Origin: Candidatus Bathyarchaeota archaeon
Lineage (GTDB): Archaea > Thermoproteota > Bathyarchaeia > Bathyarchaeales > DTEX01
Reading direction: 5' to 3'
Assembly: GCA_018396655.1 (NCBI GenBank)
Contig: JAGTQF010000007.1
Span: 1 to 50,564 of the forward strand
DNA: 50,564 nucleotides
Shown: positions 1 through 50,564 of the stretch, piece after piece
Numbering within the stretch: the first letter of the stretch is position 1
How the letters are laid out: the number at the start of each line of letters is the position of its first letter
Made by a program: the position numbers and the translations under genes
The notes under the pieces: generated by a model
Databases searched by the model: none
Told to the model about the DNA's origin: nothing
The model's input: only the letters and a program-made list of their open reading frames with translations

Positions 1-40
1 GATTTTTTCGCTGGTAACCTTGAGACCTAAGCATCCTTCC

Positions 41-394
41 TTAGATTATTGGTCTTCTCCTTATTATGGTCTCGGTCACAATAATCATGTAACCATATAG
101 TTTCTCGCCAAATTCTAGTGTGCGTAGTATGGCTTTGAGCCTATTCGGAACTTTAGGGTCTCGTAGCCTCAGGAGTATAATTCCGGGCGGCTTATGTAAG
201 GAGCATAGATAGCCGAATTCCTTATCCATCGTCACTATAATCTTATCTTCCCTCTTTGCAATCTCAACTACTTCTATATCGCTTACGCCACGTCTTTCAA
301 GAACTATGCTCTGCACTGTTACGCCGCGACCCCTAAGCTCTTCGTAGACTCTAAGCCCAATATTTTCGTCTAACAGGAGCTTAGGTTTCCGCAA
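41..394 (-). CDS. DUF5615 PIN-like toxin-type nuclease
   Basis: A 117-residue protein of the DUF5615 (Mut7-C/PIN-like) family, predicted to be the RNase-like half of a toxin-antitoxin pair. The N-terminal LLLDENIG motif (residues 6-13) carries the first acidic pair. The central SDIEVVEIAKRED stretch and the following TMDKEF motif carry the other acidic residues expected of the fold. Its start lies inside the end of the upstream DUF433 gene (14-bp overlap), so the two are translated together, as is usual for this pair. That it is an active toxin is inferred from the family. Confidence 0.85.
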   Translation of the reverse strand: MRKPKLLLDENIGLRVYEELRGRGVTVQSIVLERRGVSDIEVVEIAKREDKIIVTMDKEFGYLCSLHKPPGIILLRLRDPKVPNRLKAILRTLEFGEKLYGYMIIVTETIIRRRPII

Positions 395-623
395 TAATTA
401 CTTCCTCTCGACTGAGGATCTTAGCCGCGTATAGAAGCGCTGCGTAAACATCCTCAACCTCTATATTATAGTCTTCCGCGATTTCCTCAGGCTTCATGCC
501 CTTACCAAGAAGCTCCAAAACTAAGTCAACAGTTATCCTAGTATCTCGTATCACAGGCTTACCAGCCATAACATCAGCCCTAACAACAATACGGTTAAGC
601 AGATCCTCCAAACCAAACACCAC
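381..623 (-). CDS. DUF433 antitoxin-like protein
   Basis: An 80-residue DUF433 protein, the usual partner of DUF5615 proteins. The family signature is seen as IVVRADVMAGKPVIRDTRI (residues 12-30), followed by a helix-turn-helix-like section (LVLELLGKGMKPEEIAEDY). DUF433 proteins are thought to bind DNA and neutralise the linked nuclease. It is the first gene of a two-gene unit and overlaps its partner by 14 bp. The cognate role comes from family knowledge and gene order only. Confidence 0.85.
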   Translation of the reverse strand: MVFGLEDLLNRIVVRADVMAGKPVIRDTRITVDLVLELLGKGMKPEEIAEDYNIEVEDVYAALLYAAKILSREEVIIAET

Positions 624-691
624 ATTAAATATTGATGAAAGAACATTATTAAGCGTTCATGTAAACATACATCTTAATTAAGCCAAAGACA

Positions 692-853
692 CTAGCATGG
701 AATCCAGTCTAGAATTCTGAGAACAATATTTAGGCGAAGTTCAAAGATATTTTTCGCCTCTCGCTTATTGATCAAATATATAAAAAGAGGGTTACAGGAG
801 ATATCTCCTGGCTCTGGCATCCGTTTTATTATTTCAACATTTATGTCGTCCAT
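692..853 (-). CDS. 53-aa protein downstream of the RHH regulator
   Basis: A short ORF starting with MDDINVEIIKRMPEPGD. Its ATG is preceded by GGAGG at ordinary spacing, and that SD site lies inside the 3' end of the ribbon-helix-helix gene; only 4 bases separate that gene's stop from this start. The strong ribosome site and the spacing argue for a real coupled gene. I do not recognise the family. It could be the toxin half, or a truncated toxin, of an antitoxin-first module. It could also be a chance ORF. Confidence 0.45.
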   Translation of the reverse strand: MDDINVEIIKRMPEPGDISCNPLFIYLINKREAKNIFELRLNIVLRILDWIPC

Positions 854-857
854 CGGG

Positions 858-1058
858 TTATTCCTCCTTTAAACTGACTTTCTTGGTGGGCTTCGCGGAG
901 AGCACGTTAAGCTCTTCAAGCATGCGGAGGACGCTATATCTTATGAATTCGCTTTTACTCATCTCTAGTCTTCTTCGAACCCTTTCCACTTCCTCATCCA
1001 CTTTTTTGTTGAAAACAACAGTCCTTCGTATGAAGGATTTATCAACTTCTTCCGACAT
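858..1058 (-). CDS. Ribbon-helix-helix (CopG/Arc-type) regulator
   Basis: A 66-residue protein with a ribbon-helix-helix layout: a beta strand (FIRRTVVFNKKVDEEV, residues 9-24), then helix A, then the helix B core MSKSEFIRYSVLRML. Such proteins are usually dimeric DNA-binding antitoxins or small repressors. The Lys/Glu-rich C-terminal tail could hold a toxin-contacting segment. A GC-rich palindrome lies about 24 bases upstream of the start codon, just downstream of a TATA-like stretch, where an autoregulated operator would be expected. The linked 53-aa ORF is the only candidate partner. Confidence 0.75.
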   Translation of the reverse strand: MSEEVDKSFIRRTVVFNKKVDEEVERVRRRLEMSKSEFIRYSVLRMLEELNVLSAKPTKKVSLKEE

Positions 1059-1081
1059 ATTTAATACCCCAATAAAATAAA

Positions 1082-1096
1082 GGCCCCATGGGGGCC
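1082..1096. promoter_or_regulatory. GC-rich palindrome, candidate RHH operator
   Basis: GGCCCC and GGGGCC arms separated by ATG form a 6-bp inverted repeat in an otherwise AT-rich stretch. It sits between a TATA-like ATATATT (about 1097-1103) and the start of the ribbon-helix-helix gene at 1058. Ribbon-helix-helix proteins commonly bind such palindromes upstream of their own genes, so autoregulation is the simplest reading. It could also act as an RNA hairpin. Confidence 0.4.
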
Positions 1097-1101
1097 ATAT
1101 A

Positions 1102-1275
1102 TTGGGTGAACAGGTTTACCTTGCGACGGATCTGGATTACCTAACAACAACCTACAATCTTTATGGAATGCCGAATGTAAGACATCTCAAAGAAAAGAGT
1201 AAGCGTGGAATATTTTCCTTTAAAGTAATAGATGATCCAGCTTTTAGCGGGGGTACTTATCTAGGTAACGTCTAA
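1102..1275 (+). other. Short unassigned ORF in decayed DNA
   Basis: A TTG-started reading frame of 57 codons (beginning LGEQVYLATDLDYL, ending in TAA at 1273-1275) with no SD site. It looks like a fragment of a larger coding sequence, since its composition is protein-like but it has no recognisable complete domain. A further open stretch in another frame follows at about 1310-1420 (EEVVEKTLKLLEEAM). Together with the OsmC-like remnant this suggests that roughly 1100-1650 is decaying coding DNA. Confidence 0.25.
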
Positions 1276-1386
1276 GGGTAAGGTGAACATTTACCTTCCG
1301 GAAGGGGCCCAAAGGAGGAGGTTGTGGAAAAGACGTTAAAGCTTCTTGAAGAGGCAATGATCAGCGTACTGCAGGAAAATATTGAG

Positions 1387-1560
1387 GCTTTTGGTCTTAA
1401 CTTTTACTATTACCTCACTTAATCTAGGTGAGTCTGCAGGTTTTTCGGCTTCTGCCACAACCTCCATTTTATTAAGCGTTATATTGCTTTTCTTACAAAC
1501 GTCTGCAAATATCGTCGCTGCGCAGTCTGCCAAGGTCATTATTGCCCATTTCAATCCATT
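1387..1560 (-). pseudogene. OsmC-like fragment
   Basis: Within a longer minus-strand frame (1336-1650) the stretch GLKWAIMTLADCAATIFADV, then CKKSNITLNKMEVVAEAEKP and ADSPRLSEV, resembles the central part of OsmC/Ohr peroxidase-like proteins: the first redox cysteine in LADCAA and the strand that follows. The N-terminal beta region and the C-terminal second-cysteine helix are absent; the frame runs into unrelated sequence on both sides. It is best read as a truncated remnant. The family call is made by eye from a short segment. Confidence 0.4.
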
Positions 1561-1710
1561 TAGCTGTAGCCTTATATTTGGGCATAATGACACCAAAATA
1601 TACTTGTAAAAGTAACTAAAATTTATTATGGTCATGAAAAATAGGCTCACCTTGTGCTCATAAAATATGAGCGTAAGTGGCTAAAATGCTTATTATGGGA
1701 GCCTATGATT

Positions 1711-1902
1711 TTAGGGGCCCACGAAACCGCATTTTGGGCATTTATATTGTCGTCTGAATTGTCGGCATTTTGAGCAGCGCCAAATCATTATTTCCCCACA
1801 GTTTGGGCAGAGAAATGATGTTGCATTTGTTCCTGGGGATATGATTCTGTTGCATGATGTGCAGACTGGCATTACTAGGCTTCTGCTCAAACTTACATGC
1901 AC
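1711..1902 (-). CDS. Small zinc-finger protein (HVO_2753-like, two zinc knuckles)
   Basis: A protein of up to 63 residues with four CxxC pairs: CTSC, CPNC, CSKC and CPKC, ending in CGFVGP. This layout matches the archaeal double zinc-finger family typified by HVO_2753, often encoded beside aEF-1beta. Here the EF-1beta gene is 1.4 kb away on the other strand. The start is uncertain: ATG at 1902 has GAGGTG only one base upstream, a TTG at 1890 is better spaced, and ATG at 1872 gives MPVCTSC. The role is unknown; an RNA or ribosome link is inferred from context in relatives. Confidence 0.8.
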
Positions 1903-1956
1903 CTCAAATTTCTCTCGGCTAGTTTGAGTAATATTTTCATTGCTTCCTTATATACT

Positions 1957-3168
1957 CTATTCTAATCCCGCTAAGAGAGCCCTGAAGATTGTTGGTAAAC
2001 TTCTAAAGGTCTTTCTCATCTTAATAATCTTAAGGATTGATGTTCCCTGGAGGTCCATATCGCCCATCGCTGAGAGGTCTTTGTAAAATTCCTCTTTAAT
2101 GATAAATGAGAATATCTTGTCAAGCGCCCTATCTGAAAGCCTATTCAAGAGCCTCCTAATTAATAATGCCATCTTTATTTCTCCATCGAGTTTAGCCCTC
2201 CACCCTACCTCATATGATTTAAGGAAATTCTCTCTGACAATATTGTTTTTGATGGCTTCTGACGCCACTCTTCCGGCTATTGATGCACATATCCCGCCGA
2301 GGATAACCCCGCCACCAGTTATAGGTTTAACTTGTCCAGCTGAGTCCCCAACAACTAGTAATCCCCTACCATATGTTTTTCTAATGGGTCCGCATGTGAT
2401 GATTAGCCCAGAGCGCATTTTAAGCGCTCTTAAACCATCCCTATCAAGTTCTACTTTAAAACGTTTCCTTACAAACTTAAGCAGCTGCTCATATGGATTA
2501 AGATTTCTACATGCTAGACCAATTCTAACGTTTTTATCGTCTAATGGAATTACCCAGGCGAAGAAGCCTGGAGCAATATTTTTACCTAAGTGGACTTCGA
2601 CATAATTCGGGTCCACCTCTACGCCGGTAAGGTCCACGTTTAATCCCCTTAGGAGGCTTTCTCTTTTTATGGGCTTCAGTCCGATCATCTTTAATATTCT
2701 TGGTGATGCACCCTCGGCGTCCACTAGAATCTTAGACTTTAATGCTCCATATCCCTCAATATTTAGAATCCATCGACCACCATTGTATCTTGCTGCCTTA
2801 ACCCTTGAGCCTAGTTTTATCTCCGAGCCCCCTTCCAAGGCTTGCTCAGCTAAAAATTTATCGAATAAATGGCGGTCAACAACGCATGCAACATAATCTT
2901 TCTGTTCAACTGTGAATGAGAGGTTTGATGGGGAGAAAAATCGCGCCCCTTTAACCCTGTTCTGTATGTATGTGGCTCCACTCGACGGCATCTTAATCTG
3001 GCCTAAACCCCTTATGCTTAGAAGGCCAGCGCAATGGCATGGTAAACCTATATCCCTATGCTCCTCAAAAACAACCACTCTAATGCCCCTTCTCGAAGCC
3101 TCTCGAGCTGCTATCAGCCCAGAGGGGCCGGCCCCAACAATTGCTACATCTGCTTCTTCCACACTCAT
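1957..3168 (-). CDS. Geranylgeranyl reductase family FAD protein
   Basis: A 403-residue flavoprotein, probably digeranylgeranylglycerophospholipid reductase, which saturates the isoprenoid chains of archaeal lipids. The N-terminal dinucleotide fold has GAGPSG at residues 12-17. The family substrate-loop motif PCHCAGLLS follows at residues 43-51, and the second FAD motif GDSAGQVKPITGGG lies about two-thirds along. Length fits the family (about 390-450). ATG is preceded by an AAGGA-type SD. The gene is divergent from EF-1beta with a shared upstream region of about 130 bp. A paralogue reducing another prenyl substrate is possible. Confidence 0.88.
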   Translation of the reverse strand: MSVEEADVAIVGAGPSGLIAAREASRRGIRVVVFEEHRDIGLPCHCAGLLSIRGLGQIKMPSSGATYIQNRVKGARFFSPSNLSFTVEQKDYVACVVDRHLFDKFLAEQALEGGSEIKLGSRVKAARYNGGRWILNIEGYGALKSKILVDAEGASPRILKMIGLKPIKRESLLRGLNVDLTGVEVDPNYVEVHLGKNIAPGFFAWVIPLDDKNVRIGLACRNLNPYEQLLKFVRKRFKVELDRDGLRALKMRSGLIITCGPIRKTYGRGLLVVGDSAGQVKPITGGGVILGGICASIAGRVASEAIKNNIVRENFLKSYEVGWRAKLDGEIKMALLIRRLLNRLSDRALDKIFSFIIKEEFYKDLSAMGDMDLQGTSILKIIKMRKTFRSLPTIFRALLAGLE

Positions 3169-3302
3169 ACTTCCTTCTCTCTGGGTCTCTCATCTTCATG
3201 TCTGTTAATGAAGCCGGATAATATAAGAGGTTGACCCCTAAAAACGTAATTTTAAAATAGTGGCGCATATATTTACTGAGCATTCCTATAGGAGGGGAAA
3301 GA

Positions 3303-3572
3303 TTGGCTAGAGTTGTGGTCTCCCTAAAAATATTTCCGGCCGACATAAACGTGAACTTAGATGCGCTGAAGGAGAAGATTAAGAGCTCTTTGCCGAGCTA
3401 CGCGTCAGTCTATAAATTTGAGGAGGAGCCCATCGCATTCGGCTTGGTTGCACTCATAGCCCATATTGTTTTACCGGAAAATCAATCTGGCGGATTGGAT
3501 GAGATTGAGAGGAGCATTCAGAGCGTGGGGGATGTAAGCGACATACAAACAATTATGGTCAGAAGAACCTAA
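3303..3572 (+). CDS. ef1b: Translation elongation factor 1-beta
   Basis: An 89-residue protein matching archaeal aEF-1beta, the nucleotide exchange factor that recharges EF-1alpha with GTP. Family features are the start ARVVVSLKIFPADINVNLD, the middle EEEPIAFGLVALI and the acidic C-terminal strand. The start is TTG at 3303, placed by GGAGG at 3291-3295. It is monocistronic here, upstream of and co-oriented with the Cdc48 gene. Confidence 0.93.
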   Translation: MARVVVSLKIFPADINVNLDALKEKIKSSLPSYASVYKFEEEPIAFGLVALIAHIVLPENQSGGLDEIERSIQSVGDVSDIQTIMVRRT

Positions 3573-3674
3573 GATAACTCTGTTGCTTACACCACATTTA
3601 TATTCCGGAACTTTCCTTTCACATATTAAGATAAAGCATATGTCTTAGGGGAAGGGAGGAAGGGGCTGTCAAAA

Positions 3675-5852
3675 ATGGTGAATGAGGTTCAGCTCAGGGT
3701 GGGCGATGCTAAGCAGAGGGATGTTTATAGGGGAATCGCTAGAATCGACCAGAAGACCATGGAGAAGATAGGTGTTTCAGCCGGAGACGTAATTGAAGTT
3801 ATAGGTAAAAGGAGAACAGCCGCCATAGCCTGGCCGGCATACGCTGAGGACCAAGGTAAGGGTATTATAAGAATTGATGGGATAACGCGTAAAAATGCTG
3901 GTGTCTCAATAAATGAGTATGTTATAGTTAGAAAGGCTGAGGTTGTCGATGCAACGAGCGTTGTGCTTGCGCCAGTAGATATGCGCTTAAATGTTGATGA
4001 GGATTTCACTAATTTTGTAAAGAATAGGCTTCTTGAGAGAGCCCTAGTTGAAGGCGACACAACGCTCGTCATGATGCTCGGGCATCCAGTCCAGTTTGTC
4101 GTCATGAAGACTAGGCCCCATGGCATCGTTAGATTAACATACGATACTAACCTGCAGATATTACCTGAGCCAGCCCCGGAGGTTAAGGGCTTACCGAGAA
4201 TAACATATGAGGATATAGGTGGTTTGAAGGAGGAGATACAGCGGTTAAGGGAGATGGTTGAGCTACCATTAAGGCATCCGGAGATATTCCAGAGGCTTGG
4301 TATAGAGCCACCTAAAGGTGTATTGCTTTATGGGCCTCCGGGCTGCGGTAAGACTTTGCTGGCTAAGGCTGTTGCAAACGAGTCTGATGCATATTTCATA
4401 TCGATAAATGGTCCTGAGATAATGAACAAGTTCTACGGTGAGTCTGAGGCTAGGCTCCGTGAGATATTCCAGCAGGCGCAGCAGAACGCTCCAAGCATCA
4501 TATTCATAGATGAGTTGGATGCGATAGCCCCCAAGAGGGAGGAGGTTACAGGCGAGGTTGAGCGGAGGGTTGTTGCACAGCTGCTTGCGCTAATGGATGG
4601 CTTAACCGAGAGGGGTAATGTGATAGTTATAGGCGCAACTAATAGGCCTAATGCCCTCGACCCGGCGCTTAGAAGGCCCGGTAGATTCGACCGAGAGATA
4701 GAGATAGGCATACCGGACAAACAGGGACGATACGAGATACTTTTAATCCACACCCGAGGTATGCCATTAGCCGAGGATGTAGACTTAAGGAAGCTAGCCG
4801 AGATGACGCATGGATTCACTGGAGCCGACTTAGCCGCCCTCTGTCGTGAAACAGCAATGAAGGCCCTCCGCAGATATCTACCAGAAATAGACTTGGAGCA
4901 GGAGAGGGTTCCACCAGAGGTTCTTGAGAAGATGGAGGTTAAGATGGAGGACTTTCTGAATGCTTTTAAGGAGATTACTCCAACAGCCCTCAGAGAGGTT
5001 GCCATAGAGATTCCAACAGTCCATTGGGATGACATAGGTGACCTAGAGGAGGTTAAGCAGGAGCTTAGGGAGGCTGTCGAGTGGCCGATTAAAAATCCAG
5101 ATGTATTTAAGAGAATGGGCATTAAGCCTCCTAAGGGCATCCTGCTCTACGGTCCACCAGGCTGTGGTAAGACTCTCCTAGCAAAGGCCGTTGCAACCGA
5201 GAGCGAGGCGAACTTCATATCAATAAAGGGACCTGAGGTTCTATCTAAGTGGGTCGGCGAATCTGAGAAGGCCATTCGCGAAGTCTTCAGGAAGGCTAGA
5301 ATGTCATCTCCGGCAATAATCTTCTTTGATGAGATTGATGCGCTGGTTCCTAGGAGGGGGCTTGGTTATGGAGATAGCGGCGTAACTGAGCGCGTTATAA
5401 GCCAGCTCCTAACGGAGCTTGATGGGATAACAAGCTTGGAGGATGTTGTTGTTTTAGCGGCTACGAATAGGCCGGACCTAATTGACCCAGCCATCCTAAG
5501 GCCCGGCAGGTTCGACCGCCTAATATATGTTCCAGAGCCGAATGAGGAGGGTAGACTATCAATATTTAAGATACATACGAAGAATATGCCCTTAGCTAGG
5601 GGTGTCGACTTGAAGCTGCTGGCAAGCATGACTAAGGGTTATTCGGGAGCGGATATTGAGGCTCTGTGCCGTGAGGCTGCATTAATAGCTTTACGCCGAG
5701 ACATGAATGCCAAGGAGGTTACGATGGCTGATTTCCAAGAGGCTATGAAGAGGGTTGGACCTAGCATAACGCCCGACATGGAGAACTGGTACAAGAGTTG
5801 GGGTCAGCAGTTTAAGAGAATACAGAGGGTTACCCCACCATTAATTACATGA
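3675..5852 (+). CDS. Cdc48/VAT AAA+ ATPase (p97-like unfoldase)
   Basis: A 725-residue double-AAA protein that unfolds proteins and remodels complexes, in archaea often feeding the proteasome. The N-domain (double-psi barrel plus four-stranded lobe) spans about 1-180. D1 has Walker A GPPGCGKT at 220-227 and Walker [11 protein letters not shown] at 275-284. D2 has Walker A at 493-500 and Walker [11 protein letters not shown] at 548-557. Arginine-finger motifs ([16 protein letters not shown]) are intact. The tail ends in LIT, so the HbYX proteasome-docking tail of some VAT proteins is not seen. A TATA-like stretch at about 3594-3604 precedes it, and two small genes follow closely. Confidence 0.97.
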
Positions 5853-5871
5853 GAGATGATGGTGAATAGAT

Positions 5872-6108
5872 GTGGCCACTAGAACATGGAAGATTCAGCC
5901 GCTTCATATGGCCATAGTTGAGATTCTGGAGAAGAAGGGTTCACTTACGGACGTTGACCTTCTAGAGGCTCTAAAGTCAGTATCCCAATTCAAAGATTTG
6001 AGCTTCAACGAGCTAAACAAGACTCTAATGAGAATGGAGATAGCTGGATTAATACTTGTCTCATCGTTCACTAAGGGCAGAAGGCTTGTGCAGCTCTCAA
6101 AGAAATAG
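5872..6108 (+). CDS. Small winged-helix protein after cdc48
   Basis: A 78-residue protein starting at GTG, 19 bases after the Cdc48 stop and behind a GGTGA site. The sequence reads as a single winged helix: helices around MAIVEILEKKGSLTDVDLLE and FNELNKTLMRMEIAGLI, then a wing and a terminal strand (GRRLVQLSKK). Proteins of this type can bind DNA or act as protein adaptors. Its placement suggests co-transcription with Cdc48, so an adaptor role is possible but not shown. Confidence 0.8.
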   Translation: MATRTWKIQPLHMAIVEILEKKGSLTDVDLLEALKSVSQFKDLSFNELNKTLMRMEIAGLILVSSFTKGRRLVQLSKK

Positions 6109-6144
6109 CCAATTTTTATTAGGCAATGTGAAGAAATAATTTTT

Positions 6145-6369
6145 ATGTCTAAAAAAGAAAAATCTAAGGGCATGAGCTTAAAGAAGACTATTTGGCATTT
6201 CGTGGCTGGTGGAGTCTTCTTAATAAGTCTCGCCATACTCTTTTATTTTGATTTTTGGTCTTGGATACTTGCACTATCTTGTATGATAGTCATAATAGAG
6301 GGTGTTGGAAAATATTACTCTCAAAAACCGAGAAGAAAAACTAGCAATAAGATGGCACCAAAATGCTAA
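6145..6369 (+). CDS. Small two-helix membrane protein
   Basis: A 74-residue protein with a basic N-terminus (MSKKEKSKGMSLKK), two hydrophobic segments at about 18-35 and 38-55 separated by a short turn, and a basic C-terminal tail (KPRRKTSNK). The charge pattern places both ends in the cytoplasm. It lies 36 bases after the winged-helix gene and may be the third gene of the Cdc48 unit. No family recognised. Confidence 0.65.
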   Translation: MSKKEKSKGMSLKKTIWHFVAGGVFLISLAILFYFDFWSWILALSCMIVIIEGVGKYYSQKPRRKTSNKMAPKC

Positions 6370-6379
6370 ACTAAGAATT

Positions 6380-7066
6380 TTATAGAAGTATTTCGACTTT
6401 AACTTTATCTCCATCCTTAAGCCCAAAATGGCCACGTAGATAAACCGGCGCTATAATCTCTAAGACATCTTTGCCATAGTGGCTTCTTAGGGCAAAAACC
6501 ACGGCGCCCTTCACATCGTCATTTATTATTGCGTGGAAACACTTAACTGGACCATACGTTCTATCCTTATTCTTGAATCCTTGAATCTCTATTCCTGAAT
6601 AGGCATCTAGCTCCATCCTCAATCTAGCATTCTCTTCTCTGGTTATCTTCAGATTTAGTGTTCCAGGATACGGGTCGAAACCCAATTTCTCAATAAACTG
6701 TCTTCTATAGGGCTCCTTAGAGATATAGTATGCGCCCTCACCTAATCCACTGAAGACCCTCCCCTCAACTACTACTGAAGGAGCCTTACCCTCAAATATC
6801 GCACCTAAACCGAGATAAACCCTGCGAAGGAGACTTTCTCCATCCTTAGAGATTCGGATGAAGCTGCCTTCATTTGTTGCTGTCCGATGTATTAGGCCCA
6901 TGCGCTCCAGCTTGATGAGGAGTCTTGACGCACTCTGCTGGGACAGCCCGACCTCCTTTGCAAAGCTGGCTGTCGAAACCTTTATTGTATTATTGCATGC
7001 GCCCATCTCAGCCAGCCTGTAAAGTATAAAGAAGACTCTTGAAGACTCTCTGTTTATGATTGGCAA
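6380..7066 (-). CDS. ribK: CTP-dependent riboflavin kinase with N-terminal HTH
   Basis: An archaeal riboflavin kinase (DUF120) that makes FMN from riboflavin using CTP. Residues 1-90 form a winged helix (KEVGLSQQSASRLLIKLER). The C-terminal kinase barrel shows GRVFSGLGEGAYYIS, PYPGTLNLKI and HYGKDVLEIIAPVYLR. The HTH fusion is known in this family and suggests self-regulation. The frame opens with a GTG at 7075, but AGGTGA sits just upstream of a TTG at 7066, which I prefer (228 residues). Confidence 0.92.
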   Translation of the reverse strand: MPIINRESSRVFFILYRLAEMGACNNTIKVSTASFAKEVGLSQQSASRLLIKLERMGLIHRTATNEGSFIRISKDGESLLRRVYLGLGAIFEGKAPSVVVEGRVFSGLGEGAYYISKEPYRRQFIEKLGFDPYPGTLNLKITREENARLRMELDAYSGIEIQGFKNKDRTYGPVKCFHAIINDDVKGAVVFALRSHYGKDVLEIIAPVYLRGHFGLKDGDKVKVEILL

Positions 7067-7125
7067 GCAAATCACCTACTTAAATGTATTATCATGAGCC
7101 TTCGGGCTATTTAGTATCGTTACTT

Positions 7126-7467
7126 TTATTTGCATCTCGTATAAAGATATTTTTGCACACCCTTTCTTAGGGCTTTCAGTGTCCCAGAAGTGAGGAGCAC
7201 ATGGAGAACCACACTTTTATCGCCAACTTTAGTTATCGTTGGGATTGCTGCTCGAACCATTGGGAGAGCCTTATGTTGGCAGCGCACTATAGCGTATCCC
7301 GCATCACGATTATATTCAATCATAGATATGTCTGTCTGGCTGGCACCATACTCCCCGAATAAACGCATAATACCTGACCATAGGGCATTTTGAAAATCCC
7401 TTTCGCCAGGCACACCATCACAATCAATCTTAATCAAAATATATCTTCTTCTAGGCTTCTCTAACAA
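7126..7467 (-). CDS. rnp2: RNase P protein component 2 (Pop5)
   Basis: Homologue of Pop5, the RNase P protein that together with Rpp30 activates the catalytic RNA for tRNA 5' maturation. The alpha/beta core is seen as PRRRYILIKIDCDG, the central AGYAIVRCQH strand and a C-terminal LRKGVQKYL helix. The frame extends to 7503, but GAGGGGTGGGGA lies directly upstream of a TTG at 7467 that overlaps the Rpp30 stop; this gives 113 residues, normal for the family. It is translationally coupled to Rpp30. Confidence 0.9.
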   Translation of the reverse strand: MLEKPRRRYILIKIDCDGVPGERDFQNALWSGIMRLFGEYGASQTDISMIEYNRDAGYAIVRCQHKALPMVRAAIPTITKVGDKSVVLHVLLTSGTLKALRKGVQKYLYTRCK

Positions 7468-8195
7468 TCCCCACCCCTCTTCACAACATAAACGCCGAAG
7501 CACACATAATTTGGACTGAGTTTCCTCCTATTGCGATTGATAATGCTGTATGGGATTTTGGAGAGCGACTTTCTAGCAGAGTTTAAGTCTAAACCTATGA
7601 GGTAGCTGAGGAAAGCATAATCCTCGGGCCTTCTAAGTAGATGTGGTTCACTAGCACCACTCGATAAAATTATGGGCACCCCAAATTTTCTGGCTAAAAG
7701 AACATCCTTTCTGAGCATACTTAATAATCTGACTCTATGAATCCCCTCGGAGCAAATTAGCTGGGACATGTTAATCTCTAGGGCTGCGTACTTCTCAGAG
7801 GCAAGCCTAGCCTCAGATTCGCTGAAGAAGTGTCTTCTAGGGTCGCCTAAGGCGAATAGAAGTATGTCGACCCTTCTGTCTTTTGAAGCTTGAATGGCCA
7901 CCTCCCTACTGTTACAGTTTACTGCGATAATCTCGAATTTCCTACGAATTTTGGTTAGGGTTGATAGGAGCTCTTTGGAGCTCTTTGGGGTCAAATCCAC
8001 CCTCGTAGCTAAATCTAAGCCCATTTCACAACATATTTTCCGAACCCTTTCCAAATCCTCCCTACTAAAGTCGGCTGGGAAGGTTATGCCTGCGATTTTA
8101 TATCCAAGCTCCACGGACCTCTTTACAAGTGCTCTGACCTTCTCATCATCATTAACTGGCGGGCATAAGTGCAGGTCCACAAATACTTTCCTCAT
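7461..8195 (-). CDS. rnp3: RNase P protein component 3 (Rpp30)
   Basis: TIM-barrel RNase P protein of about 244 residues. Visible features are VFVDLHLCPPVNDD at the start, the barrel strands KIAGITFPAD and IIAVNCNSRE, and a C-terminal section with ILSSGASEPHLLRRP, typical of Rpp30/PHP-like proteins. The ATG at 8195 overlaps the stop of the upstream gene as ATGA, so I prefer it to the ATG at 8219. Order L13e, exosome-type RNA-binding protein, Rpp30, Pop5 couples RNA processing to ribosome genes. Confidence 0.92.
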   Translation of the reverse strand: MRKVFVDLHLCPPVNDDEKVRALVKRSVELGYKIAGITFPADFSREDLERVRKICCEMGLDLATRVDLTPKSSKELLSTLTKIRRKFEIIAVNCNSREVAIQASKDRRVDILLFALGDPRRHFFSESEARLASEKYAALEINMSQLICSEGIHRVRLLSMLRKDVLLARKFGVPIILSSGASEPHLLRRPEDYAFLSYLIGLDLNSARKSLSKIPYSIINRNRRKLSPNYVCFGVYVVKRGGDC

Positions 8196-8665
8196 GGCAG
8201 TAGCCCCATCAACCGACATATCTCCCTAATCTCCTCAGCCCTCGATGTTTTAAATCTTATTTGAAGGCGTATTGGGTCGGCTCTACAAAGCCTAATTTTC
8301 CCCTTGAAGGCCTCCTGCTTATTTAATCTTATATAGAGGTTTCCTCCGCTTAAATGTAAATTTAGGTGTTGAAGTAAATCCTCTTTATCAATTACCGGAA
8401 GGTTGATTGAGATATTATGTAGAAGTGATTCGGCAATCTCGGAGTCCCTTATTTCTGTCTTGAAGAAGATTATTGGGTTCCCATACTCGCCCTTCAATGT
8501 GCTTTTACTAAATGCTATTTTCTCGGCGTATTCTGCTGGAAAAATATTTTTGGCAGCTAAAAGAACCTTCTCTTGGTCTTCTGTTGCGTGGGCAAAAAAG
8601 CTTAGATTGATGTAAGCTATTTTATGTCTAATCATTCGACCACTGCCGCCATCACTAAAAATCAT
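8192..8665 (-). CDS. Predicted exosome-associated RNA-binding protein (COG1325)
   Basis: A 157-residue protein like the archaeal COG1325 family, found in the rnp2/rnp3 operon of many archaea and annotated as a predicted exosome subunit. The diagnostic segment is AYINLSFFAHATEDQEKV followed by a two-lobed alpha/beta body ending RIQIRFK-like. An in-frame ATG at 8635 (MIRHKIAY) is an alternative start; AAAGGGAAA just before 8665 supports the longer form. It overlaps Rpp30 by 4 bp (ATGA). Its RNA target is unknown. Confidence 0.82.
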   Translation of the reverse strand: MIFSDGGSGRMIRHKIAYINLSFFAHATEDQEKVLLAAKNIFPAEYAEKIAFSKSTLKGEYGNPIIFFKTEIRDSEIAESLLHNISINLPVIDKEDLLQHLNLHLSGGNLYIRLNKQEAFKGKIRLCRADPIRLQIRFKTSRAEEIREICRLMGLLP

Positions 8666-8675
8666 ATTTTCCCTT

Positions 8676-8885
8676 TTAAGTCTTCCCTTCCCTCGAGATG
8701 CTCTCCAGATATTCCTTTAAAGATTTAATGTTCTCATCATGTTTGGTTCTTCTTCTCGTGTCGACTGGAATCTTTAGGGCTAGAGCTTCCCTTACGCTTA
8801 GACCGACAGCCTTCAACTCCTCTCTGCTAAATCCTTTGCCGAAGCGCTTTCTCCTCCCCCTATAAACTATAGCCCTGATTTTCAT
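8676..8885 (-). CDS. rpl13e: Ribosomal protein L13e
   Basis: A 69-residue short archaeal L13e. The family core is visible as GKGFSREELKAVGLSVREA, then KIPVDTRRRTKHDENIKSLK. GGTGAGGAG precedes the ATG. L13e is present in TACK and related archaea and absent from most euryarchaea, so it is one of the better lineage markers in the window. It heads the RNase P/exosome operon. Confidence 0.9.
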   Translation of the reverse strand: MKIRAIVYRGRRKRFGKGFSREELKAVGLSVREALALKIPVDTRRRTKHDENIKSLKEYLESISREGKT

Positions 8886-9063
8886 GCTGACTCCTCACCT
8901 TCAACTAAAAAATCATTACAACATAATTCAAATATTTAAAGCGTTATTTAAAACAAACTTAAAATTAGCCCTTTTTTGTCGAAAGAAATATTTATTAATT
9001 TTTTGATTTTCCCGAGCCATCTATTAGGCATTTTTAATAGAAAGATTTTTTAAAAACCATTTC

Positions 9064-9627
9064 ATGAATATGAAATTCATGAGCATGATTCCAACAAAAA
9101 TGTTCTTCACTAAGGGCGTGGGCGTTCATAAGGATAGGCTTGCCTCTTTTGAACTCGCCCTAAGGAAGGCTGGAATAGAAAAATGTAATTTAGTCTGCGT
9201 TTCAAGCATTTTTCCACCTGGCTGCAAGATAATTCCTAGGGAGGAGGGGCTTAAGCTTCTAAAGCCGGGGCAGATAACATATGTTGTTATGGCTAGGAAC
9301 GAAACTAATGAGCCTAATCGCCTGATATCAGCAGCTATAGGATTAGCCTTACCAAAGAATAATGATGGATATGGTTATTTAGCCGAGCATCACTCCTTTG
9401 GTGAGACCGCTAAGAAGGCTGGTGAGTATGCTGAGGATATTGCGGCAACAATGCTCGCTATGACGCTTGGCATAGAATTTGACCCAGAAACAGCATGGGA
9501 TGAGAGGAAGAAGGTGTATAAGGCTAGTGGAAAAATCTTTAAGACAATGCATATATGCCAGTCAGCTGAGGGAGATAAGAACGGGTTGTGGACAACGGTT
9601 ATAGCTGCCGCTGTCTTTCTACCATAA
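9064..9627 (+). CDS. pdaD: Pyruvoyl-dependent arginine decarboxylase
   Basis: A 187-residue proenzyme that self-cleaves and decarboxylates arginine to agmatine, the first step to polyamines. The self-cleavage motif is [14 protein letters not shown]: cleavage is expected between Ser47 and Ser48, Ser48 becoming the pyruvoyl group. Other family marks are [18 protein letters not shown] and the C-terminal [10 protein letters not shown]. No SD precedes the ATG, but the AT-rich upstream region suggests a leaderless message. It sits alone, reversed, between L13e and L15e. Confidence 0.95.
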
Positions 9628-9647
9628 ATCTACTTCATGAAAGCTTT

Positions 9648-10148
9648 TTATTTTGCTAATAGGCCGCGAACTTTTCTTCCAGCGCTTGTTAGCCCTCTAA
9701 AGACCCTGCCTCTACCCTTCCCGAGCTTTAGCTCTGGTAGAAGCGCCCTGTCCACCATTATAACCTCAAACCACTTGTAGCGCCCGTCTTCCCAAACCCA
9801 GTAGGAATTGAGAACCTCTAGGTTTGGAAATTTTCTCGCAGCCCTCTCTTCAGCTATAAGTCTCAAGCTCTTTGCTGGCTTATACTTGTTTACGCCCATG
9901 CGCTTCTGCCTCCTCCCAGACCTAGGTCTCTGCTTATTGAGCCCACCCCTCTTCACTCTAACCCGCACGATAACGTAGCCTGGCTTATCTTTATATCCCA
10001 ATCTTCTAGCCCTATCTATTCGTGTTGGCTTATCGATTCTGCATATTGCTGGCTGCCTACGCCATACTATTACTCTTTCACGCATGAGCTCCTCTACATA
10101 TGATTCGCTTGGTTTCCTCCAGGCTTCAGCCATATATTTATACGCCAA
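9648..10148 (-). CDS. rpl15e: Ribosomal protein L15e
   Basis: A 166-residue L15e, a large-subunit rRNA-binding protein. Typical segments: [14 protein letters not shown], the basic core [33 protein letters not shown] and the basic tail. The start is a TTG at 10148, supported by GAGGTG about 10 bases upstream and by family members starting near a YKY motif; ATG at 10133 would be shorter. L15e commonly sits with rnp2/rnp3; here pdaD and L13e separate them. Confidence 0.95.
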
Positions 10149-10201
10149 TTAGCGCACCTCACCCTTTATGGCTATGCTAATGATTATGCTAAATTTAACT
10201 T

Positions 10202-10237
10202 TTTTGTCCCTAGAGCACCAAGCCGTCGAGGACAAAA
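10202..10237. repeat. Inverted repeat upstream of pheA
   Basis: TTTTGTCC at 10202-10209 and GGACAAAA at 10230-10237 are perfect 8-bp arms around a 20-base centre. It lies between the divergent L15e and PheA genes, just upstream of a TATA-like TTATTTATATC (about 10241-10251). It may be a regulator site for the prephenate dehydratase promoter or an L15e leader element. Confidence 0.4.
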
Positions 10238-10278
10238 CGCTTATTTATATCTTTACTAGGGAAAATTCTAATTGTCAT

Positions 10279-10297
10279 ATATGCCATAAGGGCATAT
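10279..10297 (+). promoter_or_regulatory. Short hairpin in pheA leader
   Basis: ATATGCC and GGCATAT form a 7-bp stem with a 5-base loop, about 30 bases downstream of the TATA-like box and 28 bases before the pheA start. If transcription starts about 25 bases after the TATA box the hairpin lies at the very 5' end of the message. It could affect stability or translation, or be a DNA operator. Confidence 0.3.
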
Positions 10298-10324
10298 CCA
10301 CATTAAATTTCAGGGAAGAAGAAA

Positions 10325-11191
10325 ATGATTGTTAGATGGATTGGGAATTACAAGAAGTCTCTTAGAGTTGCCTTCCAAGGCGAGATAGGGGCATACAGCG
10401 AGAGCGCAATATATGAGTTCTTCGGTCCGGAAGCGCAACCAGTTCCATGCAAGCGTTTCTCGGATGTCTTCAGGAGTGTTGAGAATGGTGAAACAGATTT
10501 CGGCGTTGTTCCCATTGAGAATTCTATTGAGGGAAGCGTAACACAGGTATACGACCTTTTTCTAGAATACGACCTTAAAGTTTGTGGTGAGGTTATCTTG
10601 AAAATCGTTCATTGTCTCATAGCGAACCCAAATGTTAAATTGGATTCCATTAAAGTTATCTTTTCGCATCCACAGGCATTAGGCCAATGTAGAAACTTCC
10701 TTGAGAGATTAGGTTGTGAGTTAATATCAACCTATGATACTGCTGGAAGCGTTAAGATGATTAAGGAGCGCGGTATGCTCGATGCTGCAGCGATAGCTAG
10801 TGAGAGGGCTGCGAAGATATATGGTATGAGCGTTTTGGCCAAAGATATAGCTGATAATCCAAATAATTACACCCGCTTCTTCATATTATCAAAATTTGAT
10901 GCGCCACCAACTGGAAATGATAAGACCTCAATAATCTTCTCGACAAGGCATGTTCCCGGAGCGTTATATAGAGCCCTAGGCGAATTCGCCCTAAGAGGAA
11001 TAAACCTAACGAAGATTGAGTCAAGACCAACTAGGCAGAGACCATGGGAATACAATTTCTACCTGGATTTTGAGGGACATAGAACTGAAGCAAAATGCGC
11101 CGAGGCCCTAGAGGGACTAAAATCTAATGCGCTCTTCGTTAAAATCCTGGGCTCGTATCCAAAAGCTCCCGAAATAAACAACGCCATCTAA
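10325..11191 (+). CDS. pheA: Prephenate dehydratase
   Basis: A 288-residue monofunctional prephenate dehydratase, converting prephenate to phenylpyruvate for phenylalanine synthesis. The catalytic domain begins RVAFQGEIGAYSESA and contains VPIENSIEGSV; the TRF catalytic motif is at Thr183-Arg184-Phe185. The C-terminal ACT domain (about 200-280) carries the feedback-binding ESRP motif at 232-235 and should allow inhibition by phenylalanine. The gene is alone in its orientation and converges on a transporter gene with 5 bases between the two stops. Confidence 0.95.
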   Translation: MIVRWIGNYKKSLRVAFQGEIGAYSESAIYEFFGPEAQPVPCKRFSDVFRSVENGETDFGVVPIENSIEGSVTQVYDLFLEYDLKVCGEVILKIVHCLIANPNVKLDSIKVIFSHPQALGQCRNFLERLGCELISTYDTAGSVKMIKERGMLDAAAIASERAAKIYGMSVLAKDIADNPNNYTRFFILSKFDAPPTGNDKTSIIFSTRHVPGALYRALGEFALRGINLTKIESRPTRQRPWEYNFYLDFEGHRTEAKCAEALEGLKSNALFVKILGSYPKAPEINNAI

Positions 11192-11196
11192 CCATT

Positions 11197-12351
11197 TTAC
11201 TTGGCAAGGGCCCTCCGTGATATCTGGAGGAGGCCTACCGCTAGGCTCAGGAGAAACCATATTATGTAGGGCATATTTGGGGAGTATTCGGCCGCGAATC
11301 CCCCGACCAGCGAGCCCAAAAAGTATCCAACACCTATAAGGCTCTCGAAGATTCCAGCAGCGTAACCCTTTGTAGAGCCCCATCTTTTAAATATGCGCGC
11401 TATCGAGGCTGCATATAATATTCCGGCTCCAAATCCCACGATTGAAAGCGATATGGAGAACATTAGGGTTGTGTAACTAACCGCTGTTAGCGCTGATGCC
11501 AAAGCGAGAGTTAAGGAACCCGAGAGGAATATGCGGGCTTCGCCAATGGTGGCTTCAATCCTATAGGCTTCAAAGAATGCCATCAGCCTAAATAATCCAT
11601 TAAAGAGGAGGATTAATCCCACCTCGTATGCTGGTATACCCAAATCTGTTGCGTAAGCCGGAAATAGATTGAGCACTACCCCCATAAGGGAGGAGAAGAG
11701 AAGGATGGATATAATAGCAGTTGGGGTAGAATCTGTCTCGCCTTCAAATAGCGCATATTTTTCATGCGTTTTTAAGGTTCCCTCTCTAAGCTTCTCATCA
11801 ACCACTATAACTGTAATGATGGAGAGTGTAAACGCGATAGTTAACGAGATAAGGAAGGGCATCCTTGCCCTAATGCCAAGAAAACTTATTAGCGAGCCCC
11901 CAACTATCGGGCCGATAACGGCAGCTGAGCCCCATGAGAGATTAAACTTCTTCAATGTATCCTCAATCTTCTCTCCGCCAACCTCCACTAATAGGGCTTC
12001 GAGTGATGGCCAGAAGAGGGAAACCGAAACCCACTCCAAAGCCTTGATAGGAATCAGTATATAGGGGTTTCCAGCCAACGCATAGAAGGCGCATGAGAGA
12101 CCATACAGTGAGGTTGATGTGATAATAAAAGTCTTTCTCCTAAATTTGTCCGAGAGAAAACCTGATACAACTGGCATAAAAGAGTATGTTAGCCCGCCCG
12201 CAGCCCCTATAACCCCCAAAATCAGCTCTGAGGCACCCATGCTGTAAGCATATATAGGTATTGTTATACTGACCACCCCGACAAGCATCTGAATTAGGAA
12301 AGATAAAATCAGGAGAAAGACAAGAGTTATCCTACGCCTATCATAGACCAT
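11197..12351 (-). CDS. MFS transporter
   Basis: A membrane protein of about 384 residues with 12 likely transmembrane helices and the major-facilitator loop motif GFLSDKFRRKTF between helices 2 and 3. The frame extends to 12453, but the first 34 codons are hydrophilic and unlike an MFS start. A TATA-like box at about 12416-12428 would place transcription near 12395, and AAGGGG precedes the ATG at 12351, so I prefer that start. Substrate unknown; a drug or sugar exporter is possible. Confidence 0.85.
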   Translation of the reverse strand: MVYDRRRITLVFLLILSFLIQMLVGVVSITIPIYAYSMGASELILGVIGAAGGLTYSFMPVVSGFLSDKFRRKTFIITSTSLYGLSCAFYALAGNPYILIPIKALEWVSVSLFWPSLEALLVEVGGEKIEDTLKKFNLSWGSAAVIGPIVGGSLISFLGIRARMPFLISLTIAFTLSIITVIVVDEKLREGTLKTHEKYALFEGETDSTPTAIISILLFSSLMGVVLNLFPAYATDLGIPAYEVGLILLFNGLFRLMAFFEAYRIEATIGEARIFLSGSLTLALASALTAVSYTTLMFSISLSIVGFGAGILYAASIARIFKRWGSTKGYAAGIFESLIGVGYFLGSLVGGFAAEYSPNMPYIIWFLLSLAVGLLQISRRALAK

Positions 12352-12453
12352 CGCTTCTATAATCCCCTTAGAAGCCCTCTCAGGCTCGTCTACTATACTT
12401 GCTTTAGAGTTACCCTTATATATTTTGATATATTGATGTAACCTTTGATGCAT

Positions 12454-12693
12454 ATGAAAGCCTACATTCTTGTTAATTCAGAACCAGGTATGATTTGGAA
12501 AGTTGCCGAAGCCGCGCTTAGCATCGAATGTGTTAAGGAGGCTTACGCTGTGACAGGTCAATTCGACAATATCGTCCAAATCGAGTTTGAGAAGATGGAG
12601 GATTTAGGAAGAATAATTGAGAAGATTCAGAGTATAAAGGGGGTTCTTAGGACTCAGACCCTAATTACAATCCCACCTCCAATTAGGGAATAG
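12454..12693 (+). CDS. Stand-alone Lrp/AsnC ligand-binding (RAM) domain
   Basis: About 79 residues forming a single RAM/AsnC effector domain: KAYILVNSEPG at the start, ECVKEAYAVTGQFDNIVQIE in the middle and RTQTLITIP at the end. No helix-turn-helix is present. Such orphan RAM domains form ring oligomers and may bind amino acids or modulate full-length Lrp proteins. Upstream TTG (12445) and ATG (12448) are alternative starts; ATG 12454 fits relatives. It diverges from the MFS gene through a shared promoter region, so the two may be co-regulated. Confidence 0.88.
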   Translation: MKAYILVNSEPGMIWKVAEAALSIECVKEAYAVTGQFDNIVQIEFEKMEDLGRIIEKIQSIKGVLRTQTLITIPPPIRE

Positions 12694-12819
12694 CGAATCT
12701 CCACGCTTATAATAACCTATCGACTAAAAATTTGTCATACTCCTCTCAAAATTTTAAATCTTAATTATTATGTCTCAAGTAAAAGATAATAAGGGTTGAG
12801 TGTTAAGAGGGGTTTGATA

Positions 12820-14193
12820 TTGAGGGCTACAGCGTTTAAAATAAGGAACCTGGATTCTCCTGAAGAACGGAGTAAATATACTATTACTGTTGTTGGATGT
12901 GGAAGGATGGGGCTTCCAACAGCATGCTTATTTGCTGATGCAGGATTCAATGTCATATGTTTAGACCTTAATCAGCAGATTGTGAATCAAATTAATAGTG
13001 GGATAAGCCCCTTTCTCGAACCCGGCCTAGAAAAACTCATAAAAAAGAATATTAAGGATGGACGTTTAGTTGCTACAAGTGATGTGAAGCAAGCTATTCC
13101 CAAAAGTGACATAATAGTAATCGTTGTTAATACGCCTATTAATGAAAAGAAGAGACCCGATTACTCAAACCTTGAGAGCGCTTGCAGAGATATAGGGTTA
13201 AATCTTAGGTCGGAGACGTTGATAATCCTTGAAAGCACCGTTGGGCCGGGCGTAACAGAGGGGCTTGTTAAGGAGACTTTAGAGTTAACATCGGGTTTAA
13301 AGGCTGGAAGAGACTTCGGCCTAGCGTATAGTCCAATACGCGCCACAGCTGGAAGAGTCCTCCATGATATTGTTAACTACCCGCGTATTTTAGCAGCTAT
13401 TGACGAGCAGAGTTTAGCCGCTGCGAGAGCAGTCCTCAAAACAATCATTAAAGGGGATATAGTTGAGGTCAGCAATATTAAAACTGCTGAAGCCACAAAA
13501 CTCTTTGAGAATATTTATCGGGATGTGAATCTGGCTTTAGCCAACGAGTTCGCTAAGTTCTGTGAGAAGGCTGGAATAGATTATATTGAGGCGCAGGCCG
13601 CAGCAAACACCCAACCATACTGCCATCTACTTAAGCCTGGAATCATCAGCGGACATATACCAAAAGACCCCTATCTCCTAATTTATGAGGCTGAGATGCT
13701 AGGCGTTAAACTTCAGCTCCCAATAATAGCCAGAAGAGTTAATGATGAAACCGTTAAGAGGGCTTTTTGGCTGATTAAAGACGCCTTTAGAGCTATGGAG
13801 AAGACTCTTAAGAGGTCGAAGATCGCCGTGCTAGGCATATCATATAAGCCTAACGTTAAGGAGATTAAGGGTTCGCTAATAATAGATTTAATCAAGCTAC
13901 TACAAAGTAAAGGTATAAATGTCAGGGTTTTCGATCCCTTCTACTCTTTTGAGGAGCTGAGGAGCATGGACCTACCAGCTGAAAAAAATTTAACTAAAAC
14001 CTTGGAGGGCTCAGACTGTCTTGTGATAGCTGTAGGGCATGATAGATTTAAGCGCTTAAGTCTTAAGAAGATAGGTATATTGATGAGGAAACCCTCGGCT
14101 ATAGTTGACTTAGCCCACGTAGTGGACCCATATAGGGCTGAGAGAGGGGGCTTCATCTATCGAGGGTTTGGGAGGGGCGTCTGGTCGAAATGA
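12820..14193 (+). CDS. UDP-sugar dehydrogenase-like protein lacking the catalytic cysteine
   Basis: A protein of about 457 residues with the three-domain UDP-glucose/UDP-ManNAc dehydrogenase fold. The NAD-binding motif GCGRMGLPTA, the ESTVGPG loop and the central TKLFENIYRDVNLALANE (Lys and Asn kept) are present. Two oxidation residues differ from the norm: SPER reads SPIR, and the catalytic GGHCIPKDP motif reads SGHIPKDP, with His (codon 13654-13656) aligned to the Cys. Oxidation might stop at the aldehyde, or the activity may be different. Start choice: TTG at 12820 follows GAGGGG by 7 bases; the frame is open from TTG 12796. Overlaps the next gene by ATGA. Confidence 0.85.
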   Translation: MRATAFKIRNLDSPEERSKYTITVVGCGRMGLPTACLFADAGFNVICLDLNQQIVNQINSGISPFLEPGLEKLIKKNIKDGRLVATSDVKQAIPKSDIIVIVVNTPINEKKRPDYSNLESACRDIGLNLRSETLIILESTVGPGVTEGLVKETLELTSGLKAGRDFGLAYSPIRATAGRVLHDIVNYPRILAAIDEQSLAAARAVLKTIIKGDIVEVSNIKTAEATKLFENIYRDVNLALANEFAKFCEKAGIDYIEAQAAANTQPYCHLLKPGIISGHIPKDPYLLIYEAEMLGVKLQLPIIARRVNDETVKRAFWLIKDAFRAMEKTLKRSKIAVLGISYKPNVKEIKGSLIIDLIKLLQSKGINVRVFDPFYSFEELRSMDLPAEKNLTKTLEGSDCLVIAVGHDRFKRLSLKKIGILMRKPSAIVDLAHVVDPYRAERGGFIYRGFGRGVWSK

Positions 14194-15158
14194 GAAGGCT
14201 GAGGATGGCTGTCGTCGGAGTTGGCTTCTGGGGCAGAAATCATGTTAGGGTTTTAAGCGAGCTACCAAATGTTGAGCTTGTGGCCGTATGTGATATAGAT
14301 AGGCAAAGGGCTGATGAGGTCTCACAGAAGTATGGTTTAAGGTCTTACAGCGAGAGCGCAGAAATGTATAGGAGAGAAGAGATAGATGCGGTAACGATTT
14401 GCGTCTGGTCCTCTAGGCTTGCTAAAGAAGCGTTAGTGGCATTAAAGCATGGAAAGCATGTTTTAGTCGAGAAGCCTATGGCTAGTTCCGTGAAAGAAGC
14501 TCGGAGACTTCTGAAGATTGCGGAGTCAGAGAAGCTTAAGTTATCAGTTGGCTTTATAGAGCGCTTTAACCCCGGTGTTAGGCGTGTTAAGGAGGCTATA
14601 GAGGGTGGTTTAATAGGTTCACCGGTCTTAGCAACCGCCAGGCGGGTCTCAAGGTGGCCGCAGAGGATAGGGGATGTCGGTGTGATAAAGGACACAGCAA
14701 TACATGACATAGACATTATGCGCTTTATCTTCGGTGAGGAACCGATAGCAGTTTACGCGAAGGCTGGCTCCCTCCAGCATGAGAGGATTGAGGATTACGC
14801 GCAAATAATGCTCTCCTTCCCGAGTAATAGAGCCGCTTTCCTAGAGGCAAACTGGCTGACACCATACAAAATTAGGAAACTTACAATTACTGGAAGCGAG
14901 GCCATAATCTCCCTAGACTATATAACGCAGGAGATAACGATTGAAACTCAAAAGCAGACAATAACCCCTAGACATGAATGGGAGGAACCGCTAAAAATTG
15001 AGATACAACACTTCGTAGACTGCATATTAAATGATAAAGAACCTATTGTTTCCGGGATTGATGGGATAAAAGCCCTAGAGATAGCGGAAGCTGCATTGAG
15101 GTCAGCGGCTAAGGGATGCATAGTTAAGTTAAAATTAGGCGCCAATGAGCGCTGCTGA
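14190..15158 (+). CDS. Gfo/Idh/MocA family sugar(-nucleotide) oxidoreductase
   Basis: A 322-residue NAD(P)-dependent oxidoreductase. Residues 4-16 hold the Rossmann motif AVVGVGFWGRNH. The catalytic-lysine motif EKPMA follows at about 93-97, and the C-terminal domain has DTAIHDIDIMRF with the family His. It is coupled (ATGA) to the atypical nucleotide-sugar dehydrogenase. In known pathways such pairs oxidise UDP-GlcNAc-type sugars (WbpA/WbpB-like), so a 3-dehydrogenase on a UDP-sugar is a reasonable guess. The substrate is not visible from sequence. Confidence 0.85.
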   Translation: MRRLRMAVVGVGFWGRNHVRVLSELPNVELVAVCDIDRQRADEVSQKYGLRSYSESAEMYRREEIDAVTICVWSSRLAKEALVALKHGKHVLVEKPMASSVKEARRLLKIAESEKLKLSVGFIERFNPGVRRVKEAIEGGLIGSPVLATARRVSRWPQRIGDVGVIKDTAIHDIDIMRFIFGEEPIAVYAKAGSLQHERIEDYAQIMLSFPSNRAAFLEANWLTPYKIRKLTITGSEAIISLDYITQEITIETQKQTITPRHEWEEPLKIEIQHFVDCILNDKEPIVSGIDGIKALEIAEAALRSAAKGCIVKLKLGANERC

Positions 15159-15194
15159 TAAAAACAGATAAATAGTTCATTGGCAATCTAATTT

Positions 15195-15295
15195 TTTGGG
15201 ATGATGCGTGGCGACGGCGTGGAGCCCACTAGCCTAAGTGGGCTGTGACACCATTAGAGAACTAACCTCCGCTGACCGATAAGCCCAGAAACTTT
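15195..15295 (+). ncRNA. Candidate structured RNA or switching leader
   Basis: The 209-base gap before the dehydrogenase gene holds a perfect 8-bp hairpin: AGCCCACT (15223-15230) with AGTGGGCT (15237-15244). A second AGCCCA at 15282-15287 could displace the first arm by pairing with the same TGGGCT. ATGATG at 15201 and CTGA at 15272 resemble C and D boxes flanked by GG/CC, but their 65-base spacing is long for a C/D RNA. GATAAATAG at 15167-15175 is a plausible TATA box about 25 bases upstream. A second AT-rich promoter-like stretch lies downstream near 15303-15320, so the RNA could be independent. Confidence 0.4.
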
Positions 15296-15367
15296 TAGGT
15301 TAAGATAATAAATTTTTTATGATTCTATGAGTTCACATTTGGCTTAAGTGATTGGAGGGTATTAGGC

Positions 15368-16366
15368 ATGTCGAAGCCTAAGGTTATGATTTCACCTGGG
15401 GCTGGCATGGATAATCCCGGGTTATTTGAGAGGGAGCTCAGTGATATAGCGGACGTATTCTTTGGCACATTTAAGAGTGGGGAAGAAATACCTCCCGAAG
15501 TTAAAGGGGCTGAGGCGATGATATTATCTCTGGAGTTGGTGAATGAGAGGCTGCTTACTAATGTTCCGAGATTGAAGATTATCGCTAGATATGGTGTTGG
15601 CTATGATAATGTGGATGTGGAGGCGTGCACGAGAAGAGGAATATATGTAACTCACACACCCGGGATTCTATCACATGCAGTTGCAGAGCTAACAATCGGC
15701 TTAATGCTTTGTCTCTCTAGAAGACTTATACATGCAGATAGATATGCGAGAACTGAGTGGGCTCTTCCGAAGGAAAATAGGGGTGCTAGGTTCCCCATGG
15801 GAATAGACTTGTATGGCAAGACCCTTGGGATAATTGGGCTTGGAAGAATAGGATATGAGGTTGCTGTTAGGGCCAGGGCTTTTGGCATGAAAATAATTTA
15901 TTATGATGTAGAGCGTAAGGTTGATGCTGAAAAAACCCTCGGCGCCCAATATGTTGACCTAAAAACGCTCCTAGAGAACTCAGACTTTATATCAATTCAT
16001 GTTCCATTAACCCCGCAGACAAGGCGCTTAATAGGTGAGAAGGAGCTTAGACTTATGAGGCCGACAGCCTACCTAATAAACACATCGAGGGGGCCCGTCG
16101 TGGATGAGGAGGCTCTCTGCAGGGCTTTAAAAGAAGGATGGATAGCTGGTGCAGGGTTGGATGTCTTTGTGAAAGAACCACTGCCGCTGGATAGCCCACT
16201 TGTGAAAATGGAGAATGTTGTTTTAGCACCGCATATAGGCACATATACTATTGAGACTAGAAGGGCTATGGCCATGATGTGCATAGAGAATGTTCGGGCT
16301 GCACTAATGGGCAAAATTCCACCAAATCTTGTCCCGGAGCAGAGAGAAATATTTGGGGTAAAATGA
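15368..16366 (+). CDS. D-2-hydroxyacid dehydrogenase (SerA/glyoxylate reductase-like)
   Basis: A 332-residue NAD-dependent dehydrogenase. The Rossmann motif GIIGLGRIG lies near residue 160. The catalytic triad is present as the Arg in INTSRGPVVDE, the Glu in GLDVFVKEPLP and the His in VLAPHIG. It lacks the C-terminal ACT/regulatory extension of many phosphoglycerate dehydrogenases. Glyoxylate/hydroxypyruvate reduction is as likely as serine synthesis. GGAGGG precedes the ATG. The gene stands alone behind the candidate RNA leader. Confidence 0.88.
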   Translation: MSKPKVMISPGAGMDNPGLFERELSDIADVFFGTFKSGEEIPPEVKGAEAMILSLELVNERLLTNVPRLKIIARYGVGYDNVDVEACTRRGIYVTHTPGILSHAVAELTIGLMLCLSRRLIHADRYARTEWALPKENRGARFPMGIDLYGKTLGIIGLGRIGYEVAVRARAFGMKIIYYDVERKVDAEKTLGAQYVDLKTLLENSDFISIHVPLTPQTRRLIGEKELRLMRPTAYLINTSRGPVVDEEALCRALKEGWIAGAGLDVFVKEPLPLDSPLVKMENVVLAPHIGTYTIETRRAMAMMCIENVRAALMGKIPPNLVPEQREIFGVK

Positions 16367-16446
16367 AGCCAATTAGACCGCCCCATCCTTAAACGACAAA
16401 ATGTTAAAATCTCGATTTATAATTAAATTATTTTTGGTGTTTCCTC

Positions 16447-16974
16447 ATGGTTATGGAAGACTTTAACCTACTAATATCCACCTCCAGAGGCAATGAGAAC
16501 AATGCATGCTCAGAGATATGGTTTCTTCTAGGAGAGTTAGGCGATAGGGAAGCCCTAGTCGATAGAACAGACGTTGCTGGCCTTGTTGTTGCAAAGACAA
16601 ATCTAGACCCCTTTAAGGCTATAGAGGGGTTGAGAAGCCTCCTTAAAAAGAGACCCTGGGAGTTCCGTTATGTTCTAAGGGTTGTCCCGGTTGAGGTTGT
16701 GGTTAGGACTAGGATTGAGGAGATAGGGAGGGCTGCCTCAAGCCTCCATTACAAAATACTGGAGAATGAGAGCTTTAGGGTAACTGTAGAAAAGAGACAT
16801 TCGGATATTTCAACCAGGGATATAATTGAGGCTGCTGTCAAGAATTTAAACCGTAGAGTGGACTTGGAGAACCCGGACAAAATAATACTTATAGAGGTTT
16901 TGGGCAGATTAACTGGCGTCTCTGTGATTAAGCCCAGCGATATATTGTCGGTTACAAAGGAAAAGCCCGCTTAA
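16447..16974 (+). CDS. THUMP-domain RNA-binding protein (Tan1-like)
   Basis: A 175-residue protein resembling archaeal Tan1/THUMP proteins. The start FNLLISTSRGNENNACSEIW and the C-terminal THUMP part, with RVTVEKRHSDISTRDIIEAA and VSVIKPSDILSV, are characteristic. Tan1 helps the acetyltransferase that makes N4-acetylcytidine in tRNA. The family and domain are clear; the specific modification is inferred. It is monocistronic and converges on the Cgi121 gene. Confidence 0.82.
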   Translation: MVMEDFNLLISTSRGNENNACSEIWFLLGELGDREALVDRTDVAGLVVAKTNLDPFKAIEGLRSLLKKRPWEFRYVLRVVPVEVVVRTRIEEIGRAASSLHYKILENESFRVTVEKRHSDISTRDIIEAAVKNLNRRVDLENPDKIILIEVLGRLTGVSVIKPSDILSVTKEKPA

Positions 16975-16994
16975 GGGAAATTCCATCAAAAAGA

Positions 16995-17552
16995 TTATCG
17001 TTGGGTTATTAGGAGAGCCATCCTCTCAATAATAGCATTTTTCAACGCATCCCTTAGAGAACCCCTCATAAAAGCCTCCAACTCTAGGCGGGATATGTTA
17101 AATGCTTTTATGAGGGATGGAATCTTCTCTTCTGTTAATTCAATTACGCCCTCATCCCTCTCGCCGCTTAAGACGCTTAAAATACCGCCTAATGCTGATT
17201 CGGCATCATCTTTACTCTCAGCAATTATTATGACAACGATATTCTGTAAGCCGGGCTTAACACCTAAAATCTCAATGGCATTCTTAATCTGGTCCTGTCC
17301 GGAAGCAAACAGCATGACTTCGATAGCCAGGTTCTTCGACATATTTAAGTTTGCTCTGAAGGATTTCAGGGCATTTAATACTGCAAAATATATATGCTCG
17401 AAGCCAGCAACCATATTAGCGTCTAAGACTTGAACATACGTTCCTCCGGCTTTTGCTTTAATTAGGTTAAGAAAACTCTCTACATCGCTAATTTTAACGT
17501 TCCTAAAGCCCTCAACAATTATATATTTATCTAGAACCTCCACCTTAATCAC
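16995..17552 (-). CDS. cgi121: KEOPS subunit Cgi121
   Basis: A 185-residue protein with the Cgi121 signature GFEHIYFAVLNALKSF and EVMLFASGQDQIKNAIEILG. In KEOPS, Cgi121 binds Bud32 and recruits the tRNA substrate for t6A37 synthesis. The start is GTG at 17552, overlapping the previous stop as GTGA behind a GGAGGAG site. The C-terminal helical extension (about 150-185) is longer than in the smallest homologues. Kae1 and Bud32 are encoded about 10 kb downstream; no Pcc1 gene was found. Confidence 0.88.
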   Translation of the reverse strand: MIKVEVLDKYIIVEGFRNVKISDVESFLNLIKAKAGGTYVQVLDANMVAGFEHIYFAVLNALKSFRANLNMSKNLAIEVMLFASGQDQIKNAIEILGVKPGLQNIVVIIIAESKDDAESALGGILSVLSGERDEGVIELTEEKIPSLIKAFNISRLELEAFMRGSLRDALKNAIIERMALLITQR

Positions 17553-18157
17553 TTAGTCTCCTCCAGAATTTCTTTGAGGAAGCGTTCGATTAAATGCTCA
17601 TTCATGCCGCCCTCAATCAGCTTACGCTTTGCCTCATCGATTGGTATGCCGCTCCGCCTACACTTATCTAGAAGGTTTCTAACAGTCTCTTTCCTCTCCC
17701 ATGGAAAGACTATCCAGCGTCTTGTAACCCTCACGTAGTAGTCGGGAACAATTATGCTCCACGGCTTATAATATATTGTTGCTATCTTGATGGATTTAGC
17801 GTTCTTCTCCATAACATGCTCCTTAACGAGCTTAAGGCTTCTACCGGTATCAGCCACATCATCCATAATAAGAATATTCTTTCCAGCAACATGCATTGAG
17901 AGGGGCTGCGTTATAATTGGCTCACTCTCAGTTTCAGCAACCCCACGATAAAATTCAACACGTATGTTGGCCAGCTCCACATCTCCAAGAAGGTCAGACA
18001 TAACCCTTGCTGGAGGCCAGCCTCCGCGTGAAACACCAACTATAATGTCTGGCTGAAATCTGTCTCTTCTAATCATATCTGCTAATGTGAGCAACATCTC
18101 ATAGATTTCATCCCATGATGGAACCTCAAACTCTATGTTTAGGCTCAAGGTTTTCAC
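17549..18157 (-). CDS. Purine-type phosphoribosyltransferase
   Basis: A 202-residue type I phosphoribosyltransferase. The PRPP-binding motif reads ILIMDDVADTGRS and the N-terminal loop IIVGVSRGGWPPARVMSDLL. The aromatic-rich segment YKPWSIIVPDYYVRVTRRW resembles hypoxanthine/xanthine-guanine transferases that salvage purine bases. About 45 C-terminal residues (KRKLIEGGMNEHLIERFLKE) are an added helical tail. It starts at GTG and is coupled by GTGA to Cgi121. The base specificity cannot be read directly. Confidence 0.85.
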   Translation of the reverse strand: MKTLSLNIEFEVPSWDEIYEMLLTLADMIRRDRFQPDIIVGVSRGGWPPARVMSDLLGDVELANIRVEFYRGVAETESEPIITQPLSMHVAGKNILIMDDVADTGRSLKLVKEHVMEKNAKSIKIATIYYKPWSIIVPDYYVRVTRRWIVFPWERKETVRNLLDKCRRSGIPIDEAKRKLIEGGMNEHLIERFLKEILEETK

Positions 18158-18295
18158 TCAAGAGAAGAAGAATCCATGCAATAATATAAAACTTAAGACC
18201 CGAAATCAATAATTTAGAGTGGAGAAAGCCTAGGAGAAAGAAGAAGGGCCTAAATGGGATGAAATTTTTGGAGCACCATTTAGTTTTTTCTGGGG

Positions 18296-19270
18296 TTATG
18301 CAGGCTCCTGTAGCGCCCTCAGCCTCTTTATGATATTTGGGTGTGTTGAGAACAATTCGGCAATCTGGTCTAATAACGTGACTTTACGCCTTAAGTATTC
18401 GGCTACAAGCTCGCTGTCGCTTCTCCACATGCCTGTCCTTGATAGTGCTATTGAGTCCTTTTCGGCGCTGTCCGGGTCCGATATAAATAGGGCTTTGAAT
18501 GAGCTTAATCCTCCCATGTTACTATAGCGCCTACGCAGTCTGGTTGTTGAGTGAACTATTTTCACGAGGCCCTCTGAGAGTTTTCTTGCTCCATCGGGCA
18601 CAACTGACACGCCGTGTCTGTCGGCGTAATATTCTCTCAGCCTACTCAAGTATAATGTGAATAGTGTTAGTATCCAGTAGACTGCTATACTTAATAAGCC
18701 TATCAATGCAAGTAAGCTTCCATTTCCACGCCTATCCCTGCCACTGCCGTAATACATTGATGACCACATTAGTGAGTAGCCAACATAATAGAATATCGCT
18801 GGCAATAGTGAAACAAACATCATTATTTGAACGTCACGGTGCTTTAGATGGCCAATCTCATGCCCTATAACCGCCTCAACCTCCTCCATATCAAGCGTAT
18901 TAAGCAATCCGGTTGTGACGGCCACCCTATTGCCGGTTAGTGGTGAGCCATATGCGAAGGCGTTTGGTATCGGAATCTGGGCTATTCTGACCTCCGGCAT
19001 CTTCACGCCGCTTTTGGCGCTGAGCCTCTCAACGATATCGTAGAGCTCCGGCTCTTCAGCTCTGGAAACCCTCCTAGTCCGATACATCGCATCGATTATG
19101 TATGGTGCTATAAGCCACTGCAAGACATTTATAAAGACAACAAATATGCCTAGGGTTAAGAGGTTCATTATGCCAAGCAGCGAGAGTATGATTGTAATGA
19201 ACAGCGTAGAGAGTCCTATTATTATGGCTAATGTTGCCAGCATCGCGAATCTAAGCTTAAGCATCCTCAT
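18296..19270 (-). CDS. htpX: M48 membrane metalloprotease HtpX
   Basis: A 324-residue zinc protease anchored in the membrane that degrades damaged membrane proteins. The HEIGH zinc motif lies at residues 137-141, followed by LKHRD; the third ligand Glu is expected in REYYADRHGV. Two N-terminal transmembrane helices (about 6-30 and 38-58) and two more after the HEIGH helix match HtpX topology. ATG follows GAGGTGGGAAG. The gene is monocistronic. Confidence 0.94.
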   Translation of the reverse strand: MRMLKLRFAMLATLAIIIGLSTLFITIILSLLGIMNLLTLGIFVVFINVLQWLIAPYIIDAMYRTRRVSRAEEPELYDIVERLSAKSGVKMPEVRIAQIPIPNAFAYGSPLTGNRVAVTTGLLNTLDMEEVEAVIGHEIGHLKHRDVQIMMFVSLLPAIFYYVGYSLMWSSMYYGSGRDRRGNGSLLALIGLLSIAVYWILTLFTLYLSRLREYYADRHGVSVVPDGARKLSEGLVKIVHSTTRLRRRYSNMGGLSSFKALFISDPDSAEKDSIALSRTGMWRSDSELVAEYLRRKVTLLDQIAELFSTHPNIIKRLRALQEPA

Positions 19271-19363
19271 CTTCCCACCTCAACTAAAGTGAGATGTAAA
19301 CCTAGATATATTCTTTATTCAGAATTTCACATCAAACCGCATTATTCAAAAATCTTTCTAAAC

Positions 19364-20452
19364 TTAGGTATATTCGACCTCTTTCTCAACATTTGGGCTT
19401 AAATTGTTGAGAATTTCCTCAATCTTCTCATAAACTTTCCTTTTTAATCTCTCGGATACGTAACCTCTCCTAACAATCTCATCCAGTTTCTCAAAGTCTA
19501 TCTTTTGAATCCTGCCATCCGGCCACATGCATATGTCAGCTTCTAGGTCTACATATCTGATTTTAGATGGGTAGATTTCTATTGGCGTATTTATATTGAC
19601 ATACGTGCCCTTATATTCACCGCTCCTAGAAAAGTATGATGTTTTAAAGATCAGGTCGCCGATAACCATGCTTGTAATCGCGTAGTCCCCAGGCTCCTTA
19701 GGAACACCAAGCCCATCATAGACGCCAGGAGCAGAGAAAACCCTAATAACTTTTAGTCGTGCATTCTGCTCATCCATCTCGGTTATGCGTGCTTCACCCA
19801 GGTGAAATACTCTTCCATTAACTTTCACGTGCTCTATAGTTATCTTCGACCCTTCATGCGGATACTCACGTATTATCGCCTCCCTAAATAATTCCTCAAC
19901 CTCCCTTCTCGGGCAGCCCTTCTCTAATAGCTTCTCAGCCATCTCAAGCATGTAGGCTATTTTTCCACCACACGCCTTGTAATAATGGTGCCCATCTAAC
20001 GTTGGGATTACCATGCCTCTAATCTCATCCAACCTCTTCTTCGACAGGCCTGGAAACTCGATGTCAGCGCGAATTTTTCTTTGCGGCGTAAGCGCCCCTG
20101 CCTCCTTCAGCACCTCATCTATGGCTTCTGTAATGCCAAGTTCATTCTCCCCCTGGGTGAAAGACGTAAATGCATATAATGATGGATGGCGTCTAACTAT
20201 AACATCCTCGAGATTCTCAAATAAAATTAAAATGAACTTTTCTACGGAGGCTGCGTCGCCAATAACATTTATTCCCTGCTTGTCCGGCCTATCGCATATC
20301 TCCATGTCTGGCTGGGAATTACCATCCGCGTCCTCTGGAAGCTTAAATCTATCCCTTATAGGTGCTGATGGCTGGACTATCTTGAAGCCGCCATCTAGTA
20401 GTAGGCGGGTGAGGGCTGTGCTATATATTCCCCGCACTTTAACCCTAAACAT
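19364..20452 (-). CDS. fau-1: FAU-1 family RNA-binding protein/RNase
   Basis: A 362-residue protein of the archaeal FAU-1 family: an N-terminal S1/RNase E-like region and a C-terminal DUF402 domain (about 215-345, with YVDLEADICMWPDGRIQKID). FAU-1 binds AU-rich RNA and in Thermococcus was linked to 5S rRNA processing. The conserved GHHYYKACGGKIAYMLEMAE lies mid-protein. It follows RtcA by 18 bases on the same strand, so the two are probably co-transcribed, joining two RNA-end processing activities. Confidence 0.87.
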   Translation of the reverse strand: MFRVKVRGIYSTALTRLLLDGGFKIVQPSAPIRDRFKLPEDADGNSQPDMEICDRPDKQGINVIGDAASVEKFILILFENLEDVIVRRHPSLYAFTSFTQGENELGITEAIDEVLKEAGALTPQRKIRADIEFPGLSKKRLDEIRGMVIPTLDGHHYYKACGGKIAYMLEMAEKLLEKGCPRREVEELFREAIIREYPHEGSKITIEHVKVNGRVFHLGEARITEMDEQNARLKVIRVFSAPGVYDGLGVPKEPGDYAITSMVIGDLIFKTSYFSRSGEYKGTYVNINTPIEIYPSKIRYVDLEADICMWPDGRIQKIDFEKLDEIVRRGYVSERLKRKVYEKIEEILNNLSPNVEKEVEYT

Positions 20453-20470
20453 GCTTTAAACGCTCCATCT

Positions 20471-21505
20471 CTACCCTTTTATGACCTTATAGAGGCCGTT
20501 AATCTTTTCAATGTGGAATTTTACGCCTAAAATTTCCTCCGCAAGCCATATGTTTGATTCGAGATGGTCTGATATCATTCTCGTCAGATATATTGATTCG
20601 CCTTTAGCTAGGGCTACATATGGAATGAGCATATCAGCCATGTGTATATCAACCGTTGCCCTCGCATCTATCTCCTCAATCAAGCCCTTAACAGCCTCCT
20701 GAGCTACGGCTTCACTCGTCTTCCCAAGCTCACCTATAGAGTCGCTTCCAACAAGTGCACCTCTATCTGTCTCAGCCCATAAAACCAGCGAGCTTCCCTT
20801 CTGGAGTGGATTTGAGAAGTCATTCACTATCTTTATCCTTGGGCTTAACCCTCTGGCACTAAGAATTCTCTCAGCCTCCCTAGCCTGTCTCTCCGCAACC
20901 TTCCTATCGGCTAGGAATGTGCAGACCGAGATGCCCCCAATAGCCTTTATCTCACCGAACTCCTCAAGCTTTATTGGCGTCAGCTCTTTACATGGCTGAA
21001 CCCTTAGTGTAACCTCACCCATACCCTTCGGATAATACCCATATTTCCTAACTTCTATCTGGGCCTTTACACCCATCCTCTCCAGCAGCCTCAGATAAAC
21101 ATTTATGAGATAGTTTATTGTCGGGGAATTCCTAACGTCAGTTCCACCTTTAGAGATTTTTAATGTAGTCGGCTGCTTAGCGAAGATGCATATTGGCATA
21201 ACAGTCATTATGAGCATAGGTATGCTACCAGCCGTTCCTATCTCGGCGTAAACCTCTCCACCGCTTATCTCTCGTGGCTCAAACCAAAGCTCCTGCGACC
21301 CAACATATGCACCCTTAACATCAGCATTACAGAGCTTCGCCGCGGTTAGAACAGACTCTAAATGCTGCGGCCTTAGACCTGGCTCACTACGCTTCTTCCT
21401 TATATTGTAAATGTGTAGTGGCTCACCTAGTATGCTGGCCATAGCAACTGAAAGGCGAAGTATTGTTCCACTACCACTCTTCTGTCCCCCGTCTATCTCA
21501 AGCAT
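20471..21505 (-). CDS. rtcA: RNA 3'-terminal phosphate cyclase
   Basis: A 344-residue RtcA, which converts RNA 3'-phosphates to 2',3'-cyclic phosphates using ATP through an adenylated histidine. The start EIDGGQKSGSGTILRLSVAM, the RKKRSEPGLRPQH motif and the C-terminal VDIHMADMLIPYVALA, holding the catalytic His, are all present. Length is normal. It is the first gene of the unit with FAU-1. Confidence 0.94.
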   Translation of the reverse strand: MLEIDGGQKSGSGTILRLSVAMASILGEPLHIYNIRKKRSEPGLRPQHLESVLTAAKLCNADVKGAYVGSQELWFEPREISGGEVYAEIGTAGSIPMLIMTVMPICIFAKQPTTLKISKGGTDVRNSPTINYLINVYLRLLERMGVKAQIEVRKYGYYPKGMGEVTLRVQPCKELTPIKLEEFGEIKAIGGISVCTFLADRKVAERQAREAERILSARGLSPRIKIVNDFSNPLQKGSSLVLWAETDRGALVGSDSIGELGKTSEAVAQEAVKGLIEEIDARATVDIHMADMLIPYVALAKGESIYLTRMISDHLESNIWLAEEILGVKFHIEKINGLYKVIKG

Positions 21506-21635
21506 CCCCTAGAGTCTCCTCTCCCAAATATAACCTTATCACTTAAGTAAATTGGCCCTGAAATAAAATAAACTTAATCTTCCCTTAAAAGCCAAAAATC
21601 CAGGGCTAAAAAACTAAAAGTGTAAGAGGGAAAGA

Positions 21636-22124
21636 CTAAGATTTTAGAGTCTCCTGAAAGAGCTTCTTCACCGCCGATATTCTTGACTTCTGCGCTAAGA
21701 CATCTTTGGTTATGAAATCTAAAGCCTTCTCGGGGCACCACTCCACACATTTCGGGCTGCCATTACATGTGTCACATACGAAAACAACCTTTTTATCTGG
21801 ATGAAGCATTATGGCTCCGTAATCGCATGCCTCAATACACCATCCACAACCATTACACTTATCCTCATCAACCATTATTATGCCAGTTGTCTCAGACTGC
21901 TTCAGTGCATCACGTGGGCATGCCGCCACACAGGGTGCATCTTCACAGAGCCTGCATGAAAGGGACATATTCACAATAGTGTTTAATCGGACGACTCTTA
22001 TACGCGACTTTAGTGGATTAAACACTTTCTCCTTCTCGAATGAGCATATGTATTCGCAGACACTGCATCCAACGCACTTCTCGGGGTCTGCTGAAACGAA
22101 CTTTCTCGTATGTATATGCGACAT
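21636..22124 (-). CDS. Four-cluster ferredoxin partner of AOR
   Basis: A 162-residue polyferredoxin-like subunit. Cysteine motifs for four [4Fe-4S] clusters are visible: CVGCSVCEYIC, CRLCEDAPCVAAC, CNGCGWCIEAC and a final CDTCNGSPKCVEWC. It resembles the HycB/DmsB-type electron carriers encoded beside tungsten aldehyde oxidoreductases. ATG follows GGAGGAGA. It lies 47 bases downstream of the AOR gene in the same direction, so it most likely takes electrons from it. Confidence 0.9.
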   Translation of the reverse strand: MSHIHTRKFVSADPEKCVGCSVCEYICSFEKEKVFNPLKSRIRVVRLNTIVNMSLSCRLCEDAPCVAACPRDALKQSETTGIIMVDEDKCNGCGWCIEACDYGAIMLHPDKKVVFVCDTCNGSPKCVEWCPEKALDFITKDVLAQKSRISAVKKLFQETLKS

Positions 22125-22171
22125 CTCATTTCTCCTCCATTAACTTACCTTTCAGTTTGTTAACGCCGTTA

Positions 22172-24025
22172 TTAAAGTTTACCCTTAACTATGTGGGCTA
22201 AATCCTCTAAGCCCAGCTCAGTAAGCTTCTCAATTGTTGGGACGCCCTCCCTCGTCCAGCCCCTATGCGCATAGTAATCGTCGAGCATAAAGTCCAGCTC
22301 TTCCTGTGTTATATAGCTGCCTTTTGATACAGTCTCATCTGGGATTGGTGTTGTCATAACCTTGATTGGTAGATGGTCATCCTTCCTCGTGAGGCCCTCC
22401 CTAATATTATATAGTCTTGCTAGGTTGCTCAGTCTCTCACCAGTCTTCTTTAGTTCCTCAGCCGTCATCTCGATTCCAGTTACAAGCGTGTAGTATTTGG
22501 CTAGGTCCTCAAATCCCTTATAGTAGACGCCCCTGGAGAATTTGCAGACGATTAGCGAGTCAATTATCATGTATAGATCTTCTATCTCAATAACGAGCTT
22601 AGACCTTCCCTTCTCAAACTTGAATCTATCTACCTTCCCGGCTATATCTAGGGCGTATGCTCCATGCCTGTTGTGGTCTGCTCCACGGAATGAGACCGCA
22701 TATCCAACGGCAGCAGTCTTGAGCCCCCTAATATCGTAGCCAGTCATCTCAAGTCCCTTAATGTGGTTAGCGAACTTCTCAGCACCCTTCCCAATTATTT
22801 CAGCAGCCCTCTTAACACCCTCAGCCAATATATTACCCAGCCCCTCACGCCTACCAATCATCTCGGTGAGCTTAACCATTGCCTCAGCATTACCGAACCT
22901 TAAGTCCAGCCCACCAGTATCATCCTTGGTGAGGATTCCATGCTCATAACAGTCCATTGCAAAGCCAACAATATTACCAGCGGATATGGAATCCATGCCA
23001 TAGTAATTGCATAAGTCTATAGCCTTAATTATGGCATCCATGCGGTCAACACCACAGTGCGGTCCAAAAGCCCAAAGCGGCTCATACTCAACCCTAGCCA
23101 TAGTCCCCTTATATGGCCCTTCTGGTACGACCGCTATGTGCTCACATCTCATGGCACATGATGAGCAGCCAATAATCTTAGTAACGAAGCGCATGTTAAG
23201 GTATTCGCCACTAACCTTCTCAGCTCCCTCAAAGACGGCGTTCGTGAAGTTTCTTGTTGGTAGGCAACCAAGTGAGTTATGGACTAAGACGTTCTGTGGG
23301 GTTCCAAGGGTTCTGTATTTGACAGTTGCTGGGCCCTTCATCCTCTCATGCAGAACCTTAACGAATTCGAGGAATTCCTCCGGCTTGGCTACCGGAACAT
23401 CTTTTGTTCCCCTAACGGCTATAGCCTTAAGGTTCTTTGAGCCCATAACAGCGCCCATGCCGCATCTTCCAGCGGCCCTAGTCTTATCATTAATTATACA
23501 CGCAATCCTCGAGAGCTTTTCACCAGCCAAACCTATTGCTGCTACACGGATATAGTAGTCGCCCAGCTCCTCCCTAATGATATCCTCAGTCTCCTGCGGT
23601 GACTTACCCCATAAATGCTTGGCGTCCATAATTTGGACGCTATCATCATCTATCCAGACATAAACTGGCTTCTCGGCCTTACCCTCAAATATTACAGCAT
23701 CGTAGCCGGCCCTCTTAAGCTCCGCACCGAAGAAGCCGTGCGACTTAGCCTCGCCAACACCATTAGTTAGCGGGGACTTAGCGACAAAAGCGTGCCCATT
23801 ACCACCAGTAGGCGCGATTGTCCCGCTAAATGGCCCCGTCGTAAGTATTAGTAGGTTCTCTGGACTAAGTGGGTCTATACCCGGCCTGGAATTGTCGATT
23901 AGTAGACGTATACCTAAGCCTATTCCCCCAATATACTTTTTCGCTATCTCCTCCTTTAGGGGCTCTGTCGTAATCTTACCGCTCGATAAATTTATTCTTA
24001 AAATTCTGCCGGCATAACCAAACAA
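22172..24025 (-). CDS. aor: Tungsten aldehyde ferredoxin oxidoreductase
   Basis: A 617-residue AOR-family enzyme holding a tungsten bis-pterin and a [4Fe-4S] cluster, oxidising aldehydes to acids with ferredoxin as acceptor. The start FGYAGRILRINLSSG, the pterin loop TTGPFSGTIAPTGGNGHAF, CSSCAMRCEH for the cluster and SFRGADHNRHGAY are typical. The start is a TTG at 24025 behind AGGGGAG. Length matches the family (about 600-620). The dedicated four-cluster partner suggests a FOR/WOR-like subtype rather than homomeric Pyrococcus AOR. The substrate is not visible. Confidence 0.94.
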   Translation of the reverse strand: MFGYAGRILRINLSSGKITTEPLKEEIAKKYIGGIGLGIRLLIDNSRPGIDPLSPENLLILTTGPFSGTIAPTGGNGHAFVAKSPLTNGVGEAKSHGFFGAELKRAGYDAVIFEGKAEKPVYVWIDDDSVQIMDAKHLWGKSPQETEDIIREELGDYYIRVAAIGLAGEKLSRIACIINDKTRAAGRCGMGAVMGSKNLKAIAVRGTKDVPVAKPEEFLEFVKVLHERMKGPATVKYRTLGTPQNVLVHNSLGCLPTRNFTNAVFEGAEKVSGEYLNMRFVTKIIGCSSCAMRCEHIAVVPEGPYKGTMARVEYEPLWAFGPHCGVDRMDAIIKAIDLCNYYGMDSISAGNIVGFAMDCYEHGILTKDDTGGLDLRFGNAEAMVKLTEMIGRREGLGNILAEGVKRAAEIIGKGAEKFANHIKGLEMTGYDIRGLKTAAVGYAVSFRGADHNRHGAYALDIAGKVDRFKFEKGRSKLVIEIEDLYMIIDSLIVCKFSRGVYYKGFEDLAKYYTLVTGIEMTAEELKKTGERLSNLARLYNIREGLTRKDDHLPIKVMTTPIPDETVSKGSYITQEELDFMLDDYYAHRGWTREGVPTIEKLTELGLEDLAHIVKGKL

Positions 24026-24103
24026 TCTTCTTACTCCCCTTAGAGTGGAATTAAATTAAAAAAGCAAAAACTTGCTTATATTGTTTTGTTCTCTTCGGTC
24101 TTC

Positions 24104-24541
24104 TCAGACAGTTTGGTCGCCCCTTATTATTCCGCTTTCAGACTTAACTTCGGGCTTAGCGTGCTTCTTAAGCCATCTGGCAACCTCAGACAATATCGGA
24201 TGGTTTGAAACATCCAAAACCGGTATCTCTAGACCGCCAACCCTAATTGATGGAGAATACTTAGGCATTAGAGCGAAGTTAACTGAACTCCAGAAGATTC
24301 TTCCCCTAAGATAATTCTCCATCAATTCATCCGTGTCTGGAGCTAGTGGAAAATATATGAAGATTAGCCCCTCAGCCCACTGAGCCATCACCGGTAAGCC
24401 CGAATGTATAAGCCTAGCGAACATCTGGTCTAGGGCATCCTTGGAGAACTGAAAGAAGTCGAGTATAACTATTTCCTTAGCTGGCCTATATATAATTTTC
24501 ACCTTGCCTCTCGCCTTCGAGCCTTCTTCGCTACCCATCAA
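24104..24541 (-). CDS. Conserved-looking protein of unknown function
   Basis: A 145-residue soluble protein (it starts MM, so the second Met is an alternative) with no family I recognise. It has a compact alpha/beta pattern (KVKIIYRPAKEIVILDFFQF; AQWAEGLIFIYFPLAPD) and no cysteines or membrane segments. It lies 78 bases upstream of the AOR gene and on the same strand, so an AOR accessory role is possible from position alone. Confidence 0.65.
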   Translation of the reverse strand: MMGSEEGSKARGKVKIIYRPAKEIVILDFFQFSKDALDQMFARLIHSGLPVMAQWAEGLIFIYFPLAPDTDELMENYLRGRIFWSSVNFALMPKYSPSIRVGGLEIPVLDVSNHPILSEVARWLKKHAKPEVKSESGIIRGDQTV

Positions 24542-24923
24542 AATTCCCCATCCCTAACCTGCAATCTTGTCATTCCCATCTTTTTAAAGCATTATTTTTC
24601 GTTGTCGGCGAGAACCGCATTATCCATTTTCTCCGTAACCCGCTTATAAATATATCTTTGATGTTACGCCACTAACCACAGGCCATTCGCCTAAAACAGA
24701 AAAATTTTAAGCAATTTAATTGAGATGATATTTTCGCCATCACTCTAAAATTGAAGTATCGTGAAAAAAGCCTTCTTACAGAATTACTACATTTTTTTTC
24801 AAGCCAGTTTCATAAGAACCTATATCGAAGTATACAAAAAATTACAGAAAATAAAATCATCAAAATCCCGAATATTAAGATAGTATCTTAAGTTAACCCG
24901 TCCTCAATTAAAGGGGGAATATT
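24542..24923. other. Divergent intergenic region
   Basis: A 382-base AT-rich gap between two divergent genes. On the minus strand, TATATTTATAAG around 24645-24656 could be the promoter for the 145-aa gene, giving a long leader of about 80 bases. On the plus strand the right end holds the palindrome described separately and AAAGGGGGAA as the ribosome site of the regulator gene. I see no ORF or tRNA in the middle part. Confidence 0.5.
24875..24891. promoter_or_regulatory. Perfect palindrome upstream of GfcR-type gene
   Basis: TTAAGATA-G-TATCTTAA: 8-bp arms with a single central base, ending 32 bases before the regulator start codon. The position suits an operator or an activator site for autoregulation by the downstream HTH/phosphoribosyltransferase protein. 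Confidence 0.45.
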
Positions 24924-25679
24924 ATGCTTCCGGATTTAGCGTCTGATGAGATTAAAGTCTCAACTCATGCTGAAGACCTGAAATTTCGCCTAGCAACTGT
25001 TGAGCTGCTTAGAACTGCAAAAAAGCATTTCACTTATAGGGAGCTCGCGGCCAAAACAGACTTGCCAGTAACGGTTTTAAGTAGGTATGCTAAGGGGCAT
25101 GTTCTCCCAAACATTGAGAGGGCACGTAAACTCTGGGATGCGCTATCCAAGATTGTTGGTTTGGAGAATGAGTTTAAGAGGAGACTTAAGTTCAATAATG
25201 ATGGCTACTTTGATAATACGCTTATTGTTGGGGATATAATATTGCTTAGGCAGGCTGCAAATTATGTTATAGCGAGGTTTGCTGGTAAGAGGATAACAAA
25301 GGTTCTGACGGCGGCTGTAGATGGCATACCGCTTGCAACTATGGTTGCTAACGCGCTGGGGGTTAATTTAGTTGTTGCAAAGACGACGAAGGAGGTTGGA
25401 GTTCAATCTTTCATTGAGGAGACATATGTTTTAAGCGACTCAGGCTACACTTTAACGCTTTATATTCCAAGAGATTCGCTTAGGAAGAAGGATAGCGTCT
25501 TGATAGTGGATGATATCATAAAGAGTGGTGAGACCCAAAATGCCCTATTAAACCTTGTATATAAGGCTAAGTCAGAGGTTGCTGGGATATTTGCAATGAT
25601 AGCCATTGGAGATGCCTGGATAAAGAGGATGAAGATTCCGCAGGACTGTCCGGTTGAAATAATATTAAGGTTAAACTGA
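24924..25679 (+). CDS. gfcR: HTH-phosphoribosyltransferase regulator (GfcR/PyrE2-like)
   Basis: A 251-residue protein. Residues 15-90 form a helix-turn-helix region (FTYRELAAKTDLPVTVLSRY). Residues 95-250 are a phosphoribosyltransferase domain with the PRPP motif VLIVDDIIKSGET. This fusion matches archaeal GfcR, a transcription regulator using an orotate-PRT-like fold as sensor. AAAGGGGGAA precedes the ATG. A perfect palindrome just upstream supports autoregulation. Whether the PRT domain is still catalytic cannot be decided; the PRPP loop looks intact. It converges on the L40e gene. Confidence 0.87.
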   Translation: MLPDLASDEIKVSTHAEDLKFRLATVELLRTAKKHFTYRELAAKTDLPVTVLSRYAKGHVLPNIERARKLWDALSKIVGLENEFKRRLKFNNDGYFDNTLIVGDIILLRQAANYVIARFAGKRITKVLTAAVDGIPLATMVANALGVNLVVAKTTKEVGVQSFIEETYVLSDSGYTLTLYIPRDSLRKKDSVLIVDDIIKSGETQNALLNLVYKAKSEVAGIFAMIAIGDAWIKRMKIPQDCPVEIILRLN

Positions 25680-25710
25680 AATTATGATATTTTTTCATCA
25701 AATTTTTAGT

Positions 25711-25872
25711 TTATCTTGTCTTCTCCCTCTTCTTCCACCTTAAGTTTCTGCTTCTGCAGTTTCTGCATTTCTCAGCGGTAGGTGCATTCCTAACACCGCA
25801 TACCCTACATATTTTCATGTAAAGTCTCTTTCTCTGCGCTATACTGCGCTTTAATGGGTCGACTATTGGCAT
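25711..25872 (-). CDS. rpl40e: Ribosomal protein L40e
   Basis: A 53-residue ribosomal zinc protein. It starts MPIVDPLKRSIAQRKRLYMK and carries the zinc ligands as CRVC and CRNC, followed by a basic tail ending KKREKTR. This is the archaeal L40e pattern. It is the last gene of the Kae1-Bud32-XTPase unit, starting 68 bases after the XTPase stop. Confidence 0.93.
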   Translation of the reverse strand: MPIVDPLKRSIAQRKRLYMKICRVCGVRNAPTAEKCRNCRSRNLRWKKREKTR

Positions 25873-25940
25873 TTTCCATCGCCCTTAATATTGACAACAA
25901 GAGCTACATGAGGGCTAAATATATTTTTTGGTTCCTCAGA

Positions 25941-26537
25941 TTATGCCTGCCAGCTTCTATACCACTTTGCAAATTCCCTCAAAGCCCTCGCTCGATGTGA
26001 GAAGCGACATTTCTCCTCAGTAGTCATTTCACCAAATGTTTTTCCAGGGCTTTCATTCGGCTCAAAGATTGGGTCAAACCCGAAGCCACCGCTCCCTCGA
26101 GCCTCTAACGATATTCTTCCCTCAACTATGCCGTGAAAGCATTTTAGGTTGTTATTTGGGTCGCAGAATGCAACCACTGACTTGAATTTAGCGCTTCTAT
26201 CATTAACTCCATTCAGGAGTTTGAGTATACCGCCTAAACCTATCTTTCTATAGACATATGACGAATATGGTCCTGGGAATCCCCCGAGAGCATCTATGAA
26301 TAATCCGGCATCCTCGACTATAACTGGCAGGTTTACTTCACGCACAGCCTGGAGCACTCTAATCCTCGCAATATTTTCTATATCATCATCCTGAACCTCT
26401 AAGGTTCTCATCTTTATCATAGCAACGGCCACATTATATTCGGCTAAGACACTCCTAGCCTCATTAAATTTATGTGCGTTCTCCGTAACGAAGAAGATTA
26501 GTCTCCCGTATGGAAAATTCTTATTTATTGTGGACAA
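25941..26537 (-). CDS. rdgB: XTP/dITP pyrophosphatase (HAM1/RdgB)
   Basis: A 198-residue house-cleaning nucleotide pyrophosphatase that removes inosine and xanthosine triphosphates. Motifs: FFVTENAHKFNEARSVL at the start, VEDAGLFIDALGGFPGPYSS with the catalytic Asp region, GFGFDPIFEP, and the late FSHRARALR. The start is a TTG at 26537 placed by AGGAGGTGA. It is 7 bases from the Bud32 stop, an association seen in other archaea. Confidence 0.94.
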   Translation of the reverse strand: MSTINKNFPYGRLIFFVTENAHKFNEARSVLAEYNVAVAMIKMRTLEVQDDDIENIARIRVLQAVREVNLPVIVEDAGLFIDALGGFPGPYSSYVYRKIGLGGILKLLNGVNDRSAKFKSVVAFCDPNNNLKCFHGIVEGRISLEARGSGGFGFDPIFEPNESPGKTFGEMTTEEKCRFSHRARALREFAKWYRSWQA

Positions 26538-26544
26538 TTCGCTT

Positions 26545-27183
26545 TCACCTCCTAGCTACATATCGACCTCTCCTCTCAATCTCCCTAATTTTATCTAAAA
26601 CCTCCATCGTTGCATCATCCCCCATAATCTCCCTATACCCTTCTATAACAGCGTTAAAACACTCATTAACATATTTATAGTGTGTGCTCGCAAGAGCCCT
26701 CCTCATCAAATGTAAGTCTACACCCCTAGCTTCAACCTCAAAGCTCTGTTCACTCAGCCCAAAGTCTATAAGCACAATGCTCCCATGAGGCGTTAAAATC
26801 ATGTTCGATGTCGTTAAATCCCCATGAATTATCCCATTCTTATGAAGCTTGCCAACGAGCTTACCGATTTCACGGCATATCTTAACCCTTTCCTCACTCG
26901 ATATTTCATTAAGTATCTCTTTAATTCGAACCCCCTCAACAAACTCCATAACTATCGTAGCCTCCTCAAGATCTACTAGAAATATTATTGGTGTTGGGAC
27001 GCCAGCTTCCTTAGCCTTGTGAATCATTTGTGGCTCATGCTTTGTCCTTCGAATTTGGAGTATTTTATCGAGCTCGGGAATTCTGTATTTTTTCGGATAT
27101 CTTCTCTTAAATATGACCTTTCGCCCGCACCACTCCTCCATGTATATGCTTGCCTCAGCACCCTTCTTTATGAGGATGCCCAA
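26545..27183 (-). CDS. bud32: KEOPS kinase/ATPase Bud32
   Basis: A 212-residue atypical small kinase that supports Kae1 in t6A synthesis. Visible: an N-terminal Lys region KGAEASIYMEEW, catalytic HGDLTTSNMIL and metal-binding LIDFGLSEQ, and the family C-terminal VARR basic end. The start is TTG at 27183 after GAGGTG. It is a separate gene here, not fused to Kae1 as in many euryarchaea. Confidence 0.94.
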   Translation of the reverse strand: MGILIKKGAEASIYMEEWCGRKVIFKRRYPKKYRIPELDKILQIRRTKHEPQMIHKAKEAGVPTPIIFLVDLEEATIVMEFVEGVRIKEILNEISSEERVKICREIGKLVGKLHKNGIIHGDLTTSNMILTPHGSIVLIDFGLSEQSFEVEARGVDLHLMRRALASTHYKYVNECFNAVIEGYREIMGDDATMEVLDKIREIERRGRYVARR

Positions 27184-27194
27184 TTTAATACACC

Positions 27195-28253
<1,059 letters not shown>

Positions 28254-28345
28254 TTAATTCTGAATGTAACTCTATTCAGTTCAATAGATTTATGTGCTTG
28301 AAAATCCATTAATTATTTCATAGAGACTCTCCCAGGGGAAAGGGC

Positions 28346-28693
28346 ATGCCCAAACAGAATGATTTAGAGCAGAAGGCGCTTGACATAATAATGAGTAGAG
28401 GAGAGAAGGGCATACTTCAATCAGATTTATGGCGTGAGATGAAAGCCACTAGTAGAGAGGGCTCGCGAATATCCATTAGGCTGGAGAGTAAGGGGCTTAT
28501 CTACCGTGAACCAGAACTGTCTAGGGGAAGGTGGACATATAGGCTCTATTCAAGACGGCAGCCAATCTCGGTGGACTCGATAATTGATTGTCCGTGTCTC
28601 TCCTGCGAAGAGAACTCAAAATGCGGGGCTGGTGGAAAAATATCCCCGATTGAATGCGAAAAACTTGTTCAGTGGGTTCTTAACGAGAACTAG
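28346..28693 (+). CDS. TFE-beta/RPC34-like winged-helix Fe-S transcription factor
   Basis: A 115-residue protein. Residues 8-70 form a winged helix (GILQSDLWREMKATSREGSR, then a wing). A C-terminal cysteine cluster follows: CPCLSC (Cys82, 84, 87), Cys93 and Cys104, with an ECEKLVQWV end. This matches archaeal TFE-beta, the homologue of the Pol III subunit RPC34, whose [4Fe-4S] domain helps open promoters with TFE-alpha. TFE-alpha is not in the window. The call rests on domain order and cysteine spacing. Confidence 0.85.
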   Translation: MPKQNDLEQKALDIIMSRGEKGILQSDLWREMKATSREGSRISIRLESKGLIYREPELSRGRWTYRLYSRRQPISVDSIIDCPCLSCEENSKCGAGGKISPIECEKLVQWVLNEN

Positions 28694-28737
28694 CTAGGGC
28701 TAGGCTAGGGAAGAGAGTTAACTTCAGGTGTTATTAT

Positions 28738-29373
28738 TTGTCTAAGAGCTGGCTGGAGAGACGAAAGAGAGACTATTACTATAGGAGGGCAAGAGAAGAG
28801 AATTATAGGTCTCGGGCAGCATACAAGCTTCTCCAGGCCATAGAAAAGTATGGTTTAATAAAGCCCGGCGATGTCGTTGTGGATTTGGGTGCGGCGCCGG
28901 GTGGATGGTTGCAAGTAGCTAGACAGGTTGTTGGTGACAAGGGCTTCATTTTAGGTGTTGATGTTAGGGAAATTGAGCCCCTAGATTACGGGAATGTCCA
29001 TGTGATTCTCGGCGACATCACGGATGAGGAGACCTTACGGAGAATTAAGGCTGTTCTTCCACGGCCGGCGGATGCTGTAATCTCTGATGTCTCACCAAAT
29101 ATCTCTGGCGTTTGGGAGCTTGACCATGCTCGGCAAATAGATTTAGCTGAATATTCCCTGAGAATAGCGCTCTCAATACTTAGGAGGGGAGGAAACCTCT
29201 TCATAAAAGTCTTTCAGGGAGAATTTTTTGATGAGTTTTTAAGCGAGGTTAAGAGATATTTTAGATACGTTGAGGTATTTAAGCCTAAGGCCAGCCGGAA
29301 GGAGAGCGCAGAAATTTATATAGTCGGGATGGATTATAGGGGCTCTCAACTCAATTCCCTAGAGAGCTGGTAA
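28738..29373 (+). CDS. rlmE: RlmE/FtsJ-type 2'-O-ribose methyltransferase
   Basis: A 211-residue SAM-dependent RNA methyltransferase. The SAM motif VVVDLGAAPGGWLQVA lies at about 43-58, SDVSPNISG carries the catalytic Asp, and the catalytic Lys is in NLFIKVFQGE. The N-terminal RAAYKLLQ is typical of the FtsJ family acting on 23S rRNA U2552 or on tRNA. The start is TTG at 28738. Its last 23 bases overlap the end of the convergent glycosyltransferase gene. Confidence 0.92.
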   Translation: MSKSWLERRKRDYYYRRAREENYRSRAAYKLLQAIEKYGLIKPGDVVVDLGAAPGGWLQVARQVVGDKGFILGVDVREIEPLDYGNVHVILGDITDEETLRRIKAVLPRPADAVISDVSPNISGVWELDHARQIDLAEYSLRIALSILRRGGNLFIKVFQGEFFDEFLSEVKRYFRYVEVFKPKASRKESAEIYIVGMDYRGSQLNSLESW

Positions 29374-30541
29374 GGTTTATAATGGCATCAACCATAGTCC
29401 TCAAACCATTTATTTTCATGACGCTCTTTTGGATGCTCTCAACATTCCTTTTATAGGAATTGTCTGACATAACCCTATTTACTAATTCGAGCAGCGTTTT
29501 CGGGCTTAAATCGCTCTGTTCTATGACCTCGGCTATACCCATCTCCTTAACTCTTATGGCGTTATTTGTTTGTTCTGTATGGCTTGGTGTTGGTATGAGT
29601 ATCATGGGTTTACCATAATAGATGCTCTGTGATATTGTTCCATGACCAGCCCTAGAAACAATCACATCTGAAGCCTTCAAGTACTCAAATCTATTAGGAA
29701 TCCAATTGTATACGGTTAGATGCTTATATCTGGCAATCTTTATTGGGTTACTCGGGCTACCAGTCGACATGACGATTTGATACTCACTTGGAAAATCCAT
29801 GAATATCCTCTTTAGAACCTCAATTACATAGGTCCTCTCTTTAAGTGGGCCACTTATCGGGGCGAAAATTAGAGGTCTATCCGCATCTAACCCAAGCCTT
29901 TCACGCAGTTCCTTCTTACTGGGAAGCTCGTTTGGATAGACTGGCAATATTGGGCCGATGAATTTAACACGCTTAAAGTATGCCATTGGCATCCTAAGGT
30001 TTCCGGCGGATATAGTGTATGGTGGCGGGAAGTCTGGGATTAAGAGCGGCATTGTTCCGCTAACCCATATCTTACCGATTATCGCCAGTCCACCAGTCTC
30101 GGTAATCTTTGCAAGCCTAAGAAGCCTTCTCTTTCTGGGTATTATAATTTGGAACTGATTGACTATACAGAGATGTGGAATATTAAGGGCTTTAGCTGCC
30201 AGCAGTGGTGAAACACGTGAATCTGAAACAACAACATCCGGCTTAAAGGCTCTCATAAACTTAATCTCGGTTTCAATTTGCTTCGTGAGTATTAGGGCTG
30301 CTAGGATTGGGCCTGGATTTGCAACTGTCTGCGCAAAATCTATTGTTCCGTCAGGTTTAACCATAACCTCCATGGAAGGGGGCTCAACCACCGGATAGCC
30401 TTCTCCCCTAACATATTCGACCGCATCCTTATATGTTGAGAATAGGATTTCAGCGCCCATATCCCTAAGCCTATTAGCTACTGGTATACAGCGCCCAGCA
30501 TGTCCAAGCCCTATGCCGCACACTCCGAAGTAAATCCTCAT
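29351..30541 (-). CDS. MurG/UGT-like glycosyltransferase (GT-B)
   Basis: A 396-residue GT-B glycosyltransferase. The N-terminal IGLGHAGRCIPVANRLR resembles the glycine-rich acceptor loop of MurG-like enzymes. The donor-binding C-terminal half has VIVSRAGHGTISQSIYYGKP and a PTPSHTEQTNNA motif. Archaeal members of this type glycosylate lipids or surface glycans. No membrane helix is obvious. It is monocistronic and overlaps RlmE tail to tail by 23 bp. Confidence 0.87.
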   Translation of the reverse strand: MRIYFGVCGIGLGHAGRCIPVANRLRDMGAEILFSTYKDAVEYVRGEGYPVVEPPSMEVMVKPDGTIDFAQTVANPGPILAALILTKQIETEIKFMRAFKPDVVVSDSRVSPLLAAKALNIPHLCIVNQFQIIIPRKRRLLRLAKITETGGLAIIGKIWVSGTMPLLIPDFPPPYTISAGNLRMPMAYFKRVKFIGPILPVYPNELPSKKELRERLGLDADRPLIFAPISGPLKERTYVIEVLKRIFMDFPSEYQIVMSTGSPSNPIKIARYKHLTVYNWIPNRFEYLKASDVIVSRAGHGTISQSIYYGKPMILIPTPSHTEQTNNAIRVKEMGIAEVIEQSDLSPKTLLELVNRVMSDNSYKRNVESIQKSVMKINGLRTMVDAIINLTSSLGN

Positions 30542-30639
30542 CGTGAGCCCCCATCTCCTTCTTGATACCCGAAATCAGCATTGGGAGATAATTCTAGGAG
30601 ATGTACTAATACAATATTATGATTCAATGATGTGCGCTC

Positions 30640-31296
30640 TTAATATTTTTGGAAAATTAGGCTCTGTATTAGGGCAAATAGGAGCCCGGATATAATGAGG
30701 TAAAGGATTAGGAGGGCAAGTGTTATCAGCAGATTCCTCTTCCACCTTCCACGGCTCCACGCTATGCCGAATGGAATGCCGATTATAAAGCCTATTAGAT
30801 GAGGTATGTAACCTACATTCGTTTCGAGACCTAAGAATAGGGCTGCTAAAACATTATAGATGAAGTAGAGAATGGCGACCAATCCTAGGGGCATTAGGAA
30901 AAGTAGCGAGAATTTTAGGGGTTTTATGAGCATGACTATCGCAATTAAGGTGAATATGGCCGCTGAGGCCCCAACCATTATGATTTTATGTCCATAGAAA
31001 TATAGGCTTGTGATGAAAGAGAGTATGCCGCCTAGGAAGAATGCCAAGAGCATCCTTGCGGAGCCAACCTCTTTCTCAAGCGTCCTCCCAAAAACATATA
31101 GAAATAGCATGTTTCCGACCAGATGGACCATACTTGCATGTATAAATATTGATGTCACTGGAGTCCAGAAGTATCCTCTTGCAAGGTTCTCGCCGCTGAA
31201 GTATAGGGATTGGGTAAGGGGGCTGTCATGTAAATAGAGGTGGATTATGGTTGCGATTATGGAGAGCAGAATAAGCAGCGTGGTCTTCTTCAACAC
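30640..31296 (-). CDS. Rhomboid-family intramembrane serine protease
   Basis: A 218-residue polytopic protein with six likely membrane helices. Active-site residues are Ser111 in GASAAIF and His166 in GYIPHLIGF. The loop HASMVHLVGNMLFLYVFG contains the conserved HxxxN-type helix. The Gly normally following the Ser (GxSG) is Ala here, a variation some members tolerate. It lies 6 bases after the nuclease-like gene and is probably co-transcribed with it. Confidence 0.9.
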   Translation of the reverse strand: MLKKTTLLILLSIIATIIHLYLHDSPLTQSLYFSGENLARGYFWTPVTSIFIHASMVHLVGNMLFLYVFGRTLEKEVGSARMLLAFFLGGILSFITSLYFYGHKIIMVGASAAIFTLIAIVMLIKPLKFSLLFLMPLGLVAILYFIYNVLAALFLGLETNVGYIPHLIGFIIGIPFGIAWSRGRWKRNLLITLALLILYLIISGLLFALIQSLIFQKY

Positions 31297-31302
31297 TGAA
31301 TA

Positions 31303-31956
31303 TCACCACTCACAGATTTCATGCATCTTCTCCAGATAAGTATTTGGGTCCGTCTCTTTAACAACCCCCTTATCCACATCAATTATATATATGGCGTGAA
31401 GTCTCGCGTTTCTTATCTCCTCGATACTCACTGGAGGATTACTATAATATAGGTCGCATAGAGATTTTATCTCCCTTATTTCACTGGTTGTCCTATATCG
31501 TGGCGGCTTCGCTAATGCTGGTGGAAACCACAAAGTATAATATGGTGGGGTTGCTAGAGCAAACTTCTCTGCATAGCCGCTGTATCGGGTTATTTTACTC
31601 GTCACCCTAGCCTTACAATATGTTATTGGGTCAACCGCGTGCTCCGGTGGAACATAGCCGGTTTCAACCTCAACGATTAGGCTGCCTAAACCTTTCAGGG
31701 CATATATGTCGCATGATATTCCATCTAGGGCATACTCTAAGTCAACGTAATATCCGCTCAAAATAAGGTATTTAGCGCACACGAGCTCCATAATGGAATG
31801 ATTTATTTTAACGGCGTTTCTCCTATAAAGAAGAATGAGCTTATCCCTTAACCTAAAAATCTGCTGACAAAACCTCTCACTCTCACCACTACAAAGCCTA
31901 TTAACGATTAGATTCAAATCTTCCTCAAACCGCTCAGCAGCCTTCTCCAACACCAT
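31303..31956 (-). CDS. Unknown protein with possible PD-(D/E)xK-like core
   Basis: A 217-residue soluble protein not assigned to a named family. The first ~55 residues are helical. The core HSIMELVCAKYLILSGYYVDL, then DGISCDIYALKGLGSLIVEVE, has the D...ExE spacing and strand order of restriction-endonuclease-like folds, with a Glu where Lys is common. The pairing CDIY...EVETG is the main argument. It overlaps no gene and sits just upstream of the rhomboid. DNA cleavage or repair activity is a guess only. Confidence 0.6.
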   Translation of the reverse strand: MVLEKAAERFEEDLNLIVNRLCSGESERFCQQIFRLRDKLILLYRRNAVKINHSIMELVCAKYLILSGYYVDLEYALDGISCDIYALKGLGSLIVEVETGYVPPEHAVDPITYCKARVTSKITRYSGYAEKFALATPPYYTLWFPPALAKPPRYRTTSEIREIKSLCDLYYSNPPVSIEEIRNARLHAIYIIDVDKGVVKETDPNTYLEKMHEICEW

Positions 31957-32003
31957 AACCCAAAAAATATTTAACTTTTAAATTTAAAAATTTGTGCAAA
32001 AGG

Positions 32004-32017
32004 TTTTATATATAAAA
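32004..32017 (+). promoter_or_regulatory. Strong TATA box for candidate hairpin RNA
   Basis: TTTTATATATAAAA preceded by CAAAAGG, which resembles a BRE. The predicted start is about 25 bases downstream, near 32035, at the foot of the hairpin element. The box is itself palindromic and could also serve the minus-strand gene starting at 31956; the BRE-like side favours the plus strand. Confidence 0.6.
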
Positions 32018-32034
32018 TTCAAGAAAAATAGTTA

Positions 32035-32175
32035 CTGCCAAGCCGGGAAGTAGGCTTTAAGCACCGCGTTTAAGCAAAGAGCACGCCAGCCGAAACGGCT
32101 GAAGACTGGCGTGCGATAAAGACTTTGCTTAAACGGGCCGGACGGTGCTTAAGGCTTAGACCCGGCTTGGTTATC
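32035..32175 (+). ncRNA. Candidate ~137-nt long-hairpin RNA
   Basis: The sequence folds end to end. Stem 1: 32038-32047 with 32161-32170, 10 bp. Stem 2: 32052-32066 with 32143-32157, 15 bp including two G-U. Stem 3: 32068-32079 with 32123-32134, 12 bp. Stem 4: 32081-32089 with 32106-32114, 9 bp. Apex: CCG-AAA-CGG. Extra bases fall almost only on the 3' strand: 7 (32099-32105), 8 (32115-32122) and 8 (32135-32142). A strong TATA box lies 25 bases upstream and T-rich sequence follows. It matches no RNA family I know. An inverted-repeat mobile remnant is the alternative. Confidence 0.65.
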
Positions 32176-32198
32176 TCTTGTTCTATCTAAAAAATTTG

Positions 32199-33962
32199 TC
32201 ATTCAGCCTCTATCTTCTTCAGTTGCCTCTTATACATTTCTACTATCTCGTCTACTCTTGTTGCGTCCTCTGCTGATTTGTCCGTTCGGTATCTTCCGGT
32301 GAATCTTGGGAATCTTATTGCTAGTCCACTCCCCTTCCTTATTAGGTCTCTTGCGCATGTGTGGATTGGGCTTAGGGTTATCTCTGCGCCAATAACCTCT
32401 ATAACCATTTTCGGTAGGAACCATACGTTTGCCTCTAGGTTTGAGTTGACTCTTGGATGCCTATGCCCTATTCTATATGGTTCGAGCATTTTTGGGAGGT
32501 TTTGTAGGTCCTCATCCGTGAACCCTGAACCACACTTACATATAGTCTCAAACGTGTCGTTCTCGTGGTTGTAAGCTGCTAGGAGGAGTGCGCCGTATGT
32601 CCCAGCCCTTTTACCTCTACCATGGAATGCTCCAACAACCACTAAGTCGACCGTATCTGTCATCTCGCTCTTATAATCCCGCTTATATTTAATCCAGAGC
32701 CAACCCCTCGCTCCAGCCTGATATATCGCATCACCACCGAGAGATTTACAGACAAGTCCCTCACACCCAGCCTCAACAGCCTCCTCAAAGAATCTCTCCA
32801 AGTCTTCTGTGTTGTCCACAATCATGTATTTCGCCAGCTGGAATCTATCGTTCTGCTCGATTATCTTCTCAAGAATCTCATGCCTAACTGGGTATGGCTC
32901 GAGGGTTAAGTCTCTCCCATCAACATAGAGGGCGTCGAATGCAAAGAGCGAGACTGGATATTCGCTCGCAGCCTTCTCAATATCGTATTTGCGCCTTCTA
33001 TGCATGAGTTCCTGGAAGGGCATCATCTCGCCAGTATCCAGGTTCACGGCAACACACTCAGCCTCTATAATAGCCTCTCTAGCCTTAATGTGGTTTCTAA
33101 TCAGCTCGACAGCGTCTGGATACTGGCTGGTTATATTCTCAAGCCTCCTAGAGAAGAGTATCACGTTATCACCGCTCTTATGGGCTTGTATCCTCTCGCC
33201 ATCATACTTGTATTCAGCTATGCACTTCCCACCCAACTTCTCAAGTATCTCAGCTGGTGAACTAAGCCTCTCAGCAAGCATGGGTCTAATTGGGTTGCCG
33301 AGCGATATCCTGAAGTTTTTGACGGCTTCTATCCCGCCCTCAGCAACAGCCTTTGCAACCTTACCTAAATCTGAAGATATATTGTAAGCTCTTTCAATAA
33401 TCTCCCTCGCACCCTTCCCCCCACCATAAGCTATCGCGAGAGCATCTAGAACGGTCATGTCAGCTATTCCAAGGCGGAGCTTTCCAGTAACCGTTCTGAT
33501 AATATATTTTGCATCCTTTGGTGATGCATCCGCCAGAAGCCCTGCCAGAAGGTTCACCTTCAAGTCTATTGAGCCTTCGCCCGAAACACGCGCTATCTTG
33601 TCAAGGGTTTGATAAACCCTCTCAACAGTTAATGGCTTCTTGAAGAATGAGAGCTGCTTTTTCTTCTCAAGGAACTTCTGTGCAGTCTCACCTAAGTCAC
33701 CAGTTCTTGCAAGGTCCTCCTCAATCTCGCTCTCCCTTCGCCCAGATGCCTTAGCAACTGCTTTTATAGCGAGCTTCTCTGCAACGCCCATCTCTATACC
33801 CATGAAGTCTGGATAAAGCTTACCCTGGGTTAAATAGACAACCTTATCGATTATTTCTTTAGGCGTCCTCCTGAAGAACTCAACTAGGTAATCAGTCATC
33901 TCAAGCCTCTTGGTTGTGCCCTCAATCCGCTCATATACCTCTGTAACTAACGAGTAATCCAA
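32199..33962 (-). CDS. lig: ATP-dependent DNA ligase
   Basis: A replicative/repair DNA ligase of 587 residues. The adenylated lysine is in EYKYDGERIQ (Lys252 from the chosen start). An N-terminal DNA-binding domain (about 1-215), the nucleotidyltransferase core and a C-terminal OB domain ending in RFPRFTGRYR are complete. The frame opens at ATG 34013, but GGAGGT at 33972-33977 lies 9 bases before a TTG at 33962, which fits family N-termini (LDYSLVTEVYE). Candidate RNAs flank it on both sides. Confidence 0.95.
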   Translation of the reverse strand: MDYSLVTEVYERIEGTTKRLEMTDYLVEFFRRTPKEIIDKVVYLTQGKLYPDFMGIEMGVAEKLAIKAVAKASGRRESEIEEDLARTGDLGETAQKFLEKKKQLSFFKKPLTVERVYQTLDKIARVSGEGSIDLKVNLLAGLLADASPKDAKYIIRTVTGKLRLGIADMTVLDALAIAYGGGKGAREIIERAYNISSDLGKVAKAVAEGGIEAVKNFRISLGNPIRPMLAERLSSPAEILEKLGGKCIAEYKYDGERIQAHKSGDNVILFSRRLENITSQYPDAVELIRNHIKAREAIIEAECVAVNLDTGEMMPFQELMHRRRKYDIEKAASEYPVSLFAFDALYVDGRDLTLEPYPVRHEILEKIIEQNDRFQLAKYMIVDNTEDLERFFEEAVEAGCEGLVCKSLGGDAIYQAGARGWLWIKYKRDYKSEMTDTVDLVVVGAFHGRGKRAGTYGALLLAAYNHENDTFETICKCGSGFTDEDLQNLPKMLEPYRIGHRHPRVNSNLEANVWFLPKMVIEVIGAEITLSPIHTCARDLIRKGSGLAIRFPRFTGRYRTDKSAEDATRVDEIVEMYKRQLKKIEAE

Positions 33963-34083
33963 TGATAGAGGACCTCCAATGCTTCGGCTAAACCCACAAT
34001 ATCCTATGCTCAAAAGACCAATTTAACTTTAGCTTAGGGCTGATACAGCCAGATATATCGATGCATGTTAATGAATAGAAAAA

Positions 34084-34093
34084 CTTATTTAAG
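34084..34093 (+). promoter_or_regulatory. TATA box for second hairpin element
   Basis: CTTATTTAAG with an A-rich BRE-like stretch just upstream. Its centre is about 26 bases before 34115, where the long inverted repeat begins, so transcription would start exactly at the stem. Confidence 0.5.
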
Positions 34094-34114
34094 ATAGCCT
34101 AAAACCCTATCTTT

Positions 34115-34198
34115 AGGGTGGGGATGGAGAGAAGATATTTCAAGTAGAGGTTTGTGGGAAAAATTCGGAGATTCCGAGAGATAATCCATCCCCACCCT
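34115..34198 (+). ncRNA. Candidate ~84-nt RNA closed by a 14-bp stem
   Basis: AGGGTGGGGATGGA (34115-34128) and TCCATCCCCACCCT (34185-34198) are perfectly complementary over 14 bp. The 56-base interior contains a smaller hairpin, TCGGA-GAT-TCCGA (about 34165-34177), and an imperfect one in GAAGATATTTC (about 34131-34141). A TATA box ends 21 bases before the left arm. No C/D or H/ACA signature, tRNA fold or ORF was seen. It could also be an unusual bidirectional terminator between genes, though the closing stem encloses too long a loop for that. Confidence 0.5.
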
Positions 34199-34206
34199 CC
34201 TTCCAT

Positions 34207-35154
34207 TCAGTTTCTAGCGTGATGTATTAGGTTATCTTTGGCTACCCTTATTCCGCAGTTTGGGCAGTAAAGCGCATCGTATGGAAGGACTTGCCCACAA
34301 TAATGACAGAACTTCACCTCAGATATCATTGGCGGAGTTGGCGGATACTCTGCTTGAGGTGGGCGCTCCATCTTCCATCTCCTTAACTCATAATAATACT
34401 GGGTTATGCTTATTGGATATATGGGTTCAGCAAGTGATACTATGACGAGTCTAATCACTTCCCTGAGCAGCATCTGCCTATAGGACCTATAAAAGAGGAT
34501 TCCAAGCGTCTCCGCGAGCAGATAGGCTACGATTAATATTATGGAAGCCGCCAGTAGAAGCTTAAGGGTCTTCCACCACATGCCATCCGTTAACTCCTTG
34601 CTCCTCCTCATACTGCCGAAGATACTTAAATCCTCAATTATAAGGGCTGGGATTGATAGGCTGAAAATTAGGGCCGTAATCAACCCAGGAAATACTAAGA
34701 GTATGAAGCCCAGAACCGTGAGAACTCCGGTTATCATACTTGTTGCGATTATTCGGCTAATGAAATGGGGCATCCTATTGAGGCTTCTCCGCACCCCCGC
34801 CCCTCTTCCCTCAATGATTTCTGAGATATAGCATACGATTAAGCCATTGCCTATGTTTGCTGCGAGCCAAGCGATTATGAATAGAATAGATGCTGTTAGC
34901 ACCATCGAGGCGCCATAATTTATCAGCCAGTTGAGGATGTTGCTGGTTGAGACTGAATCATGCGGCAAATTGGGGGGTGGCATAAGATTAAGTATGGCGC
35001 GAAACAGAAATGTATTGACTATATTTAGAAGTAAAAATATTGTGAAGAACTTCTCTATCCTAGCGGAGTAGATGGAGAAGGAGTGGTCTAAAATGTCTAG
35101 AATTGAGAGACTTTTGGTGTAGGCCCCGCGTTCACCGCGCATACTTGGATACAA
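34207..35154 (-). CDS. Polytopic membrane protein with C-terminal zinc ribbon
   Basis: A 315-residue protein with about six membrane helices between residues 30 and 250, resembling the DUF7847/GDPD-type membrane-domain proteins of archaea (LLVFPGLITALIFSLSIPAL is typical). After the last helix a proline-rich linker (PPQAEYPPTPP) leads to a zinc ribbon with CHYCG and CPNCG. It is predicted to place the ribbon in the cytoplasm. ATG at 35139 (MRGERG) is an alternative start. Function unknown. Confidence 0.75.
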   Translation of the reverse strand: MYPSMRGERGAYTKSLSILDILDHSFSIYSARIEKFFTIFLLLNIVNTFLFRAILNLMPPPNLPHDSVSTSNILNWLINYGASMVLTASILFIIAWLAANIGNGLIVCYISEIIEGRGAGVRRSLNRMPHFISRIIATSMITGVLTVLGFILLVFPGLITALIFSLSIPALIIEDLSIFGSMRRSKELTDGMWWKTLKLLLAASIILIVAYLLAETLGILFYRSYRQMLLREVIRLVIVSLAEPIYPISITQYYYELRRWKMERPPQAEYPPTPPMISEVKFCHYCGQVLPYDALYCPNCGIRVAKDNLIHHARN

Positions 35155-35246
35155 TGTCTATTTTCCCTCAAATAATCCCTACTAGTGTATGGAGGGGGAA
35201 CAGAGTCCAAAAAAGGAGGGAAATGAAGGTTTTGTTGTCCATTGGC

Positions 35247-35369
35247 CTACTTCTTTACGTATTCACGGATTTTCTTGCCGCAGCATTCGTAGAGTTTTAC
35301 GCGAACCCTTGGTCCTAAATCCCATTCTTTAATGAGCTTCGCTTCTTGACCGCAGACTGGGCATTTCAT
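35247..35369 (-). CDS. 40-aa zinc-ribbon protein
   Basis: A short gene starting MKCPVCGQEAKLIKEWDLGP, ending REYVKK. The ligand pairs CPVC and ECC suggest a tiny zinc ribbon. ATG is preceded by GGAGG at good spacing. The size and basic character resemble small archaeal nucleic-acid-binding ribbons, but I cannot name the family. It lies 92 bases upstream of the membrane protein and on the same strand. Confidence 0.7.
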   Translation of the reverse strand: MKCPVCGQEAKLIKEWDLGPRVRVKLYECCGKKIREYVKK

Positions 35370-35470
35370 GTAAACTCAGCCTCCACACCCATACTATTAT
35401 CCACTATGCATATTTAAGATTTATAATTCTGGCTCTTTCTCCATAAATAATTGGGCTTGTGGTGTTCATA

Positions 35471-36424
35471 ATGAAAATCTACAATTCCGTCCTTGAGACG
35501 ATTGGCAATACACCATTAATACGCCTAAATAAACTCTCTGAGGGCCTTAAATGCACAATTCTAGCCAAGCTTGAGTCGCGTAATCCGGGTGGAAGCGTTA
35601 AGGATAGGATATGCCTAAGTATGATTGAGGAGGCTGAGCGGCTTGGCTTAATCAACAAGGATACTGTAATTATAGAGCCCACAAGCGGGAATACTGGAAT
35701 AGGCTTAGCGATGGTTGCGGCTGTTAAAGGCTATAGGCTGATTATAGTTATGCCTGAAACGATGAGTGTTGAGAGACGTAAGATTCTGAAGGCTTATGGA
35801 GCCGAGATAGTTTTAACGCCAGGTGAGGAGGGCATAGGGGGCGCGGTTAAAAAGGCTGAGGAGCTCGCTTCAAGAATACCTAACTCTTTCATACCAAATC
35901 AATTTAAGAATCCAGCGAATCCGAAAATACATAGGGAGACAACTGGGCCGGAGATATGGCGTGACACCGATGGTAAGGTTGACATATTTGTTGCTGGTGT
36001 TGGAACCGGTGGAACAATAACTGGCGTAGCCGAATATATAAAGCCCTTAAAGCCGGGGTTCAAGGTTATAGCTGTAGAACCATACAACTCTCCAGTCTTA
36101 AGCGGCGGCAAACCAGGAGCGCATAATATTCAAGGGATAGGCGCGGGGTTTATACCGGATGTTCTTAGGCTCGACTTAATTGATGAGATTATTAAGGTTA
36201 GGGATGAGGATGCCATTGAAACCGCCCGCCTACTCGCTAGGAAAGAGGGGCTACTTGTTGGAATATCCTCTGGCGCAGCGGTTTACGCAGCCCTGGAGGT
36301 TGCTAGGAGACCGGAAAATGAGGGTAAGCTCATAGTTACGCTTCTTCCGGATGGAGGGGAGCGCTACCTGAGCACGCCGCTCTTTAGCGATGAACCGATA
36401 GGTTTTTCCATATCTTCTCTATAA
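35471..36424 (+). CDS. cysK: Cysteine synthase (O-acetylserine sulfhydrylase)
   Basis: A 317-residue PLP enzyme that makes cysteine from O-acetylserine and sulfide. The PLP lysine is in [13 protein letters not shown]; substrate loop [13 protein letters not shown] and phosphate loop [16 protein letters not shown] are intact, as is GISSGAA near the end. ATG at 35471 follows GGTG; the frame is open from GTG 35459. CysE follows 33 bases downstream, making a two-step cysteine pathway. Confidence 0.96.
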
Positions 36425-36457
36425 AAGATTAGAAAAATTGCATGATGGCGGTGGCTT

Positions 36458-37519
36458 ATGGAAAGCGTTGAGGTGAGGAAGGGTAGGGATTTCCTTGAGA
36501 AGGTCGATAAGACAACGCGCATATGGGTTTCTAGGCAGATGCTTGAGATGCTAATGGAGGGCGAAAAGTATTGTGAGGATAATTGGCTTGAGGAGGGGCT
36601 GCCGAAGCTCGTTGATAGAATAGTTGAGAGCTACGAGGAGTATGGTGGAATAAACCGGTCTGAGGGCGAGGACTTACCATCAAAGCAAGCGGTTATAAAA
36701 ATACTAGAGGATTTATTATCTATAATCTTTCCGGGATACTTTGGAAACATGAAGGTCAATAGGTCTAACGTGAGGTATTTCGTCGGGAGCCTCCTTAGCT
36801 CAATATACTCTAGGCTTGTGTGTGAGGTCGAGAAGAGCCTAAAATATATATCCAGAAACTTTGGGGTTGCATCGGAAGAAGTATGCCGTAGGAGAGCACG
36901 AATGATTGTGAAGGAGGTTCTTGAGAAGATTCCGGATATAAGGGCTATGCTAAGTGGGGATGTGCAAGCAGCCTATGACGGTGACCCAGCGGCAAAGAGC
37001 ACTGATGAAGTTATATTAAGCTACCCGTGTGTTTTAGCCATAGCGACGTATAGAATCGCGCATGAACTTTACATCAGGGGCGTACCGCTCATACCGAGAA
37101 TAATGACCGAATATGCCCACTCAAAGACTGGCATAGATATTCATCCCGGAGCGAAGATTGGGAGAAACTTCTTCATAGACCATGGAACTGGTGTGGTTGT
37201 TGGCGAGACAACAGAGATAGGTGATAACGTCAAGATTTATCAGGGTGTTACGCTTGGAGCACTAAGTTTTCCGAGGGATGAGAGGGGTAAGATAGTTAAG
37301 GGCTTAAAGAGACATCCGACCGTTGGAGACAATGTTGTGATATATTCTGGTGCGACAATTCTAGGTGGAGAAACGGTCATAGGAAACGACGCAGTAATAG
37401 GTGGAAATGCTTGGATAACATCTTCAATCCCGGCTGGAACAAAGGTTATAGTTGCGCCACCAAAACTATACTACAAGAATAGCGCCGAAAACAAGAATAT
37501 AGACTCAAACCAGCAGTGA
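36458..37519 (+). CDS. cysE: Serine O-acetyltransferase
   Basis: A 353-residue CysE giving O-acetylserine from serine and acetyl-CoA. Residues 1-210 are helical (long N-terminal SATase region as in EpsC types). The left-handed beta helix runs from about 220 to 325, with GIDIHPGAKIGRNFFIDHGT, VVVGETTEIGDNVKIYQGVT and repeated IGxx hexapeptides. The catalytic His is in FIDHGTG. The C-terminal tail is not the isoleucine-ended bacterial CysK-binding tail. The stop codon is overlapped (GTGA) by a small ORF. Confidence 0.94.
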   Translation: MESVEVRKGRDFLEKVDKTTRIWVSRQMLEMLMEGEKYCEDNWLEEGLPKLVDRIVESYEEYGGINRSEGEDLPSKQAVIKILEDLLSIIFPGYFGNMKVNRSNVRYFVGSLLSSIYSRLVCEVEKSLKYISRNFGVASEEVCRRRARMIVKEVLEKIPDIRAMLSGDVQAAYDGDPAAKSTDEVILSYPCVLAIATYRIAHELYIRGVPLIPRIMTEYAHSKTGIDIHPGAKIGRNFFIDHGTGVVVGETTEIGDNVKIYQGVTLGALSFPRDERGKIVKGLKRHPTVGDNVVIYSGATILGGETVIGNDAVIGGNAWITSSIPAGTKVIVAPPKLYYKNSAENKNIDSNQQ

Positions 37520-37632
37520 GAAGCATCAGTGGACTAGAAGAAGTGAGAGAAGAGAGGGAGAGGCTATCTCAGAAGATAGGGAGGTATCATCTTAAGCGTA
37601 ATAGTGAACTCTCAAGAAAACTTTATACATAA
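37516..37632 (+). CDS. Coupled 38-aa micro-ORF after cysE
   Basis: A GTG start overlaps the cysE stop as GTGA and opens a 38-codon frame (it starts VRSISGLEEVREERERLSQK). The product would be basic and mostly helical, with a heptad-like run. No family known. GTGA coupling is widely used for real genes in this window, which supports translation, but no independent SD is visible. It may be a chance read-through frame. Confidence 0.35.
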   Translation: MRSISGLEEVREERERLSQKIGRYHLKRNSELSRKLYT

Positions 37633-37651
37633 ATTTTAGGTTAAGAATATT

Positions 37652-38224
37652 TTGGGTGGGAGATTGCCCAAAGTTTTAATTATCGCCGGAGATGGTGTTG
37701 AGGCTCAGGAAATTTTCTATCCATTTTGGAGGCTTAAGGAAGCCGCCTTGGATGTTGTGGTGGCCGCGCCCTCAAAGAAAACCCTATTCACAGTCGTCCA
37801 TGATTTTGAGCCAGGCTGGGAAACGTATACCGAGAAGTCCGGCTACAGATTCGGCTGGGTTGACCTATCCTTCAAGGATGTTAGGCCGGAGGAATTCGAT
37901 GGTCTAGTAATACCGGGTGGAAGGGCTCCAGAATACATAAGAATATGTCCAGAACTCGAGCCCATCGTAAGGCATTTCTTCGAGAAGAATAAGCCGGTAG
38001 CAGCAATATGCCATGGTCCACTGGTAATTGCCGGATATGGATTGGCCAAAGGAAGAAAGATGACATGCTACATGGCGGTTGCACAAGACCTAAAGCAGGC
38101 GGGAGCCGAATACATAGACCAAGAGGTCGTTGTTGACGGAAACTTAGTTACCAGCAGGGCTTGGCCAGACCTACCAGCATTCATGAGGGAATTCCTAAAA
38201 ATCTTAACGAAAGAGGTGCGCTAA
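37652..38224 (+). CDS. DJ-1/PfpI family protein
   Basis: A 190-residue flavodoxin-like protein of the PfpI/YhbO group. The nucleophile elbow is AAICHGPLVIAGYG with Cys120-His121, and the Glu of the triad is in the early GVEAQE. Such proteins act as glyoxalase/deglycase or chaperone-like stress proteins, or as cysteine peptidases. Two TTG starts (37652, 37664) are possible; GGGTGGGAG lies between them, just upstream of the second. Monocistronic. Confidence 0.9.
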   Translation: MGGRLPKVLIIAGDGVEAQEIFYPFWRLKEAALDVVVAAPSKKTLFTVVHDFEPGWETYTEKSGYRFGWVDLSFKDVRPEEFDGLVIPGGRAPEYIRICPELEPIVRHFFEKNKPVAAICHGPLVIAGYGLAKGRKMTCYMAVAQDLKQAGAEYIDQEVVVDGNLVTSRAWPDLPAFMREFLKILTKEVR

Positions 38225-38269
38225 AATCTATTGAGGACTTAGACACCACTCCTTAATAAATCTCTTCAT

Positions 38270-38995
38270 TTATTTCATTTCCGTTATTCTTCTAACCGAT
38301 TCAATCTCATCCTTTAATTCATGCATATGTAGAGTTGGCATCTCAATAACTCTTCTCTTCAATATTATTTGTGTAAAGACCATTCCATTCGGTATAAGTA
38401 TCTCTGTTGAGCCATCCATTGTTTCGAGCGTCAAATGCATAATCCTCATCTCCTTAACCACCCCGGTCTGACCAGCTATAGTAATAACATCACCAAACTT
38501 GAAGGGGCGGGTTAACATAATAAATAGACCTGCAACAAAATGTGAGAGGACGGTTTGCGTTGCGAATCCAACAACCAAGCCGCCGAATGAGCCGACCGTT
38601 AGGGCTGTCCATGGTCCGGCACTAAGCATTGACGTAACAGCTATAAGTAAGATTGCTATTCCAGAAGCCCAAACAACAGTCTTTACGGTTGCAGCTGTAG
38701 GGTGGCCAGATAATCTCCGCATATAAACATATACGGCATTACTGAAGGAGTTGACTATGAGGTAGCCTAGGGCAAAGACAACCGCCGCCTGAATATAAAC
38801 AAGATAGGGGTTAACAGTCAATATGAGGTCACTATAGGGCTTCAGAAAGTCAGGGATAACCTCCCTACTTGACCAGCCGAAAATAATGTTTAAAGCCGAT
38901 AAGAGAGCGGAGAGAAACAGAATATAAAATATTGTTTTTAGACTTTTTCTTCTAAAACTCAGCGATCTTGAACTCCCATCCCTAGAACCCAACAT
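38270..38995 (-). CDS. mscS: MscS-family mechanosensitive channel
   Basis: A 241-residue channel protein. After a basic N-terminus there are four hydrophobic segments, the last being the glycine-rich pore helix SFGGLVVGFATQTVLSHFVAGL. The beta domain follows with RPFKFGDVITIAGQTGVVKE and LIPNGMVFTQIILKR. It ends soon after the beta domain, so the C-terminal cage of E. coli MscS is reduced. It should act as an osmotic release valve. Confidence 0.9.
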   Translation of the reverse strand: MLGSRDGSSRSLSFRRKSLKTIFYILFLSALLSALNIIFGWSSREVIPDFLKPYSDLILTVNPYLVYIQAAVVFALGYLIVNSFSNAVYVYMRRLSGHPTAATVKTVVWASGIAILLIAVTSMLSAGPWTALTVGSFGGLVVGFATQTVLSHFVAGLFIMLTRPFKFGDVITIAGQTGVVKEMRIMHLTLETMDGSTEILIPNGMVFTQIILKRRVIEMPTLHMHELKDEIESVRRITEMK

Positions 38996-39178
38996 GCGCC
39001 ACCATCCACATTATACTCAGTGGATAATAGTACTCCTAAGAGCCTAAAAATATTTGGGGGTTAAGCGGGCTATCTACATCAGGTTAATTGCCAAAAAATA
39101 TATATGATAGTGAATAATTATTCTGCAACAATATGCAAAAGAATATATGGAGGAATAAGCGCTCAGTCCAGCCATAAA

Positions 39179-39188
39179 ATATTATATA
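39179..39188 (+). promoter_or_regulatory. TATA box for the homocysteine operon
   Basis: ATATTATATA with AT-rich flanks; transcription about 25-30 bases later would start near 39210. GGGAGG at 39218-39223 is then the leader ribosome site for ATG 39230. This supports the shorter DUF39 protein over the frame opening at 39104. Confidence 0.55.
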
Positions 39189-39229
39189 ATTACTTCAGCA
39201 CAGCCTTAAGGCTTCTTGGGAGGCTGAGG

Positions 39230-40765
39230 ATGTTGTCATCCGAGAAGACTGAGGAGTTACGAACAATAGATGAGATAAATGAGAAGATAAGGCGTGGTGA
39301 CGCCGTCGTATTAACGGCCGAAGAGATGATTAAGCTGGTTGAGAGTAGTGGGCTTGAGGTTGCCGCAAAAGAGGTTGATGTTGTGACAACTGGAACATTC
39401 GGGGCCATGTGCAGCTCAGGCGTCTTCCTAAACTTTGGGCACTCTGACCCGCCGATAAAGATGACGAGATGCTGGCTTAACGATGTTCCAGTATATAAGG
39501 GGCTTGCCGCCGTAGACGGCTACTTAGGAGCAACAGCCATGAGCGAGACTAGGGGCTTTGAGTATGGCGGTGGACATGTTATAGAGGATTTAGTCTCCGG
39601 TAAAGAGGTCGTCTTGAGGGCTGAATCCTATGGAACTGATTGCTATCCAAGAAGGCATATTGAGACCGTCATAACAATTGACGATTTAAACCAGGCAATA
39701 CTCGTTAACCCAAGAAACTGCTATCAAAGGTATGACGCCGCCACAAATAGCTCCGACAGAGTCCTCTATACTTACATGGGAACACTCCTACCAAACTATG
39801 GGAACATAACGTTCTCAGGCGCTGGACAATTAAATCCGCTCTGTAAAGACCCAAACTACGAGACTATAGGTTTGGGAACAAGAATTTTCCTGGGTGGTGG
39901 AATAGGCTACATAATTGGTGAGGGGACACAGCATAGTCCGGGAGCCGGCTTCGGGACCATCATGGTTAAGGGAGACCTAAAGCAGATGAATAGCAGATAC
40001 CTGCGTGGAGCGTCATTCCACCGTTATGGGACAACGCTATATGTTGGTATAGGCATACCAATACCGATAATAAACATGAATGTTGCTAGGACGGCGGCCT
40101 TAAAAGATGAGGAAATATTTGTTAATATACGCGATTACGCTGTTCCCTCAAGACCGGACCTAAGACCGGTTGTTAAAAGAGTCTCCTATGCGGAGCTAAG
40201 GTCTGGAAAAGTGAATATTGGCGATAGGGATGTCCCATCATCATCTCTATCAAGCTATAAGATGGCCAGGGAGATTGCTGAAACACTTAAGAAGTGGATT
40301 CTTGAGGGAACATTCTTCTTAACCAAGCCCATAGAGCCGCTTCCAAGACAGAGAGAATTTAAACCATTAAAGGTTAGAGGTAGGGAGATTAGGGTTGGCG
40401 ATATAATGAGCCGTAATGTCATCACAGCAAGGCCGGACGAAGATATAAAGGCGGTTGCATCAAAGCTCGTTGAGAAGGGCATAGACCACCTGCCAGTCGT
40501 CGACCAAGATGGTAGACTTGTTGGTATTGTGACATCCTGGGATTTAGCTAAAGCCATAGCCCAAGATAAAAGGAGACTTGATGAAATAATGACTAGAAAG
40601 GTTATAACAGCGTTTGAGAATGAGTCAATAGATGTTGTTGCGCGCAGAATGGCACAATACAATATATCTGGCGTTCCAGTGGTTGATAGATTAAATCATG
40701 TAATCGGGATATTGACAACCGATGATATATCGAGAAAAGTTATCGGAGGCAGATGTGCACAATGA
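39230..40765 (+). CDS. DUF39 homocysteine biosynthesis protein with CBS pair
   Basis: A 511-residue protein of the DUF39/HcyBio family (methanogen MA1821 type), which with a NIL-ferredoxin partner makes homocysteine from aspartate semialdehyde and sulfide. The DUF39 part (about 1-370) has TGTFGAMCSSGVFLNFGH, ESYGTDCYPRRH and EGTQHSPGAGFG; the cysteines in the first two are candidate persulfide sites. Two CBS domains follow (about 390-505), with VGDIMSRNVITARPDEDIKA, which may sense adenylate or SAM. The frame is open from 39104, but the promoter and SD favour ATG 39230. Overlaps the next gene by ATGA. Confidence 0.92.
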   Translation: MLSSEKTEELRTIDEINEKIRRGDAVVLTAEEMIKLVESSGLEVAAKEVDVVTTGTFGAMCSSGVFLNFGHSDPPIKMTRCWLNDVPVYKGLAAVDGYLGATAMSETRGFEYGGGHVIEDLVSGKEVVLRAESYGTDCYPRRHIETVITIDDLNQAILVNPRNCYQRYDAATNSSDRVLYTYMGTLLPNYGNITFSGAGQLNPLCKDPNYETIGLGTRIFLGGGIGYIIGEGTQHSPGAGFGTIMVKGDLKQMNSRYLRGASFHRYGTTLYVGIGIPIPIINMNVARTAALKDEEIFVNIRDYAVPSRPDLRPVVKRVSYAELRSGKVNIGDRDVPSSSLSSYKMAREIAETLKKWILEGTFFLTKPIEPLPRQREFKPLKVRGREIRVGDIMSRNVITARPDEDIKAVASKLVEKGIDHLPVVDQDGRLVGIVTSWDLAKAIAQDKRRLDEIMTRKVITAFENESIDVVARRMAQYNISGVPVVDRLNHVIGILTTDDISRKVIGGRCAQ

Positions 40766-41151
40766 GGGTCAAGCTAATTTATTCGCATGAGGTTGTTGAT
40801 AAGCCCATATTGGCCAGTATAATTCTAATGGCTAAAATACCAATTAACATACTTGAGGCTAAGGTTAATGCTCAGAAAGGCGAGCTGATAGTCTCAATAC
40901 CGGCAACAGGGGATAAGCTTAAGGAGATACTCGATTTATTCAGGAGGGAGGGGGTGCAGGTTCAGGAGTTCGCCGAAACCCTAAGAATAGACTGGGATAA
41001 GTGCATGGCATGTGGCGCATGCATATCGCCATGCCCAACAAAGGCCCTAAGGTTCAGAGAGGACTGGTCGCTGGAGTTTGACGAAGAAAAATGCGTGGCG
41101 TGCAAGATATGCGTGACAGTATGCCCGGTTAAGGTTATATCTATGCCGTGA
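40762..41151 (+). CDS. NIL domain-ferredoxin partner of DUF39
   Basis: About 129 residues: an N-terminal NIL domain (MRVKLIYSHEVVDKPILASI) and two [4Fe-4S] motifs, CMACGACISPC and CVACKICVTVC. This is the MA1822-type electron carrier coupled to DUF39 proteins. ATG 40762 overlaps the previous stop (ATGA); ATG 40753 is an alternative and GGAGG lies just upstream. It probably reduces the persulfide during sulfur transfer. Confidence 0.92.
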   Translation: MRVKLIYSHEVVDKPILASIILMAKIPINILEAKVNAQKGELIVSIPATGDKLKEILDLFRREGVQVQEFAETLRIDWDKCMACGACISPCPTKALRFREDWSLEFDEEKCVACKICVTVCPVKVISMP

Positions 41152-41158
41152 TGGAATA

Positions 41159-41863
41159 ATGATTCATGAGTATGGCTTAACATTTGGATACTCAAAAATA
41201 CATATTAAATGCGATAAGAGAGAGGCCATCCCAAAAGCGGTCGAAGAAATAAAGCATCACGTAAGAGAACTCCTAGATTATGTTGAGAGAAACCCGCAGT
41301 TCCGATACTTACTTGAACCGCAAAGCGTGGATTCAAATGCGCCACCAGTCATCCAAAGAATGATTGAAGCCTCAAGGATAGCGAATGTGGGACCAATGGC
41401 TTCCGTCGCTGGTGCAATAGCGGATTTAGGGCTTGAAGCATTGCTCAAGATGGGCTCCAGAGTAGCGGTTGTTGAGAATGGTGGAGAAATAGCCGCATAC
41501 ACAGCAGACAAGAATATTCCAGTCTCGGTCGTAACAGGCGAGGGGGTTCTCTCTGGAAAAATAGGATTCTTAATCACCACTGATGATTCGCCAGCCGGAA
41601 TAGCAACAAGCACCGGAAAAACACTGCGAACGATAAGTTTTGGGGAGGCAGATTCAGTTACAGTGATTGCAGAGAATGCCACCCTAGCGGATGCCGCAGC
41701 AACATCAATATGCAATGCAGTCTCAGGCAAAAACATTGAAGATTCAATACGCAGGGGATTAGAGAGGGCGAGAGAGGTAAGCGGTGTCAGGGGCGCAATG
41801 ATCTTTCGGGATGGCCATGTAGGCCTAATTGGCAAACTACCAAAAATAATCAGATTAAGATAG
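41159..41863 (+). CDS. UPF0280 (COG2122) ApbE-like protein
   Basis: A 234-residue UPF0280 protein. Typical motifs: NVGPMASVAGAIADLGLEAL, VENGGEIA, then IGFLITTDDSPAGIATSTGK and an Ala-rich helix NATLADAAATSICNAV. The fold relates to ApbE FMN transferases. COG2122 has been linked to sulfur amino acid synthesis in Methanosarcina, and here it follows the DUF39 pair by 7 bases, which supports one pathway operon. The chemistry is not established from sequence. Confidence 0.9.
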   Translation: MIHEYGLTFGYSKIHIKCDKREAIPKAVEEIKHHVRELLDYVERNPQFRYLLEPQSVDSNAPPVIQRMIEASRIANVGPMASVAGAIADLGLEALLKMGSRVAVVENGGEIAAYTADKNIPVSVVTGEGVLSGKIGFLITTDDSPAGIATSTGKTLRTISFGEADSVTVIAENATLADAAATSICNAVSGKNIEDSIRRGLERAREVSGVRGAMIFRDGHVGLIGKLPKIIRLR

Positions 41864-41940
41864 AGGAGAACAATAATCCTTTAGTGTGGCATCACACAAA
41901 ATAAATTCTGGGCCCGTGGCCTAGCATGGATAGGGCGCAG

Positions 41941-41970
41941 CGCTATGCTACTAATGGCTTAAGCGCGTAG
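41941..41970 (+). other. Noncanonical tRNA intron (position 29/30)
   Basis: A 30-base intron. The splice motif can be drawn as outer helix AGG (41932-41934) with CCT (41972-41974), central helix GCGC (41935-41938) with GCGT (41965-41968), bulges AG|C (5') and AG|G (3'), and inner pairs GCT/AGC. Base repeats would also allow a shift of up to three bases left, but only this register gives the 4-bp centre with two 3-base bulges. Confidence 0.8.
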
Positions 41971-41978
41971 GCCTTCGG

Positions 41979-41993
41979 AAGAAGCATGGAGAA
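41979..41993 (+). other. Canonical-position tRNA intron (37/38), 15 bases
   Basis: The bulge-helix-bulge has central helix CTTC (41973-41976) with GGAG (41988-41991), 5' bulge GG|A and 3' bulge AA|A. The inner part is only eight bases, so there is essentially no internal stem. The helix uses the anticodon loop itself, as usual for 37/38 introns. Confidence 0.85.
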
Positions 41994-42086
41994 AGCCTGA
42001 GGTCGAGGGTTCAATTCCCTCCGGGCCCGCCACTTTTCAAACTCATCTCCTAGCGAAGAATAGTTGGGTGGATAAAGAGGGGTGAA

Positions 42087-42752
42087 TTATTCTCTTAAAA
42101 TCCTTTTATAGACTATTATGATGGCAAGTAATAATGATGCGATTACCGTGGCAACAATAAGAGTTGAATATGAAATTGGCTGATACTTAGAATAAATTTT
42201 AGGTTCTACTGTGATTTTTCCTATTATTCCTCCGCCATCATCGTTGTATGGTGGTGGACCGCTGTATCTCCGCCCTATATTCGCTACGGCTTCTTCCATG
42301 GTGCTTGCACAGTCCCCCCTAATCCATATATAATATGTGCCTGGCTTACTCGGAGCTCTAATCGAAAATCTCCACACCATTATCACGCCTGGATAGCTTC
42401 CTGAAATACCAAACCATAATGGCAGATAATGCGTAGGTGGCTCCCATACACTCGACCAAGAGAAAAGAAGAAAAACCTGGTTAAGTTCATCTGCATCGCC
42501 TATACTCCACCTCTGAAACTTTATTTCAGCCACAATGAGATCACTTGTTTTTACGGTGATTGATTGTTGATATCCCTCAGATAGAATGTCTAGGTCAAGG
42601 TAGTGGCATGCGATTCCAGAGCTCCATATATATGGTAGAGACAATGGTTCTTTCTCATCACCATTGGGCGATTCAATAGAAGGGAATTGGCTCGCAAGTA
42701 TATTTGTGAAAAGCAAGAGGATAGCGAGCGAGAAAAATTTCATGAGTTTCAT
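42087..42752 (-). CDS. Secreted, C-terminally anchored protein
   Basis: A 221-residue protein with a signal peptide (KLMKFFSLAILLLFTNILAS), an extracytoplasmic beta-rich domain of about 165 residues, and one C-terminal membrane helix (about 194-214) followed by KRILRE. Two cysteines in the outer domain (IACHYL and GDCAS) could form a disulfide. The pattern SITVKTSDLIVAEI...GTYYIWIRGD suggests an Ig-like or COG1361-type sandwich. Function unknown; probably a cell-envelope protein. Confidence 0.7.
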   Translation of the reverse strand: MKLMKFFSLAILLLFTNILASQFPSIESPNGDEKEPLSLPYIWSSGIACHYLDLDILSEGYQQSITVKTSDLIVAEIKFQRWSIGDADELNQVFLLFSWSSVWEPPTHYLPLWFGISGSYPGVIMVWRFSIRAPSKPGTYYIWIRGDCASTMEEAVANIGRRYSGPPPYNDDGGGIIGKITVEPKIYSKYQPISYSTLIVATVIASLLLAIIIVYKRILRE

Positions 42753-42931
42753 GGATTCTTCTTTACCCTACCAGCTCCATGGTTACCAATAATATTTAAA
42801 GTTTTACTGCCCTCCCCTCTTACATTATTATCTATTACTCTAATGCTTGTAACTGAAGAAAGCCGATGATTGGTAAAAATCATCGGTCCAGGAAGAAACT
42901 AACCGTTTCACGGCACTTTTCACGAAAGAAA

Positions 42932-43045
42932 CTATTTCGCAAACGCATCTTCACCACCATATAAAAACTCTAAAATCTCAAGTCTAATAGGATCTGCAAG
43001 GGCTTTGAAGATCTTAGCCTTAAACTTCTTTAAATTCTTCAACAT
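42932..43045 (-). pseudogene. Truncated ArsR-type regulator
   Basis: A 37-codon frame starting MLKNLKKFKAKIFKALADPI and continuing RLEILEFLYGGEDAF, then a stop. ALADPIRLEIL is the hallmark first helix of ArsR/SmtB repressors, which are normally about 90-120 residues with the recognition helix after this point. No frame downstream restores it. It lies divergent to a redox protein and permease normally controlled by such regulators, so it is read as a decayed local repressor. Confidence 0.6.
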
Positions 43046-43090
43046 GGGACCTCGTGTAAAAAAGATTAAGATCATACAATCTTATAATCA

Positions 43091-43375
43091 TTGGTGACAG
43101 ATGTGAGGGAAGTTAAAGTTGAGGTTAGAGGTCCTGAACCAGCATGCGCTAGGTGTCAGGCAGCTAGAAAGGCTGTTGAGAAGGCCGCTGAGAATCTTAA
43201 AGACTCTGGCATCTCAGTAAATATTGAGAAGGTTAATATTCTTTCCAGGGAAGTCGTTCAAAAGTATGGTGTTCTAGTCTCACCATCTATAGCAATAAAT
43301 GGTGTTGTTAAAATAGTTGGGCGCATCCCAAATCCCGAAGAGATTGAGAGACTAATACTTGAAGCTGCGAAGTGA
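43091..43375 (+). CDS. Thioredoxin-like small redox protein (MTH895/TM0996 type)
   Basis: A protein of up to 94 residues with a thioredoxin fold and active site CARC (EPACARCQAARKAVEKAA). The cis-Pro region is VLVSPSIAINGVVKIVG. Proteins of this group are usually encoded beside DUF318/ArsP-like permeases, as here. Starts at TTG 43091 or GTG 43103 are possible; GGTGA lies ahead of the latter. It may deliver electrons for organoarsenical, selenium or metal handling. Confidence 0.85.
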   Translation: MVTDVREVKVEVRGPEPACARCQAARKAVEKAAENLKDSGISVNIEKVNILSREVVQKYGVLVSPSIAINGVVKIVGRIPNPEEIERLILEAAK

Positions 43376-43386
43376 AGGTGTGTTGA

Positions 43387-44434
43387 TTGAAAGAGCATGT
43401 TAAGAGGAGACTTCAGACATACATAATCATATCTTTTTATGTAATCGTTATAGCTCTCCTGGTGAACAGTCGCATACAAGCATACTCGCTTGCACCATCC
43501 TACAAGCCACTTGAACTGCGCAATCACCCAATATGGTTTATACCATTAGTATACCTCTACGATTACTTCAGCCATGCATGGCTCTGCTTACTATTCGCTT
43601 TCTCGATCGCTGGCCTAATATATGAACTTGTTCCCAAGGAATCTATAACGAGATATATAGGTAGCAGCAGGGGTTACAGGATACGCTATGGCGCTTGGGA
43701 TAGCCCCCTTCCTAACAGTATGCTCATGCACGATGGTTCCGCTGTTTGCCGGAGTCCTATATAGTGGCGCCGGCATAGGTCCGGCATTAACATTCCTTTT
43801 AATGGCTCCTGCATCCAATATTTTAGCGATCTTGCTGACTGGAGAGCTGATTTCTTGGGAGATGGCTGGCATTAGGGTTCTCGCCTCCGCTACGACAGCC
43901 CTTGCAGCTGGCATCATAATATCTAGAACGCCATGGGGTAAGCATATTGAGCAAGAGCATCAGAAGGTTATCTCTCAGCCCACTAGCGCAGTTGAGGTTG
44001 CCAAGCCGCCCCTAAACGAGAGACTCGTCACCTCTCTAAAGTTTGCTGTATACTTGGCGAGGATGATTCTACCGTACTTTATTGCTGGGTTAATCGCCGT
44101 AAGCTATCTGGAGGCATTTCTTCCAGAAGAAATAATTAAAGGATATTTAACTGGCGTGAAGGGAATCCTCTTAGCCTCAATCCTAGGCGGTCCGCTTTAT
44201 ACGCCAACGCTCGTGGAAATAGTTCTAGGCAGAGGAATATGGGTTAAAGAAGGCATAATACTGTCGAAAGGTGCGCTTTTAAGCTGGCTTATGGGTCAAC
44301 CCTATGATTTCGCAAATGCTCTGGCGGTATCAAGGATAACCGGTTGGAAGATCGTAATTAACTACGTTATTATTGCTTGGACTGGAAGCATAACATTTGG
44401 GCTACTCTATGGATTACTAAGTGGCTCACTATAA
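43387..44434 (+). pseudogene. DUF318/ArsP-like permease, frameshifted
   Basis: Two frames overlap head to tail: 43387-43764 and a second ending 44434. The N-terminal part covers helices 1-2 up to SITRYIGSSR. The second frame continues VTGYAMALGIAPFLTVCSC, the conserved cysteine motif of the permease family, then six to seven more helices with FLLMAPASNILAILL. The change of frame falls at GGGG (about 43672-43675): removing one G joins them into one protein of about 348 residues. Either a recent inactivating indel or a sequence error. Confidence 0.8.
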
Positions 44435-44452
44435 CAAATTATTAGATGGAAT

Positions 44453-44806
44453 TTGAGGAGACAAGCAATCTGGTATCCAACAATTTTCCCGGATAAGTGT
44501 GACGGATGCGCTGGTTTCGATACACCTAGATGTTTGAGTTTCTGCCCTCATAAGGTTTACGGCATCCTTAATGATAAGGTTGTTGTCATTAATCCGCAAA
44601 ACTGTATCTATGGTTGTATAGCATGTGAGCGTGTTTGCCCGAGGAAAGCAATAGCGTTCCCAATGCGTACTGCTGATAGGCAAGTGACCCGGAAGGATAA
44701 GGGCCTACTTAAAAGGGTTAAATGTAAGGAATGTGGAAAAGTCTTCTGCACAAATGAGGAAACAGACTTATGTTTTGACTGTAGAAAGAGCTTAAACTTA
44801 AAATAA
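44453..44806 (+). CDS. Dicluster ferredoxin with C-terminal zinc ribbon
   Basis: A 117-residue iron-sulfur protein. The first cluster motif is CDGCAGFDTPRCLSFC, the second CIYGCIACERVC, followed by P. The C-terminal part has CKECGKVF and CFDCRK, a zinc-ribbon layout. The start is TTG at 44453 and lies 18 bases after the permease stop, so the gene is in the same transcription unit. An electron-transfer role with the redox protein is possible. Confidence 0.8.
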   Translation: MRRQAIWYPTIFPDKCDGCAGFDTPRCLSFCPHKVYGILNDKVVVINPQNCIYGCIACERVCPRKAIAFPMRTADRQVTRKDKGLLKRVKCKECGKVFCTNEETDLCFDCRKSLNLK

Positions 44807-44840
44807 CATTCATTAGGCTTAGAATTTTAGGGGAGGATTC

Positions 44841-45161
44841 TTGAGCGGTAGGGTTCTCAGAGTTGATTCCTGGGAGGAATTTAAGCAATTAATCAAGAAG
44901 CATGATGCAAAGGAGCTAGCCTATAGAATCGAAATGGGGGTTCCAGCAAGACACTTAACTAGTCTTAGGCTGATACTACCTATTACTGGCACGCAATATA
45001 TCTTCATAGACACTGCGAGCGGAGATAGGCTGAAGAAGACTGGGATAAGATTAAGGGTCGATAAGCTAGGCAACATGTATGTCAGCGATGAGGATGTCGC
45101 AAACTTTGTTAAGTCTGAACTGGGCAGAGATATAAAGCTACGCTCTTATTTCACGATATGA
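44841..45161 (+). CDS. Unknown 106-aa protein
   Basis: A soluble, charged protein (starts SGRVLRVDSWEEFKQLIKKH) with a helix-strand mix and no cysteines. GGGGAGGA just upstream of the TTG at 44841 is a good ribosome site. It lies 34 bases after the ferredoxin and may end that operon. No family recognised. Confidence 0.7.
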   Translation: MSGRVLRVDSWEEFKQLIKKHDAKELAYRIEMGVPARHLTSLRLILPITGTQYIFIDTASGDRLKKTGIRLRVDKLGNMYVSDEDVANFVKSELGRDIKLRSYFTI

Positions 45162-45518
45162 TTAGTCTAGCGCCCAGATATCATTTCCATCTCGCTTCGA
45201 AGCATTACGTGAGCCTACTCTTTAAGAAGAAAAAGTGCCAGACGAAATGTAGAGGTTTAGATTGACTTATGGAGTAATGTGTCAGGGTCTATAGGCGAAC
45301 TTACTGGCTAGTGAGGAAAGAGCCTAACCTAGAAATTTTTGACCTTTAAAAAAATTATAGGGCATTGGGATTAGACAGAGTTAAAGAATTTTTCTTTAGG
45401 AAGCATTAGTGACTAAGTTGCGGATGAAGCCCATTACCCAGCATTAATCCAGCATTAATAGTGAAATATCTTCATGTATGCAAAACGTTCGATTATTCAA
45501 AAATCTTTCGCACAGCGC
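45162..45518. other. Gene-poor spacer
   Basis: A 357-base gap with stops in all frames and no convincing gene. Short direct copies of CAGCATTAAT occur at 45438-45460. GTGAGGAAAGAG near 45312 recalls an RNase P RNA motif, but the other conserved regions are missing. It may be worn DNA between the permease cluster and the ATPase. Confidence 0.4.
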
Positions 45519-47729
45519 TTACTTCGATGCTCTTTTTAATTGGTATTCTTGGTTTGTTTTGCCATATCTTGCTTCAAGATAGGCGCTGATGCTCCGCCAG
45601 TCATCTGATATTTTAGGCCAGAGCTCGCTAAACACGTATTTATCAACGTAATCCTTCATCGCCTTTTCACGCCTAATTTTTCCCTCACGCCAGTCGATGG
45701 ATACCAGGTTCGCTCTACGCAGATACTGGAGGCTATGGTAAATCTCCTCCGGGCTGATGGGATAGGCTACCGCGCGCTCTAAATCGCTGATTAAAGTGTT
45801 TATGGATATCTCATCCTCATACCTCAGATAAATCATAGCTATAGCATCTTGAGTCACCCTCATGGTTCTGCTCAGATACAGCCCAATCCCCCTAGACGGC
45901 ATTAGCACCTGCTCTAAGCGGTGCCCATACCTCCTATAGAACCAGCTCTTAGCAGTCTCAACCAGCGCTAGGTATGCGCCTATTATGGCGGCCAGCGCGA
46001 GATAAAATTCGATTGGGGGCTGAACAAACCTGAAGACCGTTCCCAGCCACGTGTATGGCAGCACTAGAGCGAAGATTATTACGGATGCACTTGTGAAGAT
46101 CAAGGCTTTGCTGGGCCTACTCCTGTAGAATGGGGATAGCCTTGTCCTTATGATAAAGACGACCAGCGTCTGCGTTAACAGGGACTCTAGGAACCATGCT
46201 GTCTGGAACAGCGGCTCAGCGGCCTTAAAGGCTAAGAGCATCATGAAGTATGTTAGAAAGTCGAAGAGTGAGCTTATAGGTCCGAAGACCACCATGAATC
46301 TTCTCACGAAGAATATATCCCACCTCCTAGGCTTCTCTAAATATTCCCTGTCGACGTCATCCAGCGGGACAGATGTTTGAGTCAAATCGTATAGTAGGTT
46401 GTTTAGGAGTATTTGTATTGGGAGCATTGGTAGAAACGGTAGGAATAATGAGCCTATGGCGACGCTGAACATATTCCCGAAGTTTGAGCTAACAGCCATC
46501 AGGATATACTTCATAGCGTTGCCGAAGGTTTTCCTACCCTCTAAAACACCATCATGGAGTATAGTTAGATCGTTCTCTAGGAGGATTATGTCCGCGGCTT
46601 CCTTCGCAACATCGACAGCATTATCCACGGATATGCCAACGTCAGCATTTTTCAGCGACGGCGCATCGTTAATACCATCGCCGAGGAAGCCGACCACATG
46701 CCCATTAGCCCTCAGAGCACTTATTATCCTATTCTTTTGGGCTGGGGTCACGCGGCAGAAGACATTCACCTCCTCAACAGCTCTCGCTAGTGCGTCATCA
46801 TGCATATGCTCAATTTCGCTTCCGAGGAGAATTCCTTTAATCTCAAAGCCTAAATGCTCACATACTTTCCTAGTGACGAGCTCATTATCGCCGGTAAGTA
46901 TCTTTAGCTCCATGCCCACCTCCCTTAGGAGCCTTATTGCTTCTCTCGCGGTTTCTTTAGGAGGGTCGAGGAAACCTATGAAGCCTAAAAAGATCATTTC
47001 GCTCTCATCGCTGACGGAATATACGGGCTTATATTCCCTCAGGCGCTTATATGCTACGCCCAAAACCCTATAGCCCTCAGCGCTCAGCTCAAGGTATTTC
47101 CGCTCAATCTTTCTACGAGTCTCATTAGTTAAATCGGATATCACTTCGTCTAGCTCATAGAACGAGCAGATCTTTAGGATTTCCTCCGGCGCACCCTTAG
47201 TAATCATGTAGCGCTGGTTCTCATGCTCAACGACTATGGAGAGGCGCTTACGTATGAAGTCGAATGGTATCTCATCGATCTTCATGTAACCCGTAATATC
47301 TATGCTCTTATATGCCAGCACAGCCTCATTAAGCGGGCTCCTCAAGCCGGTTTGATAATAGCTGTTTAAGTACGAGTACAGTAGCACCTTCCCGCTTTCC
47401 TTTCCATCGATATCGACATGAAATATTAGCCTTATCCTATTCTCCGTTAATGTCCCAGTCTTATCCGTGCATAAGACATCCATGCTCCCAAAGTTCTGGA
47501 TCGACGCTAAGCGCTTAATTATAACCTTCTTCCTAGCCATATCTATCGCGCCCTTAGACAGGTTTATTGAGATTATCATTGGTAGGAGCTCCGGGGTCAA
47601 GCCGACGGCCAATGAAACTGAGAAGAGAAGCGACTCGAGAACATCACGCTTATAGAGCGCGTTTATGAAGAAGATGAATAGGACTAGTAGAAAAGTGGTC
47701 TCCATAATCATGTAGCTCCCTACATTCAT
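45519..47729 (-). CDS. P-type ATPase (MgtA-like), N-terminally truncated, with added C-terminal domain
   Basis: A 736-residue fragment of a P3B-type (magnesium import) ATPase. Present: VGLTPELLPMI of helix 4, phosphorylation motif DKTGTLTEN at Asp89, ITKGAPEEIL, LTGDNE, GDGINDAPSLKNADVGIS and helices 5-10. Absent: about 285 N-terminal residues with helices 1-3 and the actuator domain (TGE), so normal transport should fail. After the last helix about 130 extra residues follow, including a winged-helix-like SPEEIYHSLQYLRRANLVSI. No upstream frame restores the missing part. Confidence 0.85.
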   Translation of the reverse strand: MNVGSYMIMETTFLLVLFIFFINALYKRDVLESLLFSVSLAVGLTPELLPMIISINLSKGAIDMARKKVIIKRLASIQNFGSMDVLCTDKTGTLTENRIRLIFHVDIDGKESGKVLLYSYLNSYYQTGLRSPLNEAVLAYKSIDITGYMKIDEIPFDFIRKRLSIVVEHENQRYMITKGAPEEILKICSFYELDEVISDLTNETRRKIERKYLELSAEGYRVLGVAYKRLREYKPVYSVSDESEMIFLGFIGFLDPPKETAREAIRLLREVGMELKILTGDNELVTRKVCEHLGFEIKGILLGSEIEHMHDDALARAVEEVNVFCRVTPAQKNRIISALRANGHVVGFLGDGINDAPSLKNADVGISVDNAVDVAKEAADIILLENDLTILHDGVLEGRKTFGNAMKYILMAVSSNFGNMFSVAIGSLFLPFLPMLPIQILLNNLLYDLTQTSVPLDDVDREYLEKPRRWDIFFVRRFMVVFGPISSLFDFLTYFMMLLAFKAAEPLFQTAWFLESLLTQTLVVFIIRTRLSPFYRSRPSKALIFTSASVIIFALVLPYTWLGTVFRFVQPPIEFYLALAAIIGAYLALVETAKSWFYRRYGHRLEQVLMPSRGIGLYLSRTMRVTQDAIAMIYLRYEDEISINTLISDLERAVAYPISPEEIYHSLQYLRRANLVSIDWREGKIRREKAMKDYVDKYVFSELWPKISDDWRSISAYLEARYGKTNQEYQLKRASK

Positions 47730-48115
47730 GATCTCTCAGTTCGTGAACATACTTTTTGATGTATTGGAATAGTGGATCATACTTCTCCGACTGTCTTATT
47801 GGATTAAACACTAGTTCTAGTGCCCTTCATCTCACGAATGGATTCTTTACTCATATCTAGGCACCTTAATAATATTTTGTTGTCTTCCTGGTAATTAAAG
47901 GTTAAGATACCAGACATTCGAGGACCCGCATATGCGGGTTAAGACGAGACTGAGGCTTGAGGGAGACGGTTTTAGGACTCTAGTTGGGATTATACTGGAA
48001 TTATCTTGACATGCCAATGGAGAAATGATTTATCGGAAGAGTTCAGGAATATTGAGACACTTTACTTCTTCCCCTCCCCTCTAATCTAAAGGTATTCATA
48101 TCTAAGGAGGGGTTA
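47730..48115. other. Spacer where the ATPase N-terminus should be
   Basis: No frame here encodes the missing ATPase domains. A minus-strand open stretch (VFNPIRQSEKYDPLFQY, about 47700-47800) and a plus-strand 25-codon frame starting at ATG 47933 (MRVKTRLRLEGDGFRTLVGI) look like gene fragments. This suggests a deletion or recombination junction just upstream of 47729. Confidence 0.4.
47924..47939. repeat. Perfect 16-bp palindrome
   Basis: ACCCGCATATGCGGGT reads the same on both strands, with no spacer. It lies between the truncated ATPase and the next plus-strand ORF. It may be an operator; as RNA it would form a poor tight hairpin, so a DNA-binding site is more likely. Confidence 0.4.
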
Positions 48116-48424
48116 ATTCTGCTCTCGATTAATGGATGGTATACATTATTCGACATACCTTGCGGCATTAGTAGAAATATTGAGCAGATAAGACTGGCAA
48201 TAAAATATCTTGAGAAAAAGATTAGCGAAATAATGGGAGAACCTATAACCATAAAAGTCATGAAAGGAATCAGAGATGTTTATTTGAGCACCCAGAGCAT
48301 ACTAGTGATGTCCAAAAACTCTATTGAGATTATCAGCTTTCACTCAAAGTATACTTCGATACTACTCTTTCAAAATCCATCTGAAAAAGCAACTCGGTTA
48401 TCACTTTATGCTTCACTGCATTAG
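48116..48424 (+). CDS. Unknown ORF with strong SD but no standard start
   Basis: An open frame of about 102 codons (LLSINGWYTLFDIPCGISRN and onward) preceded by AAGGAGG at 48104-48110. At usable spacing there is only ATT (48116) or CTG (48119); the first ATG in frame is at 48233. Composition is protein-like. The frame ends at 48424, and another frame continues downstream, so it may be the front of a broken gene. No family recognised. Confidence 0.5.
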   Translation: MLLSINGWYTLFDIPCGISRNIEQIRLAIKYLEKKISEIMGEPITIKVMKGIRDVYLSTQSILVMSKNSIEIISFHSKYTSILLFQNPSEKATRLSLYASLH

Positions 48425-48443
48425 TTTTAGGTTTAAATTCGCT

Positions 48444-48641
48444 ATGATCTTCAGAGCGATTAGTGTAGACAACAGATATATTTTTGATCTTAATATTTAC
48501 CCATTTAATTTTAGCGGCTTTTTGCATGAGGGGCATACGCCGTTCTCTACATTTACACTGGCGCAGAAGCAACAACTTTATTATGATGTGAGAGCTATTA
48601 TGTATGGGTTTTTCGAATGTCTAAGGTGGGAGCTGAATTAG
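48444..48641 (+). CDS. Unknown short ORF before the nuoC-like gene
   Basis: A 65-codon frame from ATG 48444 ([19 protein letters not shown]) to 48641, overlapping the start of the NuoC-like gene by 25 bases. The frame is open further upstream to 48324. The aromatic-rich sequence is protein-like. Together with the preceding ORF it may be one gene split by a frameshift near 48330-48424. Confidence 0.4.
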
Positions 48642-49048
48642 TTGGGATACTGATGAAGCGTTTCCAACATTGCATACTAGAGTTTTCAGCCCCAAGAGCT
48701 AACCGTATATTTATCCACTTAGGTAAAGAAGACTTTAAAGAAGTCGTAAAATTTCTGGTGAATGAGGGTTTCACGCATCTGTCAGCAATAACGGCGCTTA
48801 ACACTGGAGACAGCCTTGAAATCCTCTACCATTTAAGCGGAAGCAGCGTCTTAATAACTCTACGTGTCGCATTACCTCCAAAAGATTTTGTTATCCCAAC
48901 AATAACGGATATTATCCCAGGGGCGCTACTACATGAGCGGGAAGTTCACGACCTCTTCGGAATTAAATTTGAGGGAAACCCGGACCTAAGACCGCTAATC
49001 CTGCCAGAAGACTGGCCAGCGGATACTCATCCCATGCGTAAAAAGTAG
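48617..49048 (+). CDS. NuoC-like subunit (30-kDa) of complex I/group 4 hydrogenase
   Basis: A 143-residue NuoC/EchD-type subunit. The family signature is seen as [20 protein letters not shown] followed by [20 protein letters not shown]. In complex I and membrane hydrogenases this subunit lies in the peripheral arm next to the NuoD-like catalytic subunit. The start is uncertain: ATG 48617, or an in-frame ATG at 48653 (MKRFQ). The following gene is an antiporter-like subunit, so a larger cluster probably continues past the right edge. Confidence 0.9.
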
Positions 49049-49205
49049 ATAAAAGAGAAACATAGTTTTGTCAAAGCTAACCTTACATTAATTTTAGGCT
49101 TATTTATGGCTTTTGAACAACAGTTTTTCAGACAACAAAAGTACATTTTGGTGTAGAAAAAAAATATAGCCTAGTTTGTCAACTTAATTTCCTAAAGGCA
49201 TAAAA

Positions 49206-50564
49206 ATGCGGTTGCTCTTAGAGATGTTGGCTGGAGCCGTTATCTCAACTGAGCATTATTCTTTAGCTCTCGCGGCAATATTGACGCCGATAGTTGTAGC
49301 CCTTCTAGCTCACCTCATCGCTCGAACCCCGAAAATCGGAAATAGCTTAGCAAAGGCTCTATGCATACTCGCGTCCTATTCGACGCTTCTCATGCTGCTT
49401 AGACTAACTCAGATAGTGTTGGGGAACGGGCCGATTGTGGGCTCTATTCCAATAGCATCCTTGCCTCTTGGAGACCTCGCATTAACGATTTATATCGATG
49501 AGTTAGCGTTGATTCCCGCTATTTTCTTCGCGTTATTCGCCTCAGCCGCAATAACGTACTCCGTTAAATATCTTAGCCCGGAGAACAAGTATCGCCCGGT
49601 GCCGAACACTTTTAACAGGGGCTTTTCATTTATGCTGCTCTTTCTAGGCTCATTGGTAGGGTGCTGCTTCTCAGGTAACATGATATTCTTCCTAGTCTTC
49701 TGGGAGATGACGAGCCTCTGCTCATTCCTCCTCGTCGGCTTCTGGCATGATGACCCTAAATGCGTGGCAGCCGCCTTCAAAACCTTTATTATGCTGCATG
49801 TTGGCACATTCGGCTTACTAATCGGCTCAATACTAACCTATCTAGCAACCGGAACATGGGAAATCCACGCTTGGAGCTACAGTCCTCCTAATCACACAAT
49901 TATGCTCCTAGCGACCCTACTGTTTTTTATTGGACTTTTACCTAAAGCTGTCCAATTCCCATTACACAGCTGGTTTCCAGACGCAACGATCACTGCTACT
50001 CCCATAGTAGTTTATGTTCACAATGGCTTCTTACCGGCTTTATACGCTTTCCTAAGATTTTGCGGTCAAATATTTGCTCCCTCAATTAGATTCGCAGAGA
50101 CGCTACCCCCAGCATTATCCTCATTTTTCGGTAATCTTAGTATTTGGGCATTTATAATGTCTTTTATAGGCGCCCTAACATCGATTCTAGCGCCATTATT
50201 TGGGCTGCTGGAGAATGAAAGCAAAAAGGTTATAGCATATTGTGACATCTCCGCGTTAGGGGGCACGGTTATGACCCTTGGATTTGCTACATCTCTGGGG
50301 TTTGCTGCTGGTTTACTTGGCATGGTTTACCATGTCCTTTTCATCGCGCTCATATTTCTGGCTTTGGGCGGAGCGATATTTCAAGTTGGAAAGACATCGA
50401 TGGATTTTATGGGGGGATTAAGCAGATACATGCCGATCACAGCCACTATTGGAACAATAGGGGCTCTCTCTATGGCTGGTTTCCCCTTCCTCGGCTATTT
50501 TACAGCCTTATGGCTTGGGGTTCACGCCGCATTAGAATTGAACGCTATAATCTTTATCGTTTTA
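49206..50564 (+). CDS. NuoL/HyfB-like antiporter subunit, cut by window end
   Basis: At least 453 residues, no stop before the edge. Fourteen-helix antiporter-type membrane subunit. Key proton-path residues are kept: Glu in FWEMTSLCSFLLVGFW (helix 5) and Lys in LLPKAVQFPLHSWFPDA (helix 7), then a TPIVVYVHNG segment in place of the common HAATMVKAG. The product drives proton or sodium pumping in complex I-like hydrogenases or Fpo. ATG 49206 gives MRLLLEMLAGAV. Confidence 0.9.
   Translation, partial: MRLLLEMLAGAVISTEHYSLALAAILTPIVVALLAHLIARTPKIGNSLAKALCILASYSTLLMLLRLTQIVLGNGPIVGSIPIASLPLGDLALTIYIDELALIPAIFFALFASAAITYSVKYLSPENKYRPVPNTFNRGFSFMLLFLGSLVGCCFSGNMIFFLVFWEMTSLCSFLLVGFWHDDPKCVAAAFKTFIMLHVGTFGLLIGSILTYLATGTWEIHAWSYSPPNHTIMLLATLLFFIGLLPKAVQFPLHSWFPDATITATPIVVYVHNGFLPALYAFLRFCGQIFAPSIRFAETLPPALSSFFGNLSIWAFIMSFIGALTSILAPLFGLLENESKKVIAYCDISALGGTVMTLGFATSLGFAAGLLGMVYHVLFIALIFLALGGAIFQVGKTSMDFMGGLSRYMPITATIGTIGALSMAGFPFLGYFTALWLGVHAALELNAIIFIVL

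Follow-up and report, generated by a model that had tools for sequence, protein, structure and literature searches.

A hairpin at positions 32038-32170 (+) of the window, the whole stretch of 50,564 nucleotides analysed here, can almost certainly be taken as a genuine RNA gene, present once in its genome and belonging to an uncatalogued family which, judging from comparison of genome sequences within the phylum, occurs so far only in Bathyarchaeia. Its relatives define a conserved, promoter-linked element with a covarying predicted secondary structure and loop-bulge pairing. A basal stem carries one arm, or two in many relatives, and each arm comprises stems B and C with a conserved 8-nt bulge between them and an apical loop that covaries with a bulge below stem B. 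The RNA most probably forms the core of an RNA-protein particle. Bathyarchaeia rank among the most abundant archaea, and a search of the literature on structured or noncoding RNA of Bathyarchaeota/Bathyarchaeia turned up no structured RNA described as special to this class. Covariation within the family sufficed for a secondary structure with a pseudoknot and for a testable fold before any experiment, and the existence of both a stand-alone gene and leader copies offers a direct route to function.

Fold of the element and covariation in relatives

The source genome is a 1.32-Mb Bathyarchaeia MAG (G000) close to JZ_bin_14, in which the RNA has a copy number of one. On folding, window positions 32038-32170 (+) gave a near-continuous hairpin with a minimum free energy (MFE) of -80.3 kcal/mol and z of -8.8 to -9.6, a stability that none of 200 shuffles reached. 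The sequence-only reading had drawn such a hairpin with stems of 10, 15, 12 and 9 bp, and the overall shape stands: the MFE structure has a basal stem of 10-11 bp (32038-32047/32161-32170), a stem A of about 16 bp (32051-32066/32143-32158, the foot internal loop then being AAG/GA), a stem B of 13 bp (32067-32079/32123-32135) and a stem C of 11 positions (32081-32091/32104-32114). Two of the 7-8-nt bulges that it had placed on the 3' strand were retained, GGCCGGA (32136-32142) and GATAAAGA (32115-32122), whereas its apical bulge turned out to be part of a conserved 12-nt loop. An inner 4-bp helix of the MFE apical loop showed no conservation in relatives. The features of the locus are as follows.

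31303-31956, minus strand: gene of a 217-aa PD-(D/E)XK-like protein, divergent neighbour and possible partner (adjacency, co-occurrence, fold)
31991-32003, plus strand: BRE-like element and upstream sequence TTTGTGCAAAAGG, conserved in family f1; TGTGCAAAA recurs 5' of the RNA across f1 genera
32004-32017, plus strand: TATA box of the RNA gene, TTTTATATATAAAA, starting 34 nt before the stem and preceded by GCAAAAGG
32038-32047, plus strand: basal stem, 5' strand, CCAAGCCGGG, covarying with 32161-32170 over 60 loci
32048-32052, plus strand: foot internal loop, 5' side, AAGTA (RAGYA in relatives), kept in nearly all of 60 loci
32053-32066, plus strand: stem A, 5' strand, covarying helix 1
32067-32079, plus strand: stem B, 5' strand, 13 bp, covarying helix 2 (13 nt in 52/60 arms)
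32081-32091, plus strand: stem C, 5' strand, 11 positions, covarying helix (11 nt in 60/60 arms)
32092-32103, plus strand: conserved 12-nt apical loop, GAAACGGCUGAA; CGGC at 32096-32099 is the 5' side of the pseudoknot
32104-32114, plus strand: stem C, 3' strand (covariation, fixed length)
32115-32122, plus strand: 8-nt bulge GATAAAGA (GAYAAAGA), proposed hinge, strongly conserved and 8 nt in 60/60 arms
32123-32135, plus strand: stem B, 3' strand (covariation, length)
32136-32142, plus strand: proximal bulge GGCCGGA; GCCG at 32137-32140 is the 3' side of the pseudoknot and pairs with the loop
32143-32156, plus strand: stem A, 3' strand (covariation)
32157-32160, plus strand: foot internal loop, 3' side, TAGA; GGCUYAGA is conserved in nearly all loci
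32161-32170, plus strand: basal stem, 3' strand, CCCGGCTTGG, covarying; followed by T-rich sequence to 32188

Compensatory changes in relatives, on which the sequence-only reading had staked its proposal, were overwhelming in all helices. Among 28 hand-collected arms, changes on both sides were seen at 30 of 35 pairs. In an alignment of 60 model-found arms, which was fitted to the nested structure so that nested counts lean that way, 91.4% of cells pair and double-changed cells number 488 vs 143 in shuffles, while slid controls of the nested helices dropped to 31-43% pairing. The basal stem covaries around a conserved RAGYA/UYAGA internal loop across 60 loci.

Beyond the nested helices, and outside the model to which the 60 arms were fitted, the apical loop motif CRGC pairs with GCYG of the proximal 3' bulge in 96.5% of cells. 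Double changes occur at all four pairs, with loop/bulge combinations such as CGGC/GCCG, CAGC/GCUG, CAGU/ACUG, CGGU/ACCG, AGAC/GUCU and CAAC/GUUG, and slid versions pair in only 8-39% of cells. In 30 two-arm RNAs, Watson-Crick pairs between loop and bulge of the same arm number 222 of 240, vs 147 across arms; the loop matched the bulge of its own arm better in 26 of the 30 RNAs, and the reverse was found in none. The loop therefore pairs either inside its own arm or with the corresponding arm of a second molecule. While right about the hairpin, the sequence-only reading had overlooked this pseudoknot, and also the relatives with two arms, the leader-like copies and the divergently oriented neighbouring gene.

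The lengths of the arm parts are close to fixed (stem C 11 nt in 60/60, hinge 8 nt in 60/60 and stem B 13 nt in 52/60 arms, values which the fitted alignment favours), and stem C nevertheless shows an identity of only 50%. Such near-fixed lengths combined with drifting sequences would fit a rigid arm bent back at the GAYAAAGA bulge. The P4-P6 domain of group I introns resembles the proposed arm in architecture only, with a pair of helices of roughly 11-13 bp that lie next to each other around a hinge and are held together where an apical loop touches a distal internal site. In contrast to P4-P6, the Bathyarchaeia RNA would make this contact through a covarying 4-bp loop-bulge helix and bend at an 8-nt bulge on one strand, and it has neither intron nor catalytic core. 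A K-turn at the hinge or foot was rejected by eye, as the tandem G-A arrangement does not fit. The second arms of L014, L021 and L027 (genus g5) keep the loop-bulge pairing and have no GAYAAAGA hinge.

Gene status, distribution and known RNA families

Summed over all pairs, 150 G-U were counted vs 45 A-C, an excess which identifies the plus strand as the RNA. In 30 of 57 relatives the stem is preceded at 30-35 nt by the best TATA match; given the usual archaeal TATA-to-start spacing, transcription would start a few nucleotides before the stem. The promoter proposed for the window's hairpin thus has positioned counterparts in relatives. Neighbouring genes vary among loci, and at 23 of 38 loci the nearest downstream ORF of at least 80 aa runs on the other strand, so that most members of the family are not leaders. 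In the window, what follows the RNA is the 3' end of lig on the opposite strand, rather than a gene for which it could serve as a 5' leader or riboswitch. The sequence-only reading had placed the element beside lig, an association which is true of the genus and does not extend to the family, since the RNA lies elsewhere in many genomes.

A BLAST search with the hairpin found the RNA beside lig in all ten same-genus genomes, with weaker matches in other families. An arm covariance model (R1) matched at least 63 of 257 Bathyarchaeia genomes and a second (R2) at least 64 of 257, in ten families (f1, f3, f5, f6, f7, f8, f11, f15, f25 and f27); these counts are lower bounds, few candidates having been scored per genome in the large searches and some copies being cut by contig ends (G014). 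Model R2 found one copy in each same-genus genome. Among 398 genomes sampled from the phylum, the covariance model found 29 carriers, all of them inside the class Bathyarchaeia and none outside it, and a deeper scan of 30 selected genomes turned no negative into a positive. In IMG/VR, the loop-hinge pattern was present in seven contigs, none of which matched the model.

Measured over the basal stem, one-arm RNAs are about 137 nt long (136-142) and two-arm RNAs 217-239 nt. The architectures and the arm tree indicate a modular RNA in which arms are gained or lost. In that tree the first arms of f1, f6, f7 and f8 cluster apart from second arms, a hint, from short sequences and a tree with no support values, that an old duplication may have been followed by loss in the window's genus.

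The sequence-only reading had recognised no known RNA in the hairpin, and the searches agreed. With Rfam 15 at gathering scores, neither the window nor the RNA loci of ten relatives gave a match, and at E up to 10 the best hit was rli62, with 16 bits vs a cut-off of 83. RNase P RNA (RF00373) and SRP RNA (RF01857) were set aside, as the genome's own copies lie at G000:C35:165-462 and G000:C3:3303-3630. Guide RNAs of the C/D type would carry a C box RUGAUGA and a D box CUGA, those of the H/ACA type an ACA box following the hairpin; neither TGATGA nor ACA occurs in 32030-32175, and a C/D or H/ACA guide RNA was rejected. A MITE or IS end was likewise rejected, the single copy in the genome settling a point that the sequence-only reading had itself raised. 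With covariation, a positioned TATA box and no Rfam family, its suggestion of a new structured RNA is upheld.

Proposed role and rival readings

We give somewhat better than an even chance to the reading that this is a stand-alone gene whose RNA binds protein and acts in trans, and that it belongs to a new family, spread across Bathyarchaeia, with a fold-back arm. The RNA would be transcribed from its own positioned TATA box, and the 8-nt bulge would act as a hinge bending the arm back so that stem C lies alongside stem B, with the loop-bulge helix locking this arrangement. The compact arm, with its conserved unpaired purines, would then bind a protein, and the transcript, acting in trans, would form the core of a ribonucleoprotein. 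Genomes of the Bathyarchaeum group also have this module before stress-type genes, where leader copies may be captured binding sites through which the same partner could act on mRNAs in cis. The sequence-only reading had suggested a protein scaffold as one possible role, and a ribonucleoprotein core is preferred here because the RNA stands alone, its unpaired purines are fixed in a rigid frame and its arms are modular. CsrB-type and 6S-type RNAs resemble it in standing alone and in possibly having a protein-binding module in common with mRNA leaders; the Bathyarchaeia RNA differs in having no sequence relation to them, another fold and a partner that is only a candidate. Against this explanation stand the leader-like copies, which also fit a regulatory element, the three second arms that have no hinge (L014, L021 and L027), a patchy distribution (64 of 257 genomes) and a pseudoknot that could join two molecules rather than one. 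A more far-reaching version is put forward only tentatively, being well short of even: a new archaeal RNP class in which a modular RNA with a fold-back arm binds a dedicated protein, possibly the 217-aa PD-(D/E)XK-like protein, and was duplicated in some lineages and captured as a stress-gene leader.

The leader-like copies are further one-arm copies in four genomes of the Bathyarchaeum group (G032, G041, G047 and G102), at loci L177, L178, L179, L180, L181 and L212. They lie 51-75 nt 5' of start codons preceded by a GGTG-type sequence, and in most of them the TATA box is closely followed by a common promoter motif, TGCTGAGAATA. Behind them are genes for a cold-shock protein (PF00313) and a dodecin (PF07311) and two tiny ORFs, one of which is followed by a DJ-1/PfpI gene. 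These copies, together with tandem arms that recall tandem aptamers, are what speaks for a protein-, ligand- or temperature-sensing element that controls genes in cis, the stand-alone copies then being CsrB-like decoys. We regard this as rather unlikely, as the leader position was found only for Bathyarchaeum-group copies and is absent in the window's genus and most families, and since the genome of the window has a single copy, a decoy there would have no leader to compete with. The cspA 5' leader thermosensor is similar insofar as a structured leader precedes a cold-shock protein gene at L177 and L181, but the Bathyarchaeia element is also found before dodecin and tiny ORFs, and most of its copies are genes of their own. 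Bathyarchaeum tardum is described from a sustained enrichment culture (PMC10477458). As its group has both stand-alone and leader kinds, expression can be tested.

Searches of Pfam and NCBIfam with the protein of the divergent 217-aa gene found nothing, and no PDB sequence matched it significantly. Its AlphaFold model is confident (pLDDT 91.5), and Foldseek returned weak matches to XisH, SfsA and other PD-(D/E)XK proteins (best E 0.004), with which a conserved D...EVETG agrees. The gene is highly conserved, is present in 113 of 257 Bathyarchaeia genomes and is divergent from the RNA in f1, f5 (G024; G031 on contig C85) and f11. Of the 257 genomes, 59 have both RNA and gene, 6 the RNA only, 54 the gene only and 138 neither, in a table that counts 65 RNA carriers including G014, added by hand, and in which shared ancestry inflates the association. 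In f6, an apparent broken 5' half of the RNA lies upstream of the gene in G113 (L258) and G114 (L260), the latter genome having an intact two-arm copy elsewhere. The gene is likely to be the ancestral divergent neighbour of the RNA, and a partnership of the two products is possible, a lead rather than a finding.

On these grounds the PD-(D/E)XK-like protein could have the RNA as its partner or be inhibited by it, the RNA then acting like that of a type III toxin-antitoxin pair or as guide or cofactor of a nuclease. Divergent adjacency in three families, the remnants in G113 and G114, the gene's presence in 59 of 65 RNA carriers and the weak fold match point this way; the reading is nonetheless improbable, given 54 genomes with the gene and no detected RNA, unlinked loci in f6, f7, f8, f25 and f27, the inflation by shared ancestry, and a degree of conservation unlike that of typical toxins. 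A type III toxin-antitoxin as such, in which a ToxN-like toxin gene directly follows a repeat RNA and is transcribed together with it, was rejected, the neighbour being divergent, without a Pfam match and weakly PD-(D/E)XK-like. ToxI-like antitoxins share with the Bathyarchaeia RNA small pseudoknotted modules, sometimes in tandem, and a nuclease-like neighbour. They differ in that here the neighbour is divergent, often unlinked, widely conserved and PD-(D/E)XK-like rather than ToxN-like, and the units are of about 95 nt, one or two per RNA.

Just as improbable as the reading as partner or inhibitor, in our view, is loop-bulge pairing between two molecules, giving a dimer or larger RNA assembly instead of a fold-back monomer: covariation cannot separate pairing in one molecule from pairing between the same arms of two, but the fixed lengths of stem B, stem C and hinge are more easily explained by fold-back in one. 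Finally, it is very improbable that the hairpin belongs to the 3' UTR or terminator of lig on the minus strand or to a mobile element, for although it lies about 28 nt past the lig stop codon and also folds well on the opposite strand (z -9.3), the G-U asymmetry favours the plus strand, many loci lie away from lig, a terminator needs neither conserved unpaired motifs nor a pseudoknot, and the copy here is single.

In family f8, two copies (L191 and L214) are degenerate, with loop or foot lost, and look like decaying paralogues. Many f8 members are followed by a GTGGAA...TTCCACTTTTTT hairpin resembling a terminator. At f8 loci L182-L185, L188, L195, L200-L202 and L205-L207, conserved sequence lies 60-100 nt 5' of the arm, with inverted repeats such as TTTGTGACATAAATGTCACAA beside the TATA box, possibly the operator of a regulator.
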